Positions 1 to 64,000 of a DNA stretch of 64,000 nucleotides are shown here, piece by piece. Position numbers and translations under genes: made by a program. The stretch's first letter is position 1, and every line of letters starts with the position of its first letter. Origin of the DNA: Shimia sagamensis (lineage in GTDB: Bacteria; Pseudomonadota; Alphaproteobacteria; Rhodobacterales; Rhodobacteraceae); assembly GCF_900182745.1 (NCBI RefSeq), contig NZ_FXTY01000005.1, positions 62,001 to 126,000 on the forward strand, read 5' to 3'. The notes under the pieces were generated by a model. The model made no database searches. It had not been told where the DNA came from and saw only the letters and a program-made list of their open reading frames with translations.

Positions 1-883
1 GAGGGGCTTCCCCCTGTCCCAGCCGCGCCAACATCCCTTGTTTCACCTCCTCGTGAAACCAGAATTGCGCCTGCGCCGCACGCCGGTAAGTCCAATGGCC
101 TTCCTCTTTACGCCAAGTGGTCAGGGCCTTCATTTCCCCCCAAGCCGTCGCCAGTCCGTTTTTCTCAAGTGCCGACACAGTCATAGCTTTGGGGAAGCCT
201 TCAGGATCCTGAGGCCGCTTGCGCAGCAAGCGCAACGCCCCTGCATAATCGGCGCAAGTCCGCATGGCCGTGGCCTTCAGGTCGCCATCCGCCTTATTCA
301 CAAGGATGACGTCCGCCATCTCCATAATCCCGCGTTTCACACCTTGCAGCTCATCACCGCCCGCAGGTGCCAGCAGCAACAGGAACAGGTCCGACATCTC
401 GGCCACAACGGTTTCCGATTGCCCAACGCCCACAGTCTCAATCAGCACCACGTCAAAGCCCGCCGCCTCACAGAGCGCCACAGCTTCCCGCGTACGCCGT
501 GCCACGCCGCCCAAATGGGTCTGACTGGGCGAAGGCCGGATAAACGCATTCCGATCCCGGCTCAGCCGTTCCATGCGCGTTTTGTCACCCAGAATAGACC
601 CGCCCGACCGCGCCGAAGACGGATCTACCGCCAACACAGCCACCCGCAGCCCTTGCGCGGTCAACATCATGCCAAAACTCTCGATAAAGGTGGATTTTCC
701 CACCCCCGGCGTGCCCGAAAGCCCAATCCGCAGCGACTGTTTGCCCGCCTTTGACAGCTCATCCAACAGGGCCGTGGCCTGCGCGCGATGATCGGGCCGC
801 GCGCTCTCCACCAACGTGATGGCACGGGCCAACGCGCGGCGATCTTGTTTTAGTATTCTGTCACGCAGATCTGCGATATCCAT
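1..883 (-). CDS. meaB: Methylmalonyl-CoA mutase-associated GTPase MeaB (ArgK/LAO family), 3' end outside window
   Basis: A G3E-type P-loop GTPase that loads and protects adenosylcobalamin-dependent methylmalonyl-CoA mutase in the cytoplasm. About 294 codons are visible from an ATG at 883; the C-terminus runs off the left edge. Near residue 50 there is a Walker A motif (GTPGVGKST), then a DPSS segment, [11 protein letters not shown], an ETVGVGQSE switch region and the NKAD base-recognition motif, all standard for MeaB. It is divergent from the DUF3108 gene with only 35 bp between the starts. MeaB belongs to propionyl-CoA assimilation, as does prpE at 44950; the mutase genes are not in the window. 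The family call is firm; the older name LAO/AO transport ATPase is a misnomer. Confidence 0.95.
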
Positions 884-918
884 GGGCAAGCCTGTGTCTT
901 TTTTGATTGTGAGTCTTC

Positions 919-1647
919 ATGCCGCGCATGACCCCGTTTTGTCTACCCCGCCCCCGCCGTCTTCTCGCCACTCTGCTGCTCTGTGCCGCAGCCCAGATGG
1001 CCGGCGCTGAAACGCAAAAGTGGTCTGTGCACGCGTTTGGCTTCAAAGTTGGCGAATTGAATGTCGCTGGAGTTCAAAGCAATAACTCCTTCTCTGGCAG
1101 TGGCTCCTTTCAAACAACAGGCTTAGCCGGCGCCCTGCGCCGAATTCGCTTCACAGCGCAAAGCCAAGGCACCGTGAAAGGCACCAGAATCAGTCCAACG
1201 CGCTACGCGGGCTTCATCGACACCGGCAAGCGGGTGAGTGAAACAACCTTGGCATTCTCCGGCACCGTGCCCCGCAAAACCGCTGGCGCACAGAAACCCG
1301 CCACCCCTATTTCCAACCAAGCCTTGCGTGGCGCGGTGGACCCGATGACCATGATGTGGCTTACGCTTCGTGACCACAGCACGGACAAACTCTGCACTCT
1401 TGGCCAAACCCAATACGACGGCACGCGCCTTGTGCGCATCACGCTGAAATCCCGCCAAAACGGCGAGGGCAAAGTCACTTGCTCGGGTACCTATGACCGC
1501 ATTGGCGGCTACTCAGCAGAGGAACTGGCAGAACTCAAAACCTCACCGCTCGCTATTGTCTACACCCCCAAGGGCGACCACTGGCGCGCCAGCGAGGTGT
1601 ACCTCACCTCCCGCCACGGCAAGGCCAAACTGGTCCGCCGCGACTGA
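919..1647 (+). CDS. DUF3108 domain-containing exported protein
   Basis: A 242-residue protein with an N-terminal signal peptide: a basic start rich in Pro/Arg, a Leu/Ala core and a probable cleavage after the Ala-Gly-Ala near residue 30. The rest is a beta-rich domain like DUF3108, a periplasmic or outer-membrane-associated family with lipocalin-like folds and no settled function. The C-terminus has the typical stretch in which a WRASEVYLTSRHGKAKL-type segment follows a short Tyr-Thr-Pro motif. An in-frame ATG at 928 is an alternative start. hrpB follows 49 bp downstream on the same strand, so the two may share a transcript. The function is unknown. Confidence 0.8.
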   Translation: MPRMTPFCLPRPRRLLATLLLCAAAQMAGAETQKWSVHAFGFKVGELNVAGVQSNNSFSGSGSFQTTGLAGALRRIRFTAQSQGTVKGTRISPTRYAGFIDTGKRVSETTLAFSGTVPRKTAGAQKPATPISNQALRGAVDPMTMMWLTLRDHSTDKLCTLGQTQYDGTRLVRITLKSRQNGEGKVTCSGTYDRIGGYSAEELAELKTSPLAIVYTPKGDHWRASEVYLTSRHGKAKLVRRD

Positions 1648-1696
1648 CGCATCATCCCCACTGGACGCCCCGTGCCCGCTGACCGATAAGTTGCTT

Positions 1697-4141
1697 ATGA
1701 CGCAACTGCCTATCCACGACGCCCTTGATCCCTTGATCTCTGCCCTGCGCACCACAAGTCGCGCGGTCCTGCAGGCCCCGCCAGGCGCGGGTAAAACCAC
1801 GGTTGTACCTCTCGCCATGCTGGACGCGGGCCTCACCAACGGCCGCATCCTCATGCTGGAACCGCGCCGTCTCGCCGCGCGTGCCGCCGCCGAGCGCATG
1901 GCACAAACCTTGGGTGAAATCGCAGGCCAAACTGTGGGCTACCGTGTGCGAGGAGAAAGCAAGACCTCCAAATCCACCCGCATCGAGGTGGTCACCGAGG
2001 GCATCCTCACCCGCATGATCCAGTCCGACCCAGAGCTTTCCGGCATTGGCGCGGTGATCTTTGACGAATTCCACGAACGCAGCTTAAACGCTGACTTCGG
2101 CCTCGCGCTCTGTCTCGAAATTTGCGACGCCTTGCGTGACGACCTGATCCTGCTCGCCATGTCCGCCACACTTGACGCCGAACCGGTCGCCGCGCTCATG
2201 GGCAACGCGCCGATGATCACCTCGGAAGGCCGTGCCTACCCTGTGGAGACCCGCTGGCTCGACAAACCGCTGCCCAAAAACACCCGCCTGGAGGAAGCCA
2301 CCGCCCGCCAAATCACTCAGGCAGTCAACGAGACAGAAGGCGGTGTGCTGGTCTTCCTGCCCGGCGAAGGCGAAATCCGGCGCACGCAATCCCTGCTCAA
2401 ACTACCAAGCAACTGCACCGTGCATCCCCTATTTGGTGCTATGCCATTCAAGGAGCAGCAAGCCGCCATCCGCCCAGCCAAACAGGGCCGCAAAGTGGTG
2501 CTCGCCACCTCCATTGCCGAAACCTCGCTCACCATTCAGGACGTGCGCGTTGTGATTGACGCAGGTCGCGCCCGCCGCGCCCGCTTTGATCCCGGCTCCG
2601 GCATGTCCCGCCTTGTGACCGAGCGTGTCACCCGCGCTGAGGCCACCCAACGCCAAGGCCGTGCAGGCCGCGTGGCTGAAGGCATTTGTTACCGTCTCTG
2701 GACCAAAGGCGAAGAAGGCGCACTCCTGCCCTTCCCACCCGCCGAGATCGAAGCCGCCGACCTCACCGGCCTAGCGCTAGAGTTGGCTCTTTGGGGGGCG
2801 GCCCCCACCGATCTGGCGCTCCTGACGCAGCCCAACCCCGGTAGTTTTTCCGAAGCCCAATCCGTGCTGCACATGCTTGGGGCGCTGGATGGCGACAACC
2901 GCATTACAGCCCACGGCAAATCCCTCACCAAACTGCCTCTGCACCCACGCCTTGCCCATATGTTGGCCACCGCAGGCCCCCAAGCCGCCCGCATGGCCGC
3001 CCTGTTGGCCGCCCGAGACCCGCTCACCCGCAGCGCGCCGGTTGACCTTTCCCTGCGCATCGAAGCCCTGACGGACCTCAAATCCTTCACAGACCGCCGC
3101 CCCTATGCCGTCAACCGCGCCGCGTTGCACAGCATCCGCGACGAAGCCAAACGCCTGCGCAAGTCCGCCAAAGGCAGCGATCCCATCCCACGCAGCCCTG
3201 CCGAGCTGGCCGCCTTGGCTTATCCGGATCGTATCGGCCTGCACCGCAAAGGCGACGACCCGCGGTTTGTCCTCTCTGGTGGCAAGGGCACTGTGCTCAA
3301 CGACGAAGACCCTCTGGCCTCCACGCGCCTGATTGTGGTCACCGACACCGATGGCAATCCACGCGAAGCCCGCATTCGTCAGGCGGTCCAAATCACCGAA
3401 GGTCAAATCCGTGACCTCTTTGGGGATCAAATTACCTGGCAAGACAACTGCCACTGGTCCAAACGCGAGCGCCGCGTCATCGCCCGACGCCAAGAGATGT
3501 TGGGCGCCATCGCCTTGGATGACCGCATCTGGAAAGACGCGCCTGATGACGCCATAGCGCAAGCCATGCTGCACGGCGTGCGCGATCTTGGCATCACGCT
3601 CTCCCCTGCCGCCCAACGCTTTGTCGCCCGTGTAAAATTGATCCGCACCGCCGGTCACGAGTTGCCCGACATGACGCCCGACGCGCTCTTGTCCACCATC
3701 GACGACTGGCTGCTGCCGCATCTCTCCGGCGTCAAAACTGCGGACCATTGGAAGAAGTTCGACCTACTCGACGCTCTGCGCACCCGCCTCGATTGGAACC
3801 AGATGCAACTGGTGGACAAGCTGGCTCCGGCGCATTTCACCACGCCGCTCGATCGCAAGATCCCGATCGACTATTCAGGTGAGAACCCCGAAATCATCCT
3901 CCGACTACAAGAGCTCTTTGGCCAAACCACCCATCCCTTGGTCGGCAACACCCCGCTGCGCGTCACCTTGCTTTCTCCAGGGCAAAAACCGGTGCAAACC
4001 ACTATGGACATCCCCGGCTTTTGGGCCAGCTCTTATGCCGATGTGCGCAAAGACATGCGTGGGCGTTACCCCAAACACCCTTGGCCTGAAGATCCGACAC
4101 AAGCGGACCCGACCTTGCGGGCCAAACGTCGGAAACATTAG
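1697..4141 (+). CDS. hrpB: ATP-dependent RNA helicase HrpB
   Basis: A DExH-box superfamily 2 helicase of the HrpB family, 814 residues from the ATG at 1697, close to the usual 820. The N-terminal core shows motif I (GAGKTT), motif II (DEFH) and motif III (SAT). RecA domain 2 has the QRQGRAGR motif VI. After these come the HA2 domain, a helicase-associated region and the C-terminal HrpB_C domain ending in a basic tail. The reading frame is open back to 1493, but that extension overlaps the DUF3108 gene in another frame and has no family similarity that I recognise. Bacterial HrpB is an RNA helicase of poorly known substrate. The family call is firm. Confidence 0.95.
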   Translation: MTQLPIHDALDPLISALRTTSRAVLQAPPGAGKTTVVPLAMLDAGLTNGRILMLEPRRLAARAAAERMAQTLGEIAGQTVGYRVRGESKTSKSTRIEVVTEGILTRMIQSDPELSGIGAVIFDEFHERSLNADFGLALCLEICDALRDDLILLAMSATLDAEPVAALMGNAPMITSEGRAYPVETRWLDKPLPKNTRLEEATARQITQAVNETEGGVLVFLPGEGEIRRTQSLLKLPSNCTVHPLFGAMPFKEQQAAIRPAKQGRKVVLATSIAETSLTIQDVRVVIDAGRARRARFDPGSGMSRLVTERVTRAEATQRQGRAGRVAEGICYRLWTKGEEGALLPFPPAEIEAADLTGLALELALWGAAPTDLALLTQPNPGSFSEAQSVLHMLGALDGDNRITAHGKSLTKLPLHPRLAHMLATAGPQAARMAALLAARDPLTRSAPVDLSLRIEALTDLKSFTDRRPYAVNRAALHSIRDEAKRLRKSAKGSDPIPRSPAELAALAYPDRIGLHRKGDDPRFVLSGGKGTVLNDEDPLASTRLIVVTDTDGNPREARIRQAVQITEGQIRDLFGDQITWQDNCHWSKRERRVIARRQEMLGAIALDDRIWKDAPDDAIAQAMLHGVRDLGITLSPAAQRFVARVKLIRTAGHELPDMTPDALLSTIDDWLLPHLSGVKTADHWKKFDLLDALRTRLDWNQMQLVDKLAPAHFTTPLDRKIPIDYSGENPEIILRLQELFGQTTHPLVGNTPLRVTLLSPGQKPVQTTMDIPGFWASSYADVRKDMRGRYPKHPWPEDPTQADPTLRAKRRKH

Positions 4142-4159
4142 GTGTATTTCGTCCACACC

Positions 4160-4188
4160 TTGACGTTTTCCACAGGAAAACGTATATA
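4160..4188 (+). promoter_or_regulatory. Sigma-70-like promoter with a palindrome filling the spacer
   Basis: TTGACG (4160-4165) and TATATA (4183-4188) are separated by exactly 17 bp. The spacer contains a perfect inverted repeat, CGTTTTCC-ACA-GGAAAACG (4164-4182). This lies 62 bp upstream of the NUDIX hydrolase start. A palindrome between -35 and -10 is the classic position for a repressor operator; the regulator is unknown. The 3-nt loop and lack of a T-run argue against a terminator for hrpB. Confidence 0.5.
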
Positions 4189-4249
4189 CAATGACACGAC
4201 AAAATACCTGACAACATAATAATAACCATACAACCCCGAGCAGACCACC

Positions 4250-4708
4250 ATGACCAACGCCTTGAAAACCGCCTTTGACAGCGTGATCGCGCCAATGTTG
4301 CGCCGTCCGCGCCGCATTCAGGTGGCCGCGCTCTGCACGCGTGAGAAAATGGGCGCAACCGAGGTTCTGCTAATCACGTCGCGTGATACAGGCCGGTGGG
4401 TTCTCCCCAAAGGCTGGCCAATCAACGGGCTGGACGCACCAGGCGCTGCCCTGCGGGAAGCTTGGGAAGAAGCTGGTGTGAAAGAAGCTAACATCAACAG
4501 TGAACCTGTCGGCATCTACGGCTATGCCAAACGTCTGGATGGCGGGCTTGAGGTGCCAGTTGACGTCACTGTGTTTGAAACCGAGGTCAAGCAACTGGTC
4601 GACGATTTCCCGGAAGCCGAGGAACGCACCCGCAAATGGGTGCCCGCACAAGAAGCCGCCGGTATGGTGAACGAACCACAGCTTCAAGCCATTCTGCGGG
4701 AAATGTAA
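4250..4708 (+). CDS. NUDIX hydrolase (diphosphoinositol/diadenosine polyphosphate type)
   Basis: A 152-residue cytosolic NUDIX protein. The NUDIX box runs from the Gly of GLDAPGAALREAWEEAGV, matching GX5EX7REUXEEXGU with one substitution at the first Glu (Pro/Gly region). The family removes nucleoside diphosphates linked to another moiety. The short length and the RWVLPKGWP segment before the box resemble proteobacterial proteins related to diadenosine or diphosphoinositol polyphosphate phosphohydrolases; the substrate cannot be read from sequence. It has its own promoter (4160-4188) and lies just upstream of the Pit transporter. A link with phosphate metabolism is possible but inferred only from position. 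Confidence 0.85.
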   Translation: MTNALKTAFDSVIAPMLRRPRRIQVAALCTREKMGATEVLLITSRDTGRWVLPKGWPINGLDAPGAALREAWEEAGVKEANINSEPVGIYGYAKRLDGGLEVPVDVTVFETEVKQLVDDFPEAEERTRKWVPAQEAAGMVNEPQLQAILREM

Positions 4709-4747
4709 TCCTTTCGTAAGCCATTTGTAACGAAATCGTTGCATTGA

Positions 4748-4788
4748 CCCGGCTTCGGGGGTAGGCCCCCGTACGACTCAAAGCCGGG
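4748..4788 (+). promoter_or_regulatory. Two-tiered hairpin in the leader of the phosphate transporter gene
   Basis: An outer stem CCCGGCTT (4748-4755) pairs with AAGCCGGG (4781-4788), and an inner stem GGGGG (4757-4761) pairs with CCCCC (4766-4770). The 3' arm ends 10 nt before the Pit ATG at 4799 and holds the only purine-rich stretch (GGGA) that could serve as ribosome binding site. The fold may therefore limit translation initiation. There is no T-run, so it is not an obvious terminator. At 4712-4731 there is also an 11-bp-period direct repeat (TTTCGTA/ATTTGTA) with loose Pho-box geometry. Confidence 0.4.
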
Positions 4789-4798
4789 ATTCTTTGTC

Positions 4799-6280
4799 AT
4801 GACCTCGCCAAACTCAGGCAAGAAATGGTCCACGCTGGACCGCGACCTCAACCGCATCTCCCATCTGGAATCTGCCACACTCTATGTCTCCCGTCCAATG
4901 GTGGGCTTTGGCATTGCAATTGCCTTTATTGTGATTGCAGGCGTTGCGGCGGGCCTCTTGTCGGGCGGGGATTCCGACACGGCGATCATCATCGCGGCCG
5001 CCGGCATCGGTGCCTACATGGCGATCAACATCGGCGCCAACGATGTGGCCAACAACATGGGCCCGGCCGTGGGTGCAAATGCTCTTACGATGGGCGGCGC
5101 CATTGTCATTGCTGCCTTCTTTGAAAGCGCAGGTGCGCTTTTGGCTGGCGGCGACGTGGTCTCTACCATTTCCAAAGGCATCATTGATCCCACTGGCATG
5201 GCCAACACCACCATTTTCATTTGGGCCATGATGGCCGCGCTGATCTCGTCTGCCCTGTGGGTGAACCTCGCCACATGGGTTGGCGCGCCGGTTTCCACCA
5301 CACACTCTGTTGTGGGTGGTGTTATGGGGGCAGGTATTGCCGCCGCAGGATTTGCCGCCGTGAACTGGCCCACCATGGCCAAGATCGCTGCGTCCTGGGT
5401 GATTTCGCCGGTGTTGGGCGGGGTGATTGCGGCCGCCTGTTTGGCTTTCATCAAAACCAAGATCATCTACCAAGACGACAAGATTGCCGCGGCCCGCCGC
5501 TGGGTGCCCGTTCTGATCGGCATCATGGCCGCCGCCTTTGCGTCTTATCTGGCTCTTAAAGGCCTCAAGCGTATCATCAAGATCGACCTGCAGACCGCGC
5601 TTCTGATTGGCGCGGCCACCGGTGGCCTGTTCTACGTGGTCTCTGCACCGCTTGTTCGCCGCCAATCCGAAGGACTTGAGAACCGCAACAAATCTCTCAA
5701 AGTGCTGTTTGGCATCCCACTGGTGTTCTCCGCCGCGCTGCTGTCCTTCGCCCATGGTGCCAACGACGTTGCCAACGCGGTTGGCCCGCTGGCCGCCATT
5801 GTACACGCTGCTGAGTTTGGGGAATTTTCCGCCAAGGTCTCTATTCCAAGCTGGGTCATGATCATTGGTGCTTTTGGTATTTCTTTCGGCCTGTTCTTGT
5901 TTGGCCCCAAACTGATCCGCATGGTGGGTGAAAAAATCACCAAGCTGAACCCAATGCGTGCCTATTGTGTGGCTCTGTCAGCAGCAATCACCGTGATTGT
6001 CGCCTCTTGGCTCGGCTTGCCTGTGAGTTCCACCCACATCGCCGTGGGCGGTATCTTTGGTGTCGGCTTTTATCGCGAATGGCACGCGGAACGCCGCCTG
6101 CGCAAAACCATCGTGCAACGCACTCCGGAGAAGCGCATTGCGCCAGAAGAGCGCCGCCGGCGCAAACTTGTGCGCCGCAGCCACTTCATGACCATCATCG
6201 CCGCGTGGATCATCACCGTGCCCGCCGCTGCAATGATGTCTGCCGTGATCTTCTACCTACTCAACGCGCTGACTAGCTAA
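4799..6280 (+). CDS. pit: Low-affinity inorganic phosphate transporter, PiT family
   Basis: A 493-residue inner-membrane phosphate:cation symporter of the PiT (PHO4) family. It has two homologous halves, each carrying the family signature: NIGANDVANNMGPAVGA at about residues 78-94 and FAHGANDVANAVGPLAAI at about 318-335. Many Gly/Ala-rich transmembrane helices surround them, and GAPVSTTHSVVGGV and LPVSSTHIAVGGIFG occur as the paired second motifs. A basic, Arg-rich cytosolic loop (about residues 420-460) precedes the last membrane helix. The leader contains a hairpin that may hide the ribosome binding site (4748-4788). Confidence 0.95.
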   Translation: MTSPNSGKKWSTLDRDLNRISHLESATLYVSRPMVGFGIAIAFIVIAGVAAGLLSGGDSDTAIIIAAAGIGAYMAINIGANDVANNMGPAVGANALTMGGAIVIAAFFESAGALLAGGDVVSTISKGIIDPTGMANTTIFIWAMMAALISSALWVNLATWVGAPVSTTHSVVGGVMGAGIAAAGFAAVNWPTMAKIAASWVISPVLGGVIAAACLAFIKTKIIYQDDKIAAARRWVPVLIGIMAAAFASYLALKGLKRIIKIDLQTALLIGAATGGLFYVVSAPLVRRQSEGLENRNKSLKVLFGIPLVFSAALLSFAHGANDVANAVGPLAAIVHAAEFGEFSAKVSIPSWVMIIGAFGISFGLFLFGPKLIRMVGEKITKLNPMRAYCVALSAAITVIVASWLGLPVSSTHIAVGGIFGVGFYREWHAERRLRKTIVQRTPEKRIAPEERRRRKLVRRSHFMTIIAAWIITVPAAAMMSAVIFYLLNALTS

Positions 6281-6301
6281 CGCACGCCTGTCTGCGGGCG
6301 A

Positions 6302-7339
6302 TCACATCGCCCGCAGACGCGTTTGGACCTGCCTGGCGTCCCACATCGGGGAACCATCGCCCTGCGCTTCCACCTCCCGGATCAGCTCGGCAATCCCTTC
6401 ATTGATCGGCGCGCTCATCTCGGCATTTCGCGCCAGCTGCACAATTTTTCCCTGCAACTCACCAACCTCGGTCTCACGGCCCTTGTTGAGGTCCTCCCAC
6501 ATAGAACTGCGGGCGGTTGGATCAATTGACAACATCGTCTTGGCAACTCGGCGAAACGCCCAGGTGGGCATCTTCAGTATCCACGGCACCAAAAACATCG
6601 GCACCTTGGCCACGGGGTTAATACAAGGAACGCGACCAACTTTCAAAACTGCCAATGCTTCAGCCATCTGCGCAGCCATCAACCGCCGCCACTGCCTGTC
6701 GCCAATTTGTTCACGCAATGGCAGCCCGGACAGCGCATTTAGAGCATTGTTGAGATTGATCAGCAGCTTGCCCCACTGCACCGCGTCCATGTCGTCTCGC
6801 TCACGGATAATCAGGTCCGCCACACTCAACTGCCGAGCCACCTGTCCGTTTCCACTCTCGATCGCAATGTCGCCGCTGGTGCCGCGATGAAACCGCCCAC
6901 CGCCGCGCCAGACCACATTGAACGGCACCATACCAGCGCGCACATCCCAGCCGGGCAACATCTCCCGCAGCAGTGCCGCGTTCTCCACGCCATTCTGCAA
7001 GCTGATCACCACCGCAGTGTCCTGTGCATATGCTGCAATCAGCGCCGCCATGCCCTCGGTTGCGCCACTCTTAACGGTTACCAGCACAATGTCCGCGTCC
7101 GCCAAACAGGACGGGTCGGCACTCATCGCAAAGCAATCGGGTGACAAGGCCACATCCAAATCACCATAGTCGGTCAGCGTTAAGCCGTTCTGCGTGATCT
7201 CGTCGGCAGTTTTGGCCCGCAACAAAAACATCACGTCATGCCCAGCCTGTGCCAACACCCCACCAACAAAACACCCGATGCTGCCCGCCCCGGCCACCAC
7301 AACCCGGGGAGATCTGTTAGTCCCTCGCGCCTCGCTCAT
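6302..7339 (-). CDS. 2-dehydropantoate 2-reductase-like protein (ApbA/PanE family)
   Basis: A 345-residue NAD(P)-dependent reductase. It starts with a Rossmann GxGxxG motif (VAGAGSIGCFVGG, residues 14-26). The SLQNGVEN motif typical of PanE is at about residues 110-117, and a KLLINLNNALNAL segment with the catalytic Lys lies near residue 190. PanE reduces ketopantoate to pantoate in pantothenate synthesis. The protein is longer than classical PanE (about 300 residues), and many bacteria carry several ApbA/PanE paralogs, so the substrate is uncertain. Its start is far from the neighbouring arg genes and a terminator (7400-7430) separates them, so it is probably a single transcription unit. Confidence 0.85.
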   Translation of the reverse strand: MSEARGTNRSPRVVVAGAGSIGCFVGGVLAQAGHDVMFLLRAKTADEITQNGLTLTDYGDLDVALSPDCFAMSADPSCLADADIVLVTVKSGATEGMAALIAAYAQDTAVVISLQNGVENAALLREMLPGWDVRAGMVPFNVVWRGGGRFHRGTSGDIAIESGNGQVARQLSVADLIIRERDDMDAVQWGKLLINLNNALNALSGLPLREQIGDRQWRRLMAAQMAEALAVLKVGRVPCINPVAKVPMFLVPWILKMPTWAFRRVAKTMLSIDPTARSSMWEDLNKGRETEVGELQGKIVQLARNAEMSAPINEGIAELIREVEAQGDGSPMWDARQVQTRLRAM

Positions 7340-7399
7340 CGCGCGCTCCTTCTATCCTCTCGCCAGACCAGCTTAGGCGCGGTCGCGGTCGCCAGACAA

Positions 7400-7430
7400 C
7401 AAAAAGGGCGCCAGCCGCGCTGACGCCCTT
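7400..7430 (-). terminator. Rho-independent terminator of argD-argF
   Basis: Read on the minus strand, AAGGGCG pairs with CGCCCTT around an inner AGC/GCT stem, followed by a run of T residues. It sits 20 bp beyond the argF stop. Confidence 0.8.
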
Positions 7431-7452
7431 AAGTCACCCAAAAGAGCGAGGT

Positions 7453-8379
7453 TTAGGTCGCAAGGCACCACTTCATGATCGCCTTTTGCGCATGCAGCCG
7501 GTTCTCTGCCTCATCAAACACCGCCGAATTTGGCCCATCCATCACGGCGTTGGTCGCCTCTTCGTTGCGGTGTGCTGGCAGGCAATGCATGAACAGCGCG
7601 TCATCTTTGGCATGGCTCATCAACTCTTCGTTGACCTGGAACCCACGCAGTTGATTGTGCCGGCGCTCCCGCGCGGACGGCGCATCATGCATGCTCACCC
7701 AGGTGTCCGTCACAACCAAATCCGCGCCCTGCACAGCTTTCACCGGATCCCGCTCAATCTCGACTTTCACGCCTTTGGCGCGGGCTTCATCGATAAACAC
7801 CTGTTCCGGGTCCAACGTCTGTGGGCCTGTGAAGGTCAAATCAAAGCCAAACTGCCCTGCCGCGTGGGCAAAGCTGGCAAACACGTTGTTACCATCACCG
7901 GACCACACAACTTTCTTGCCGGCAATTGGCCCCATCTTTTCTTCAAACGTCAAAATATCTGCCATGATCTGGCATGGATGTGTGCGGTTGGTCAGCCCGT
8001 TGATCACCGGCACAGTGGCGTTTTCCGCCATCTCCAGCAGTGTGGCTTCTTCAAAGGTCCGGATCATGATCAGGTCGACATAGCGGCTCAGCACCTTGGC
8101 GGTGTCTGCCACTGTCTCGCCATGACCGAGCTGCATCTCAGAGCCAGACAGCACCATGGTCTGCCCGCCCATCTGACGCACACCCACGTCAAAGCTGACA
8201 CGGGTCCGCGTCGAGGGTTTTTCAAAGATCAGCGCAACCATGTGATCTTTTAGCGGCAGATCATCGTCCAGAGCCCCTTTGGGGCGGCCGTTACGCGCAT
8301 CTTTGATAGATTTTGCGCTGTCGATCATGCCACGTAGATCATCCACAGAAGTCGTATTGATATCCAGAAAATGCTTCAT
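7453..8379 (-). CDS. argF: Ornithine carbamoyltransferase
   Basis: A 308-residue enzyme that condenses ornithine and carbamoyl phosphate to citrulline in arginine synthesis. The carbamoyl-phosphate site STRTR (in [14 protein letters not shown]) is near residue 55, with HPCQ near 133 and the ornithine-site HCLPAHR near 265, all intact. The length is normal. It follows argD by 11 bp in the same direction, so the two form an operon; a hairpin terminator lies downstream at 7400-7430. Confidence 0.97.
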
Positions 8380-8390
8380 GTTTTTCGTCC

Positions 8391-9572
8391 TTAACCTTCT
8401 GCGCCCACTTGCGCCGCTGCCTTCTCAAGCCGCACAACGGCCTCGGCAATATCTTCATCCGTAATGTTCAGGGGCGGCAGCAACCGCACCACATTGTCTG
8501 CCGCAGGAACGGTCACAACCTCGTTGTCATACCCCGCCGCGACCACGTCGCCACAAGCCGCTTTGGAACACTTCAGCCCCAACATCAGCCCGGCACCGCG
8601 CACCTCTTCGAATACCTCAGGGTGCTCCGCCACCAGCCCTTCCAGCTTTTGACGCAACAAACCGGCCTTGCGGTTCACCTCCGCCAAAAAGGCATCCTCC
8701 GCGACCACATCCATGACCGCACCACCCACGGCGCAGGCCAGAGGGTTGCCGCCATAGGTCGAGCCATGTGTGCCTGCAACCATGCCACTGGCCGCGTCTT
8801 CGGTGGCCAATACCGCGCCTAGGGGAAAGCCGCCGCCAATGCCTTTGGCAACCATCATGATGTCCGGCGTCACACCGGCCCATTCATGCGCAAACAACTT
8901 TCCTGTCCGGCCCACGCCACATTGCACCTCATCCATGATCAGCAGGATACCCGCCTCATCACAGATCGCGCGCAGCGCTTTCAAATCCGCGTCCGCCATA
9001 GGGCGAATGCCCCCTTCACCCTGCACCGGCTCCACAATAATCGCTGCGGTCTGATCGCTGATCAGCGCCTGGGCTGCATCCAGATCGCCCCAGGCCACCT
9101 GATGGAAGCCAGGCAGCAACGGTCCAAAGCCCGCCACCAGCTTCTCAGCCCCAGCCGCCGCAATCCCGGCAGAACTTCGACCGTGGAACGCACCCTCAAA
9201 TGCAATGATCTCCACCCGCTCCGGCTGATCTTTGTCATGCCAGTACTTGCGCGCCATTTTCACCGCCAGCTCACAGCACTCGGTGCCGGAATTGGTGAAA
9301 AACACGGTGTCAGCAAACGTGCTGGCCACCAACTTGTCCGCCAGCGCCTGCTGTTGCGTGATGTTGTAGAGATTGGACACATGCCAAAGCTTGCCCGCCT
9401 GCGCGGTCAACGCCTCCACCAAAATCGGATTGGCGTGGCCCAAAACGTTGACAGCAATGCCCGCCCCCAGATCGAGAAAACGTCGGCCGTCCGCTTCAAT
9501 CATCCAGCTTCCTTCGCCCTTCTCAAACGTGAGGGCGGCGCGGTTGTATGTCGGCAAAACGGACGGGATCAT
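8391..9572 (-). CDS. argD: Acetylornithine/succinyldiaminopimelate aminotransferase
   Basis: A 393-residue class III PLP-dependent aminotransferase. The [17 protein letters not shown] segment near residue 95, the EPVQGEGG motif near 183, [14 protein letters not shown] near 213 and the PLP lysine in [14 protein letters not shown] near 241 identify the acetylornithine aminotransferase branch. It converts N-acetylglutamate semialdehyde to N-acetylornithine, and probably also acts in lysine synthesis. The start has an AGGAAG ribosome binding site on the minus strand. It is the first gene of argD-argF. Confidence 0.94.
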
Positions 9573-9897
9573 ATCGATCTTCCTTTTCAGATCATGAGCT
9601 TTAGTGACTGCATCACTTGCGGCATTTACGTCAATGTTTTTGAGAGGTTGTGCGCCACTTTGCAGCGCAATGGATCAAGTACCGGTCACGCGGTGATGCG
9701 TCGGCGTCGTACAAAAGGGATATCTGTGCGTTTGATCATGCGCCTTGCCTAGATGGATCAGCGACAAATGGGAACCCCCAACTGTCGATTCGCGCAAAAT
9801 TTGTGACATCTGTACAAATCGGCACACTGAGGCGCATCAGTCAGGCCCGAGCAAAACCCCACTTGCCAGCCTCAAATCACCGGCTCATAACCGCCTC
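9573..9897. other. Divergent argD/EamA intergenic region with an inverted repeat
   Basis: These 325 bp separate the divergent argD and EamA genes and hold no convincing gene. The clearest element is the inverted repeat ATTTGT-N9-ACAAAT (9799-9819), about 80 bp upstream of the EamA start, which could bind a dimeric regulator. No terminator or RNA gene is visible. Confidence 0.4.
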
Positions 9898-10782
9898 ATG
9901 AGCGAACAATCCCTGCCCCGCGCCAATCCAGCCCTTGCCGCCGCACTGACCTTAGCAGCCTCCGCCTTTGCGGCAGGCACCACACTGCTGGCCAAGGCTT
10001 TGGGCACCGGTGCCTTGGGGCCAGAGCTGCACCCTCTACAGATCAGCCATGGACGTTTTCTGTTTGCATTCCTCGGATTTGCCACCGCTGCTATGATCAT
10101 CCGCCCAACCATCACACGCCCCAACTGGGGGTTGCACATTGGCCGATCAACCTTGGGCTGGGGCGGCGTCACACTGATGTTTGCCGCTGCGACCTTCATT
10201 CCGCTCTCTGATGCCACTGCGATCAGCTTCCTCAACCCGGTGGTTGGTATGCTGCTTGCGATCCCCTTCCTAGGTGAAAAAATCGGCCCATGGCGCTGGG
10301 GGTCTGCCGCCCTCGCTTTCACCGGCGCCATGGTACTCACTCGCCCCGGCGCTGGCGCCTTGGAGTTCGGCGCTTTTCTGGCTTTGGGCGCGGCCTGCGC
10401 CATGGGCGGCGAACTGATCTTCATCAAGAAGCTCACCGGCCGCGAACGCCCTTTCCAAATCCTGCTGATCAACAACGCAATCGGACTGGCAATCGCCACG
10501 GTCGCAGCCGCCTTTGTCTGGCAAATGCCGACCTTACAACAATGGGCCGCACTCGCAGGCATTGGCCTGCTGATGGCCTCCGCGCAAACTTGCTTCATCA
10601 ACGCCATGCGCCTGGCAGACGCCAGCTTTGTCAGCCCGTTTTTCTACACATCTCTGTCCTTCGCCGCGCTCTACGACGCCTTGGTGTTCTCAGTCCTACC
10701 CGACGCAATCAGCTGGCTTGGCGCAGGCATCATCCTCTGCGCCGCAGCGGTACTGGTCTGGCGCGAAGCCCGCATTCGTTAA
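9898..10782 (+). CDS. EamA/DMT-family transporter
   Basis: A 294-residue inner-membrane protein with about ten hydrophobic helices arranged as two EamA repeats (roughly residues 12-145 and 155-290). The motif pattern in the first half (FLNPVVGMLLAIPFLGEKIGPWRWGSAALAFTGAMVLTRPG) is typical of drug/metabolite exporters. The ATG at 9898 was chosen over the in-frame upstream extension (from 9745) because the extension is polar and lacks family similarity. The substrate is unknown. It is convergent with lysK, separated by a bidirectional terminator. Confidence 0.85.
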   Translation: MSEQSLPRANPALAAALTLAASAFAAGTTLLAKALGTGALGPELHPLQISHGRFLFAFLGFATAAMIIRPTITRPNWGLHIGRSTLGWGGVTLMFAAATFIPLSDATAISFLNPVVGMLLAIPFLGEKIGPWRWGSAALAFTGAMVLTRPGAGALEFGAFLALGAACAMGGELIFIKKLTGRERPFQILLINNAIGLAIATVAAAFVWQMPTLQQWAALAGIGLLMASAQTCFINAMRLADASFVSPFFYTSLSFAALYDALVFSVLPDAISWLGAGIILCAAAVLVWREARIR

Positions 10783-10793
10783 GCCCCAAACGC

Positions 10794-10821
10794 AAAAGGC
10801 CCCGCCAAAGCGGAGCCTTTT
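10794..10821. terminator. Bidirectional terminator between EamA gene and lysK
   Basis: AAAAGGC(T/C)CCGC arms pair across a CAAA loop, with an A-run on the left and a T-run on the right. It can serve both convergent genes. Confidence 0.8.
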
Positions 10822-10845
10822 CAAATCCTGTGCTGTCAGCCGATC

Positions 10846-12498
10846 TTACTCTGCTGCAATCAATTCACCCGCCAGCGCCTTGTGGATCAACGCAACAGTC
10901 TCATCCACACCATAAAGCGCAATGAAGCCGCCAAAACGAGGCCCTTGAGATGCGCCCAGCAGCACCTCATAAATTGCTTTGAACCAATCGCGCAGCGGCT
11001 CAAACCCGTGGGTCTTGCCAACAGCAAACACAATCGACTGCAGGAACTCTTCATCCGCAAAATCTGGTTCTGGCAGCGGATCATTATTACCAACAAGTTC
11101 ATTCTTCGCCGCAATCACCGCCAGCGCGGTTTCCGCAGAGCCCAATGCCCCAGCCAAATCTTCCAACGCAGCACGTTCCTGATCGGTGGGCGCGCGATAC
11201 TCTTTTGCGGGTTTCACAAAATCTTTGAAATAGCTCACCGCATGACCAGCCGCCGCATCCATCCCCGGATGGGTTTCTGCGGTCGCATCTGGCGCATACT
11301 TGTTGATGAAGCCCCACATGGTAGCTTTGTCTTCCGCAGACGACGCCGACGCCAGGTTAAGCAACATCGAGAACGGCACCACCATATCGGACTGCGGCAC
11401 GTCCCCGCCGTGGATGTGCCACACCGGGTTGTTGAGCTGCGCCTTGATGTCCTGCGTGTGATAGGCCCGCAGTTGCTGGTGATACTCATCAACAGCCTTT
11501 GGGATCACATCAAAGTGCATCCGCTTTGCGGTCTTTGGCTTTTGGTACATGAAGTACGCGAGGCTCTCAGTGGAGGCATAAGTCAGCCATTGGTCGATTG
11601 ACACGCCGTTGCCGGAAGACTTCGAGATCTTCTGACCACTCTCATCCAGGAACAGCTCATAGGAGAAGTGGTTTGGCTGACGGCCGCCCAACGCACGACA
11701 GATCGCATCATAGATCTTCTCGTTGGTCGCGTGTTCTTTGCCATACATCTCAAAGTCCACACCCAATGCCGCCCAGCGTGCGCCAAAGTCTGGCTTCCAC
11801 TGCAACTTCACATTGCCGCCAGTCACCGGCACGGTCCACTCTTTACCGTCTTCATCGTCAAAGGTGACAGTGTAGGTCTCCGCACAAACCTTTTTCATCG
11901 GTACGTACAGCACGCGCCCGGTTTCCGGGTGCAGTGGCAGGAAAATCGAATAGGTCGCCGCCCGCTCTTCGCGCAACGACTTCAGCATGATCGCCATGAC
12001 CTCGTCATACCGCTCCACCGCCCGTTTCAGGATCTCGTCAAACTGACCAGTCTCGTAAAACTCCTTGGCTGAGTAGAACTCATACTCAAAGTCAAACGTG
12101 TCCAAGAACCGGCGCAGCATGGCGTTGTTGTGATCGCCAAAGCTCTCATGCGTGCCAAACGGATCCGGCACCGACGTCAGCGGTATCTGCAAATACGGCT
12201 CCAGCTGTTCCGGGTTTGGTACATTGGAGGGCACCTTGCGCATGCCATCCAGGTCATCTGAGAAACAGATCAACTTGGTTGGAATGTCGCTGATCGCCTC
12301 AAATGCGGTCTTGATCATTGTGGTACGGGCCACTTCGCCAAAGGTGCCGATATGTGGCAGGCCGGAAGGACCGTAGCCTGTCTCAAACAGCACATATCCC
12401 TTCTCCGGCGCAGCCTTTGCGTAGCGTTTGAGAAGCTTACGCGCTTCTTCAAAGGGCCAGGCTTTGGATACGAGGGCTGCGTCGCGCAGGTCAGACAT
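10846..12498 (-). CDS. lysK: Lysyl-tRNA synthetase, class I
   Basis: A 550-residue class I lysyl-tRNA synthetase, unrelated in fold to the class II LysS of most bacteria. The Rossmann catalytic domain has the HIGH-like signature in [11 protein letters not shown] (near residue 49) and a clear KMSKS counterpart in [10 protein letters not shown] (near 291). The C-terminal part is the helical anticodon-binding region of this family. Class I LysRS is normal in archaea and in Alphaproteobacteria, so this supports the taxonomic placement. It is divergent from the TerB-like gene. Confidence 0.95.
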
Positions 12499-12641
12499 TG
12501 TCCATCTCCGATGTCGGGATTGGTTTCAGCAAAATCATGCCCAGCGCCTCATTGCACAAGACAATCCGACGCTTCCTATTGCTCCTTGCGGGGTCAGTCA
12601 ATATTCTGCACCGCAACAAGGTTATTTCAAAGGAATTCCCA

Positions 12642-13064
12642 GTGCCGGATAAGACCCCAACCACCCTCACACCACAAGACTGCCTTGTCGCTGTGATGAT
12701 CGCCGTATCGGCTTCTGACGAAAACATCCGCACCGCAGAGCTGGTCAAGATTCAGGTTGCCGTGAACAACCTGCCGGTTTTTGCCGAATATGACATCGAC
12801 CGTATGCAGCACGTCAGCCAGCTGGTCTTTGAACTGTTTGAACAGGAAGACGGCCTGGCAGCCTTGTTTGGCCTTGTGCGCCACGACCTGCCACAACACC
12901 TGTTTGAAACCGCCTATGCGTTGGCCTGCGATGTGGCAGCGGCGGATGGCACTTTGGCGGAATCCGAGCTGCGAATCTTGGAAGAAATCCGCTACGAGTT
13001 GGAAATTGACCGCCTGCACGCCGCTGGCATCGAACGCGGCGCCCGCGCTCGCCACATGGTCTGA
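12642..13064 (+). CDS. TerB-like protein (tellurite resistance B fold)
   Basis: A 140-residue, acidic, all-helical protein read from a GTG at 12642, which has an AAGGA ribosome binding site 8 nt upstream. The frame is open further upstream to 12498, but that part contains no family sequence. The pattern of LTPQDCLVAVMIAVSASDENI at the N-terminus and YALACDVAAADGTLAESELRILEEI in the second half fits the paired acidic motifs of TerB/DjlA-like domains, which bind metal and are linked to membranes. Single TerB proteins occur widely in Rhodobacteraceae without other ter genes, and none are seen here. The role is unknown. Confidence 0.8.
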   Translation: MPDKTPTTLTPQDCLVAVMIAVSASDENIRTAELVKIQVAVNNLPVFAEYDIDRMQHVSQLVFELFEQEDGLAALFGLVRHDLPQHLFETAYALACDVAAADGTLAESELRILEEIRYELEIDRLHAAGIERGARARHMV

Positions 13065-13080
13065 TATACAATTGCGGTTA

Positions 13081-14718
13081 TCAGGCTTTCTCTGATAGCC
13101 GCGCCTCTTTATCGATTATCGACAGAAGCTCGTGTTTTCGGAAGGGCTTACTTAAAAAGTCATCCATCCCCGCCTCCAAGCTTGCATCAATGTCACTCGG
13201 CTGCGTATTGGCGGTCAGCGCGATGATCTTACACGCGGGCCGATCAGCACCTTTTTCAAAAGCACGAATTTCTCGGGTGGCCTCCAAACCGCCCATAACC
13301 GGCATCAAGAGATCCATCAACACCACATCCCAAGCCTCAGCCTCATAGGTCCGCACGGCCTGCTGCCCATCTTCGACAAACGCCAAATCCGCACCAGTTG
13401 GTGCCAGCATCTTTTTCACCACCAGCTGATTGGTCCTATTGTCTTCCGCCACCAGCACTTTGACGCCCTGCAACGATGGTGGCACATCGGCGACTGGTTT
13501 GGGTGAGACAACCAGTTCAAAGTCCAGTTGTGGTGGACGGTCTTCTTTGATTGGCGACGGCGCACAACACGGCGGGGCCTGGACATCTTGAGATTCCGCA
13601 ATCGGGAGACCCAGACACACCTTGAAGGTGGCCCCTTCCCCCCGTGCACTGTACACCGAGACCTTCCCCCCCATACGTTCAACCACAGCGCGCGTAATCG
13701 CCAGTCCCAGTCCCGTACCTTCCTCCCGCTGCATTGCAGGCCGATCCACCTGTTCAAAGGCAGAGAACACCATCTCGTGATCTTCTGGCGCAATACCAGC
13801 ACCGGTATCGGACACAGCTATCCGTAAGGGACGCGGCTCTCCCTGCACATAGGTCACACCAACACAGACATGCCCCTCAGAGGTGAATTTGATGGCATTG
13901 CCAATCAGGTTGAGCACCACCTGCCGTACCCGTGTTCCGTCCCCAACAAAGGCATCCGGCACATCCGACGGATAATCTTCCAGCAGCACCAAGCCTTTTG
14001 CATCTGCCCGTGCGCTCAACAACATGACGGTTTCCGAAATGAGTGTGCGCAGCGAGAACGGCTCAATATGCAGCGAAATTGTCTCCGACTGGATTTTGGA
14101 AAAATCCAGCACGTCGTTTACAATCTCCAACAGCGCGTTGGCCGAATGGTAAATCGTTTCAGAATACAGCCGCTGTTGCTCGTCCAACGCGGTTTCCCGC
14201 AACAACTCGCACATCCCCATAATGCCATTCATTGGCGTGCGGATCTCATGGCTCACATTGGCCAAAAATCGCTCTTTGGCTTGCACCGCTTGTTCGGCAC
14301 GTTCTTTGGCTATTTTGGTCAATTCCAGCGCATCATCACGCTCTTTGTTGGCGGACACATCCATGGATGAGCCAACCAAATGCGTCAGCTTCCCATCTTT
14401 GTTGAACAACGGAGTGAGCGTGGTGCGCATTAGCGCAACCCTACTGCCCTTAGGGATTGGCACCTCATAGGTGACCTCTTCCGCCTGAGCCACAACGTTC
14501 AAATGGTGCGCCAGCCCGCGCTGTCCAACCACGCCGCCAAACACCTCCAGCGCTGTTTTGCCAACCACCTGATCCAAGGTGACCTCCGCATACTCCAGCG
14601 CAGGGCCGTTCGCAGTCACATATCGCGGCATACCGTCGTCACAGACTTCCAGCACGAACACAGAAAAAGCGACCGAATTCAAAAGTGCAAACGGGTCAAT
14701 TTGCCGACTTTGATCCAC
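13081..14718 (-). CDS. Soluble hybrid sensor histidine kinase, copy 1 (PAS-HisKA-HATPase-REC)
   Basis: A 545-residue cytosolic hybrid kinase without membrane segments. Order: PAS-like domain (about 10-125), short coiled linker, HisKA with phospho-acceptor His157 in [10 protein letters not shown], HATPase (N box near 275, G boxes DTGAGIAP and GTGLGLAI), low-complexity linker, and a C-terminal receiver domain with phospho-acceptor Asp469 in LMDLLMPVMGG. It is the last of three tandem paralogs of the same architecture and orientation. No phosphotransfer protein or separate response regulator lies next to it, so its output is unknown. Confidence 0.93.
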   Translation of the reverse strand: MDQSRQIDPFALLNSVAFSVFVLEVCDDGMPRYVTANGPALEYAEVTLDQVVGKTALEVFGGVVGQRGLAHHLNVVAQAEEVTYEVPIPKGSRVALMRTTLTPLFNKDGKLTHLVGSSMDVSANKERDDALELTKIAKERAEQAVQAKERFLANVSHEIRTPMNGIMGMCELLRETALDEQQRLYSETIYHSANALLEIVNDVLDFSKIQSETISLHIEPFSLRTLISETVMLLSARADAKGLVLLEDYPSDVPDAFVGDGTRVRQVVLNLIGNAIKFTSEGHVCVGVTYVQGEPRPLRIAVSDTGAGIAPEDHEMVFSAFEQVDRPAMQREEGTGLGLAITRAVVERMGGKVSVYSARGEGATFKVCLGLPIAESQDVQAPPCCAPSPIKEDRPPQLDFELVVSPKPVADVPPSLQGVKVLVAEDNRTNQLVVKKMLAPTGADLAFVEDGQQAVRTYEAEAWDVVLMDLLMPVMGGLEATREIRAFEKGADRPACKIIALTANTQPSDIDASLEAGMDDFLSKPFRKHELLSIIDKEARLSEKA

Positions 14719-14943
14719 GATCTTCCCCTTAGTTCATCGCCGTCCCCGAATTGCCTGTGAAACAATAGCGTGGACATTAGGCGAGCTGCCTTTTTGTTCG
14801 CCGTAAATTCACAAGGTTTGGTTAATTAATTCTAAAATTTGAATAGGAACAAGCGTCACAAGGCCGCTTGGATATACGACTTTTGTCGTAGGGTTCGGCC
14901 CGCATTTGTACTTTGGACCAAACGGCACGACGACCGAACAACC

Positions 14944-16581
<1,638 letters not shown>

Positions 16582-16846
16582 CCCTTCTGGTGAAGGTTAT
16601 TCTCAGATGTGTCTTATCTAATAAAGTGTTACCAAACTGTTGCGAAATGGAGGAAACCAACAATACCCACCGCATCTACCTATCCATACTGTCAGCCTAA
16701 GCCACAGGAATTTGCTGCCCAATAAGGGTTGTCGTCTTTTGTTTGCAACCACAAGCGCCAGCCCTGTCCCCACGTGATGTGCCTGACAACTAAGTCAAAG
16801 CTTCCTCGCAAGCCTCGCTAACCAGAACAATATTCGCTGGCCCAGT

Positions 16847-18448
16847 TCACCACTCGATGATGGAGATCAATTCGCCTTTCCGAAACGGCTTGCTCAAGAA
16901 ATCATCCATCCCCGCCTCCATACAGGCTTCCGCGTCACTGGGCTGGGCATTGGCAGTCACCGCAATGATCTTACAGGCCCGGCGTTTCACATCTTTTTCA
17001 TAAGCACGAATTTGTCGCGTGGCCTCAAGCCCGCCCAAAACAGGCATAGACAGGTCCATCAGGATGAGGTCACATTGCCCGGCCTTGTACGCATCCACGG
17101 CCTGCTGCCCATCTGGTACAAAATGCAATTCCGCCCCGGTTGGTGCCAACATCTTCCGGATCACCAACTGGTTCACCCGATTGTCCTCAGCCACGAGGAT
17201 TTTCATGCCCCTGAGCTGCTCCCCCGGCTGTGGTTCCGGCTCAGACGGGCGAGGTTGCGCATCCATTGGCGGATAAGACGCGATCAGCAAGGGCTCAACT
17301 TCCTGAACTTCGGCCATTTCCTCAGTGACCGGCAACGCCAACGACACGGTGAATGTGGTGCCAACACCCACCTCGCTCTCCACATCAATCTTGCCATGCA
17401 TGCGTTCAATCAATGCCTGCGATATGGTCAACCCCAAGCCTGTCCCGTCTTCCCTACGCGTAGCCAAGTTGTCGATCCGTTCAAACGCAGAAAAGATTAG
17501 GTCTTTTTCAGCATCCGCAATTCCAGGACCGGTGTCACTAATGGCCAGCTTTAGTGGCCACCGTTTGGCATCAGCATCATAAGTTACCGACACGTCAATC
17601 TGCCCAACTTTAGTAAATTTGATGGCATTCCCAAGCAAATTCAGAAGGACTTGCCGAATTCGACTGGCATCTCCCAAAAAGTTAGGTGGCACAGACTTTC
17701 CGTAACTAACGTGAATTTTGAGCCCCTTGGCCTCCGCCCGTATACCCAACAGCGTGGCGATTTCCGTAACCAAACTCCGCAACGAAAACGGCGAGTCATG
17801 AATCGACAGTTTTCCAGCCTGGATTTTTGAAAAATCCAACACATCGTTGATGATGTCCAAAAGCGCGTTGGCCGAGCTGGAGATTGTATCAGAATACAGC
17901 TTTTGCCGATTGTTCAACGTGGTTTCCCGCAACAGATCACACATGCCAATTATGCCGTTCATCGGTGTGCGGATCTCGTGGCTCATATTGGCCAAAAACT
18001 GCTCTTTGGCTTTATTTGCCTGTTCCGCCTTTTCCTTGGCAACCTTTGTCAAGGAAAGGGCTGCGTCGCGCTGACGCTCGGAGGTGACATCAGCCGAGCA
18101 CCCCAACATATGGGAAAGCGTGCCATCCTTATTAAAAATCGGCGTAAGAGTGGTGCGTATATCAAGCATGTAGGTCGCAAATGGGAAGGCAATTTCATAC
18201 GTCGCCGCCTCACCGCTTTCCATCACAGCAATGTGTTTTGCTAATGCCCAATCTCCGGATTTCCCTTGAAAAATCTCGGCTGCTGTTTTGCCTTCGATAA
18301 ACGCCTGATCCACTTGGGCGGTTGTGCGCGCGACTTTGTTCATCATCACATATCGCGGCAGCCCATCCTCGCCCACTTCAAGCACAAAGATGCCCATCTG
18401 GACTTCTTCTAAGAAAGCAAATTCATCCAGTCTATCGCGTTTCCGCAC
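16847..18448 (-). CDS. Soluble hybrid sensor histidine kinase, copy 3 (PAS-HisKA-HATPase-REC)
   Basis: A 533-residue member of the tandem set. The PAS-like domain occupies about residues 8-125, His157 is the HisKA acceptor, the HATPase carries DTGPGIAD and GTGLGLTISQAL, and Asp465 in LMDLSMPVLGG is the receiver acceptor. The three PAS domains share the pattern FVLEV..DG.PRYV, so they may sense related ligands; the divergent residues within the pocket would allow different signals. It is followed by AT-rich non-coding DNA and then dacB in the same direction. Confidence 0.93.
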   Translation of the reverse strand: MRKRDRLDEFAFLEEVQMGIFVLEVGEDGLPRYVMMNKVARTTAQVDQAFIEGKTAAEIFQGKSGDWALAKHIAVMESGEAATYEIAFPFATYMLDIRTTLTPIFNKDGTLSHMLGCSADVTSERQRDAALSLTKVAKEKAEQANKAKEQFLANMSHEIRTPMNGIIGMCDLLRETTLNNRQKLYSDTISSSANALLDIINDVLDFSKIQAGKLSIHDSPFSLRSLVTEIATLLGIRAEAKGLKIHVSYGKSVPPNFLGDASRIRQVLLNLLGNAIKFTKVGQIDVSVTYDADAKRWPLKLAISDTGPGIADAEKDLIFSAFERIDNLATRREDGTGLGLTISQALIERMHGKIDVESEVGVGTTFTVSLALPVTEEMAEVQEVEPLLIASYPPMDAQPRPSEPEPQPGEQLRGMKILVAEDNRVNQLVIRKMLAPTGAELHFVPDGQQAVDAYKAGQCDLILMDLSMPVLGGLEATRQIRAYEKDVKRRACKIIAVTANAQPSDAEACMEAGMDDFLSKPFRKGELISIIEW

Positions 18449-18708
18449 GTGTTATCCCGCAACCTGACGGCCCAATCTCGATGGGCATTAAAATTCTAGT
18501 TCAAATTATTCTGAACTGGTTACTGAAACCTTGCCGTCCGCTTATCCTTGGAGAGACATCACCAATTTCACACTCCTTGGCACGCCATGCGCCGCCGCGA
18601 ACCCATTGAAAAAACTATCAACGACGCCACAAAGCTCCGTCAAGAAATTTGAAAACCCAAACCAGCTTTTACGCAAAGATTGCACGCATTACGCGCACTC
18701 GCGCGCCT

Positions 18709-20205
18709 TCAAGCGCCGTATACCGTGCCCCAGCGTTCAATTAGCTTCTGCTGTAGCTTCTTGGCCCGTCCATTGTAGGTGCGCGCGCCCTGTGGCCGCT
18801 CTCTATCCGGCCCAATCAAACGGTCTCGTGCATTCACATCTGCGCCAAATATCGCAAAAGCCAGCTCGCGACCGTCCGGCGTGGTGACATATCCCGCCAG
18901 AGCACTCACAAAATGCAGCGTGCCGGTTTTGGCATTGACCTTAAGCGGATGGGCCTTGTTCACTTTGCCGTTGGAGCCACGCAGCGCAATGGTTTTCAGG
19001 ATCGGGCGCAACACTTGGTGCTGCCCTGCCTGCGCCAACATCACCGCCATCTCATCCGCCCGCAACCGCGAAGCCTCCCCCAAGCCAGAATGATCAACCA
19101 ACGCCGCATTGCGCATGCCCAACGCTTGTGCCGCCCAAGCATTCATTGCCGCTGCGGAGGCTTTCACCGACCCGGGCTGCGCACCGCGCGCTTGACTGGC
19201 CGCCAAGCCCACCATTTCGGCGGTAATGTTTGTAGAGTATTTCAGCATGGCTTTGACAATGGTCTTCAACGCCGGGCTTTGCTTGCGCGCCAGCACCGCC
19301 CCGCGTGGTGCATTGTTGGTTTTCTTTGGCGTCTTAAGCGTGATCCCATGCGCCCGGGCCAGTGTGCGAAACACCTCACCGGCATAAACCTCCGGCTCGC
19401 GCATCGGCAACCATCGTGCGCCACCTTTACCCAGAGCGCCACTGGCGACAGTCCAATGATCACGTCCGCCTTGCGATTTGTAAGTGTACACTGGCACGCT
19501 GCGCTTCACGATTTTCATACGTGCCACATCAACCTCCGGACGGTATTTGTCGCTGCGCCCGTCCATGGCCACAGAATACCCGTTGGCACCGCGCTTCCAC
19601 TCAAAGTGCACCCGATTGTAATTCAGCGCGATGCCGGACACAGCTGGGTTATATCCAGCGTGATCCGGCTGTTTCTTGTCGATCCGTTTTGTCGAGGGCA
19701 AGGCGCCGCCCCAAACCAGAAACTGTCCGGTGACTTCGCGCACACCGGCCGCTTTCAAAGTGCGGGCCAAATCCGCCAGGCCATTGGTGTCCAGTGTCGG
19801 ATCTCCACCGCCTCGCAAAACCAAGTCCCCACGCAACACGCCGTTGGAAATATTGCCCACAGCCACCAGACTGGTCTGAAACCGGTGGTTTGCCCCAAGA
19901 TAGGTTAAGGCGTAAAGCGCCGTGAGAACTTTGGTCACGCTGGCAGGCGGCAAACCATTCGTGGCCTGATGCCCTTCCAGCACCGCGCCATCTCCCATGC
20001 GCGCCACAGCAAAGCTGAGCTTACCACTCAATCCACTTTCCCGGATCAAAGCATCTGCCGCAGGTGCGGACACAGGCAGCGCTTTTACTCCGCCAGGCCG
20101 TAAAACCGGCCGCAACGAGCGCGTCGGCGCGTCTGCCAAAACAGATGTGCCAAGCGACGCGGCACTCAAACTCAAAAACGCACGGCGGGAAAATTCCTTC
20201 GTCAT
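18709..20205 (-). CDS. dacB: D-alanyl-D-alanine carboxypeptidase/endopeptidase (PBP4 family), Tat-exported
   Basis: A 498-residue peptidase S13 protein that trims or opens peptidoglycan cross-links in the periplasm. The N-terminus has a Tat-type signal (SRRAFLS, residues 6-12, then an Ala/Ser/Leu core). The catalytic triad of motifs is complete: Ser89-x-x-Lys92 (ASVTK), SxN in KYSTNITAEM near residue 320, and KTG in NAKTGTLHF near 425. The length matches the family. A Tat signal on PBP4 is common in Rhodobacteraceae. It is divergent from the EamA gene at 20327. Confidence 0.93.
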   Translation of the reverse strand: MTKEFSRRAFLSLSAASLGTSVLADAPTRSLRPVLRPGGVKALPVSAPAADALIRESGLSGKLSFAVARMGDGAVLEGHQATNGLPPASVTKVLTALYALTYLGANHRFQTSLVAVGNISNGVLRGDLVLRGGGDPTLDTNGLADLARTLKAAGVREVTGQFLVWGGALPSTKRIDKKQPDHAGYNPAVSGIALNYNRVHFEWKRGANGYSVAMDGRSDKYRPEVDVARMKIVKRSVPVYTYKSQGGRDHWTVASGALGKGGARWLPMREPEVYAGEVFRTLARAHGITLKTPKKTNNAPRGAVLARKQSPALKTIVKAMLKYSTNITAEMVGLAASQARGAQPGSVKASAAAMNAWAAQALGMRNAALVDHSGLGEASRLRADEMAVMLAQAGQHQVLRPILKTIALRGSNGKVNKAHPLKVNAKTGTLHFVSALAGYVTTPDGRELAFAIFGADVNARDRLIGPDRERPQGARTYNGRAKKLQQKLIERWGTVYGA

Positions 20206-20326
20206 GGGTAAAACATTATCCTTTTGCCCCCTGCGGTTTCAACCCGCCAAGCATCAATTCTCTGTTTGCAATCGCGCACCAATGCGCGGACTTTTTGTCC
20301 CGGTACAAACATGTTACGCCGCAATC

Positions 20327-21202
20327 ATGTGGAAAGTCTTCGTCCTGATGTTTGTTGCCATGTCGATGATCCCCGCCGGGGACACCGCAGGCAAACTCAT
20401 GACCCAAGACCACGGCACCAGTCCGCTCTTTGTGGCGTGGTCCCGTTTTTTGCTTGGCAGCCTTATCGCCCTGCCCCTTGTTCGCCTTGAAACACTGCGC
20501 CTCCTCGCCAATTGGCGTATTTGGCTACGCGCTGCCCTGCTCACCGGAGGCATCACCTGCATCCAAACAGCCCTGCAATCCGCACCACTCGCCGACGTCT
20601 TCGCCGCCTTCTTCATTGGCCCGCTGTTTTCTTACCTGCTGTCTGTCGTTCTGCTTGGAGAGCGTGTTACCCGCACCCGCAGCGCCCTTATGGGCCTGGG
20701 TTTTGTTGGTGTGATGCTGGTTGTCCGCCCAAGCTTTGACATGTCACCCGGTCTGCTCTGGGCGCTTGCCGCAGGCCTGTTCTACGGAGCCTTTCTCACA
20801 GCCTCGCGTTGGCTCGCCCCCTTTGCGCGTCCCACCAGCCTGCTGTTCACGCAGCTGTTTCTGGCAGCTGTGCTGATGACACCCTTCTGTCTGCACCAAA
20901 TCCCGCCAATGACCCCCACTCTTGCAGGGCTGACCGCCATCAGCGCGATCTTTTCAATGGGCGGAAATTTCTTGCTACTGTTTGCCTACGCCCGCGCCGA
21001 AGCGGCCGTGCTTGCGCCGTTTGTCTACCTACAACTTGCCAGTGCAGTTGCCCTTGGATGGCTGGTTTTTGAGGACCTGCCAGACGCCTATACTTGGCTT
21101 GGCCTCACACTGATCATCGGAGCCGGCCTGGCCTCAGCCCTGCTGTCAAAAATCAGAACCGGCGTTCCACGCCAATCTGAAACCCCAACACCCGCGAATT
21201 AA
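20327..21202 (+). CDS. EamA/DMT-family transporter
   Basis: A 291-residue inner-membrane protein with two EamA repeats and about ten helices. The ATG at 20327 begins directly at a first membrane helix (WKVFVLMFVAMSMIPAGDTAGK). The frame is open much further upstream, but that region overlaps the 5' end of dacB on the other strand. The last 50 bp overlap the 3' end of the SLAM-like gene in convergent orientation. The motif PLADVFAAFFIGPLFSYLLSVVLLGERV is typical. It is not closely similar to the EamA protein at 9898. Substrate unknown. Confidence 0.85.
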   Translation: MWKVFVLMFVAMSMIPAGDTAGKLMTQDHGTSPLFVAWSRFLLGSLIALPLVRLETLRLLANWRIWLRAALLTGGITCIQTALQSAPLADVFAAFFIGPLFSYLLSVVLLGERVTRTRSALMGLGFVGVMLVVRPSFDMSPGLLWALAAGLFYGAFLTASRWLAPFARPTSLLFTQLFLAAVLMTPFCLHQIPPMTPTLAGLTAISAIFSMGGNFLLLFAYARAEAAVLAPFVYLQLASAVALGWLVFEDLPDAYTWLGLTLIIGAGLASALLSKIRTGVPRQSETPTPAN

Positions 21203-22430
21203 ACGCCTCGACGTCGCTCTTCATGCGCTCCGCGTCGATTTGAAAGTACGGCGTGTACCCGCCTGGGAGGAACGTGTTTGTCTTCTCCACCCGCAGGCTG
21301 CCGCCGATACCGGTCTCATCCGCATTGTTCACCCAGCTTGCATGCTGTTCCAGCACATCGCGATGGCGCACATACAGCCGTGGCGACAAAGTCCACCCAC
21401 TGCCCACGTCAACTGAGGAGTATACGCTCCACTTAAGGCTCTGATATCCTTGACGCCCCACCCACATTTGATCCGCAGTCCGGCGCTCATAGTAGAGTTC
21501 GCTGCCCACGACGGACCGTCCCCCAACAGACCGGCGAAAACCGGCCAAGGCCGACAGAAAATGACCGTCAAAGGCTGAATTGGCCCGATTGTCCACGGTC
21601 GCATAGGACAAACCGCCATAAGCCGATCCGCCCATCAGACTGCGACGCTCAAACGCGGCTTCCAAACCAAAGCGGTCCTCATAAGGCTCACCAGCAGCCC
21701 ACTGGGTTGTGGCAAACGGCCCAATGGACGCCGTGGTCTTCTCAGACAGTAACCGCAGGCCAAACTTTGCACGCAATTGCACCGTGTCATACCGCCGCCC
21801 TTCGGCTTCCAGTAAATCAAACCCAAGGCTGGCAAATCCAAGCGTATTGGTGGTGCCGTTGGCATTGCCGCCAAGCTCCCGACGAAAGTTCATTGCGCCA
21901 GTTGCCTGCAACGCCGGCACCCGCTCTTCTTCGCCCCGTGTGATGGAAAACGGCAGGACGCCAAAAGCGGTATCCGCATGCACAATATCGCTGTCGTAGG
22001 TCCGAGTGCCCCCAGCCGTTGTAAACCCAAGCGACAAGTCCCAGTCAAACCCACGGCGCGCATCAATTTGCCGGATGAAAGACAAAACTGTCTTGCGCAC
22101 CGGCTCAGGTAAATCTCCGGACAACACGCGGAAAAATTCTTCACGCGACCGCGCCCACTGCTTGGCCATAAAGTAAGCCCGCGCAAGCTCCAGCCGTACA
22201 CGAATGAGTTTGGGATCTTGCGCCAGAATGTTTTGAAGCACCGGAATGGCAATCTCAGGCCGACCGGCATCCAAAGCTGCCATGGCATAATCAAATGCCT
22301 GTTCCACTTCCAATACAGACTGTGGCGGGGTGTTGGCCTCGGCCTGATCCGACGTTACCGCAGTCACTCCCACCAGAAGCGTTAGTGACAGAAGACAGAC
22401 GTGGAATTTTTGAAACAGTGCTTTGGCCAT
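21153..22430 (-). CDS. Surface lipoprotein assembly modifier (SLAM-like) outer-membrane protein
   Basis: A 425-residue exported protein. After a signal peptide (about residues 1-32) there is a tetratricopeptide-like stretch (about 40-130, with AMAALDAGRPEIAIPVLQNILAQDPKLIRVRLELARAYFMAKQWARSREEF), then a long beta-rich region ending in a terminal Phe (GVERRF), as in outer-membrane barrels. This N-TPR plus C-barrel layout is that of SLAM/DUF560 proteins, which in Neisseria move lipoproteins such as TbpB to the cell surface. It lies 86 bp downstream of a TbpB-like lipoprotein gene on the same strand. It is somewhat shorter than neisserial SLAM1. Function is inferred from family and context. Confidence 0.85.
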   Translation of the reverse strand: MAKALFQKFHVCLLSLTLLVGVTAVTSDQAEANTPPQSVLEVEQAFDYAMAALDAGRPEIAIPVLQNILAQDPKLIRVRLELARAYFMAKQWARSREEFFRVLSGDLPEPVRKTVLSFIRQIDARRGFDWDLSLGFTTAGGTRTYDSDIVHADTAFGVLPFSITRGEEERVPALQATGAMNFRRELGGNANGTTNTLGFASLGFDLLEAEGRRYDTVQLRAKFGLRLLSEKTTASIGPFATTQWAAGEPYEDRFGLEAAFERRSLMGGSAYGGLSYATVDNRANSAFDGHFLSALAGFRRSVGGRSVVGSELYYERRTADQMWVGRQGYQSLKWSVYSSVDVGSGWTLSPRLYVRHRDVLEQHASWVNNADETGIGGSLRVEKTNTFLPGGYTPYFQIDAERMKSDVEAFNSRVLGFQIGVERRF

Positions 22431-22451
22431 TCTGGTTACCCTAATTTTTCA

Positions 22452-22510
22452 CTCTTTAAAGAGCCGCTCCCCGCTTTTGCGGAGAGCACGATTTTTTGCC
22501 TGAAAGGCAA
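22452..22510 (-). promoter_or_regulatory. Hairpins between the lipoprotein and SLAM-like genes
   Basis: Three inverted repeats fill the 86-bp gap: TTGCC/GGCAA (22496-22510), a 9-bp stem with one mismatch and a tetraloop (22466-22487), and a 12-bp palindrome CTCTTTAAAGAG (22452-22463). None is followed by a long T-run on the minus strand. They may partly terminate or stabilise the transcript so that more lipoprotein than SLAM is made. Confidence 0.4.
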
Positions 22511-22516
22511 GACGTG

Positions 22517-23431
22517 TTAATCCGCGCCGAACGCACCGGTATAGTTGCCTATGGCACCGTTCATCTCAAAAGTGCCGCCCACTTCTTCTGCGTTATCGCC
22601 ATAAAACACCCCATCCATCGTGCCTGTGCTGGTTGCACTGAAGGCAACAACACCGTTGATATTCGCGCTAAACCCGTTGCCATCAACTGTGCCCGTGCCG
22701 GCAAAGTCCAAATGTGCACCACGCCACGCGTTTCCGCCGGACAGGTTGTTCACGTAAGTGTTTGTGCTGGCCACGCTCACGTTGGAAAAGTCAGACGTGC
22801 TCACCCCCACTTGGGATTCCGCAACAAGTGCGCGACCGTCGGTGGTCACAACCATGCCTACGGACCGGCCGGAATAAGTCGCAGAGCCACTGCTTGGTAC
22901 ATCCGCTGCGGCGGTGCGGCTACCAAAGCTACCAACATTGACGCTGCCGTTATTTGTACCGACACCCGTTGCCCACATTCCGAAAGTCTGGTGATCAAAA
23001 TCAAGCGCGTCTGCGTTGCCCATCCATCCGCGTCTCTGTCCATCGGACGACCGGCTAGTGATCACCAGAGAGTCCATCCCATCATCAATGCGGTCACCGC
23101 CATTGGCGCTAAATCTTGCGGTCCAGCTGCCGTTATTCATCGCAAGATTTTCAAGCTCGCCAACATTTGTCCCAATTTCAAGAGACCCATTACGCGCGGC
23201 TTCCAGACGCTCACTTGTAACGACGCCGTCACCATCGGTCGACATCGCGCCGGAGCGAACACGGCCATTCAATGTCGTATCCCCATGCGCCAGATACAGG
23301 CGGTCGCCCGCCATGTCGTTCAACCGATCGCCAACTTCATTTTCGACATAAGATTCAATTGTACTTTTGCAGCCTGCAATTGACACCAAAGCGCCCACTG
23401 CCATCATGGCTTTGATAGATGTGTTCAGCAT
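22517..23431 (-). CDS. TbpB-like beta-barrel lipoprotein, putative SLAM substrate
   Basis: A 304-residue lipoprotein. The signal peptide ends in a lipobox (Ile18-Ala-Gly-Cys21) with Lys at +2, so inner-membrane retention by an Asp is not expected. The C-terminal 80 residues form Gly/Asn-rich beta strands that finish with a VFYGDNAEEVGGTFEMNG-like signature near residue 275, the hallmark of the handle/barrel domains of transferrin-binding protein B and related surface lipoproteins. The N-terminal half is unlike TbpB and has Asp/Gly-rich turns. Together with the adjoining SLAM-like gene it looks like a surface-exposed lipoprotein; its ligand is unknown. Confidence 0.75.
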   Translation of the reverse strand: MLNTSIKAMMAVGALVSIAGCKSTIESYVENEVGDRLNDMAGDRLYLAHGDTTLNGRVRSGAMSTDGDGVVTSERLEAARNGSLEIGTNVGELENLAMNNGSWTARFSANGGDRIDDGMDSLVITSRSSDGQRRGWMGNADALDFDHQTFGMWATGVGTNNGSVNVGSFGSRTAAADVPSSGSATYSGRSVGMVVTTDGRALVAESQVGVSTSDFSNVSVASTNTYVNNLSGGNAWRGAHLDFAGTGTVDGNGFSANINGVVAFSATSTGTMDGVFYGDNAEEVGGTFEMNGAIGNYTGAFGAD

Positions 23432-23974
23432 TTTCTTGTACCCGCTTGACTATAAGTTCGTTGGTCAGAGAAGAGAGCTGATCTCGACTTGGGTCCCACC
23501 GGCTCACTCTTGAGCATCAACCAAAACTGTTTTCCTTAATGCGGCGTTTCGGTTTCCCTTACAGGACGTTAAGCACGTAAAACCCCATAAAAATTTAGCA
23601 TTATCCAACAAAAATTCAGGCAAAATACGCGGCATAGATCGCCACCAAAAGCGCGACGGTGTGGCGGTAAGAGACCGGTAATGTCTCCGCCAAATAGCCG
23701 ATAAATAGATGCTTCTTGCCATTGGTTGTCAGGCGATCTGGATTACTAAAAAACGCGCAAAAGGCAGACACGTTTAGCCTTTACTAACCAATGCCAGCTT
23801 GTCTCGATTTTTAAGAAAACTCGATTTCTTCAAATTGTGGGGAAACGATCCAATCCGAACACAATTCTTTCCACTCATGGACAGCAATTTCGCGCGACAC
23901 CCTGACGGAATCACCTTTGGTTTTAGTATCAACACCTCAATGTCCGCGTCCCACAGGCTGTCTCAAGGGTTGCC
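23432..23974. other. AT-rich non-coding region upstream of the lipoprotein gene
   Basis: This 543-bp stretch is clearly richer in A+T than the flanking genes. A possible 72-codon frame on the minus strand (23504-23722) has no recognisable sequence and unusual composition. I see no tRNA, no terminator with a good T-run and no convincing Fur- or Irr-type box. It probably holds the lipoprotein promoter and the 3' end of the MazG-like transcript. Confidence 0.4.
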
Positions 23975-24346
23975 TTATTCGGCCGGAGGCTGAAAATGAC
24001 GTCCCCATTTGTTCGCAAAAGCATCGGCCAAGTCGATCCCCTGCCACTCCGCAAAAACAAGCAGGAAACCGAACAAGTCTGCAGACTCATCCTCAAGGTT
24101 CTGCCGCGCGGCGTCATCAGACACGGCACCGCGCTGTGCCCCCTTTGTGGCAAGGTAGGCCGCTTGCAACTCCCCCAACTCCTCAGTCAGTTTGGCAAGA
24201 TACCATGTGGCATCCCGATCAATGCCAAACCGCTCCGCATAGAGGTCACACACCGTTGCCGCTTGCTGGACCAGGGTCTCAAGATCTTGGGACGCTCCGC
24301 GACGTACTTGTCTCTGGGCACACGTGTTAACCTTTTCATCTTCCAA
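23975..24346 (-). CDS. MazG-like nucleotide pyrophosphohydrolase
   Basis: A 123-residue, all-helical protein of the MazG/PRA-PH superfamily, which hydrolyses nucleoside or phosphoribosyl triphosphates to monophosphate and pyrophosphate. The metal-binding ExxE and ExxD motifs are visible as KLTEELGELQ near residue 53 and LEDESADLFGF near 86. The start is uncertain: a TTG at 24346 lies 6 nt after GGAGGT, while the GTG at 24352 is too close to it. It sits 48 bp beyond the end of ruvB and may be cotranscribed with ruvCAB. The substrate is unknown. Confidence 0.75.
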   Translation of the reverse strand: MEDEKVNTCAQRQVRRGASQDLETLVQQAATVCDLYAERFGIDRDATWYLAKLTEELGELQAAYLATKGAQRGAVSDDAARQNLEDESADLFGFLLVFAEWQGIDLADAFANKWGRHFQPPAE

Positions 24347-24394
24347 AACCACACCTCCACAAAACAGTTGTCATACCGACGCAATACCGATGCC

Positions 24395-25438
24395 CTATTT
24401 GCCGTTGCGTGATGGGGTAAACAGATCGTTGGACTCTGTGCGCCGCGGCGCTGACAGCCCCAAATGTTGCCAGGCCTTTTGCGCCAGCATCCGCCCGCGC
24501 GGCGTCCGTTGGATCAACCCTTGCTGCAACAAAAACGGTTCGATGACCTCTTCAATCGCATCGCGGCTTTCGCTCAAGGCCGCGCTGATTGTGTCGATCC
24601 CAACCGGCCCGCCAGCGTAGTTTTCCGCAATAAACAACAGATACCGTCGGTCCGCTCCATCCAACCCGATATTGTCCACCCCAAGCCGCGTAAGTGCGCC
24701 ATCTGCAAGGGATTTTGTGATAATCCCATCACCTTCAACTAGGGCAAAATCCACAACGCGCCGCAGCAAACGGCCGGCAATACGGGGTGTGCCCCGCGAG
24801 CGTCGCGCAATCTCGCGTGCTCCGCCATCCTGGGTGGGCACGCCAAGTTTGTTGGCGTTGCGCGTGACAATCTCATTGAGCTCATCCTCGGTGTAAAACT
24901 GCAATCGTGTTGGAATGCCAAATCGGTCTCTGAGCGGCGTTGTGAGGAGCCCCAACCGCGTCGTCGCCCCAACCAATGTAAACGGCTGCAATTCAATCCG
25001 AACCGTCCGCGCCGCCGGCCCCTCCCCAATCACAAGATCAAGTTCATAATCCTCCATCGCGGGATAGAGAATCTCTTCAACGACCGGGTTAAGGCGATGA
25101 ATTTCATCAATAAAAAGCACATCACGCGCTTCGAGGTTGGTCAGGATCGCCGCCAGATCACCAGCTTTGGCCAACACAGGACCAGAGGTCATCCGAAAGT
25201 TCACCCCCAACTCCCGCGCCATGATTTGCGCCAAAGTAGTCTTGCCCAAACCGGGCGGCCCATGGAACAACGTGTGATCCATCGCCTCTCCACGACGGCG
25301 CGCGCTTTCAATAAAAATCCTCAGATTGGCCCTTGCTTCAGCTTGGCCAATAAACGCATCAAGCTCTTGCGGGCGCAGGGCGCGATCCGCATCTTCAGGC
25401 CGCGCCTCGGGGCGCAATGTAGGGTCTGGCTGTTCCAT
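24395..25438 (-). CDS. ruvB: Holliday junction branch-migration ATPase RuvB
   Basis: A 347-residue AAA+ ATPase that drives branch migration with RuvA. Walker A ([12 protein letters not shown]) is near residue 60 and Walker B with sensor ([10 protein letters not shown]) near 110; the [19 protein letters not shown] segment follows, and the C-terminal winged helix ends in RTPRGRML. It starts 3 bp after the ruvA stop. It is the last gene of ruvC-ruvA-ruvB. Confidence 0.98.
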
Positions 25439-25441
25439 CGT

Positions 25442-26158
25442 TTACCCCTTTGGCGCCAGCAGCTTAAGCGCGGCTCGGATCAACACCGACGTATCTGCTT
25501 CAGGGTCCTCACCGGCCGCCTGCGCAACAGCGCCCGCCGCATCTGCTGGCCCATAGCCAAGGTTGCCCAAGGCTGACAGCGCGTCCGCCTGCACACTCAT
25601 AGATGCGGCAGCGGCCGCACCGCTCGCCGCAGATGCCCCCCCAGCATTAACCGGCTTCCGGGCCATATCCTCAATCACGTCATCCGTCCCCGCAGCGTCT
25701 TCTTCGCCAGAAACTGAGGCTAGGGTTTCCCCAAGGCTGCCCCCCAATGCCATGAGCGCTGGCGCTTTGTCTTTTAGTTCAATCACAACACGTTGCGCAG
25801 TTTTGGGCCCGACGCCTTTGGCCGCTTTGATCGCGGCCACATCGCCCAGCGACACGGCCCGACTCACGCCATCTGCCCCCAAAGCTCCAAGGATAGCCAA
25901 GCTCGCCTTTGCACCAATGCCTTGAACGCTCATCAGCAGGCGGTGCCATTCCTTTTCAAACAGGCTTGGAAATCCAAACAGCTGTAGCAAGTCTTCACGC
26001 ACCAAAAGGTCTGTGTACAGCGAGACAGACTCTCCCACGCTCGGTAGCGTTGCGAGAGTGCGATCCGAGCAGTAGATCATATAGCCCACGCCTCGCACAT
26101 CAATCAGCACATGGTCTGTGCTGCGATACTCCAAACGCCCGGAAATCTTACCAATCAT
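25442..26158 (-). CDS. ruvA: Holliday junction-binding protein RuvA
   Basis: A 238-residue DNA-junction binding subunit. The N-terminal OB domain starts [11 protein letters not shown]. Two helix-hairpin-helix motifs follow ([17 protein letters not shown] near residue 83 and [19 protein letters not shown] near 117), then an unusually long Ala/Ser-rich linker and the C-terminal RuvB-binding three-helix domain. The ATG overlaps the ruvC stop as ATGA, so translation is coupled. A longer frame upstream was rejected because it would overlap ruvC further and lacks RuvA sequence. It is slightly longer than E. coli RuvA (203) because of the linker. Confidence 0.97.
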
Positions 26159-26661
26159 GCCTGTGCCTTTTTTAATGCTTCTGCATAGCCCGCGCCTGCA
26201 CGCGCATAATGCGCATGACACATGGCAATCGCCAATGCATCCGCCGCATCTGGACCAGCGATTTTCACGCCCGGCAATTGGAGTTTCACCATGTGCTCAA
26301 CCTGGTGTTTCTCCGCATGGCCCACCCCCACGACAGTCTTTTTCACTTTGTTAGGTGCGTATTCGCCGATGTGCAAACCGGCTTGCGCTGGCACCAACAA
26401 CGCGACACCACGGGCTTGCCCGAGCTTCAGGGTTCCCGCGCCATCTTTGTTTACAAAGGTCTGCTCGATAGCTGCATGATCAGGCAGGAAACGGGCCACC
26501 ACATCGGTGAGCTGCTCGTGTAGTGACAACAAACGTGCTGCCAGGTCTTGCCCAACGGAATGACAAACTCCATTGGCCACGTGGCTCATTCTACTGCCAT
26601 CCGCATCAATAACGCCCCAGCCCATATTTCTCAGCCCAGGATCGATTCCCAATACACGCAT
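26155..26661 (-). CDS. ruvC: Holliday junction resolvase RuvC
   Basis: A 168-residue RNase H-fold endonuclease that cuts Holliday junctions. The first catalytic Asp is in [16 protein letters not shown] (Asp7), the Glu in [12 protein letters not shown] near residue 68, and the terminal acidic pair in [14 protein letters not shown] near 140-143. The ATG at 26661 gives the canonical start; a TTG four codons upstream is also in frame. It is the first gene of the ruv operon, with a 4-nt overlap to ruvA. The 5' flank is AT-rich. Confidence 0.97.
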
Positions 26662-26988
26662 GTCATGCCCCAATGTGCTCTATATTTTTGTTATTTCCCG
26701 TGAAATAGCACGAAACGAGAACAAACGCCAAGCCTGAAGAAAAACCTGAGCAAAAATTTGGAAGTGCGGCGTTTTGTCAACACGCGGGAAGCAGCACGAG
26801 AATGTCCCAATTGCGACGCTTCTCCATACCATATGCGACCTTATTTCTAAGGCGTTTGAGCGATTTCCCACCTATGCGAAAATCGCATGCCACCTATGCT
26901 GGTTTGACACTTGCTCGGGCGTTTTTTGCCACCTATGTGCGGTCAATCGAAAACGCAGACCATAGTAATGCAAGAAGGGATCTCTGAT
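26662..26988. repeat. Divergent ruvC/DUF1127 region with three CCACCTATG boxes
   Basis: This 327-bp intergenic stretch holds no gene. Three identical 9-mers CCACCTATG occur in the same direction at 26868-26876, 26890-26898 and 26929-26937, spaced 22 and 39 bp apart and ending about 50 bp before the DUF1127 start. A TTGACA at 26904-26909 lies between boxes two and three. They look like binding sites for a regulator of the DUF1127 gene. Confidence 0.45.
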
Positions 26989-27177
26989 ATGGCCGCATTT
27001 GAATACACGTCGACCACTGGTTTTACCGGCCGTATCGGTCACGTCATCTCCGCACTTGTTGCACGCTTCGTCGACTGGAACGATAAGCGCCGCACCCGTA
27101 CCGCACTGGCACTGCTCAGCGACCGCGAGCTCGACGACATCGGCGTGTCGCGTTCCGACCTCTACGCAATTCGCTAA
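26989..27177 (+). CDS. DUF1127 (YjiS-like) small protein
   Basis: A 62-residue basic protein. The C-terminal half has the DUF1127 signature: WNDKRRTRTALALLSDRELDDIGVSRSDL, with the LSDRELDDIGLSR core. In Alphaproteobacteria this family includes small proteins that bind RNA or help phosphate and stress responses; in Rhodobacter, CcaF1 is a DUF1127 RNA-binding protein. The ATG at 26989 has an AAGAAGGGA ribosome binding site. It ends in a strong terminator and is therefore monocistronic. Strong expression is suggested by the compact promoter-gene-terminator layout. Confidence 0.9.
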   Translation: MAAFEYTSTTGFTGRIGHVISALVARFVDWNDKRRTRTALALLSDRELDDIGVSRSDLYAIR

Positions 27178-27221
27178 AACAAAATAACCACCACTCACGG
27201 TGTTTTAGGTCTCAGGACCGC

Positions 27222-27257
27222 AAACCGCCGTCTCTATTTTGAGACGGCGGTTTTTTT
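27222..27257 (+). terminator. Rho-independent terminator of the DUF1127 gene
   Basis: A 10-bp perfect stem CCGCCGTCTC/GAGACGGCGG (27225-27234 and 27241-27250) with a 6-nt loop is followed by seven T residues. Confidence 0.93.
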
Positions 27258-27274
27258 GTGTGCAGCGTCGGTGC

Positions 27275-27310
27275 AAAAAAAACGGCCCCGGGGAGAGAGA
27301 CCCGGGGCCG
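27275..27310 (-). terminator. Rho-independent terminator of the 115-residue membrane protein gene
   Basis: On the minus strand a 10-bp GC stem (27283-27292 with 27301-27310) is followed by eight T residues, 39 bp after the stop at 27349. It faces the DUF1127 terminator. Confidence 0.93.
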
Positions 27311-27348
27311 TGTGGGATCTTGGAGGGATCCACGGAAACTTTGCGAGA

Positions 27349-27696
27349 TCAGAGTTTGGTGTTGAGCTGGGTCGAAATCCAACGTGACACAGGATCAGGA
27401 GACATGGTCCAGGCCGCAGCCTTCTCAACCGAAGTTCCACCGCTCAACCGCACCACATCTTGAGAGTAGAAATCGGGGCCATACTGAGACATCAAAATGC
27501 CTTTGATCATGAAGAACGACACCACCACGGTGAACAGGCCAGCCCAAGGGATACCCCGACGGCGGCCAGCGCCTTTCACAATCATGTATCCGTTGCGATT
27601 GATCACAACAGACTCACGTCCCACACGACCTGTCTTTGATTGCTTGCGATAGATACGGGCAAGGCGATCATGGAATTCTGCGTAAGATTCACTCAT
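27349..27696 (-). CDS. Conserved roseobacter-type single-span membrane protein of unknown function
   Basis: A 115-residue protein not assigned to a known family. A basic N-terminal half (residues 1-48, rich in Arg/Lys, including RRRG before the membrane) is followed by one hydrophobic span (about 49-69, IPWAGLFTVVVSFFMIKGIL) and a C-terminal part with no further span. By the positive-inside rule, the N-terminus is cytosolic. It is monocistronic with its own terminator. The 260 bp upstream to prmA contain no other gene. Confidence 0.7.
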   Translation of the reverse strand: MSESYAEFHDRLARIYRKQSKTGRVGRESVVINRNGYMIVKGAGRRRGIPWAGLFTVVVSFFMIKGILMSQYGPDFYSQDVVRLSGGTSVEKAAAWTMSPDPVSRWISTQLNTKL

Positions 27697-27959
27697 GGCA
27701 ACAACTCAGGTTTGGCCCCCACCAAACATGGCTAAATCTGGGCCTGAAATGTGGCGAGAATAAGGCGCAAAGCCCAAAATGAGGCAAATTATCGACAAAT
27801 CTGACCTCAATTATGCGTGTTCGCAGGAAGAGTGGAAACAACACCCCCCCCGAATAACCCACTGTCGCCACTCTGGCAACAAAGAGGGCAGTGGCACAAA
27901 AAAACAGGCAACCGGATCCAGCTGCCTGTTTCTGATTCTGCTTACAGAAATGTCGAGTT

Positions 27960-28832
27960 TTAGCTGTGTCGTGTCAAAGTCAGCGTGGTCCACTCGCCAA
28001 TCTCTTCACGGGTGTGCACATCAAAGCCTGCTGCATCATAAGCTGCCACCACGTCGTCCGCCTGCTCATTCAGAATACCGGACAGAATTGCGTATCCAGC
28101 GGCAGCGATATTCGCTCCCATATCCGGTGCCAAATCAATCAGCGGCGCTTTCAGGATGTTTGCAAAAACCAAATCATACGGCGCTTTTGCCGCCAAATCC
28201 GGGTGACCAAAACCTGCCGCTTCCAAACAGATAACTTTGCCGTCCAACCCATTAGCCGCGACATTTGCCTGAGCCACATCAACCGCCACTTCGTCAATGT
28301 CACTTGCAACCACGGGGTTGGGCCAAATCCGAGCCGCGCCCATGCCCAGCACGGCGGTACCACAGCCGATATCGGCCACATTTCGGCCCACAAAGCCTTC
28401 GTTGGCCACGCGATCCAATGCCTTCAGGCAGCCCAGCGTTGTGCCGTGGTGACCGGTGCCAAACGCCATTGCGGCCTCAATCAACAGCGGTTCTGCGCCT
28501 TCTGGGATCTTATCCGCATCATGGCTGCCGTACACAAAGAACCGCCCCGCCGCGACTGGCGCCAACTCACGCTTCACATGGGCCACCCAATCGGTTTCCG
28601 GCAACTCTGACACAGCAAAAGGCTTTGCCCCAAAGGCAACCGCCAGCACGGCCAACCCTGCCGCGTCAGGCGCTTCAACGAAATAGCCGCCAATCTCCCA
28701 AAGGCCGGAGCCATCCTCGACCTCAAACACGCCGACTCCGGTTGGTTCCGGAACAAGCCGTTCCATCGCGTTTCCAAGCGCCTCGGCCTGTTCTTTTCCC
28801 ATCAACGTGGTCAATGCGGTGAATGTCGGCAT
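27960..28832 (-). CDS. prmA: Ribosomal protein L11 methyltransferase
   Basis: A 290-residue SAM-dependent methyltransferase that trimethylates lysines and the N-terminus of ribosomal protein L11. The SAM site is visible as VADIGCGTAVLGMGAARI near residue 153, and the catalytic-site motif NILKAPLIDLAPDM near 225 corresponds to the NxxxxP segment of PrmA. The N-terminal domain is the L11-recruiting part but is diverged. An AFGTGHHGTT segment precedes motif I, as in PrmA. It is transcribed alone. Confidence 0.92.
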   Translation of the reverse strand: MPTFTALTTLMGKEQAEALGNAMERLVPEPTGVGVFEVEDGSGLWEIGGYFVEAPDAAGLAVLAVAFGAKPFAVSELPETDWVAHVKRELAPVAAGRFFVYGSHDADKIPEGAEPLLIEAAMAFGTGHHGTTLGCLKALDRVANEGFVGRNVADIGCGTAVLGMGAARIWPNPVVASDIDEVAVDVAQANVAANGLDGKVICLEAAGFGHPDLAAKAPYDLVFANILKAPLIDLAPDMGANIAAAGYAILSGILNEQADDVVAAYDAAGFDVHTREEIGEWTTLTLTRHS

Positions 28833-28904
28833 ATCCGGTCTCCTATTGGGTTGCGCAGGGCCTAGGGTCTCCCCTTGGCCCCGTCAAGCCTGCGGAGTGC
28901 GAAA

Positions 28905-30137
28905 CTACTGGGCTGGGGCAGCCAAAGGTCGAGTGAGGCGTGTTTCATTGCCTTTTTCGGGATGGCGGGGGATCAAAAGGGCCAATCCCAGAGACACACT
29001 TGCCATCAAGGCCGCCAACACAAACACCGCCCCGGGAGACACCAACCACAACAGCCCCAACAGGACCGGCAGGAACACTGCTGCGATATGGTTGATGGTA
29101 AATGCGACAGCTGCTGTGGGCGCCATATCTTCCGGGTCCGCAATCTTCTGAAAGTAGGTCTTCAATGCAAGCGCCAGCGAGAACAGCAAATGATCCACCA
29201 CGTAAAGCGTAGCTGCTAAGACAATGCCCCAGCCAAAGAAGTAGATGCCGCCATAGGCCAAGAAGACAATCACCAACCCTGCATATTCGAAGATCAGGGT
29301 GCGTCGCTCCCCAAAACGCGACACGGCTTCGCCAATCAATGGGGCAATGACCATGTTGGCCACCAAATTGATCAGATAGAGCGCTGTGATTTCGTGCACA
29401 TCAAATCCAAAACGCTCCACCATCATGAAACCAGCAAAGACCACAAAAATCTGCCGCCGTGCGCCTGCCATGAACTGCATGGCGTAGTAGAGCCAATAGC
29501 GCTTCTTCAGCACCATCTTGCGCGCTTGTGGCGTGCGCCCTTCAAACTGCGGGAAAGCGACAAAACAGTAGAGCGCAATCAGCGCTGTGATGCCACCACC
29601 TGCGAGGTAAACGACGCTGTAGTCCCAATCAAACCGCTTCCAGCCCAGAACAATAATTCCGTAAGCCAGCAAAGTTGCAGCTGATCCTGCGGCCACAAGC
29701 CACCCCAATGTCTTAGGGGCCCGTTTCTTGTCTAGCCATTGCAACTGCAGAGACTGGTTCACGGTTTCATAGTAGTGAAAACCAATCGAACTGAGCATAG
29801 TGATCATCAAAATCCCGCCCATAGTCGGAAAATAGGCTGTCATAGCAGTCGCCACACCAAGAAGCGCTAAGGACACAAGCCCCAGCACTTGCTCCCGAAT
29901 GAACAACAGCAAGAAAATCACCCCAATCGCCAGAAACCCTGGGATTTCACGAACAGTGTGCAACAAGCCAATATCGGAGCCATCAAAGTCGGCCACTTCA
30001 ATCACGAAGTTGTTGAGCAGTGCACTCCAGGTATTGAAGGCAATTGGCATGGCCAGCGCCATAAGGAACAAGAGCGTGATCGGGCGCCGCCACCAAGGCA
30101 GGAGGTGCGCGTCATCAATGGGTATTTTTCTGAACAT
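28905..30137 (-). CDS. MFS transporter
   Basis: A 410-residue inner-membrane protein with about twelve hydrophobic helices in two halves separated by a basic loop (FPQFEGRTPQARKMVLKKRYW, about residues 193-214). The general layout is that of the major facilitator superfamily, but the classical GxLaDrxGrkx motif between helices 2 and 3 is not clear. The ATG at 30137 was chosen over a TTG three codons upstream. It is convergent with nothing and lies between priA and prmA on the same strand. The substrate cannot be inferred. Confidence 0.8.
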   Translation of the reverse strand: MFRKIPIDDAHLLPWWRRPITLLFLMALAMPIAFNTWSALLNNFVIEVADFDGSDIGLLHTVREIPGFLAIGVIFLLLFIREQVLGLVSLALLGVATAMTAYFPTMGGILMITMLSSIGFHYYETVNQSLQLQWLDKKRAPKTLGWLVAAGSAATLLAYGIIVLGWKRFDWDYSVVYLAGGGITALIALYCFVAFPQFEGRTPQARKMVLKKRYWLYYAMQFMAGARRQIFVVFAGFMMVERFGFDVHEITALYLINLVANMVIAPLIGEAVSRFGERRTLIFEYAGLVIVFLAYGGIYFFGWGIVLAATLYVVDHLLFSLALALKTYFQKIADPEDMAPTAAVAFTINHIAAVFLPVLLGLLWLVSPGAVFVLAALMASVSLGLALLIPRHPEKGNETRLTRPLAAPAQ

Positions 30138-30222
30138 GTGCAGCAAATACGCCTATTGTTTAAAAAAGGCGAGGTCAAAAGGCTGCACAGGCTAACCTGC
30201 ATCAGCGCACGCAGGAGTGAGT

Positions 30223-32418
30223 CTAATAAAAACTCTGCGGATCAATATCCACAGCAAGACGCAAATCACCTTTGAGGCGGAACTGCCCAACCCACTGCGC
30301 CAAAGCTGCTTGCAACGGCGCCGATTTGTCTGCTTTAACCAGCAATCGAACGCGGTGACGGCCGCGTACGCGCGCAATTGGTGCCGGCGCTGGCCCATAG
30401 ACCTGCGCCCCAATGGCCTGTAGCGCTCCTGCATTGCGCGCCAGCGCATTGCCCAAATCAAACACTTGCGTCACATCACTTCCGGACAGAATGATCCCGG
30501 CCATGCGCCCAAACGGTGGCACCACCGCTTGACGCCGCTCGTCTGCCTGCGTCCGCCAGAACCCTGTTTCGTCTCCGGTTAGGATCGCTCGGATTACTGG
30601 ATGCTCGGGCTGAAAGGTCTGAAGCAACGCCAATCCGGCCCGCTCAGACCGCCCTGCCCGGCCAGCCACTTGGCGCATCAATTGAAACGTGCGCTCTGCT
30701 GCGCGCAGATCTGATCCCTGCAAACCAAGATCCGCATCAATCACGCCCACCAGAGTCAACAAAGGAAAGTTGTGCCCTTTCGCCACCAGCTGCGTGCCAA
30801 TTATGATGTCGGCTCCGCCATCGGCAATTGCCCTGATACTCTCTTTGAGCGCACGGGCAGAGCCAAACAAATCTGAGCTCAACACCGCCTGTCGCGCATC
30901 GGGCCAAAGCTCCTGCGCCTCCTCGGCCAGCCGTTCAACCCCGGGCCCAACCGGCGCCAGTTTGCCTTCCACCTCACAAGATGGACACGCCTCCGGCATC
31001 GCTTTGGTCTCACCACATTGGTGGCATAGCAAGCGCTTCAGGAAGCGGTGTTCCACCATGCGCGCGTCACAGTTGTCGCAGCCAATCTGATGTCCACAAG
31101 CCCGACAGATGGTGACCGGCGCATAGCCTCGGCGATTGATAAACAACAACGCCTGCTCACCTTTGGCAATTCGCGCATCCACCGCCGCTTTCAAACTGGG
31201 AGAAATCCATCGGCTCGCAGGCAGTTTCTCAGCGCGCATGTCAATTGCCCGCATCTCCGGCAGCACCGACGCGCCATAACGACTGGTCAACTCCAGCTTT
31301 GTGTATTTGCCCGCCTCAGCATTGGCCCAGCTTTCCAAGCTAGGAGTGGCAGAAGCCAAAACCACCTGTGCCTCACACAATGCCGCGCGCAGCACCGCCA
31401 TGTCCCGCGCGTTATACAGCACCCCGTCTTCCTGCTTATAGGAGGTGTCGTGCTCCTCATCGACAATGATCAGGCCCAGATCTCGGTACGGCAAAAATAG
31501 CGCAGAACGGGCGCCAATCACCATCTGCGCACCACCTTCGCCAACCATTTTCCAAGTGCGTCGCCGTTCCGTCATGGTCACGCCAGAGTGCCACTCTGCG
31601 GGTTTGGCCCCAAACCGCGCCTCGACGCGAGTCAAAAACTCTGCTGTCAGCGCGATTTCCGGCAACAAAACCAGCGCTTGTCGACCTTTGCGCAAACACT
31701 CCGCCACCGCCTCCAGATAAACCTCAGTCTTGCCGGAACCAGTTACGCCTCGCAGAAGCGTGGTGCCATACTTTCCACTTTGGACCCCAACGCGAAGAAC
31801 TTCCGCCCCAACCTCCTGATCCGCCGACAACTCTTTGCCGCCATACTCAGGATCAAGCCTTGGAAAGGGCGTATCACGCGGCGCGGCTTCCTCGCGCACA
31901 ACACCCTGCTTCACCAAGCCTTTGACCACGGAATTGGTCACCCCTGCCATCTCTGACAGCTCGCCCATTGTAAACGCCAAGTTGCCGTAATTCGCCAGCG
32001 TCTCAAGAACGCGTCGTCGCGCATCTGTCTGCCGATCTGGCTCCCCTTCGCCACGTCGGTAGATTTTCCGCATCGATGGCGGGTCCGACAAGCCTGGCGC
32101 CCGAGTTGCCAATCGCAACATCGCGTTCATGGGGGTGAGCGTATAGTCTGCTGCGCGCTGTAAGAAATTACGCATATCCACGCCCATTGGCGCCACATCC
32201 AACACGCGGTTCGCAGGGCGGATCTTGTTGATGTCGTAGTCGCCTTTGCCAGCTCCCCAGACAATCCCCAGCACCCGCCGTGGACCTAACGGCACTTCAA
32301 CAAAGGCCCCAAGCAGCACTCCGCCTTCCGGTGCCTTGTAGTCCAACATCCGGTCAAGAGGTTGCGTGGTCAGCACCGCGATCAACGTACCTTCAGGAAA
32401 GAACTCGGTCTCGCTCAA
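30223..32418 (-). CDS. priA: Primosomal replication restart helicase PriA
   Basis: A 731-residue PriA. It has an N-terminal 3'-binding domain (AVLTTQPLDRMLDYKAPEG), a helicase core with Walker A GVTGSGKTEVYLEA near residue 240 and a DEEHD box near 329, and a zinc-binding insertion of paired Cys motifs (CRACGHQIGCDNC and CHQCGE..CPSC, about residues 450-500). The start was set at TTG 32418 because GAGGG lies 6 nt upstream and PriA proteins begin at this residue; ATGs at 32487-32493 add 23-25 residues without family similarity. It restarts stalled replication forks and is a neighbour of the ruv genes. Confidence 0.93.
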   Translation of the reverse strand: MSETEFFPEGTLIAVLTTQPLDRMLDYKAPEGGVLLGAFVEVPLGPRRVLGIVWGAGKGDYDINKIRPANRVLDVAPMGVDMRNFLQRAADYTLTPMNAMLRLATRAPGLSDPPSMRKIYRRGEGEPDRQTDARRRVLETLANYGNLAFTMGELSEMAGVTNSVVKGLVKQGVVREEAAPRDTPFPRLDPEYGGKELSADQEVGAEVLRVGVQSGKYGTTLLRGVTGSGKTEVYLEAVAECLRKGRQALVLLPEIALTAEFLTRVEARFGAKPAEWHSGVTMTERRRTWKMVGEGGAQMVIGARSALFLPYRDLGLIIVDEEHDTSYKQEDGVLYNARDMAVLRAALCEAQVVLASATPSLESWANAEAGKYTKLELTSRYGASVLPEMRAIDMRAEKLPASRWISPSLKAAVDARIAKGEQALLFINRRGYAPVTICRACGHQIGCDNCDARMVEHRFLKRLLCHQCGETKAMPEACPSCEVEGKLAPVGPGVERLAEEAQELWPDARQAVLSSDLFGSARALKESIRAIADGGADIIIGTQLVAKGHNFPLLTLVGVIDADLGLQGSDLRAAERTFQLMRQVAGRAGRSERAGLALLQTFQPEHPVIRAILTGDETGFWRTQADERRQAVVPPFGRMAGIILSGSDVTQVFDLGNALARNAGALQAIGAQVYGPAPAPIARVRGRHRVRLLVKADKSAPLQAALAQWVGQFRLKGDLRLAVDIDPQSFY

Positions 32419-32597
32419 TTGTCCCTCACACCACGTTGGTCCACACAAAATGTTATCGCTAACGGAAAATACGCCAAACCAACGCATTCCCACTTCCAGC
32501 AGGGCTCTCTATCGGGTAAAGGCAACACAGCCGCAGCGCAATCCCGCAGTTGCAATCGCCGCCCTTTCAGACCTGCACACGCAGGAGAGGAGATGAC

Positions 32598-33251
32598 ATG
32601 AAATTCTTCGTAGATACCGCCGACATCGATGCCATTGCCGAGTTGAACGCCACTGGCATGGTGGACGGCGTGACCACCAACCCGTCGCTGATCAAAAAAT
32701 CCGGCCGTGACATTCTCGAAGTCACAAAAGAAATCTGTGATCTGGTTGATGGACCGGTTTCCGCCGAAGTGACCGCCACCGACGCTGCCGAGATGATCGC
32801 CGAAGGTCGCAAGCTGGTCGAGATCGCCGACAACATTGCTGTGAAAGTGCCTCTGACCTGGGACGGCTTGAAAGCGTGTAAAACACTGACCGATGATGGT
32901 CACAAGGTAAACGTGACCCTGTGTTTCTCCGCCAACCAGGCGCTGCTGGCCGCCAAAGCCGGCGCCACATTCATCTCCCCGTTTATTGGCCGTCTGGACG
33001 ACATCAACATCGATGGCATGGACCTGATCGCAGACATCCGTCAGATCTACGACAACTACGGTTTTGAAACCGAAATTCTGGCAGCGTCTATCCGCACAGT
33101 GAACCACGCCACCCAATGTGCTCTGGTTGGTGCCGACGTAATGACCGCCCCTCCCGGCGTGATCAAATCCATGATCAGCCACCCGCTGACTGACAAAGGT
33201 CTGGCCACGTTCCTCGCGGACATCAAAGACGCAGGCATCAAAATCCTGTAA
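32598..33251 (+). CDS. tal: Transaldolase / fructose-6-phosphate aldolase-like protein (TalC type)
   Basis: A 217-residue short transaldolase of the TalC/MipB subfamily. The Schiff-base lysine is in [15 protein letters not shown] near residue 86. The N-terminus [10 protein letters not shown] and the TTNPSL motif near residue 28 are standard. It acts in the non-oxidative pentose phosphate pathway; some members are fructose-6-phosphate aldolases and sequence alone does not separate them. The ATG at 32598 follows GGAGAGGAG. It is divergent from priA and ends in a terminator at 33278-33303. Confidence 0.92.
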
Positions 33252-33277
33252 CAAAGGATAGCTCAACGATTTTGAGG

Positions 33278-33303
33278 CCCGGACACCGCTCCGGGCCTTT
33301 TTC
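33278..33303 (+). terminator. Rho-independent terminator of tal
   Basis: An 8-bp stem GGCCCGGA/TCCGGGCC (33278-33285 and 33291-33298) is followed by TTTTTC. Confidence 0.92.
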
Positions 33304-33378
33304 GTTTCTGTCATGTGATTGCCCCCCCAAAGGCCACCGTGCTAGGGTTTTGGGCAATAAGAGGCCGAGCACCCTGTA

Positions 33379-34389
33379 ATGACCACTGCACTAGACAAAT
33401 TCCAACGGTTGGAAGGCACCGCGCTGTGGCGCGCAACACCAGATGTGCAACGGCGCGAAGTGATTGTTTCGCTGGGCGAAGCCACACTTGTCATCAAAGA
33501 TTCACAAGATCGCGCTTTGACCCATTGGTCCCTGCCCGCCGTGCGCCGCCTCAATCCCGGTCAACATCCGGCTGTGTTTTTTCCCGACGGAGATTCCAAC
33601 GAAACCCTCGAGATTGACGCCACCCACGACGATCTGGTTGAGGCGATTGAAAAGCTGCGCAAAGCTGTTGCGCGGCCCCAAAACGCCTCTGGCCGATTGA
33701 GAGTGTCGGTGCTGGCTTTGTCAGCTGCAACTGTGGCGGGGTTGGCGGTCTTTTGGCTGCCTAATGCACTGGCAAACCACGCTTTGCGCGTTGTCCCCAA
33801 TGTGGCGCGGCAGACCATCGGCCAGGACATGCAACAGCTTGCAACGCGCCTGACAGGCCAACCCTGCAGTGCCCCATTGGCCGTACCTGCGGTGGACGCC
33901 TTGCAAAAACGTCTGCAAGTGCGCTCCATTTCCATTTTGCCAAACGCCTTACGCGAGGCCGTGGCCTTACCCGGAAATGTTGTTTTGTTGGGACGCGACA
34001 CTATTGAAGACTTTGAAGAGCCGGATGTGGCTGCCGGCTACATTGTCGCCGCACAGACTGCATCTCCGGACCCGCTTCATGGGGTGTTGGAAACCGGCGG
34101 CATCAGGGCCAGCCTTCGCCTTTTGACCTCAGGGGCATTACCCGAAGACCTGCTCCTGAAGCATGTCGAACGATTGATCAGCGCACCTCCGACGGCGGCT
34201 GCAAACGACAGCCTGATAAAGGCATTTGAAGAGAAACGGGTGCGTTTGCAGCCGTATGCGTTGGCGCGTGATCCTTCTGGTGAAAGCACCTTGCCGCTCA
34301 TTGAGGCCGCGCCGTTCACCCAAGACCTGCCCGAACCCATTCTGATCGATCGTTATTGGGTTGCTTTACAAGGTATTTGCGGCAGCTGA
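33379..34389 (+). CDS. M48-like protein lacking the zinc-binding motif
   Basis: A 336-residue protein of a family I do not know by name. The N-terminal 95 residues are polar. One membrane span follows (about 111-128, VSVLALSAATVAGLAVFWL), then a domain with the M48 metallopeptidase pattern: NALREAVALPGNVVLLGRDTIEDFEEPDVAAGYIVAA corresponds to the NAFALPGGxVxxxxGLLxxxxSPDELAGVLAHEIGH region, but the HExxH position reads YIVAAQ. The zinc ligands are therefore missing and peptidase activity is unlikely. It may be a pseudoenzyme with a scaffold or chaperone role. It stands between tal and the SPOR gene. Confidence 0.55.
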   Translation: MTTALDKFQRLEGTALWRATPDVQRREVIVSLGEATLVIKDSQDRALTHWSLPAVRRLNPGQHPAVFFPDGDSNETLEIDATHDDLVEAIEKLRKAVARPQNASGRLRVSVLALSAATVAGLAVFWLPNALANHALRVVPNVARQTIGQDMQQLATRLTGQPCSAPLAVPAVDALQKRLQVRSISILPNALREAVALPGNVVLLGRDTIEDFEEPDVAAGYIVAAQTASPDPLHGVLETGGIRASLRLLTSGALPEDLLLKHVERLISAPPTAAANDSLIKAFEEKRVRLQPYALARDPSGESTLPLIEAAPFTQDLPEPILIDRYWVALQGICGS

Positions 34390-34411
34390 CACCGCCGGAG
34401 ATACCACTAAA

Positions 34412-35776
34412 TTACTGGCGTACAAACGCGCCATCAAACCCGGCACCCTGCGTTTTGGCCAGCGCTGCGTTGGCACCATCTGCACCGGCAAACGGTCCGG
34501 CAAGCACCATGCGCTGTGTCACGCCACCGCGCTGAAATTTCCCAATCCGTACCGGCAACCCAAGACGTTTAACCTGCTTGGCCGCAGCTTTTGCGCTGGC
34601 CGCATCACTGTATGTTCCAACCTGTACATAAGGTGTACCCGCCAAACGCAGGGATTTTGTGGCAGGTTCAGATTTCGTGGACACCGTGGCGGGCGCAACC
34701 GACGTGGCTTCTGCACGGGCAACCACCTCGCCATCTTCAGATATGCCGACAAGCTTGCCTGGTACCGACGTTGTCCAGATTTGCGCCATCTGGGCCTGAC
34801 CCGCGAGGGTCATTTCCGCCCGACGTTCGTTCAAGCGGCCGTCGTCAAAGGCACGGCGATACCCTTCCGGCACCGTAGCAACAACATGTGTATCTTTGTT
34901 GGCCTCATAGACGTGACGCGGCACAACCCGCACATCGGGGGCGACTTCGCCAACCTTTACAACCGTACCAACCGGGGGGCGACGCAGCGAACTGTTCTGA
35001 TCAAACCGCATCTTTGGCGGTTGTGCAGTTGATCGGCCGGTTCCCGGCGTGACAGGCGAAAGCGCTTGCGGGCCACAGCGAATTGGCGACCCTTTCCAAG
35101 TGGTCACACCTTCACGACAAGGCGACACCACACCAGCGGCACGGGGCGCCTGTTTCGTGGTGCGGCGCACGGTTGACGTGGTGGACGTTGTTGTCGTCGG
35201 CGCTGGCTGAATGACCTGAGGCGCAGCAGCCGTCGTCGGGGCCGCTGTTCTGGTCGTGGTCTTCTTTGTCGTGGTTGTCGTCGGCCGCGCAGCAGTAGGC
35301 GTGGTATATAAGGGGGCACCTTTGGCCTGCTTTGGCGCAGTTGTAGTTCGTGTCGTTGTCTTGGTTGTGGTTTTGGCTGTGCGCGTAGATGTCGTTGTGG
35401 TTGGTGCTTTGGTGGTCGCCTTAGGCGCAACAGCTACCGCAGGAGCACCCGCTTCTGGCGCTGCGGGCTGAATTTGCACAACATTTTTATCGAGCTTGGG
35501 GGCCGCGTTGGTGGTGGTTTGCGCCTTCGAAAAGGTTGGCTTGAACCCACAGATAACCTTGCGTTCCCGAGTCACACGCGGCACCCAGGTTGTGGCCCCA
35601 TCAACACCCGCACGAATGTAAACACATCCACGACTGTCGACAAATTGTTTACCTTTGAAATCACGCGGCGGGAACTCCGCCGGCAATTGGTTTGAACTAA
35701 TGGACTGTGCAGTGACCGCACCTATGCCCAAGGAACTCACGATCACTCCGATCGCAATAACACTGGTCAGTTTCAT
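34412..35776 (-). CDS. SPOR-domain protein with a long Thr-rich linker
   Basis: A 454-residue exported protein. It has an N-terminal signal peptide (MKLTSVIAIGVIVSSLGIGAVTA), a short Cys-containing domain (about residues 35-80), a Thr/Pro/Ala/Lys low-complexity linker (about 115-215), a middle region, and a C-terminal SPOR domain (about 375-450, starting PYVQVGTYSDAASAKAAAK). SPOR domains bind denuded peptidoglycan glycans at division sites, so a septal or cell-wall role is likely. The TTTTTK/RT repeats are compatible with O-glycosylation or a flexible spacer. It is convergent with the M48-like gene (22 bp between stops). Confidence 0.85.
   Translation of the reverse strand: MKLTSVIAIGVIVSSLGIGAVTAQSISSNQLPAEFPPRDFKGKQFVDSRGCVYIRAGVDGATTWVPRVTRERKVICGFKPTFSKAQTTTNAAPKLDKNVVQIQPAAPEAGAPAVAVAPKATTKAPTTTTSTRTAKTTTKTTTRTTTAPKQAKGAPLYTTPTAARPTTTTTKKTTTRTAAPTTAAAPQVIQPAPTTTTSTTSTVRRTTKQAPRAAGVVSPCREGVTTWKGSPIRCGPQALSPVTPGTGRSTAQPPKMRFDQNSSLRRPPVGTVVKVGEVAPDVRVVPRHVYEANKDTHVVATVPEGYRRAFDDGRLNERRAEMTLAGQAQMAQIWTTSVPGKLVGISEDGEVVARAEATSVAPATVSTKSEPATKSLRLAGTPYVQVGTYSDAASAKAAAKQVKRLGLPVRIGKFQRGGVTQRMVLAGPFAGADGANAALAKTQGAGFDGAFVRQ
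35130..35440. repeat. Low-complexity ACG/GTN tract encoding the Thr-rich linker
   Basis: The minus strand here consists largely of Thr, Ala and Lys/Arg codons (runs of ACC/ACG/ACA with short TTT-K and T-R-T units). It is protein low complexity inside the SPOR gene and not an independent repeat. Copy number may vary between strains. Confidence 0.6.
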
Positions 35777-35853
35777 TTTGCCCCCACAAGATGTAGGGGC
35801 ACCTTAGCCGGTTTGTTTCCAACGAGTAAACCGTTGAAAACACGAAATTTGAC

Positions 35854-36483
35854 CTATTGCGTGCCAAACATGCGGTCGCCCGCATCACCCAATCCAGGCA
35901 AGATATAGCCCTTTTCATTGAGCCGCTCATCCAGAGACGCCGTTACAATTGGCACATCCGGGTGCGCCTCTTTCATACGTGCCACACCTTCAGGAGCAGC
36001 CAAAAGGCAGAGGAACCGAATATTGGTCGCGCCTTGCTTCTTCAGCAAATCAATTGCTGCCGCAGAACTATTGCCAGTTGCCAGCATTGGATCAACGGCA
36101 ATGACCAGCCGCTCGTCCAGCTCGCTTGGCGCCTTGTAGTAGTACTGGACCGGCTCAAGCGTTTCTTCATCTCGGTACAAGCCAACAAAACCAACACGCG
36201 CTGATGGCACCAGTTCCAGCATCCCGTCCAGCAGGCCGTTGCCCGCCCGAAGAATGGACACCAACGCCAGCTTGCGGCCCGCCAAGGTTGGCGCGTCCAT
36301 TTCCACCATTGGCGTCTGAACCTTCTTGGTGGTCATCGGCAACTCACGTGTGACCTCATAGGCCAAGAGTTGGCTGATCTCACGCAGCAACCGACGAAAC
36401 TCACCCGTCGAGGTGGTCTGATCACGCATGATGGTCAACTTGTGCTGTACCAGCGGGTGATCCACAATTGTCAAATGATCCAT
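35854..36483 (-). CDS. upp: Uracil phosphoribosyltransferase
   Basis: A 209-residue enzyme that makes UMP from uracil and PRPP. The PRPP-binding motif is [21 protein letters not shown] near residue 127, and the uracil-binding [16 protein letters not shown] segment forms the C-terminus; the GTP-allosteric arm typical of Upp is present. It is the last gene of the nucleoside-salvage operon; its ATG overlaps the add stop by 1 nt (TGATG). Confidence 0.97.
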
Positions 36484-37469
36484 CAGACTTGCTCCAATCG
36501 TTTTGCTACTTTTGCTTTGGTATCAGCGTCGCAGAAGGCTGCGTCAAGCGCGGTCTGGTTGAGTTCAGCAAAATCGCTCGCGTCCCAACCAAATGCTCTG
36601 GACAGCTCTTCATACTCACGGCGCATTGTGGTGTGGAAGAACGGCGGATCATCTGTGCTGACCGTTACCTTCACCCCGGCATCACGCAATTTCTGAATTG
36701 GGTGGCTTGCAAAGTCCGGGAACAATCCAAGCACTACATTGGAGCCCGGGCAGACTTCCAATGTGATCTGACGGGCCACCAGTTCTTTCACCAATGCAGG
36801 ATCTTCAAGGCTGCGAACACCGTGGCCAATGCGTTCCACATTCAAGTCTTTGATCGCGTCCCAAACACTTTCCGGCCCACCAAACTCACCAGCGTGGGTG
36901 GTCAACTGCAAACCCGCCTCTTTGGCCTGATCAAACGCATAAGAGAACGTGCCTTGAGTGAATTGGCCTTCGTCGCCGCCCATGCCAAAACCGGTCACAA
37001 AGTCACCTGCGGTTTCGGCAGCACAATGCGCCGTGGTTTTGGATTTATCGGCCCCAAAGTGGCGCACAGCGGTCACAACACCACGCAACGTGATACCATG
37101 TTTGGCTTCCGCTGCATTTGCAGCTTCCTGGATCGCCGCCAAATATTCGCGCCACGCACCAACATCACCGCCACCACAGAAGTCCGGGCTGATGAAGCTC
37201 TCGGTATAGACAACTCCGTTCTTGGCGCTCTCTTCCAAAATCGCTGTGGTCAGGCGGGCAAACTCTTCTGGTCCGGTTAAAACCGATGTGGCATCTTCAT
37301 AGGTGCTCAGGAAATGCACAAAATCCCGGAACGCATAGCCACCGTTGGCGTCAAAAATCTTGCTAAGGTCAACATTCTTTTCATGCGCCAGTTGCTTGAT
37401 AAACGCGGGTGGTGCCGCGCCTTCATGGTGCAAGTGCAGTTCAACTTTTGGCAGGTCCGCAACGCTCAT
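36483..37469 (-). CDS. add: Adenosine deaminase
   Basis: A 328-residue zinc amidohydrolase. The N-terminal metal-binding HxH is in [15 protein letters not shown] (residues 9-23), the catalytic HAGE in [11 protein letters not shown] near residue 195, and the metal-binding Asp pair in [15 protein letters not shown] near residue 275. It deaminates adenosine (and deoxyadenosine) to inosine; the related adenine deaminases (Aah1 type) share these motifs, so the exact substrate is inferred from the operon. The start overlaps the deoB stop as ATGA. Confidence 0.9.
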
Positions 37470-38674
37470 AAGAAACTCCTTCCACGGGGAGGTGTGATCC
37501 CCAAATGAGTGGCCACCGTTGCGGCCACATCAACAAAATCCATGATCCCGGCTTCTTTTGCGCCCGCACCAGCGGCCAACACAGGCACGCGTTCGCGGGT
37601 GTGGTCGGTTCCGGTCCAGCTTGGGTCATTGCCGTGATCCGCGGTCAGGATCAATAGATCATCCGCCTTCAAATTTTGAAGGACCTTTCCGATTTCCAAG
37701 TCAAACCATTCCAGCGCACGCGCATAGCCGGAAATGTCACGACGATGGCCATATAAGCTGTCAAACTCGACGAAATTGGCAAATGTCAGGCTACCATCCT
37801 CAGCGATTCCCACCAATTCCTGCAAGTCCTCCATCAACTTGGCGTCCGCGCCCTTGGTACACTCATCAATACCAGCCATCGTAAAGATGTCGCCTATCTT
37901 GCCAACACCTTGCACCTTGCCCCCGGCATCCTGAACCCAATTGGTCAACAGCGGTTCCGGCGGCGCAATGGCGTAGTCCCGGCGGTTGGTGGTGCGTGTG
38001 AACCCAGTCTCCGCATCGCCCACAAACGGTCGCGCAATCACCCGGCCAATCTTCATCTCGTGCAACGTTGGCGCAAGATCTTGGCAAAGCTTCAACAGCC
38101 GATCTAGGCCAAACGTCTCTTCATGCGCGGCAATCTGATACACACTATCGGCAGAGGTATAGCAAATTGGCCTGCCTGTTTTCACGTGCGCCGCACCCAG
38201 GTCATTGATGACAACCGTGCCTGATGCGTGGCAATTCCCCAGGATGCCGTCCACGCCAGCTAACACACACACCAGTTTGGTCAAATCCGCAGGGAAACAA
38301 GGTTCTGCTTTGGGGAAATACCCCCAATCCCACGGCACCGGCAAACCGGCCAACTCCCAGTGCCCGGACGGTGTATCTTTGCCTGGACTGACTTCTGTTG
38401 CCGCGCCCCACGCGCCAGCTGGCGTTGCATCCAATCCCGGCGTCGCCTCACCAGACGCCAACCGACACGCTGCGCCAAGGCCCAAGCCATCCAGATTGGG
38501 CACCTTCAACGGTCCACTGCGCCCGTCTTCGGCGCGCCCATCAGCACACGCCTGTGCGATGTGAGCCAGCGTATTTGCACCAGTATCGGGGCGGTCTTCG
38601 TTGAAAAACTGCGCGGCATCCGGTGCCCCACCAATGCCAACCGAGTCCATCACAACCAGAAATGCACGTGCCAT
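37466..38674 (-). CDS. deoB: Phosphopentomutase
   Basis: A 402-residue alkaline-phosphatase superfamily enzyme that interconverts (deoxy)ribose 1- and 5-phosphate. The metal site starts at MARAFLVVMDSVGIGGAPDA with Asp10 as a metal ligand; GHWELAG near residue 108 and TADHGNDPSWTGTDHTRE near 340 are the other metal ligands. ATG 38674 follows an AAGGAG ribosome binding site. Its first base overlaps the deoA stop (TGATG). It links DeoA products to the pentose phosphate pathway. Confidence 0.96.
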   Translation of the reverse strand: MARAFLVVMDSVGIGGAPDAAQFFNEDRPDTGANTLAHIAQACADGRAEDGRSGPLKVPNLDGLGLGAACRLASGEATPGLDATPAGAWGAATEVSPGKDTPSGHWELAGLPVPWDWGYFPKAEPCFPADLTKLVCVLAGVDGILGNCHASGTVVINDLGAAHVKTGRPICYTSADSVYQIAAHEETFGLDRLLKLCQDLAPTLHEMKIGRVIARPFVGDAETGFTRTTNRRDYAIAPPEPLLTNWVQDAGGKVQGVGKIGDIFTMAGIDECTKGADAKLMEDLQELVGIAEDGSLTFANFVEFDSLYGHRRDISGYARALEWFDLEIGKVLQNLKADDLLILTADHGNDPSWTGTDHTRERVPVLAAGAGAKEAGIMDFVDVAATVATHLGITPPRGRSFL

Positions 38675-39978
38675 CAACGACTCCTTTCGTGGATTAGCGG
38701 CGGCATATCGGGCATTTGATCGCCAATGTCCATGGCCTCCAGCACAGCGGTCGCAGCCGCATCAGCTTTGTCTTCACGGCTAGCATGGACCCGCAAAAGT
38801 GGATCACCGGCCTTCACCTGAGCCCCAAGGCGCGCAACCTCGGAAAAGCCAACCGCCATATCCAGCACGTCACTCTCGACCATACGACCGCCACCAAGCC
38901 CAACAACCGCCAAACCCAACGCCTCACCGTCTATAGCAGCCACAAAGCCATCACGCGGCGCCTTCACTTCTCGGATTACCGAGGCCTCTGGTAAAAACCG
39001 CTGCCATTCCTCAACAAAACGTATCGGCCCGCCATGCGCTGCAACCATTTTGCCAAACCGCTCCGCCGCTTGTCCGTTGGCCAACACGTCAACCATCTTG
39101 GCAACGCCCGCCTCCACGTCCGAGGCCAGCCCTGCGTTTGCCAACAAAACACCTCCCAACGACACACTCAATTCCGCCAAGGGACCACCTTTGGCACCAC
39201 ACAGAACCTCCATGCATTCCGCCACTTCCAGCGCGTTGCCCAAAGACGGTGCAAGCGGTTGGCTCATGTCTGATATCACTGCGCTGGTTGGACATCCTGC
39301 TAGATTGGCCGTGCTCACCAACGAGTCCGCCAACGCCTCTGCGTCTTTCAGCGTTTTCATAAACGCGCCGCTGCCAACTTTCACATCAAGCACCAAGCCA
39401 TGCAGCCCCGCCGCCAGCTTCTTGGACAGAATTGATGCTGTGATCAGTTCAAGGCTTTCAACTGTCCCGGTCACATCGCGCACCGCGTAGAGCCGCTTGT
39501 CCGCAGGGGCCAATTCCGCTGTCGCGCTGACAATCGACGCTCCGACTTCTCGCACAACTGTGTCAAACTGGTCTTCACCCAGCCCGGTTTGATAGCCGGG
39601 AATGGCCTCCAGTTTGTCCAAGGTGCCACCCGTGTGCCCAAGCCCGCGCCCAGACACCATTGGCACATAAGCCCCGCAGGCCGCTAAAGCCGGTGCTAGA
39701 ACCAAGCTCACACAATCCCCAACACCTCCGGTGGAATGCTTATCAAGCGCAGGTCCCGGCAAATCCCAAGACATCGTGTCCCCGCTGTCGCGCATCGCCA
39801 ACGTGAACGCCACGCGCCCATCCTCCGAAAGCCCGCGCACACACACGCCCATGGCAAAAGCCCCAGCCTGTGCATCACTCACAGTGCCGTCCGCCAAGCC
39901 TCTGGCAAACCAGGCCAATTCCTCGCGACTGGGGTCTTCTCCTTTGCGCAACTGCGCGATGATGGCCCGTGCGTCCAT
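38674..39978 (-). CDS. deoA: Thymidine phosphorylase
   Basis: A 434-residue phosphorylase that splits thymidine (and deoxyuridine) into base and deoxyribose 1-phosphate. The signature KHSTGGVGDCVSLVLAPALAACGAYVPMVSGRGLGHTGGTLDKLE spans about residues 78-122 with the phosphate- and base-binding residues. ATG 39978 follows AAGGAGACACCC; the open frame upstream would overlap cdd and is not DeoA-like. It is 17 bp behind the cdd stop and is the third gene of the salvage operon. Confidence 0.96.
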   Translation of the reverse strand: MDARAIIAQLRKGEDPSREELAWFARGLADGTVSDAQAGAFAMGVCVRGLSEDGRVAFTLAMRDSGDTMSWDLPGPALDKHSTGGVGDCVSLVLAPALAACGAYVPMVSGRGLGHTGGTLDKLEAIPGYQTGLGEDQFDTVVREVGASIVSATAELAPADKRLYAVRDVTGTVESLELITASILSKKLAAGLHGLVLDVKVGSGAFMKTLKDAEALADSLVSTANLAGCPTSAVISDMSQPLAPSLGNALEVAECMEVLCGAKGGPLAELSVSLGGVLLANAGLASDVEAGVAKMVDVLANGQAAERFGKMVAAHGGPIRFVEEWQRFLPEASVIREVKAPRDGFVAAIDGEALGLAVVGLGGGRMVESDVLDMAVGFSEVARLGAQVKAGDPLLRVHASREDKADAAATAVLEAMDIGDQMPDMPPLIHERSR

Positions 39979-39995
39979 GGGTGTCTCCTTACGTA

Positions 39996-40403
39996 TCAGT
40001 CGCGATCTTGGTGGTCGGCATCCATATGGTCGGCACCAAACGCCCCCGGCAGAAGCTCTGCCATCGTCATTGTCACGCGCACACCATCCAGATTGGCCAA
40101 GGTCACCACCGTATCCTTGCCACCAAACTCCGCAAGCTTTTGACGGCACCCGCCACAGGGACTCACCGGCTGCTTGCTATCGGCCACCACAAACACTTCG
40201 GTCAGCTTTGTCTCACCGGACGCTACCATTGCCGCAATCGCGCCAGCCTCCGCACAAGTGCCTTCCGGATAGGCGATATTCTCCACATTGCACCCAGCAT
40301 AGATTGTGCCCGCTTCAGACGTGATTGCGGCGCCTACCTTGAAATTTGAATATGGGGCATATGCATTTTCGCGCACTGCAAAGGCGGCTTTTTCCAAACT
40401 CAT
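39996..40403 (-). CDS. cdd: Cytidine deaminase
   Basis: A 135-residue homotetrameric-type cytidine deaminase. The zinc site is intact: CAEAGAIAAM near residue 50 and SPCGGCRQKL near residue 81. It converts cytidine and deoxycytidine to uridine and deoxyuridine. The C-terminal tail after PGAFG is His/Asp-rich. Its ATG overlaps the stop of the upstream VOC/cupin gene as ATGA, and deoA follows after 17 bp. Confidence 0.95.
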   Translation of the reverse strand: MSLEKAAFAVRENAYAPYSNFKVGAAITSEAGTIYAGCNVENIAYPEGTCAEAGAIAAMVASGETKLTEVFVVADSKQPVSPCGGCRQKLAEFGGKDTVVTLANLDGVRVTMTMAELLPGAFGADHMDADHQDRD

Positions 40404-41491
40404 GTCGCTATCACTTTCGTTTTAAACGCCCCTGGCAGTGCAACCTCGAGCAACTCGATGTCCGCACTGGGATTGGCGTAGCGGGTTTTCATTCCGGGCG
40501 GGATGACAAAGGCGTCCCCGACTTCCAAGGTAAAAGGCTCCCGCCCTTCTCCCTCCAAAACCATCGTGCCCTTCATCACAAAGGTAAAGTGGATATCTGC
40601 ATCGTGATGCGCCCATTGCGGCGCGCCATCCCCCCGTCGGACCACTTGCACGCCAGCCACATCTTTGGTGTTGGCGGCAATGGTGGTGTCCCGGCAAACA
40701 AACCCTGGCAGCCGGAACTTGTGCCAATCGGCACCATCGGCAAGGTTATGCACAAACCGCTGACCATCCCATTCACGCTCTGGTCGATCATAGGGAGTCG
40801 GCAATCGCATCTCATGATCAATTTCAGTCACATGATCAGCTGGAACCCCAATCTCGATCACTTGCAGATCGTCACTTGCCTCACAAACCCGATGCCGGAT
40901 TTCAGGTGGCTGGATAAAACAGTCACCCGCATTCAAACGCCGCATGCCGCCCTGGTCTTCATACAGCACGTCAACCCAGCCGTTCACGCAGAAGATCAGT
41001 TGAAACCCCACTTTGTGGTAGTGCACCATGTCGGGCACGGGCCCACCGTCGGGGATGCGGATATGACTGGCAATCATCGCACCGCCCAAACGATCCGGCA
41101 CCAAATCGCGGTAATGCATGCCCGCGCGGCCAATCACCCACGGGGCCTGATCCGCCAACCGACGCACCACAAAGGAGTGCTGCACTTCTGGCAAAACCAG
41201 TGGCGGGTTCAGTTCCTCAATTTCAATCTTGGTCCCGTTGGGCGCTATGAGCCGTCGGGCACCATCGGCAAACTCATCCGGGTCATCTGTCAGGATACGA
41301 ATACATCCCGGCGCGTCTTGCGCGTCTTTCTCAATGCGCACCCGTAAACCATGTCCTGAGAACACCGCAACCGTTGGATCATCCGCCGGGTAAATCATGT
41401 CCATGCGCATTTTGAGCACTTTGGTGTAAAAGGGGATGTCATCACGCAATTCCCGCGTTGGCAATCGCACTTCAGCTTTAATCTCTTCCAT
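40400..41491 (-). CDS. VOC-cupin fusion protein, first gene of the nucleoside-salvage operon
   Basis: A 363-residue protein. Residues 1-95 look like a vicinal-oxygen-chelate (glyoxalase/bleomycin-resistance) half: LRDDIPFYTKVLKMRMDMIYPADDPTVAVFSGHGLRVRIE. Residues 130-360 form two cupin barrels, the first with the metal-binding pattern HYHKVGFQLIFCVNG..VLYEDQGG..PPEIRH and the second with AHHDADIHFTFVMKGTMVLEGEG..PPGMKT. The ATG at 41491 follows GGGAG. The ATGA overlap with cdd means translational coupling. Its substrate is unknown; a role in nucleoside or sugar-phosphate metabolism is suggested only by position. Confidence 0.75.
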   Translation of the reverse strand: MEEIKAEVRLPTRELRDDIPFYTKVLKMRMDMIYPADDPTVAVFSGHGLRVRIEKDAQDAPGCIRILTDDPDEFADGARRLIAPNGTKIEIEELNPPLVLPEVQHSFVVRRLADQAPWVIGRAGMHYRDLVPDRLGGAMIASHIRIPDGGPVPDMVHYHKVGFQLIFCVNGWVDVLYEDQGGMRRLNAGDCFIQPPEIRHRVCEASDDLQVIEIGVPADHVTEIDHEMRLPTPYDRPEREWDGQRFVHNLADGADWHKFRLPGFVCRDTTIAANTKDVAGVQVVRRGDGAPQWAHHDADIHFTFVMKGTMVLEGEGREPFTLEVGDAFVIPPGMKTRYANPSADIELLEVALPGAFKTKVIAT

Positions 41492-41687
41492 TCCCACTCC
41501 CCATTGCTCTCTCACGGCAGAATTTACCGAGAATGTAACCAAATGGTCAAAAACTCAACGGTGAAATTTGGGCGCTTCGGCCAAGTTACATTTGCCCATT
41601 CCCTCGGAAGAAAAACTAGTTTAATGCTGAACCAAATTTTGACCACCCACAAACCGCCGCTGCGCCCTGCGCACTATGAGGTCCGCC

Positions 41688-43967
41688 ATGTCCGACAATC
41701 GCAATCAATCTCTGCGCGACGCCGCTCTTTTTTACCACGCCAACCCAAAGCCGGGGAAACTCGAGATCCGCGCCACCAAGCCGCTGGCCAACGGTCGCGA
41801 CCTCTCGCGCGCCTACTCACCTGGTGTGGCCGAGGCCTGCTTGGAGATCAAAGACGACCCCGCCAACGCAGCCCTCTATACCGCCCGCCAAAACCTTGTG
41901 GCAGTGGTTTCCAACGGCTCAGCCGTGCTCGGCCTCGGAAACATCGGCGCACTGGCGTCCAAACCAGTGATGGAAGGCAAGGCGGTTCTGTTCAAGAAAT
42001 TTGCCAACATCGACTGCTTTGACATTGAGTTGGACGAATCCGACCCTGAAAAACTCGCTGACATCGTCTGCGCCATGGGGCCAACCTTTGGCGCAATCAA
42101 CCTCGAAGACATCAAGGCACCAGAGTGCTTTGTTGTTGAAAAACTGTGCCGTGAACGGATGAACATCCCGGTGTTCCACGATGATCAGCACGGCACTGCC
42201 ATTGTTGTTGGCGCAGCCGCCACCAACGCGCTGCAAGTGGCTGACAAAAAATTCGAAGACATCAAAATTGTCTCCACCGGTGGCGGCGCCGCAGGCATCG
42301 CCTGCCTCAACATGCTGCTCAAACTGGGTGTAAAGCGTGAAAACATCTGGCTCTGCGACATTCACGGCTTGGTCTATGAAGGCCGCGAAGAGGACATGAA
42401 TCCACAGAAGGCCGAATTTGCTCAGAAAACCGACCTGCGAACGCTTGAAGACGTGATCGACGGCGCCGACATGTTCCTCGGCCTCTCCGGCCCCGGCGTG
42501 ATGAAGCCAGAACTGGTCGAGAAGATGACCCCGCAGCCAATCATCTTTGCCCTCGCCAACCCGACCCCGGAAATCATGCCCGATCTGGCCCGCAAAGTGG
42601 CGCCCGATGCAATCATCGCCACAGGCCGCTCGGACTTCCCCAATCAAGTCAACAATGTCCTCTGTTTCCCGTTCATTTTCCGCGGCGCACTGGATGTGGG
42701 CGCCACGGAGATCAATGATGAGATGTGCGTTGCCTGCGTCAACGGCATCGCCGAACTTGCGCGTGCCACCACCTCTGCCGAAGCCGCTGCCGCATACAAA
42801 GGGGAGCAACTCACCTTTGGCGCAGAATACCTGATCCCAAAACCGTTTGATCCGCGTCTGGTGGGCGTTGTCTCCGCCGCCGTGGCCAAAGCCGCCATGG
42901 ACAGCGGTGTTGCAACCCGCCCGATCGACGACATCGACGCCTATATCCACAAGCTCAACCAGTCGGTCTTCAAATCTGCGCTGTTGATGCGCCCCGTATT
43001 TGAAACCGCCCGCAAAGCCGCACGCCGCATTGTGTTCTCTGAAGGTGAGGACGAACGGGTCCTGCGCGCAGCCCAAGCAATCTTGGAAGAAACCACCGAA
43101 ACCCCAATCCTGATAGGCCGCCCCGAGGTGATCGAAGCCCGCTGCGAACGCGCAGGCTTGTCCATTCGCCCAGGTCAGGACTTCCAGATCGTGAACCCAG
43201 AGAACGACCCGCGCTACTATGACTACTGGAACAGCTATCACGAGTTGATGGAGCGCGAAGGCGTCACGCCAGACCTCGCCAAAGCCATCATGCGCACCAA
43301 CTCCACCGCGATTGGATCAATCATGGTGCACCGTGAAGAGGCAGACAGCCTGATCTGCGGCACTTTTGGAGAATACCGCTGGCACCTCAACTACATCACA
43401 CAGGTTTTGGGCAACAAATCTCTGTCACCCCACGGCGCACTCTCCCTGATGATCCTCGAAGACGGCCCCTTGTTCATTGCTGACACGCAGGTGCATGAGT
43501 TGCCCAGCCCTGAAGACATCGCACGCATCACCATCGGCGCTGCCCGCCATGTGCGTCGCTTTGGATTGGAACCTAACATTGCGCTTTGCTCACAAAGTCA
43601 GTTTGGCAACCATCGCCAGGGTTCTGGCAAACGCTTGCGCGAAGCCATCGAAATTCTGGACAGCCGGCCACGTGACTTTGCCTATGAGGGCGAAATGAAC
43701 GTCGATACCGCTCTGGATCCTGATCTACGCGCCCGCGTTTTCCCACGCACCCGTTTGGAAGGGGCCGCTAATGTGTTGATCTTTGCCAACGCTGATGCGG
43801 CGTCTGGCGTGCGCAACATCCTGAAAATGCGCGCTGACGCGCTGGAGGTTGGCCCAATCCTGATGGGCATGGGCAACCGCGCTCACATTGTCAGTCAATC
43901 CATAACAGCGCGTGGGCTCCTCAACATGGCGGCGATTGCGGGCACTCCGGTGACCCAATACGGGTAA
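41688..43967 (+). CDS. maeB: NADP-dependent malic enzyme with phosphotransacetylase-like domain
   Basis: A 759-residue large malic enzyme. Residues 1-430 hold the malic domain ([12 protein letters not shown] near 38) and Rossmann domain ([15 protein letters not shown] near 200, DLARK near 305). Residues 435-759 form a phosphate acetyl/butyryltransferase-like domain ([18 protein letters not shown] near 450), which is regulatory and usually inactive in MaeB. It decarboxylates malate to pyruvate, making NADPH. ATG 41688 has GAGG 7 nt upstream; an ATG four codons earlier is also in frame. It is divergent from the cupin gene and not part of an operon. Confidence 0.96.
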
Positions 43968-43986
43968 CCCCTATCCAGCCGATTAC

Positions 43987-44008
43987 GAGGGGAGGCAACG
44001 CTCCCCTC
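43987..44008. terminator. GC hairpin between maeB and yceI-like gene
   Basis: An 8-bp perfect stem GAGGGGAG/CTCCCCTC with a 6-nt loop sits between convergent genes. There is no T-run, so termination may be weak or Rho-assisted. Confidence 0.5.
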
Positions 44009-44029
44009 GCGACATCGCTCGAAACTGCT

Positions 44030-44632
44030 TTAGTTAGATTGGCTGCCGCCTCGGCGCACCCGCGCAAGAATGGTCAGATCAATCTGACGTCCCACAAAAT
44101 CCTGGTACCCCGTCGCACCAAACTCTGTTCGATCGAGCTTTCCCGTGAGTAATATGGATAGGTTGTCCAGATCTCCAACCTTCGTACCGCGCTGACGAAA
44201 CAGCTGCGCCGAAAGCGTCACGGGTTTTGAAATCCCCCGCACGGTTAAGTCCCCAGTGACCTGCGCCTTGTGGATCGAACCGGTGATCTCACGCGCGACA
44301 AACCGGATGGTTGGGTGATTGCGCACATCCAACACACGCGCACCTTTCAGAGCTTCGGTTGCAAACACAAACCCTGCAACTGCCTTTTGTGGATTGAGCG
44401 TGACATCAATGCGACTGCGCTCGATGTTGCGTAAATCCAGAAAAAGCTCGGCCGAGTGCACCGGCATCTGCCCTTCCGTTTTCACACCATTCAAGTAGTA
44501 CGTGAAGCCAACGACGCTTGCGTCACCGTCCAAATAATATTGCTGCGGCGCTGCGTGAAGAGCTGTCGCCCAGATCAGCAAATGAAGAAACGACGCGAGC
44601 TTGCGGCAGAGAACAGCACACAGCGTCATCAT
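44030..44632 (-). CDS. YceI-family exported lipid-binding protein
   Basis: A 200-residue protein with a signal peptide (MMTLCAVLCRKLASFLHLLIWATALHA) and a YceI lipocalin-like beta barrel. The family pattern is clear: YLDGDASVVGFTYYLNGVKTEGQMP, DVRNHPTIRFVAREI and VTGDLTVRGISKPVTLSAQL. YceI proteins are periplasmic and bind isoprenoid or fatty-acid-like ligands. The frame continues upstream of 44632 without useful similarity; ATG at 44653 is an alternative. It is divergent from prpE and shares its regulatory region. Confidence 0.87.
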   Translation of the reverse strand: MMTLCAVLCRKLASFLHLLIWATALHAAPQQYYLDGDASVVGFTYYLNGVKTEGQMPVHSAELFLDLRNIERSRIDVTLNPQKAVAGFVFATEALKGARVLDVRNHPTIRFVAREITGSIHKAQVTGDLTVRGISKPVTLSAQLFRQRGTKVGDLDNLSILLTGKLDRTEFGATGYQDFVGRQIDLTILARVRRGGSQSN

Positions 44633-44714
44633 TGACCTATTCTCGGCGCGCATCCCGGTACTCCAACAGTGAAAGGTCACAGTATGGCACACTCGCCGCA
44701 AACCAACTGACACA

Positions 44715-44857
44715 TTTGCGCGACGTCCGGCACGTCGACCACTGAGACCGCAAACCAAACTTTGCACATTTGCAAATCCAACTAAAAGTTGGCCGAAACC
44801 CGCAAAATAATGGAAGTTTGCTAAAGTTTGCAGAAAGGAGGCAGCCTAACTTGCAAA
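44715..44857. promoter_or_regulatory. Cluster of TTTGC/GCAAA half-sites upstream of prpE (ScfR/PccR-like operator)
   Basis: Eight TTTGC or GCAAA elements occur in 143 bp, including TTTGCACA-TTTGCAAA (44761-44776), TTTGCTAA-AG-TTTGCAGA (44817-44834) and TTGCAAA (44851-44857). In Rhodobacter sphaeroides the regulator PccR (short-chain fatty acyl-CoA regulator family) uses TTTGCAAA repeats upstream of pccB. The same elements before a propionyl-CoA synthetase gene fit that control. No regulator gene is adjacent. Confidence 0.55.
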
Positions 44858-44949
44858 CTTTCTGCGATAATCTGCCACGCCAAACGCGCCAAGACTTGCC
44901 GCGACAATCCTCCCTCCTCTATCCATTTGAGTAGGAAGAGGAGGACCCC

Positions 44950-46842
44950 ATGTCATATCAGGACGTCTACAACGGTTGGAAAAACGATCCCGAAGCATTC
45001 TGGATGCAGGCGGCAGACGCGATTGACTGGGATACCCCACCCAGCAAGGCGCTCTTTGACAAGGGCGACCACATGTATGAGTGGTTCTCCGACGCCAAGG
45101 TCAACACCTGCTGGAACGCCGTGGATCGCCACGTCGAGGCAGGCCGCGGCGAGCAAACCGCGATTATTCACGACAGCCCCATCACCCACTCCAAGCGCGA
45201 GATCTCCTATGTGGAGCTGCGCAATCGCGTCGCCTCCCTCGCTGGCGCCCTGCGCGCCAAAGGTGTCGAGAAAGGCGACCGCGTCATCATCTACATGCCA
45301 ATGATCCCTGAAGCGCTCGAAGCCATGCTGGCCTGCGCCCGCCTTGGCGCGATCCACTCCGTGGTGTTTGGCGGCTTTGCCGCCAACGAGTTGGCCGTGC
45401 GCATTGACGATGCCAAACCCAAGGCCATCATCGCCGCCTCCTGCGGGCTAGAGCCGGGCCGCGTCGTGCACTACAAACCACTCCTGGACGGCGCAGTTGA
45501 CCTTGCCACCCACAAGCCCGACTTCTGTGTGATTTTCCAACGAGAGCAAGAAGTGGCACAGTTGGTCGAAGGTCGCGATTTCAATTGGCACGGCTTCCAA
45601 TATGGCGTGGAACCCGCCGAATGTGTGCCGGTTGAGGGCAACCATCCAGCCTACATCCTTTACACCTCCGGAACCACAGGCCAACCCAAGGGCGTGGTAC
45701 GCCATACCGCAGGCCATTTGGTTGCGCTGAATTGGACCATGAAGAACGTCTTCAACGTGGATCCTGGCGATGTTTTCTGGGCGGCCTCTGATGTGGGCTG
45801 GGTTGTCGGCCACAGCTACATCACCTACGCGCCACTGATCCACGGCAACACCACCATCGTGTTTGAAGGCAAACCCGTTGGCACGCCTGACGCTGGCACC
45901 TTTTGGCGGGTGATTTCTGAGCACAACGTCAAAACCTTTTTCACTGCCCCCACCGCCTTCCGGGCCGTGAAACGCGAGGACCCCAAAGGGGACCTTGTGA
46001 AGCAATACGACCTTTCTTGCTTGGATCAGGTTTTCCTCGCCGGGGAACGCGCCGATCCCGACACCATCATGTGGGCGCAAGACCAACTCAAGAAACCGAT
46101 CATCGACCACTGGTGGCAGACTGAACTGGGCTACCCGGCCATCTGTAACCCGGTTGGGATTGAACTTTTGCCGGTGAAACTGGGCAGCCCTTCCCTTCCC
46201 ATGCCCGGCTACGACATGAAAGTTCTGGATGAAGGCGGCAACGAACTCCCAGCGGGAGAGCTTGGCGCAATTGTCAGCAAACTGCCCTTGCCCCCTGGCA
46301 CCCTGCCAACCCTGTGGAATGCCGAAGACCGCTTCAAAAAATCCTACCTGACCAACTTCCCCGGGTATTATGAAACCGGCGACGCAGGCATGATTGATGA
46401 AGATGGCTACATCTACATCATGGCGCGCACCGATGACGTGATCAACGTCGCCGGCCACCGCCTCTCCACCGGCGGCATGGAAGAGGTGCTTGCGGGGCAT
46501 CCTGATGTTGCAGAATGCGCGGTGATTGGGGTCGCAGACCAACTCAAAGGCCAAATGCCCGTGGGCTTCCTCTGCCTGAACGCGGGGGCGGATCGCAACA
46601 ACAGCGACGTGGTGAAAGAAGTTGTGAAACTGGTGCGCGAGAAAATCGGCCCGGTGGCGGCTTTCAAACTGGCCGTTGTGGTGGATCGTCTTCCCAAGAC
46701 GCGCTCCGGTAAAATCCTGCGCGGCACGATGGTCAGCATCGCTGATGGCACCGAGTGGAAAATGCCGGCGACCATTGATGATCCGGTCATACTGGATGAA
46801 ATCACCGAAGCACTGCAAAGCCTTGGATACGCCAAAGCGTAA
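44950..46842 (+). CDS. prpE: Propionyl-CoA synthetase
   Basis: A 630-residue acyl-CoA synthetase of the acetate/propionate branch. The AMP-binding core YTSGTTGQPKGVVRHTAGH is near residue 240, the WWQTELGYP motif near 390, YETGDAGMIDEDGYIYIMARTDDVINVAGHRLSTGGMEE near 475-510 and the acylation-target lysine in PKTRSGKILRGTM near 590. The SDVGWVVGHSYITYAPLIHGNTTI segment resembles PrpE more than Acs. It activates propionate to propionyl-CoA, feeding the methylmalonyl-CoA pathway that needs meaB. It has a GGAGG ribosome binding site and a terminator at 46909. Confidence 0.9.
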   Translation: MSYQDVYNGWKNDPEAFWMQAADAIDWDTPPSKALFDKGDHMYEWFSDAKVNTCWNAVDRHVEAGRGEQTAIIHDSPITHSKREISYVELRNRVASLAGALRAKGVEKGDRVIIYMPMIPEALEAMLACARLGAIHSVVFGGFAANELAVRIDDAKPKAIIAASCGLEPGRVVHYKPLLDGAVDLATHKPDFCVIFQREQEVAQLVEGRDFNWHGFQYGVEPAECVPVEGNHPAYILYTSGTTGQPKGVVRHTAGHLVALNWTMKNVFNVDPGDVFWAASDVGWVVGHSYITYAPLIHGNTTIVFEGKPVGTPDAGTFWRVISEHNVKTFFTAPTAFRAVKREDPKGDLVKQYDLSCLDQVFLAGERADPDTIMWAQDQLKKPIIDHWWQTELGYPAICNPVGIELLPVKLGSPSLPMPGYDMKVLDEGGNELPAGELGAIVSKLPLPPGTLPTLWNAEDRFKKSYLTNFPGYYETGDAGMIDEDGYIYIMARTDDVINVAGHRLSTGGMEEVLAGHPDVAECAVIGVADQLKGQMPVGFLCLNAGADRNNSDVVKEVVKLVREKIGPVAAFKLAVVVDRLPKTRSGKILRGTMVSIADGTEWKMPATIDDPVILDEITEALQSLGYAKA

Positions 46843-46908
46843 ACACAGGAGCGGCGGGGCCAGCCCCCGCACCACCCCCGCGATTTTCGGGTATTTGAAT
46901 GAATAATC

Positions 46909-46936
46909 GCGCGCCGCACATGTGGCGCGCTTTTCA
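46909..46936 (+). terminator. Rho-independent terminator of prpE
   Basis: A 7-bp GC stem (46909-46915 with 46924-46930) and a T-rich tail (TTTTCATTT) lie 66 bp after the prpE stop, just inside the convergent nadK side. Confidence 0.8.
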
Positions 46937-46937
46937 T

Positions 46938-47699
46938 TTAGACAAACTGCTCGCGAATAAGCCGCTCTTCGAGACCATGGCCGGGATCAAACAGAATGCG
47001 GTGCGCGACGCTCTCGTCTGATCGAATCTCGACAGAGGCAACATTCTCAATCGACCGGCTGTCCGCATGCGCCATCACCGGGCGCTTCTGGCTTTCTAGC
47101 ACCTCAAAGGACACCGTTGCCAGCTTGGGCACCAACGCCCCCCGCCACCGGCGCGGCCGAAATGGTGCAATTGCTGTGAGCGCAAGAACATCTGAGCCAA
47201 TCGGCAGGATTGGGCCATGAGCAGAATAGTTATAGGCAGTAGAGCCAGCAGGCGTACTGATCAACGCGCCATCACAAACCAATTCTTCCATACGCAACCG
47301 ACCATCAATCTTGATACGCAGTTTGGCCGCTTGAGGACCAGCTCGCAGCAAAGACACTTCGTTAATTGCCAGCGCCTCATGCACGGAGTTGTCCACACAG
47401 GTCGCCCGCATCGCCAGCGGATTGAGCTTCTCTTCTTCCGCCGCCGACAGCCGCTCCGGTAAATCACTCTCAGAGTAGGTGTTCATCAAGAACCCAACCG
47501 TGCCGCGGTTCATGCCATAGACTGGCGCCGACAAAGACTGAGTGTCATGCAATATGTGCAGCATAAAGCCATCTCCGCCCAGCGCGACAATCACGTCCGC
47601 CTTTTCGGGCGCGACATCGCCATACCGGCCAATCAATGCGGCCCGTGCGGTTTGCGCCACCGGCGCGTTGCTGGCCATAAAGGCGATTCTTTCGGACAT
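46938..47699 (-). CDS. nadK: NAD kinase
   Basis: A 253-residue NAD kinase that makes NADP from NAD and ATP. The [13 protein letters not shown] motif near residue 40, the NEVSLLR motif near 115 and [18 protein letters not shown] near 150 are the catalytic and substrate-binding signatures. The ATG at 47699 is preferred over the in-frame upstream extension. It is convergent with prpE and divergent from glyA. Confidence 0.95.
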
Positions 47700-47893
47700 A
47701 TCGGTCCCAGCTCCAGTCAAACACCAGCAGGTTTCCCTGCCCCGCCAAAGGTTTCCTATGGCGTCATATGTTTATCCCCTGCACCATCTTCGGCGGTCAG
47801 GCAAGGTTTTGCGTCGCTTTGAGACCTTTCAACACAGCAACCTTTCCTTTAGGAACCGCATCAACGCGAACCCCTGATCTGGAGCACATGCCC

Positions 47894-49186
47894 ATGTCCA
47901 CCACCCGTGATGCTGGCTTTTTCACTGAATCCCTCGCCTCCCGCGACCCAGAGCTGTTTGGCTCGATCACCGACGAGCTGGGCCGCCAGCGCGACGAGAT
48001 TGAGCTGATCGCCTCTGAGAACATCGTGTCCGCGGCCGTGATGGAAGCGCAAGGTACCGTGCTGACCAACAAATACGCCGAAGGCTACCCGGGACGACGC
48101 TACTACGGTGGCTGTCAGTATGTGGACGTGGCCGAAACGCTTGCGATCGACCGCGCCAAAGAGCTGTTTGGCTGTGAATTTGCCAACGTACAGCCAAACT
48201 CTGGTTCGCAAGCCAATCAAGGGACCTTCCAGGCACTGATCCAACCCGGCGACACCATCCTTGGCATGGATCTGGCCTCCGGCGGCCACCTGACCCACGG
48301 TGCACGCCCCAACCAATCCGGCAAATGGTTCAACGCTGTGTCTTACGGTGTGCGCCGCGACGACAACCTGATCGACTACGATCAGGTCGAAGCCCAGGCA
48401 AAAGAGCACCAGCCAAAGATGATCATCGCCGGTGGCTCCGCCATTCCGCGCCAGATCGACTTTGCCCGCTTCCGTGAGATTGCGGATATGGTTGGCGCCT
48501 ACCTGCTGGTCGACATGGCACACATCGCTGGTCTGGTTGCCGCTGGTGAGCACCCATCGCCGTTCCCACATGCGCATGTTGCCACCACCACCACGCATAA
48601 AACCCTGCGTGGCCCACGTGGCGGCATGATCCTGACCAACGATGCGGACATCGCCAAGAAACTGAACTCGGCAATCTTCCCGGGCATTCAGGGTGGCCCG
48701 TTGATGCACGTCATCGCGGCCAAGGCCGTCGCCTTTGGTGAAGCCCTGCGCCCTGAGTTCAAAGAGTACCAAAAACAAGTACGCGCAAATGCTGTGGCCT
48801 TGGCCGATCAGCTGATCAAAGGTGGCCTGGACATCGTCACCGGCGGCACTGATACGCACGTGATGCTGGTGGATCTGCGCCCGAAAGCTGTGACCGGCAA
48901 CATCGCCGACAAAGCTCTGGGCCGCGCCCACATCACCACCAACAAAAACGGCATTCCGTTTGACCCTGAAAAGCCAATGGTCACGTCTGGTCTGCGCCTG
49001 GGCACTCCTGCGGGCACCACCCGTGGCTTTGGCGAAGATGAATTCCGCGCCATTGCGGACATGATTGTCGAAGTGGTCGATGGTCTGGCCGCCAATGGTG
49101 AAGAGGGAAATGCCGAAGTGGAAGCTTCCGTGCGCGCCAAAGTGGCCGCACTCTGCGCCCGCTTCCCGCTATACCCAAACCTGTAA
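47894..49186 (+). CDS. glyA: Serine hydroxymethyltransferase
   Basis: A 430-residue PLP enzyme that converts serine and tetrahydrofolate to glycine and methylene-tetrahydrofolate. The PLP lysine is Lys236 in [17 protein letters not shown]. The [12 protein letters not shown] segment and [10 protein letters not shown] near the C-terminus are standard. GGAG at 47881-47884 is 9 nt before ATG 47894 but only 3 nt before the in-frame ATG at 47888, so 47894 is preferred. It ends in a strong terminator. Confidence 0.97.
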
Positions 49187-49212
49187 AACAACGGGCAGCA
49201 AAAAAATTATTG

Positions 49213-49245
49213 GGCCGTCGCTGGACATTTCAGCGGCGGCCTTTT
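49213..49245 (+). terminator. Rho-independent terminator of glyA
   Basis: An 11-bp stem with one wobble pair (49213-49223 with 49231-49241) is followed by TTTT. Confidence 0.85.
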
Positions 49246-49659
49246 CTGTTTGCCAGTTTGTATCTGAGGGGAAGCGCAATGAGTGACGGATGGGACACGC
49301 AGCGAAGCGTATAACCGCGCGCCCTATCCCCACCTCCTGCAGTGGCGTCGGCTGTAACTTTCCGCCCCAATCACCACCCAAACAGTTTGGGACGCGCACT
49401 CTCAGCCGCCTGATCCGAAACACTTTTGGGGGCAAAGCGTTCGCGCCGGTCTTCGCGCCAATGCGCTTGCAATTTGCGGTCAGTAGGCGCCGCCGTGTCC
49501 TCACCTCCCCAACGTTCCTGACGGGTGGCAACTTGAAAGCTATTTGAAAGAATTCCCAACATATCTGACGTTCCTTGTGTTGATCTGCTTCAAACATGGT
49601 GGACTATAGCAGCAAAAGCGATTCAATATGGCTTTTAATATGTAAGCTGGAGTTACAGT
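49246..49659. other. Gene-poor region with a possible methyltransferase remnant
   Basis: No complete gene is seen between the glyA terminator and the LysR gene. At 49279 a short plus-strand frame starts MSDGWD and stops after 11 codons; many roseobacter methyltransferases begin this way, so it may be a decayed or regulatory leftover. On the minus strand 49371-49562 encodes a 63-residue frame ending in a charged RREDRRERFAPKS-like region; it lacks a good start and family match. Both are weak. Confidence 0.25.
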
Positions 49660-50535
49660 ATGGATTGGGCAACCCTCCCGTCGCTCGCGGCCCTTCGAGC
49701 ATTTGAAGCCGCGGCGCGCCACCAAAACCTAAGCGCGGCAGCGCGGGAGTTGAACGTGACCCACGCGGCCATCGCCCAACATGTGCGTACATTGGAAACT
49801 GACCTTTCCACGCCTTTGCTGTTTCGCTCTGGGCGCGGCGTTGCGCTCACGGAAAACGGGCGTCACCTCGCCCAACACCTTTCTGAGGGGTTTGAAATCA
49901 TCTCCGATGGCGTCTCCGCCCTCCAGCGCACAAAGGAAGACCGTCCGCTCAGTATCAGCGTCACGCCCTCGTTTGCTGCCAACTGGCTCATGCCGCGTAT
50001 TGGTGGTTTCTGGCAAAAGCACCCCGAGATCTCGCTCAGCATCAACCCAAGTGTCAATTTGATCGACCTGCGCCGGGACGGCTTTGATATGGCCATCCGC
50101 TTTGGCAACGGGCATTGGCCCGGCGTGACCAGTGAGTTGCTTACATCCGGAGAATTCTGGGTTGTGGCATCCCCAAAACTTGTAAATCAGACAACAAATC
50201 TCAGCCTCGCTGACGCAGGACATCACCCGTGGCTCATGGACCTGCACATGCTGGAATGGCGAAAAGTCGTCGAAGACGCTGGCCTCAACCTCGACACGGT
50301 TGAAATGACGTCATTGGAAACCAACGAGCTTGTACTCTCCGCTACCGTCGCGGGCCTTGGCGTGTCAGTGCACCCAAAATCCCTTGTGGAACGCGAAGTT
50401 GCGTTTGGCACGCTTGTGCAGATTTCCAGCCTGCCCCGCACGGACCTAGGCTATCATTTGGTCACTTTGCCTCGCCCTCTCAGCGGTAAAAAACGCGCTC
50501 TTCGAAAGTGGCTCATGGAAGAGGCCAAAACCTAA
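49660..50535 (+). CDS. LysR-family regulator (GcvA-like)
   Basis: A 291-residue transcription factor. The N-terminal HTH spans residues 6-65 (LPSLAALRAFEAAARHQNLSAAARELNVTHAAIAQHVRTLE), and the effector domain follows (about 90-285). The start, spacing and VTPSFAANWLMPRI pattern place it with GcvA-type LysR proteins, which in other bacteria control glycine cleavage. glyA is directly upstream, but the region between holds a terminator, so a glycine role is only a possibility. No divergent target gene is adjacent. Confidence 0.88.
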   Translation: MDWATLPSLAALRAFEAAARHQNLSAAARELNVTHAAIAQHVRTLETDLSTPLLFRSGRGVALTENGRHLAQHLSEGFEIISDGVSALQRTKEDRPLSISVTPSFAANWLMPRIGGFWQKHPEISLSINPSVNLIDLRRDGFDMAIRFGNGHWPGVTSELLTSGEFWVVASPKLVNQTTNLSLADAGHHPWLMDLHMLEWRKVVEDAGLNLDTVEMTSLETNELVLSATVAGLGVSVHPKSLVEREVAFGTLVQISSLPRTDLGYHLVTLPRPLSGKKRALRKWLMEEAKT

Positions 50536-50549
50536 CACCGCAACAGAAA

Positions 50550-50573
50550 GCACCCGGGTGCAATCCCGGGTGC
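50550..50573 (-). terminator. Terminator hairpin between lysR and yiaAB-like gene
   Basis: A 9-bp stem GCACCCGGG/CCCGGGTGC with a 6-nt loop; on the minus strand it is followed by TTTCTGTT, so it probably ends the pspA-yiaAB transcript. Confidence 0.7.
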
Positions 50574-50593
50574 CGTGTTGGAAACTCGGAGGT

Positions 50594-50878
50594 TTAGGTG
50601 TTTGGCTTCGTGTCCAACAGCGCCTCTTCCAGCATCTTCTCGTCGCGTACTTCTTCGATGCGGCGAATGCGATCATCACGCTGCTGGTTGTCAAAACGGT
50701 ACTTCACCACATTGATCAAGCTGATCGTGAGAAGCACAATACCCATGCCCCAAAAGCCTTTGGTCGACAGCGGCACGTCAGTGGATAGCCAGAGTGAAAT
50801 CCCCAGCAATACATAGGCCAGCGCCACACCGGCCATGTTGAGCATTACGATGGTGGAATTGTCATTACGATCAGTCAT
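50594..50878 (-). CDS. YiaA/YiaB-type two-helix membrane protein
   Basis: A 94-residue inner-membrane protein. Two hydrophobic helices (about residues 10-31 and 43-60) flank a short polar loop with LSTKGFWGMGIVLL, the pattern of the YiaAB two-helix domain. The C-terminal 30 residues are highly charged (RRIEEVRDEKMLEEALL) and probably cytosolic. It follows pspA by 54 bp in the same direction and shares its TetR-controlled promoter. A role as membrane partner of PspA is inferred from this linkage only. Confidence 0.7.
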   Translation of the reverse strand: MTDRNDNSTIVMLNMAGVALAYVLLGISLWLSTDVPLSTKGFWGMGIVLLTISLINVVKYRFDNQQRDDRIRRIEEVRDEKMLEEALLDTKPNT

Positions 50879-50932
50879 TTTGGTTTCTCCGAATTTTTAG
50901 GTTTGAATATTGTCTTGCCGAAAGCGGCGGTT

Positions 50933-51613
50933 TTATTTGGATTGGGTTTTCAGGCGGTCCATCACGGACGCACCAGTTGCTTTGCTCACATCCCCAAATC
51001 CGGCATCCGCCATGCGCCCCGCGATATCGCCATGGTTCAGGCCACTGTCGATTTCACGCAGGATTTCGCCTTGTTCAAACGGATCGTCTCCGCCCATCAC
51101 GCGGGAAATCAGAGCTTCAGCTTCCTCAAACGGGCTGTCTCCTGCCAGATGACGGTTCATGGACCTCTGGATCCCTTGCTCTTTGCGTATGGCACGCGCG
51201 GTCACTGCGCCCTGCTTCAAGTCGATGATACGGCGGTGGGCCGTTTCGACGGATTGGCGCAGCTGCATAATCCGCGCTTCCAGGCGCGCTTGAGTTTGCT
51301 GACGCCCCGCCAACTCGTTTTCCAGATCCGCAATCGCTTGCGCTGCTTGCTGCGCCAGATCATCTCGACCCTCTGCAAGGGCCTGTTTGGCACGCGCTAG
51401 CAGATCCACAATGCGGCCTTCCAAAGTTTCGATTTGGCGCTGCTCACCGCGCTCCCGCTGGATCAAACCGGCCAAAGCCACCTTTGCCGCCTTCAGGTTT
51501 GCACTCGCCTCGCGGATTTTTTGATCAATCAGCTCAATGGCATAGACGTCACGCACCTGTTCTTCGGCCCGGGCGTTTGCCCCTACAATCAATGTTTTCA
51601 AAGTTCCGAACAT
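50933..51613 (-). CDS. pspA: PspA/IM30 (ESCRT-III-like) membrane-stress protein
   Basis: A 226-residue PspA-family protein. It starts MFGTLKTLIVGANARAEE, an amphipathic helix, followed by a long coiled coil (about residues 35-145, rich in Gln/Ala/Glu). Members form rods or rings on damaged inner membranes. The ATG at 51613 has GGAG 6 nt upstream; a longer frame upstream would run through an operator and lacks PspA sequence. No PspF, PspB or PspC is present. It is probably regulated by the TetR-family protein encoded just upstream. Confidence 0.87.
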   Translation of the reverse strand: MFGTLKTLIVGANARAEEQVRDVYAIELIDQKIREASANLKAAKVALAGLIQRERGEQRQIETLEGRIVDLLARAKQALAEGRDDLAQQAAQAIADLENELAGRQQTQARLEARIMQLRQSVETAHRRIIDLKQGAVTARAIRKEQGIQRSMNRHLAGDSPFEEAEALISRVMGGDDPFEQGEILREIDSGLNHGDIAGRMADAGFGDVSKATGASVMDRLKTQSK

Positions 51614-51629
51614 CTGTCGCTCCATTTCT

Positions 51630-51701
51630 TGAACATCGTTCACAAATAGAGTGATAGAATTTTCCTGAACGCCGTTCAAGATATTTCTTGAACGGCGTTC
51701 A
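51630..51701. promoter_or_regulatory. Three TGAAC-N3-GTTCA operators upstream of pspA
   Basis: Perfect inverted repeats of the form TGAAC-N3-GTTCA lie at 51630-51642 (N3 = ATC), 51666-51678 (GCC) and 51689-51701 (GGC). All lie between the tetR stop and the pspA start. The same motif occurs once more upstream of tetR (52349-52361) and was not noticed elsewhere in the window. These are the expected sites of the TetR-family repressor. Confidence 0.75.
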
Positions 51702-51734
51702 TCTTTTTTTGCAAGAGACTGATTTTACTTAGAT

Positions 51735-52334
51735 TTACACCGCGACTTCCGGCCCAATTCGGGAAAGAACCTGCGCAATCATCATCCGAATATGCTCCGG
51801 CGGCACGCCAGAGATGCGATTCTCCAGCCCCAGAAGCACGATTCCATGCACAGCAGAAAACATCGCCCGAGTCATCAACCCCAGCTCCTCATCACCCATT
51901 TCTGCATAAAGCTCCGACAGCGGCGCGCGAATATTGCCAAACAGCGCCCCCAAGGACGACAGATACCACTCAGGCACCGGTCCACCTTCTGTCATCTCCA
52001 CATCAAACAACGCCCGCCACAGCTTTGGATGTGCGACAGCAAACTCCAGATAGGCATTGGACATGAGAATAAGCCGTTGGCGCGGGCTTTCGCTGCCATC
52101 ATATGAAACAGACACCGCTGTTCCGAGTTTCTTGAACGTGCGCCCGTTCACCTCAAGCACCAGACCGTGCAAATCCTCAAACACGTTATAGATGGCACCA
52201 ACCGCGCAGCCTGCCCCTTTGGCCAGCTCGCGCGCTTTGAGAGACGACAAGCCCCCCGCTGCAACCTGCTCTTCCGCCAATTCAATCAATCGCTCGCGCA
52301 ACGCCGCGCGCCGCTCTGCCACCTTGCCAGCCAT
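51735..52334 (-). CDS. TetR-family transcriptional regulator of the pspA unit
   Basis: A 199-residue regulator. The HTH covers about residues 8-55 ([50 protein letters not shown]), followed by a helical ligand/dimer domain with a WHG-like pattern ([20 protein letters not shown]). ATG 52334 follows GGGGA; ATG 52346 is also in frame. It is 121 bp upstream of pspA in the same direction. Matching palindromes in its own promoter and in front of pspA imply autoregulation and control of the downstream genes. Confidence 0.85.
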
Positions 52335-52348
52335 ATTTCCCCACATTT

Positions 52349-52361
52349 TGAACTGCGTTCA
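52349..52361. promoter_or_regulatory. TetR operator in the tetR promoter
   Basis: TGAAC-TGC-GTTCA, the same inverted repeat as the three sites at 51630-51701. Its centre is 21 bp upstream of the chosen TetR start and lies in the 117-bp gap shared with the divergent glycosylase gene. Confidence 0.7.
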
Positions 52362-52451
52362 CAATTACCCGTACCGCTAAGAATTGCCAAGTCTCCGATC
52401 CACCCCACAGAATGTTCTTCCTTTGTTCGGGAAACTCCCTAGAGTGCCGCC

Positions 52452-53630
52452 ATGAGTATTCGCATTTCAAATCGGGACGCCCGCCACCTCTGGCTCTCCC
52501 TGCAAGGTCTGTCTGACCCCCCCACCGGCCCCGCCGAGCCACGCGCCACCATTGGCAAACTGGGCTTTGTACAGTTGGACAGCATCCAAGTCCTGTCACG
52601 CGCGCATCACCACATCCTTTGGTCACGCAATCAAAACTACCGCGAGCCCATGCTGAACACGCTTCTGGCGGAAGACCGCACCGTATTCGAGCATTTCACC
52701 CATGACGCCAGCGTCTTACCAATCGAGACCTACCCCTACTGGCGGGCGCAGTTTGACCGCCGCAAATCCCGCATGGATCAAAAGGGCTGGTTCAAAACCG
52801 CCCTTACCAAGGTCGACACCGAAGACATCAAATCCCGCATCGCAAACGAAGGCGCGCTCTCTACTGAGGCTTTTGACACCAAAATCGAAGGCCCCAAGGA
52901 AATGTGGTCCCGCCCCCCGCACAAACAGGCCCTGGATTACCTGTGGTACGCGGGCGAACTGGCAACCTGCCACCGGCACAACTTTAAAAAATTCTACAAC
53001 CTGCCAGAGCGCGTCATTCCTGATACCCTCCGTGACCAGCACATCAACCACACGGATCAAATCGACTGGCTCTGCACGCAAGCCATCGACAGGCTTGGCT
53101 TTGCCACCTCAGGCGACATCAAACGCTTCTGGGAGGCCGTGGACACTTCAGACGTAAAAAATTGGATGACAACAGCCAATTTGATTGACGTCGAAGTGCA
53201 AACCGCCAGTCGACAATGGCTGCCTATGCAAGCGCCCGCCGACATTGCGCAGCGCCTGGACCAGATCACTGCCCCCACGTCCCGCCTGCGCATCCTCAAT
53301 CCATTTGACCCGGTGATCCGCGACCGCGACCGGCTGTCTCGACTTTTTGGATTTGACTACCGCATTGAAATCTTCGTCCCTGCCGCCAAACGTCAGTGGG
53401 GCTACTACGTCTACCCTCTCTTGGAGGGAGATCGGTTTGTTGGCCGTCTGGAAGCCAAGGCCAACCGCAATAAAGGGGAGATTAGCATCACACAACTTTG
53501 GTCCGAACCCGGCATCCGCTGGACCGACGCGCGGGCAAAAAAACTGGACGCCGAGCTCACCCGCATGGGCCGCTTTATCGGTGCGCCAAACATTCTTTGG
53601 AACTGCCCTCGCACGCCAAATACTGGCTAA
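52452..53630 (+). CDS. YcaQ/AlkZ-like DNA glycosylase (interstrand crosslink type)
   Basis: A 392-residue winged-helix protein of the HTH_42 superfamily. The catalytic QxD of the YcaQ-like branch is Gln41-Leu-Asp43 in FVQLDSIQV. The RAHHHILWSRN segment near residue 50 and the C-terminal GRLEAKANRNKGEISITQLWSEPGI region are characteristic. YcaQ of E. coli opens interstrand crosslinks and removes N-alkyl adducts. The gene is divergent from tetR and shares its operator region, so it might respond to the same signal. It overlaps the next gene's 3' end by 4 bp. Confidence 0.87.
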   Translation: MSIRISNRDARHLWLSLQGLSDPPTGPAEPRATIGKLGFVQLDSIQVLSRAHHHILWSRNQNYREPMLNTLLAEDRTVFEHFTHDASVLPIETYPYWRAQFDRRKSRMDQKGWFKTALTKVDTEDIKSRIANEGALSTEAFDTKIEGPKEMWSRPPHKQALDYLWYAGELATCHRHNFKKFYNLPERVIPDTLRDQHINHTDQIDWLCTQAIDRLGFATSGDIKRFWEAVDTSDVKNWMTTANLIDVEVQTASRQWLPMQAPADIAQRLDQITAPTSRLRILNPFDPVIRDRDRLSRLFGFDYRIEIFVPAAKRQWGYYVYPLLEGDRFVGRLEAKANRNKGEISITQLWSEPGIRWTDARAKKLDAELTRMGRFIGAPNILWNCPRTPNTG

Positions 53631-54001
53631 ATCAGCCCCCGCCAGCGCAGCACAAGGATCACCAGCACCACAACAACCATCACGTTAAAGCTCAGCGCAG
53701 CCGCAAGATTTAGCAACGCGGCCTTGCGCCGATCCGCCACGTCAATGGTCTCCAGATGCGCAACAATCTCATCAAACGCTTTGTTCACAGCCACATCATC
53801 AGCCTGCATCATCAGTTTTGGATGCCCACCCAGACGTTGCGCCGCGACAAACACCTCGGCTTGCCGGTGCAGCCGCGATGGCACACGTCGTCCAATTTTC
53901 TTCATGGCACGGCTCAAAGTCTTGGCCCGCACACCAAATTTCTCTTTGGCCAATTCCAAAAGTCGGGCCTCTTTGGCCTGAATGTCCTGCGTCGTCATCA
54001 T
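53627..54001 (-). CDS. Small conserved C-tail membrane protein of unknown function
   Basis: A 124-residue protein. The N-terminal 95 residues are charged and helical (Lys/Arg/Ala-rich, with RVPSRLHRQAEVFVAAQRLGGHPKLMMQ). One strongly hydrophobic span occurs at about residues 97-117 (LAAALSFNVMVVVVLVILVLR), so it is probably tail-anchored with the N-terminus in the cytosol. I do not recognise a named family. It overlaps the glycosylase gene's end by 4 bp and is divergent from the hydrolase gene. Two successive ATG codons start it. Confidence 0.65.
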   Translation of the reverse strand: MMTTQDIQAKEARLLELAKEKFGVRAKTLSRAMKKIGRRVPSRLHRQAEVFVAAQRLGGHPKLMMQADDVAVNKAFDEIVAHLETIDVADRRKAALLNLAAALSFNVMVVVVLVILVLRWRGLI

Positions 54002-54074
54002 GCGCGCACCCTAGACTGCGGCCACAGAACACTCAACTCTGGAACCTGCCTGCGGAGCGCGCTATCACACCGCT

Positions 54075-54845
54075 ATGTTGAACTTCATCGAACATGGCGC
54101 TGCCACTGCTGAACCGGATCTTCTCATTGTGCACGGGCTGTTTGGCTCCGGCCGCAACTGGGGCGCTATCGCAAAACGGCTTTCGGCCACCCGCCGTATT
54201 CTCTGCGTGGATCAGCGCAATCACGGCCTCAGCCCTTGGTATGACAACCATTCTTACGAGGATATGGCCGCTGACCTCGCCGAAGTTATTCAGGCGCAGG
54301 GCAAACCAATGGACGTTCTTGGACACTCCATGGGGGGTAAGGCTGCAATGGTTCTTGCCCTCACCCAACCGGAATTGGTCAACCGCTTGATTGTGGCTGA
54401 CATCGCCCCGGTAGCTTACAGCCACGATCAAAACCAAAACATTCAGGCTATGCGCGCCGTTGACCTCAGCAAAGTCACCAAACGCTCCGACGCAACCGCT
54501 CAGCTAGCGCAATATCTCGACGACACCACGCTGCAAACTTTCTTCACCCAATCCTTGGACGTGAAAGAGCAGCGTTGGCGGCTGAACCTGGATGTGCTCA
54601 ACCGCGAGATGCCCAAAATCCTTGATTTCCCTGATGTTGGCGGCCTCTACGGCGGCCCAACATTGTTTTTGTCGGGTGCGACCTCAGACTATGTCAGCCA
54701 TGAGTACCGCCCCATCATCCGCGACAAATTTCCAAAGGCCCGCTTTGCCAAAATCACCGGTGCAGGCCATTGGTTACACGCGGAGAAACCACGCGAGTTC
54801 ATCGCATCGGTGCAGGCGTGGCTGGACTTGGATCAGCGCGCGTAA
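54075..54845 (+). CDS. Alpha/beta hydrolase (YbfF-like esterase)
   Basis: A 256-residue hydrolase. The oxyanion motif HGLFGSGRNWG is near residue 20, the nucleophile elbow GHSMGGKA near 94 (Ser96) and the catalytic His in GAGHWLHAEKP near 233; an Asp between supplies the triad. The pattern is close to bacterial YbfF acyl-CoA/ester hydrolases. The substrate is unknown. The end overlaps the convergent 60-residue gene by 13 bp. Confidence 0.87.
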   Translation: MLNFIEHGAATAEPDLLIVHGLFGSGRNWGAIAKRLSATRRILCVDQRNHGLSPWYDNHSYEDMAADLAEVIQAQGKPMDVLGHSMGGKAAMVLALTQPELVNRLIVADIAPVAYSHDQNQNIQAMRAVDLSKVTKRSDATAQLAQYLDDTTLQTFFTQSLDVKEQRWRLNLDVLNREMPKILDFPDVGGLYGGPTLFLSGATSDYVSHEYRPIIRDKFPKARFAKITGAGHWLHAEKPREFIASVQAWLDLDQRA

Positions 54846-55015
54846 AGCGCCTGTGCCACCTTCCAGCTCACCGGGAAACCAATCACAAAGCCAGCTAGCG
54901 CGACAAGAAACAACCCCATTCCGGTGTTCACACCGGTTACCAACGCGGCGATCACGCCAACACCGGCCAACGTGGACCCAATAAACAGATGTAGAATTGA
55001 TGCCAAACGCAACAT
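54833..55015 (-). CDS. 60-residue two-helix membrane protein
   Basis: A very short protein made of two hydrophobic helices (about residues 4-27 and 32-54) with a short Gly/Asn turn and basic end. Similar proteins occur next to hydrolase genes in Rhodobacteraceae and have sometimes been labelled CTP synthetase by mistake; no catalytic residues of CTP synthetase exist here. GGAG lies 7 nt before ATG 55015. Function unknown. Confidence 0.7.
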   Translation of the reverse strand: MLRLASILHLFIGSTLAGVGVIAALVTGVNTGMGLFLVALAGFVIGFPVSWKVAQALYAR

Positions 55016-55106
55016 GGGCTGTCTCCTTCAGTTGATGACGGAGGTTTTGACAAAGATATGCGCCGCCAGCTTTGATTTGGATCAGCCCACGCTCACTTGT
55101 CGTGCG

Positions 55107-55889
55107 TCACTCTGCCAACAATTGCATTACCACCGCACCGCTGGTGTCAAGCAGCACCTTTTGCCCATCACGCACGCCATACGCGGTCACTTTTGCCAAG
55201 GTCTGAAAAAACGTGGTCTCTTGTTGGCCTAGATCTCCGGGGCACGCCATACGGGTTGTCGCCAGAGGCCCAAACTCCAATTGACTACCCTTTTCGGTAT
55301 AGTTTCCAGTGAATCGATTGCAGCCGCTGGTGCCGCTCACACGACCATCCGGCGCAAACTTCAACTCTGGCACCCGTGCCTCTTGAACGGTGTTGCCATT
55401 CATTTGCACAACCACCCAATCGCTGCCGCTCAGGGCATTTTCAGCACGTTGAACCATTTTTTCCACCACAACATCCACGGTCTCGGGGGCATCTTCAGTC
55501 AGCGCCGCAAAACTCTGCGTGCTACGCCACATCACATTGTCGCCCACTCGGATCACCGCGCGCACGGAATAACGCCCGCGCTCATCGACCATCCCATCAT
55601 CATACGTCAACTGATAGGCCACTGGCACCTGTCCGCTTGGCTTCAAGGTTTGACGCGCCAACACCGTGGATTTCACATCCATCTTGCTGACATCTTCCAG
55701 CGTGACCTCGACCAAAGCCTCCGGTGGCAACGCAATCTTTTCCCGGTATAAGACAGATCCATTGAGCGTCTGAAAATCAGCCATCGCACTGCCAGCTCCA
55801 AGGCACATTGCCAAAACCATACCCACCTTCAGGCCTGCGGATGTCTTCGTTATACCTACCATATCACTGTTCCCAACTACGTTTCTCAT
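55107..55889 (-). CDS. YbaY-META domain exported protein
   Basis: A 260-residue exported protein. A signal-peptide core lies at about residues 20-37 (VGMVLAMCLGAGSAMA). Residues 40-145 resemble the YbaY domain (LNGSVLYREKIALPPEALVEVTLEDVS and a YSVRAVIRVGDNVMWRS segment). Residues 155-260 are a META domain (SGTSGCNRFTGNYTEKGSQLEFGPLATTRMACP). META/HslJ proteins are outer-membrane or periplasmic and heat- or drug-stress related. ATG 55889 has GAGG 6 nt upstream. A direct repeat (GTAGTTGNGNACA) overlaps the start. Confidence 0.85.
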   Translation of the reverse strand: MRNVVGNSDMVGITKTSAGLKVGMVLAMCLGAGSAMADFQTLNGSVLYREKIALPPEALVEVTLEDVSKMDVKSTVLARQTLKPSGQVPVAYQLTYDDGMVDERGRYSVRAVIRVGDNVMWRSTQSFAALTEDAPETVDVVVEKMVQRAENALSGSDWVVVQMNGNTVQEARVPELKFAPDGRVSGTSGCNRFTGNYTEKGSQLEFGPLATTRMACPGDLGQQETTFFQTLAKVTAYGVRDGQKVLLDTSGAVVMQLLAE

Positions 55890-56053
55890 GTTGTCCTCAA
55901 CTACCTATGCGCGAGATCCTGTTGCACCAAGGGGGAAACATCTCTTCGGCAACTCCCCGCCAATAGGCCCTCCCGAAACAAAACCCAAATTTCCGCACGT
56001 GTTACGACCTTTGCCCCCCTTGGCCTGCTTGCCTGCTCTGCTAGGCTGCCGTT

Positions 56054-56740
56054 ATGTCCAACGATACCAAATCCCCAGTTTTGAACCGGTTCGCCCACGC
56101 GCTTGTGGTCGATGACCATCCGCTGTTCTGTGACGCCTTGGTCATGACCTTACAGGCCATCGCTCCAATTACAGAAGTTGCAACAGCCCCCTGCCTCGCC
56201 GACGCGCTAGATCGGCTTGAACACGGGCCGCACCCTGATTTGGTGGTGCTGGACTTGAACCTCCCGGACGTGGACGGTTTTGACGGCCTGCTGCGCCTGC
56301 GCAAAGCCACAAATGCCAAAGTGCTGGTGGTCTCTTCCATGGCAGACACGCGCATCATCAATGCAGCGCTCAATGCCGGTGCCGCAGGATTTGTTCCCAA
56401 ACACAGCCAACGTGACATGTTTCGCCGCGCTCTTGAGGCGTTGGCACAGGACCGGATCTTCGTGCCAGAAGGCCACATGCCAACCTGCAACGAGCACGAC
56501 CCAACAAAAGACGCGGTTGACCGTTTGGCCAGCTTGACCACTCAGCAAGCCCGCATCCTGGACCGCATCTGCGAAGGCAAACTCAACAAACAAATTGCAT
56601 TCGAGCTGTCGATTGCTGAAACCACCGTGAAAGCCCATGTGACTGCAATCATGCGCAAACTTGGCGTTCATTCGCGCACACAGGCCGTGTTGATTGCCAA
56701 AGAAGCCAGTTTTGAGGAACACTTGCGCAGCAGCGGGTAG
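56054..56740 (+). CDS. LuxR/NarL-type response regulator
   Basis: A 228-residue DNA-binding regulator. The receiver domain (about 15-130) has acidic residues in VVDDHP near 19-21 and phospho-acceptor Asp67 (VVLDLNLPDVDG). The C-terminal LuxR helix-turn-helix spans about 155-215 (LTTQQARILDRICEGKLNKQIAFELSIAETTVKAHVTAIMRKL). It begins the three-gene module with the FIST protein (54 bp later) and the hybrid kinase. It is the most likely phosphorylation target of that kinase. Confidence 0.9.
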   Translation: MSNDTKSPVLNRFAHALVVDDHPLFCDALVMTLQAIAPITEVATAPCLADALDRLEHGPHPDLVVLDLNLPDVDGFDGLLRLRKATNAKVLVVSSMADTRIINAALNAGAAGFVPKHSQRDMFRRALEALAQDRIFVPEGHMPTCNEHDPTKDAVDRLASLTTQQARILDRICEGKLNKQIAFELSIAETTVKAHVTAIMRKLGVHSRTQAVLIAKEASFEEHLRSSG

Positions 56741-56794
56741 GCAGCCTAATCTGCCACGAGCGGCTTTGAGGAGAGCTGCGGGAGGAACGCCAGC

Positions 56795-57949
56795 ATGGAT
56801 GCCAGCACACCCTTAGCCGGGTCTCAAATTGTGCACACAGGGTTTGCGCCATGTGACGCCCCGGATGCCGTGGATCAATTGGTCGCCGCTTTGGGGACAG
56901 AGCCGTTTGCTTTGGTGATCCTGTTTGTTTCACCCAAAGCCGATCTCGATCGCTTTGTCACAGACATCTCTGGACACTTTGGCACGGCCGAAGTTGTCGG
57001 CTGTACCACAGCCGGGGAACTGGCCAAAAACGGCTATACCGAAGGTGAGATTGTGGCCGTTGGCCTGCCCCAGACCCACTTTGCCGCCCGCACATTGCTT
57101 GTGGAGGACCTCACGGACATCAACGCGGAAGCCCGCATCACTGAGATGATCCAAAACCGCAAGGCCTTGGCCGCCGACCACCCCCGCTGGACGTCAGAGT
57201 TTGCCTTCCTAATGGTCGACGGGCTCTCCACCCGCGAAGACGCACTTGCCGCAGACCTTTCCATGGGCTTGGGCCCAGTGCCATTGTTTGGCGGATCCGC
57301 CGGCGACGGCGAAGACTTCCAAAAAACCCATGTCCTTTTTCGCTCCCAATTTCACAGCAATGCTGCCGTGCTTGTACAACTGCGCTCAAACTGCCCGGTG
57401 CATGTTTTTAAAACTGACCACTTACGGCCAACCGAACAACGCATGGTCGTGACCGGCGCCAATCCAGCCACACGACGCGTGTATGAAATCAACGCCGAAC
57501 CCGCCGCCCGGGAATATGCGCGCATCCTTGGCAAAGATCCCGAACAGCTCTCTACATTCACGTTTGCAGCACATCCCGTGGTCGTGCGCATAGGGGCACA
57601 AACACACGTACGTGCCATTCAGCGCGTTGCACAGAACGGCGATCTGCAATTTTTCTCTGCCATCGACGAAGGCGTTGTGCTCACCTTGGCCAAACCCGAA
57701 GATATGGTTGCACACCTGGACAGGGAGCTCAGCGCGCTGACCGGTCCAACGCCGCCCGCCATCATTTTGGGATGTGATTGTGTTTTGCGCCGTGTCGAGG
57801 CCACGCAAAAGCAGATCACCGGAGACATCTCACGCGTGCTTGCCAAACATAACGTGGTTGGATTTTCCACTTACGGGGAGCAAGTCAATTCGATGCACGT
57901 CAACCAGACGTTCACGGGCGTCGCCATCTACCCTCCGGAAACGGACTAG
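56795..57949 (+). CDS. FIST-domain sensor protein (NosP-like)
   Basis: A 384-residue soluble protein with both FIST domains: FIST_N (about 35-225, with GCTTAGELAKNGYTEGEIVAVGLP) and FIST_C (about 230-375, ending VGFSTYGEQVNSMHVNQTFTG). FIST proteins bind small ligands. In Pseudomonas, Shewanella, Vibrio and Legionella some of them (NosP) bind haem and nitric oxide and inhibit a neighbouring hybrid histidine kinase. Here the kinase starts only 7 bp later, and a LuxR regulator precedes it. Haem binding is not proven by sequence; amino-acid sensing is an alternative. Confidence 0.85.
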   Translation: MDASTPLAGSQIVHTGFAPCDAPDAVDQLVAALGTEPFALVILFVSPKADLDRFVTDISGHFGTAEVVGCTTAGELAKNGYTEGEIVAVGLPQTHFAARTLLVEDLTDINAEARITEMIQNRKALAADHPRWTSEFAFLMVDGLSTREDALAADLSMGLGPVPLFGGSAGDGEDFQKTHVLFRSQFHSNAAVLVQLRSNCPVHVFKTDHLRPTEQRMVVTGANPATRRVYEINAEPAAREYARILGKDPEQLSTFTFAAHPVVVRIGAQTHVRAIQRVAQNGDLQFFSAIDEGVVLTLAKPEDMVAHLDRELSALTGPTPPAIILGCDCVLRRVEATQKQITGDISRVLAKHNVVGFSTYGEQVNSMHVNQTFTGVAIYPPETD

Positions 57950-57956
57950 AACCAAA

Positions 57957-60155
57957 ATGACAGACGCCACTCTGATCGACCCCAAAGACTCACTGGAGCG
58001 CCAAAACCAGAAACTTCTCAAGATTGTCGATACCCTCATGCGCCGCGCCGAGGCCGGCCCGGACACAACCGGCGTGGCTTATGCGCAATTTGAACGTGCT
58101 GTGATGCTTGAGGAGGAAGTCCAAACCCGCACCCGAGAGCTGGAACATGCGCTGGACCTGCTCAACACATCCAACGCATCCCTCGCCCAAGCCAACGCCG
58201 AGGCAGAAGCTGCCCGTGCCAACCTCGCCAACGCGATCGAGACTGTGCAAGAAGGTTTCGCGCTGTTTGGCGCCGACGAAAAGCTGGTGCTCTGCAATTC
58301 ACGTTTTGGCAAACATATGCGCGACGTCCACGCGCGGTTCAAACCCGGTTTGCGTTTTAACGACTACGTCGACATTGTCTCCCAAAGCGCCTTCCTGGAA
58401 CTGCCAGATGGCATGACTGCTGCCCAATGGGCAGAGCAGCGCATGCTACGTCACAAAGAGCAGCACGTTGTTTTCAACGCCCCTCTCGCAGGGGATCGCT
58501 GGATTCAGGTCTCTGAACACCGCACCCGCGACGGTGGCACGGTTGTGTTGCAAACAGACGTCACCGACATGATGTTGATTGAGCGACAAGAACGTGAACG
58601 CCTGCTCGACGATCAAGCCCGCCTGATCAAGGCCACTTTGGAACATCTGGATCAAGGGGTGGGGGTCTTTGACCGCGAAGCCCGTCTGGTTGGATGGAAC
58701 CGCCGCATGGGGGAACTGCTCTCCATTCCGGTGCGCCGTTTTCATCTTGGCCTGCCATTTGACACGATCTTTGATCAGCTCTCCCGCAAGCTGGCCTTTC
58801 TGGAAACCGCCGATGCTGAGGCGTTGGCCAATTGGGCTGCACACGACGGGCGGCGTGCGCCATTGTCCTTTGAAGTGGAACTGGGAGAAGACCGCATCCT
58901 GGCCGTCTTTGCCCAACATATGCCGGACGGCGGCTTTGTGATCTCATTTACAGACATCACAACAGAACGCCGCGCGCTTCGGGCCACGTCCCAAGTCAAC
59001 GAAACGCTTGAACGTCACGTGCAGGAACGCACCCTTGAACTACAGGATGCCTTGGCAGAAGCTGAACGTGCAAACGCCTCCAAGTCCCGTTTTGTCGCGG
59101 CCGCCAGCCATGATCTATTACAACCTCTTTCAGCAGCCAAACTCTACTTGGCTTCGCTGGAAACAGATCTGGCAGAACCAGACCAACGTGAAAGACTGAC
59201 CAAAGCGGGCTCCGCCTTGCAAAGCGTCGAGCACATCCTTGGCGCACTTCTCGACATCTCCCGGCTGGACAGCGGTCGCGCCGCTGTACACGACACCCAA
59301 ATCCCTCTTGGCGCTCTACTTGGGCAACTGTATGACGAGTTTGCCCCAATCGCCCGCGACAAAGGCCTGCGCTTTGATTTGCGCACCACGGACCTCTCGG
59401 TGCAGTCCGACGCAACCTATCTACGCCGTATTCTTCAAAACTTGATCGCCAACGCCCTGCGATACACCGATCATGGACGCGTCCTCGTTGCCGCTCGACG
59501 ACGTGCCGACAAAATAGTTGTCGAAATCTGGGACACTGGCCCCGGCATTCCGATTGAACAGCAAGCCAAAGTGTTTGACGAATTTCACCGCGTGAATGCC
59601 GCCGCCAGCCCCGCCGAAGGTCTCGGCCTTGGCTTGGCCATTGTAGAACGGGCTTGCCGACTGCTGGCCCATCCGATGCACATGCAATCCGAACCTGGGC
59701 GCGGCACACGATTTTGCATCACACTCCCAATTCACACAGACCAAGCTGCGCCCTCCCTCCCCTCACTGGCAACGCCCAAAGCCGCCAATCCGCTGGAGCA
59801 CCGCATTGTGCTCTTGGTGGAAAACGACGCCGAGCTGCGCAACGCTATTGCCATGACGTTGGAAAACTGGGGGGCGGATGTACTGGCCTGCAGCAGCGAT
59901 ATCGAAGCCCTCGACCTGCTGCGCGAAATCGACATCGCGCCGGACATGGTTTTGGCGGATTATCAGCTGGATCATGCAGCCACAGGAACTGACCTTATTG
60001 GGCGGCTGCGCAAAGCCTACGGGCCACTCCCTGCCTGTGTGATCAGCGCCAACCGCGGTCCCGAACTGACCGAGATTTGCCAAAGCTTGAACGCCACGTT
60101 GTTGCACAAACCGTTGGATCTGGATCAGCTGCGCACAGTGCTTACCCGCGCGTAA
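57957..60155 (+). CDS. Hybrid sensor histidine kinase (NahK-like)
   Basis: A 732-residue soluble kinase. Order: N-terminal coiled coil (about 10-90), PAS-like domains (about 90-200 and 215-335), coiled linker, HisKA with His385 in AAASHDLLQPLSAAKLYL, HATPase with DTGPGIPIEQQAKVFDEFHRV near 520, and a C-terminal receiver with Asp668 in MVLADYQLDH. No membrane span. The LLQPLSAA-type H box is the NahK/ErcS' class. Starting 7 bp after the FIST gene, it is almost certainly its partner. It is unlike the three kinases at 13081-18448 (different H box and PAS set). Confidence 0.92.
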   Translation: MTDATLIDPKDSLERQNQKLLKIVDTLMRRAEAGPDTTGVAYAQFERAVMLEEEVQTRTRELEHALDLLNTSNASLAQANAEAEAARANLANAIETVQEGFALFGADEKLVLCNSRFGKHMRDVHARFKPGLRFNDYVDIVSQSAFLELPDGMTAAQWAEQRMLRHKEQHVVFNAPLAGDRWIQVSEHRTRDGGTVVLQTDVTDMMLIERQERERLLDDQARLIKATLEHLDQGVGVFDREARLVGWNRRMGELLSIPVRRFHLGLPFDTIFDQLSRKLAFLETADAEALANWAAHDGRRAPLSFEVELGEDRILAVFAQHMPDGGFVISFTDITTERRALRATSQVNETLERHVQERTLELQDALAEAERANASKSRFVAAASHDLLQPLSAAKLYLASLETDLAEPDQRERLTKAGSALQSVEHILGALLDISRLDSGRAAVHDTQIPLGALLGQLYDEFAPIARDKGLRFDLRTTDLSVQSDATYLRRILQNLIANALRYTDHGRVLVAARRRADKIVVEIWDTGPGIPIEQQAKVFDEFHRVNAAASPAEGLGLGLAIVERACRLLAHPMHMQSEPGRGTRFCITLPIHTDQAAPSLPSLATPKAANPLEHRIVLLVENDAELRNAIAMTLENWGADVLACSSDIEALDLLREIDIAPDMVLADYQLDHAATGTDLIGRLRKAYGPLPACVISANRGPELTEICQSLNATLLHKPLDLDQLRTVLTRA

Positions 60156-60296
60156 ACACATGCCGCAAAACTGCAGAATTCGCACCACCGCAAAACAGTC
60201 GCGATACAGACGCAATACCGACGTACCTTTTGCCTCTTCCCGTTGGCCACACCAACACTTAAAACCGACCAAAGAAAAGCAGCTCGGAGCCAGCCT

Positions 60297-60866
60297 ATGA
60301 CCCGTCTTCAAATCGCCTTGGATGCCATCGATACCGCCAATGCCAAAGACCCAAAATTGGACAACGGACAACCCGAAGCCCTGCTCTACGGGCAGCGAAT
60401 GACCGAAGAATGCAAACGGCTTTTTCCCAATGCTTCCGAAGCGTTACAAGTAGCGTCCAGAGGCCAACACGTCGAACGCTGGGTGCTCAAACGCGCCGAT
60501 TATCCTGAAGGCCGTGCTGGCTACTTGAAATGGCGTCGTGACCTCGGCGCCCACCACGCAAACCGGGTCTCAGAAATCATGGCGGATGCAGGTTACTCTG
60601 AAGAAGATGTGACCGCAGCAGGCGCAATGTTGCGTAAAGAAGGCATCAAGCGCAATGAGCAGGTACAAGCCCTTGAAGACATTATTTGTTTTGTCTTCAT
60701 CAAGTACTACTTCGCGCCTTTCGCAGCCAAGCACAGCCCTGAAAAAGTACTGAGTATCGTCGTCAAAACTGCGCGCAAAATGTCCACCGACGCGCGATCT
60801 AGAGCTTTGCAAGAATTTGACCTACCAGACGATCTCGCAGCAGCATTTGAGGCCCCGGCGGCATAA
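60297..60866 (+). CDS. DUF4202 domain protein
   Basis: A 189-residue soluble protein. The family pattern is clear in IDTANAKDP near residue 10 and RGQHVERWVLKRADYPEGRAGYLKWRRDLGAHHA near residue 57-90. DUF4202 proteins resemble the HD/phosphohydrolase-like helical fold, but no activity is established. ATG 60297 has GGAG 7 nt upstream; a 19-residue longer start from 60243 is possible. It follows the hybrid kinase after 141 bp and may be independent. Confidence 0.85.
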   Translation: MTRLQIALDAIDTANAKDPKLDNGQPEALLYGQRMTEECKRLFPNASEALQVASRGQHVERWVLKRADYPEGRAGYLKWRRDLGAHHANRVSEIMADAGYSEEDVTAAGAMLRKEGIKRNEQVQALEDIICFVFIKYYFAPFAAKHSPEKVLSIVVKTARKMSTDARSRALQEFDLPDDLAAAFEAPAA

Positions 60867-61286
60867 GCAAAACACCCCGCGGAGCGCTGATTGTAGCTGA
60901 CTTCCAACCGTCGGCCCCGCTGCCACCAATGCAGTGGCTACAGGGCTTTGCAGTGGCTATGAGCCAGCGGCTTCCCAACTGAACCATTCGTGCCTCCACC
61001 CTTGTAATGCCAAACGCATGGAAGCGGCAACTGTCTGAAATCGCGCCAGGGTTTCCGATGTTTCTGATGTTCATGGCGGGTGGATTCTTTGTGTCAAAGC
61101 TTCTGCCGAGCCGCCTTAGCGACACAGATTTGCACCTTTTTCCGCCGTTGGGGTTTCACCCCAAATTGCCTGTAATGGGTGTCGATGGGATCAAATCCGC
61201 TCTGGCAGACCGCAAGTGGACGCAGGGTGAAAGTCACCTTCTATTGGCGGCGCACAGCTGGCTGCAGAGGCGATCCAAAACAGAGG
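60867..61286. other. Non-coding gap with a short direct repeat
   Basis: No gene is supported in these 420 bp between the convergent DUF4202 and LacI genes. GCAGTGGCTA is repeated at 60931-60940 and 60950-60959. A 100-codon plus frame at 61007 shows no family and has unlikely composition. It may contain remnants of lost genes. Confidence 0.35.
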
Positions 61287-62285
61287 TTAGAGCGACCGCC
61301 CTGTTGTAATTTCCGGCTCCAACTTCAACAACTGCACTGGGCTGTCCGAGCCCTGTGCAGCAAGAATAATTTCTGCCGCTTTCTGCCCAATCTCAAACCG
61401 GTGCGCATCGGTCGTCGCCAGCGGCATTGGCAAACCTTTGAGCAAATTCAAATTGTTAAATCCGGCAATTGCCAGATCCTTGGGCACTGAAAGCCCTTTG
61501 GAAAGACAAAACATATAAGCGCCAATTGAAAGAACATCACTGGAAAAATAGATGCATTCGAGTTCCGGAGAGCGTTGCGTTAACAGCTCTGTCAATGTGT
61601 TGCCGGTCTCAATAGAAGACACTCCGGAATAGAGTTCTTGATCAAACAGCGACAAGCCAGCTTCTTTGAGCTCCAGCTCAAATCCCTGCATACGTTTTTC
61701 GGCGCGGAAATCCTGCGGCATTTTTGTACCGACAAAACCAATTCTCTGGTACCCCGCCTTCAGAATTGTACGCGCCATTTTGCGTCCCGCGTCTAGATGC
61801 GAGATTCCGACACAATGTTTGATTGGATCACCGTCAACATCCATAACTTCGACGACCGGACAATCAGCATTGGCAAGCATTTTGCGCGCTGTGTCATTGT
61901 GCTCTAAGCCAGCGATAACAACACCCGCGGGCCGCCAGCTCAGCATTTCACGGATTACCTCTTCTTCTTCCTGCAAGTCATAGCCGGTAACGCCAATCAC
62001 AGGCTTCAAAGCTGTGGCCTTTAAGGTCGAGCTGATGCCCGACAACACCTCTGGAAACACCGAAGAGTTCAAACTGGGGACGACCACGCCGACCAGGTTC
62101 ACCGTTTTGGAAGCTAGCGCTCCGGCAATGCGATTCGGCACGTACCCAACGTCACGCGCAATCTGCTCAACTTTTTTTCGAGTGGATTCTGATACGTCCT
62201 GCGCCCCTCGCATTGCGCGTGAGGCCGTCATTTCGCTTACACCTGCCAGTTTGGCGATGTCCTTGAGAAGAAGCTTTTTTCCCAT
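61287..62285 (-). CDS. LacI-family regulator of gap-zwf (GntR-like)
   Basis: A 332-residue repressor-type regulator. The HTH is at residues 1-50 (KKLLLKDIAKLAGVSEMTASRAMRGAQDVSESTRKKVEQIARDVGY) and the sugar-binding domain follows. It most resembles GntR-like LacI members that control gluconate and Entner-Doudoroff genes. ATG 62285 begins just before the HTH; the longer frame upstream (to 62525) overlaps gap. It is divergent from gap-zwf across 154 bp that contain a palindromic operator, so it probably controls them and itself. Confidence 0.9.
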   Translation of the reverse strand: MGKKLLLKDIAKLAGVSEMTASRAMRGAQDVSESTRKKVEQIARDVGYVPNRIAGALASKTVNLVGVVVPSLNSSVFPEVLSGISSTLKATALKPVIGVTGYDLQEEEEVIREMLSWRPAGVVIAGLEHNDTARKMLANADCPVVEVMDVDGDPIKHCVGISHLDAGRKMARTILKAGYQRIGFVGTKMPQDFRAEKRMQGFELELKEAGLSLFDQELYSGVSSIETGNTLTELLTQRSPELECIYFSSDVLSIGAYMFCLSKGLSVPKDLAIAGFNNLNLLKGLPMPLATTDAHRFEIGQKAAEIILAAQGSDSPVQLLKLEPEITTGRSL

Positions 62286-62384
62286 GGGCGGATGGTCTGA
62301 CACAACCCAAGCCAAAGCAACCCCGAAAGCGCGCTGTCCGGAAGTTAGTTCCTCCCCTTGATTCCCATCGCATTTCACTGTAGC

Positions 62385-62408
62385 GATAGCGCTAACGGTG
62401 GCGCTATC
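62385..62408. promoter_or_regulatory. GntR/LacI-type operator between the LacI gene and gap
   Basis: GATAGCGC (62385-62392) and GCGCTATC (62401-62408) form an inverted repeat with an 8-nt spacer; the left arm itself contains the palindrome TAGCGCTA. TAGCGCTA is the core of known GntR-type LacI operators. It lies 32 bp upstream of the gap start, consistent with repression of gap-zwf. Confidence 0.65.
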
Positions 62409-62439
62409 GGAGCGCTGATTTGCATGTTGGGAGAATGAC

Positions 62440-63447
62440 ATGACCATCAAAATTGCCATCAACGGATTTGGCCGCATTGGCCGCGGTGTTCTGCGCGCCC
62501 TCATCGAAAGCGGCAAAAACGACATTCAAGTCGTTGCAATCAATGACCTGTCCCCGAATGATCACCTTGTTCATCTACTCAAATACGACAGCGTTCACGG
62601 CCGCTTGAACTGCGATGTCACGTTGGACGGCGACATCATGAAAGTTGCTGATCAAGAAATCCGCCTCACGGCCATTCGCGATCCTCAGGATCTGCCTTGG
62701 TCCGATGTTGATGTGGCGTACGAATGCACCGGTATCTTCACTTCAAAAGACAAAGCAGAGCTGCTTTTGAAGTCTGGCGCAAAACGTGTTTTGATTTCCG
62801 CTCCGGGCAAAGACGCTGATAAGACAGTGGTTTATGGCGTGAATGATGCAGAACTAACTCCAAAGGACATCATTGTGTCCAACGCGTCCTGTACCACCAA
62901 CTGCCTTGCGCCTATTGCAAAGGTACTGGACGATGCTTTCGGCATTAAAACTGGCTACATGACCACGATCCACGCCTACACAGGCGATCAGCCAACACAC
63001 GACACCAACCACAGCGACCTCTACCGCGCCCGAGCTGCCGCGCTGTCGATGATCCCGACGTCTACAGGTGCTGCCCGCGCAATTTCCCTTGTGCTTCCGC
63101 ACCTTAAAGGCAAGCTGGAAGGATCCGCTGTGCGAGTTCCAACCGCAAACGTTTCCATGGTAGACTTGGTGATCAACACCAATAAACCGGCCTGCGTTGA
63201 CGCCATCCACGCAGCAGTCAAAGCCGCGGCGGAAGGTCCTCTAAATGGAGTGCTTGGCTACGAGGAAGCTCCCTTGGTTTCCGCTGATTTCAACCACGAT
63301 CCACATTCCTCAATTTTTGCCCCCGCCCAGACCAGTGTGACGGAAGAAGGTCTCGTTCGTGTGGTAAGTTGGTATGATAATGAGTGGGGATTCTCCAACC
63401 GCATGCTCGACACTGGCCGCCGTATGGGCGCCCTTTTGAAAGGCTAA
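62440..63447 (+). CDS. gap: Glyceraldehyde-3-phosphate dehydrogenase, type I
   Basis: A 335-residue NAD(P)-dependent enzyme. NAD-binding starts INGFGRIGRGVLRAL at residue 5. The catalytic Cys151 lies in SNASCTTNCLAP, and His in YTGDQPTHDT near residue 180. The C-terminus WYDNEWGFSNRMLD is standard. GGGAG lies 7 nt upstream. zwf starts 6 bp after the stop, so the two form an operon of the Entner-Doudoroff/oxidative pathway. It is probably controlled by the adjacent LacI-family protein. Confidence 0.97.
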   Translation: MTIKIAINGFGRIGRGVLRALIESGKNDIQVVAINDLSPNDHLVHLLKYDSVHGRLNCDVTLDGDIMKVADQEIRLTAIRDPQDLPWSDVDVAYECTGIFTSKDKAELLLKSGAKRVLISAPGKDADKTVVYGVNDAELTPKDIIVSNASCTTNCLAPIAKVLDDAFGIKTGYMTTIHAYTGDQPTHDTNHSDLYRARAAALSMIPTSTGAARAISLVLPHLKGKLEGSAVRVPTANVSMVDLVINTNKPACVDAIHAAVKAAAEGPLNGVLGYEEAPLVSADFNHDPHSSIFAPAQTSVTEEGLVRVVSWYDNEWGFSNRMLDTGRRMGALLKG

Positions 63448-63453
63448 GTTGTT

Positions 63454-64000
63454 ATGGTTGCGCGCGTAATTCCGGTTGAACCGTTTGATCTTGTGATTTT
63501 TGGCGCTACTGGCGATCTCGCCCGGCGCAAAATTTTGCCGGGCCTGTTTCACCGGTTTCGCGCGGGCCAGATGCCGCCGGACGCTAAGATTATTGGTTCG
63601 GCACGTTCAGATATTGATAGCGCTGGATTTCGTGAGCTAATCGCAGCCGCGATAGGCGAGTTTATCCCAGAAGAATTACGGCCAGCTGAGCTGGTATCGG
63701 AATTTTTGAACCACTTAAGCTACGTACATATCGACGCGATGGGGGAGACTGGTTGGTCGGAGCTCAGAGGCATTTTGCGCCCAGAAGCCGTCCGTACATT
63801 CTATCTTTCTGTGTCTCCGTCGCTGTTTGGCGCCATCGCTGAACGCCTTAGCCACAATGATATTGCGACGCTGGAAAGCCGGATTGTGGTCGAAAAACCC
63901 TTTGGGCACGATCTGACAAGTGCACAGGCGCTTAACAAAGATCTGCTGCGCCACTTTGATGAGCAGCAAATCTACCGGATTGACCACTACCTCGGCAAAG
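63454..64000 (+). CDS. zwf: Glucose-6-phosphate dehydrogenase, 3' end outside window
   Basis: The first 182 codons of Zwf are visible. The N-terminal NADP-binding motif is LVIFGATGDLARRKILPGLF (residues 14-33), and the conserved EKPFGHDL motif is near residue 149. The last visible residues, RIDHYLGK, are the substrate-binding site that includes the catalytic His. It makes 6-phosphogluconolactone from glucose 6-phosphate. It is cotranscribed with gap (6-bp gap). Confidence 0.96.
   Translation, partial: MVARVIPVEPFDLVIFGATGDLARRKILPGLFHRFRAGQMPPDAKIIGSARSDIDSAGFRELIAAAIGEFIPEELRPAELVSEFLNHLSYVHIDAMGETGWSELRGILRPEAVRTFYLSVSPSLFGAIAERLSHNDIATLESRIVVEKPFGHDLTSAQALNKDLLRHFDEQQIYRIDHYLGK

Follow-up and report, generated by a model that had tools for sequence, protein, structure and literature searches.

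Among the closest described systems, unfolded TbpB passes through Slam1 (PMC9090332), and NilC, a host-colonisation lipoprotein, is paired with the Slam NilB according to the part of PMC5449769 drawn on here, which in 2017 already placed Slam relatives in all clades of the Proteobacteria. The part of PMC12282271 (2025) drawn on here describes marine Rhodobacteraceae/Roseobacteraceae as a type 11 secretion system (T11SS) cluster with predicted lipoprotein cargo, lists 31 cargo ORFs in cluster 3, and counts only seven experimentally verified T11SS gates, all in cluster 1. On the evidence of these portions of the two papers, Slam-lipoprotein pairs of Alphaproteobacteria, marine roseobacters included, are already published, and the novelty in an alphaproteobacterium implied by a sequence-only reading of the present locus does not hold. 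Shimia was without mention among the matches listed in the literature on the pair.

The pair analysed here, in a window (the whole stretch of DNA that was analysed) of 64,000 nucleotides from Shimia sagamensis, is very probably a two-gene type 11 secretion (Slam) cassette, with predicted export of a lipoprotein cargo through an outer-membrane gate.

The cargo lipoprotein and its locus

The two consecutive same-strand genes recognised in the sequence-only reading are found on the minus strand, the cargo gene (22517-23431) coming first and the gate gene (21153-22430) second, with 86 bases between them. This spacer (22431-22516, minus strand) contains two stem-loops (22466-22487 and 22451-22464), as indicated by folding and by paired changes among relatives, i.e. 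the whole spacer has a folding z of -3.2 in the source genome and of between -2.8 and -5.5 in the five relatives that were folded, and 7 of 14 stem pairs are changed on both sides; Rfam gave no family match in 20000-25000 at gathering scores. The flanking genes, neither of which is part of the system, are a convergent EamA permease gene (20327-21202, plus strand), which overlaps the 3' end of the gate gene by 50 bases, and a PRA-PH/MazG-like gene (23975-24352, minus strand); together they border an empty site in one relative. Among the neighbouring genes scanned, i.e. these two and those for D-Ala-D-Ala carboxypeptidase, RuvB, RuvA, RuvC, PrmA and a histidine kinase, there is no TonB-dependent receptor, the absence of which had been pointed out earlier, and no TonB, haem oxygenase or polysaccharide gene.

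The first gene encodes a lipoprotein of 304 aa, a predicted Slam cargo on the basis of its ORF, comparison with PF01298 and slam_lipo, and an alignment with six genus relatives. Its signal peptide and lipobox (23369-23431, minus strand) were read by eye as MLNTSIKAMMAVGALVSIAGC, followed by Lys-Ser; the lipobox is IAGC (residues 18-21), with Cys21 (codon 23369-23371) at the position first assigned to it, and a lipobox is likewise seen by eye in all seven of the aligned genus cargos. The C-terminal part, for which a TbpB-like barrel had been proposed, matches PF01298 (TbpB_B_D) in a Pfam profile search with 44.1 bits against a cut-off of 26, and the NCBIfam slam_lipo score is 41.9 bits, below the cut-off of 80. 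This region (residues 178-303; 22523-22900, minus strand) is assigned as an eight-stranded TbpB-type barrel, the predicted structure having eight strands within residues 184-303 plus one 3-residue strand; the N-terminal half is poorly modelled, with pLDDT below 50 for residues 1-174. TbpB heads the Foldseek matches listed for the cargo, which also include LbpB, NHBA, HphA, PmSLP, hemophilin and fHbp. A second structural comparison aligns the cargo with NHBA (Z 15.3, 145 residues, 2.4 Å) and fHbp (Z 14.9, 155 residues, 2.7 Å), though an unrelated barrel, Ail, also reaches Z 12.7. The possibility that the cargo is TbpB proper is ruled out by the single TbpB_B_D match, i.e. one barrel, in 304 aa and by the lack of a TonB receptor among the scanned neighbours.

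It is quite unlikely that the cargo of such a Slam system is released in soluble form, as with hemophilin, rather than anchored, e.g. for haem or metal capture. Hemophilin and HphA do occur among its structural matches, and the portion of PMC12282271 drawn on here describes some of the cluster 3 cargo as haemophilin-like; the lipobox seen in the seven aligned cargos and the scanned neighbours, with their lack of TonB-dependent receptor, TonB and haem oxygenase genes, nevertheless argue for an anchored protein.

Distribution and decay among relatives

An intact gate is present in 8 of 25 genus genomes and an intact paired cargo in exactly those 8, the two genes being adjacent in every case (seven besides the source genome); in the other 17, no intact TbpB_B_D gene was found at E 0.001. 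In two genus genomes (G011 and G021) the gate is truncated and an intact cargo has been lost; in G021 a deletion starting behind ruvB extends to about residue 183 of the gate, the sole TbpB_B_D gene found being broken, and in G011 no cargo was found. Over the family, a close gate relative (at least 150 bits) occurs in 7 of 394 genomes, the source genome counted, with the cargo adjoining the gate in six and both genes in broken pieces in the seventh. The pair occupies two different genomic sites. In a genus tree built on EamA, covering 23 of the 25 genomes (G013 gave no match and G019 is cut), presence of the pair is clustered, with one change setting off genomes without it (support 86/81); the 8-versus-17 split thus reflects few independent events rather than many independent tests, and co-occurrence has been set aside as statistical proof.

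A further proposal, which overlaps with the main reading in that it supposes a former Slam system, is that the gate has drifted out of its transport role and that the pair is in decay. The truncated gates, the broken relatives L022 (with an in-frame TAG) and L025, and the broken second cargo of the source genome are in its favour, but there is very little likelihood that it applies here, given that both window genes are open at full length and retain the lipobox, C-terminal Phe and TPR, and that both are intact in 8 of 25 genus genomes.

The source genome carries a second Slam elsewhere (G000:C2), 14% identical to the window gate, and the window cargo could use either Slam there. In seven of the eight intact-gate genomes, searches with PF04575, the gate-clade profile and the source genome's second Slam found no Slam besides the gate. 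An intact second lipoprotein gene is present elsewhere in the genome in five of these eight, so one gate possibly serves two cargos; in these five relatives the same gate probably also exports this second lipoprotein, which is unlinked and belongs to the same family. These searches are not exhaustive; PF04575 overlooked the gate in G000 and G016, its sole match in the source genome being the other Slam, which shows that Pfam-based Slam censuses miss part of the family. PF01298 similarly overlooked the divergent cargo at the other Slam locus of the source genome, the TbpB_B_D score of which is 18.3 bits, below the cut-off of 26. In a marine genus, this clade combines a pair of small size with relatives that have naturally lost the gate and with a further cargo encoded in trans, making cargo dependence and the recognition site directly testable.

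The gate protein

The second gene (minus strand) encodes a protein of 425 aa that domain searches, the predicted structure, a Slam model and a tree assign as a Slam/T11SS outer-membrane protein of a divergent clade. Its layout is that first read from the sequence, i.e. an N-terminal TPR stretch and a C-terminal barrel ending in Phe. The TPR domain (residues 37-125; 22056-22322, minus strand) matches TPR_19 with 33.2 bits (cut-off 25), and the predicted structure has five helices (37-124) followed by 14 long strands, the latter forming the barrel domain (residues 126-425; 21156-22055, minus strand), as anticipated. The mean pLDDT is 75.5, with most barrel blocks from residue 171 onward at 76-95. 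The best structural matches are OmpG (Z 21.3) and CymA (Z 21.0), the barrels of which have 14 strands each; no Slam chain is among the PDB matches listed for the gate, by sequence or fold, which excludes nothing.

The proposed match to DUF560 was recovered, though below the Pfam cut-off. With Pfam, both SlipAM/DUF560 (18.5 bits versus a cut-off of 22, in an alignment spanning 52 residues only) and TPR_Slam (25.3 versus 35.2) are below threshold, whereas a model built from 13 Slams of other classes gives 72.0 bits, with reversed decoys at no more than 2.8. The SlipAM cut-off is likewise not reached by 5 of 10 clade proteins; the best SlipAM scores elsewhere in the clade are up to 51.1, with alignments that extend to the last position of the profile. 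Profile comparison with Slam gives 99.9% over 369 columns, spanning both TPR and barrel, and in the tree the gate falls in a distinct Slam clade of 11 sequences (support 100/100). The DUF560 relationship of the gate is, by sequence comparison, real though under the Pfam cut-off, and is strong only with the model built here. Of the 15 loci L096-L110, 13 went into the reference model (L106 and L108, picked on the wrong strand, were left out), and the clade tree additionally omits L107 and L119, which were regarded as near-copies of other sequences; alignment A3 comprises 31 sequences, without L015, L016, L022, L024 and L025 (cut or broken), L029, L039 and L047 (long frames), close-relative matches lacking a given locus, and G432. 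The gap between 72.0 bits and the decoys, together with the seven other genus genomes in which both genes are intact side by side, indicates that the pair is real beyond chance.

That the gate belongs instead to the BcsC/PelB type of exopolysaccharide exporter, the lipoprotein being an incidental neighbour or a periplasmic accessory, is scarcely credible and was rejected: PelB and BcsC are near the top of its Foldseek matches, and VexE and PrsT models are among those to its TPR, but the likeness is limited to the TPR (residues 48-102 for VexE) and general barrel shape, the 14-stranded barrel aligns best to OmpG and CymA, the Slam model score is high, the scanned neighbours are without a polysaccharide gene, and a TbpB-type lipoprotein accompanies the close gate relative in six of the seven genomes that have one.

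Proposed export route and comparison with known systems

The reading of the pair as a surface-lipoprotein export cassette, put forward from the sequence alone, is supported by domain, structure, synteny and co-decay evidence and is, on these grounds, the best available. To judge from its lipobox, the cargo would leave the cytoplasm through Sec, receive its lipid at Cys21 and be brought to the outer membrane. By homology, it would then be received by the periplasmic TPR domain, cross the 14-stranded barrel of the gate unfolded, and fold, together with its eight-stranded barrel, at the cell surface, held there by its lipid anchor. The variable N-terminal half would be the working part, binding something outside the cell.

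The gate barrel diverges much faster than the neighbours and out of step with the cargo; the gate-cargo divergence correlation is 0.50 in seven same-site genomes and 0.84 over all 11, the two proteins being only loosely in step (the divergence values come from 7 or 11 gates with their cargos, and the DNA profile from five genomes). It may be, as a tentative and rather doubtful proposal, that the gate is modular, with a conserved TPR domain that recognises the cargo and a barrel that is swapped or diversifies without regard to the cargo, perhaps as a surface target of phage or predators; one gate would then handle both the linked lipoprotein and the unlinked one.

The window pair resembles Slam1 and Slam2 of Neisseria and Moraxella (T11SS cluster 1; cargo TbpB, LbpB, HpuA and fHbp) in that the gate combines a TPR domain with a 14-stranded barrel, the cargo lipoprotein ends in a TbpB-type barrel of eight strands, and the genes are often linked. 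By contrast, the window gate has 425 aa, compared with 480-519 aa for the 13 Slams from other classes that served as reference (and that may not be from Neisseria), and its Pfam score is under the cut-off; the cargo has one barrel in place of two lobes, and there is no receptor gene among the scanned neighbours.

The cluster 3 locus of Rhodobacteraceae/Roseobacteraceae, as given in the portion of PMC12282271 drawn on here, is similar in its bacterial families and in combining a Slam with a small lipoprotein that has a C-terminal barrel. However, the published locus has thymidylate synthase, glyoxalase and DUF1194 genes, from which the scanned window neighbours differ, and membership of the window pair in it was rejected on that basis. 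The G000:C2 locus of the source genome does have thymidylate synthase, glyoxalase and DUF1194 domains alongside its Slam, although its thymidylate synthase belongs to PF00303, while the cluster 3 figure legend gives a flavin-dependent enzyme (PMC12282271).

NilB-NilC of Xenorhabdus nematophila, likened here by its description in the part of PMC5449769 drawn on, also has a Slam adjoining a small outer-membrane lipoprotein, but differs in lineage. The window pair is a new branch of the known Slam system, not a new kind of system.

The Slam-like gate and its predicted cargo

The pair comprises two consecutive genes on one strand, as the sequence-only reading proposed. They lie on the minus strand, 86 bases apart: a lipoprotein gene (22517-23431; an ORF of 304 residues), the cargo, followed by a Slam-like gene (21153-22430; 425 residues), the gate, the 3' end of which shares 50 bases with a convergent EamA permease gene. 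The proposal that the lipoprotein has a lipobox with Cys21 and a TbpB-like C-terminal barrel holds, in that the lipobox reads IAGC (by eye) and the C-terminal part matches TbpB_B_D (PF01298) with 44.1 bits (cut-off 26); the score with the NCBIfam model 'Slam-dependent surface lipoprotein' is 41.9 bits, below that model's cut-off of 80. The best solved relatives by sequence are lactoferrin-binding proteins B (best E 8.4e-9). A structure model, usable only from about residue 175 onward, has eight strands in that part; a Foldseek search with it places TbpB at the top and also lists LbpB, NHBA, hemophilin, fHbp, HphA of Vibrio and Haemophilus, and PmSLP of Pasteurella. In a second structural comparison NHBA scores Z 15.3 and fHbp Z 14.9, but the unrelated outer-membrane barrel Ail also matches (Z 12.7), so that the barrel shape by itself is not unique evidence. 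Immediately upstream of the lipoprotein gene, 23432-23610 is well conserved in six of seven aligned rows; no element was identified there.

The layout suggested for the gate, a TPR stretch then a C-terminal barrel, is borne out by structure prediction. In the model, for which seven genus sequences including that of the window were aligned, residues 37-124 form five helices and residues 128-424 contain 14 long strands; three further short strands lie in the first outer loop, and the mean pLDDT is 75.5. The barrel's best structural matches are OmpG (Z 21.3; 255 residues, 3.2 A) and CymA (Z 21.0; 268 residues, 3.4 A), both of which have 14 strands.

The anticipated DUF560/SLAM profile match depends on the profile used. 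The TPR match is above cut-off, but both Pfam Slam models match sub-threshold (SlipAM 18.5 bits, cut-off 22). By contrast, a reference model based on 13 Slams from other classes in the phylum scores the gate at 72.0 bits, higher than the other Slam of the same genome (41.2 bits); the best reversed decoy reaches 2.8 bits, and the next other frames 8.9 bits (L047, itself a weak gate relative) and 4.1 bits. Profile comparison spans 369 columns across TPR and barrel (99.9%), and in a tree of 59 Slams the window gate's clade of 11 sequences is a single group (support 100/100). SlipAM matches at E <=0.01 in 30 of 31 aligned gate relatives. Of ten clade proteins, five exceed its cut-off (highest 51.1 bits); the clade is partly missed by domain searches. 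The window pair is a genuine Slam cassette with a predicted cargo, ordinary in kind.

Linkage, movement and loss

The three named relatives are two Shimia and one Rhodobacteraceae bacterium. Among 394 family genomes, sampled at almost one per genus, a gate match occurs in 43 and reaches 150 bits or more, taken as close, in seven, the window's genome included. The cargo adjoins the gate in six of these seven; in the other one (L025) gate and cargo alike are broken. The gate is interrupted by an in-frame stop at locus L022, and L024 is cut, apparently by a contig end. At 23 further loci with weaker gate matches (L026-L048) the TbpB-type barrel model found a neighbour at L027 only, that at L028 scoring 22.2 bits versus the 26 required by Pfam. 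The same model finds a neighbour at all nine retrieved same-class Slam loci outside the family (L111, L112, L114, L115, L117, L118, L120, L123, L124); Slam-cargo pairing is thus not rare in the class. One relative has, upstream of its cargo, a second fragment of a TbpB-type barrel (L023:1-246), which suggests tandem cargos there.

Within the genus, a gate match is present in 10 of 25 genomes and TbpB_B_D in nine, with the gate intact in eight and the paired cargo intact in exactly the same eight. Since genomes without the pair group together on the EamA tree (23 of the 25 genomes; one change, support 86/81), few independent events are implied, and the informative loss events are the gate truncations in G011 and G021. 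In G021 the gate is present only from about residue 183, directly after ruvB, which means that the MazG-like gene, the cargo and the TPR domain have been lost; the gate also contains a contig break, and the sole TbpB_B_D gene found is broken. Of the gate in G011 just the C-terminal portion remains, next to what by eye is a transposase-like frame, and the TbpB_B_D search of the genus genomes found no cargo there. G022, which lacks the pair, carries a different Slam (L088; 76.8 bits); the same search found no TbpB_B_D gene in that genome.

The gate-cargo pair is a movable cassette. The pair or its remnant adjoins eamA in seven intact genomes and G021; in G003, dacB-eamA-MazG-like-ruvB follow one another without interruption, and the pair lies elsewhere, flanked by metallo-hydrolase-like and arginase-like genes (named by eye). 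In G011, eamA adjoins ruvB without the pair.

Between the two genes lie two stem-loops (22451-22487), some of whose pairs are preserved through changes in both partners. In the six genomes folded, the 86-base spacer has z of -2.8 to -5.5, at most two of 200 shuffles being as good; in a seven-row alignment 81.5% of cells pair, with both-side changes in seven of 14 pairs (reached by 2 of 500 shuffles). Pairing drops to 42-57% when the partner is slid, although the structure, being taken from the window sequence, is favoured over slid versions. The spacer folds differently in G009 and G432. As a guess, the hairpins might set cargo expression above that of the gate.

Uneven divergence and a second lipoprotein

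Across the seven same-site genomes, mean gate identity is 82% in the TPR domain and 60% in the barrel, the latter dividing into 65% in strands and 47% in predicted outer loops. Compared with the adjacent genes, the barrel part (21271-21990) shows much greater divergence from three relatives (G018, G009, G016): DNA identity to the window's genome is 73-86% over the dacB end and eamA (19651-21090), falls to 51-66% in the barrel part, and is 74-80% at 21991-22170 (TPR) and 67-70% at 22171-22350. G010 has no such drop (73-82%). This pattern would be consistent with either recombination or diversifying selection on the barrel. Cargo and gate divergence are not in step: identity to the window's proteins is 83% for cargo and 58% for gate in G016, versus 56% and 64% in G009.

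A further TbpB_B_D lipoprotein gene occurs in seven of the 25 genus genomes at one conserved site between nitrile hydratase genes and purA (nitrile hydratase by Pfam in the window's genome; remaining names by eye). It is intact in G432, G018, G009, G010 and G016, and broken in G021 and in the window's genome (L005:7604-8320, that is G000:C4:448103-448819); it was not found in G003 and G019. In the five genomes with an intact copy its identity to the paired cargo is 30-34%, and no other Slam was found in them by PF04575, the gate-clade profile or the other Slam of the window's genome; the PF04575 search was not exhaustive, the gates of G000 and G016 themselves having escaped it. In Neisseria, a single Slam handles several lipoproteins. 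The simplest reading is that one gate may likewise serve two.

Comparison with published Slam systems

According to PMC9090332, unfolded TbpB passes through Slam1 in proteoliposomes, aided by Skp; on that basis the window cargo would be unfolded while crossing through the gate. Slam relatives are described in PMC5449769 from all proteobacterial clades, many adjoining genes for TbpB-like lipoproteins. PMC12282271 assigns to T11SS cluster 3 a total of 145 sequences, almost wholly from marine Rhodobacteraceae/Roseobacteraceae, with TbpBBD neighbours in only eight loci and a syntenic locus of thymidylate synthase, glyoxalase, DUF1194 and lipoprotein cargo. The second Slam and lipoprotein of the window's genome (G000:C2:417088-418482; L004:6260-8486) are arranged in this published way: thymidylate synthase, DHFR, glyoxalase and two DUF1194 genes accompany them. 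That Slam has no match in the other pair-bearing genus genomes and distant matches (30-32%) in three without the pair. The window's genome has both a cluster 3-type locus and the window pair.
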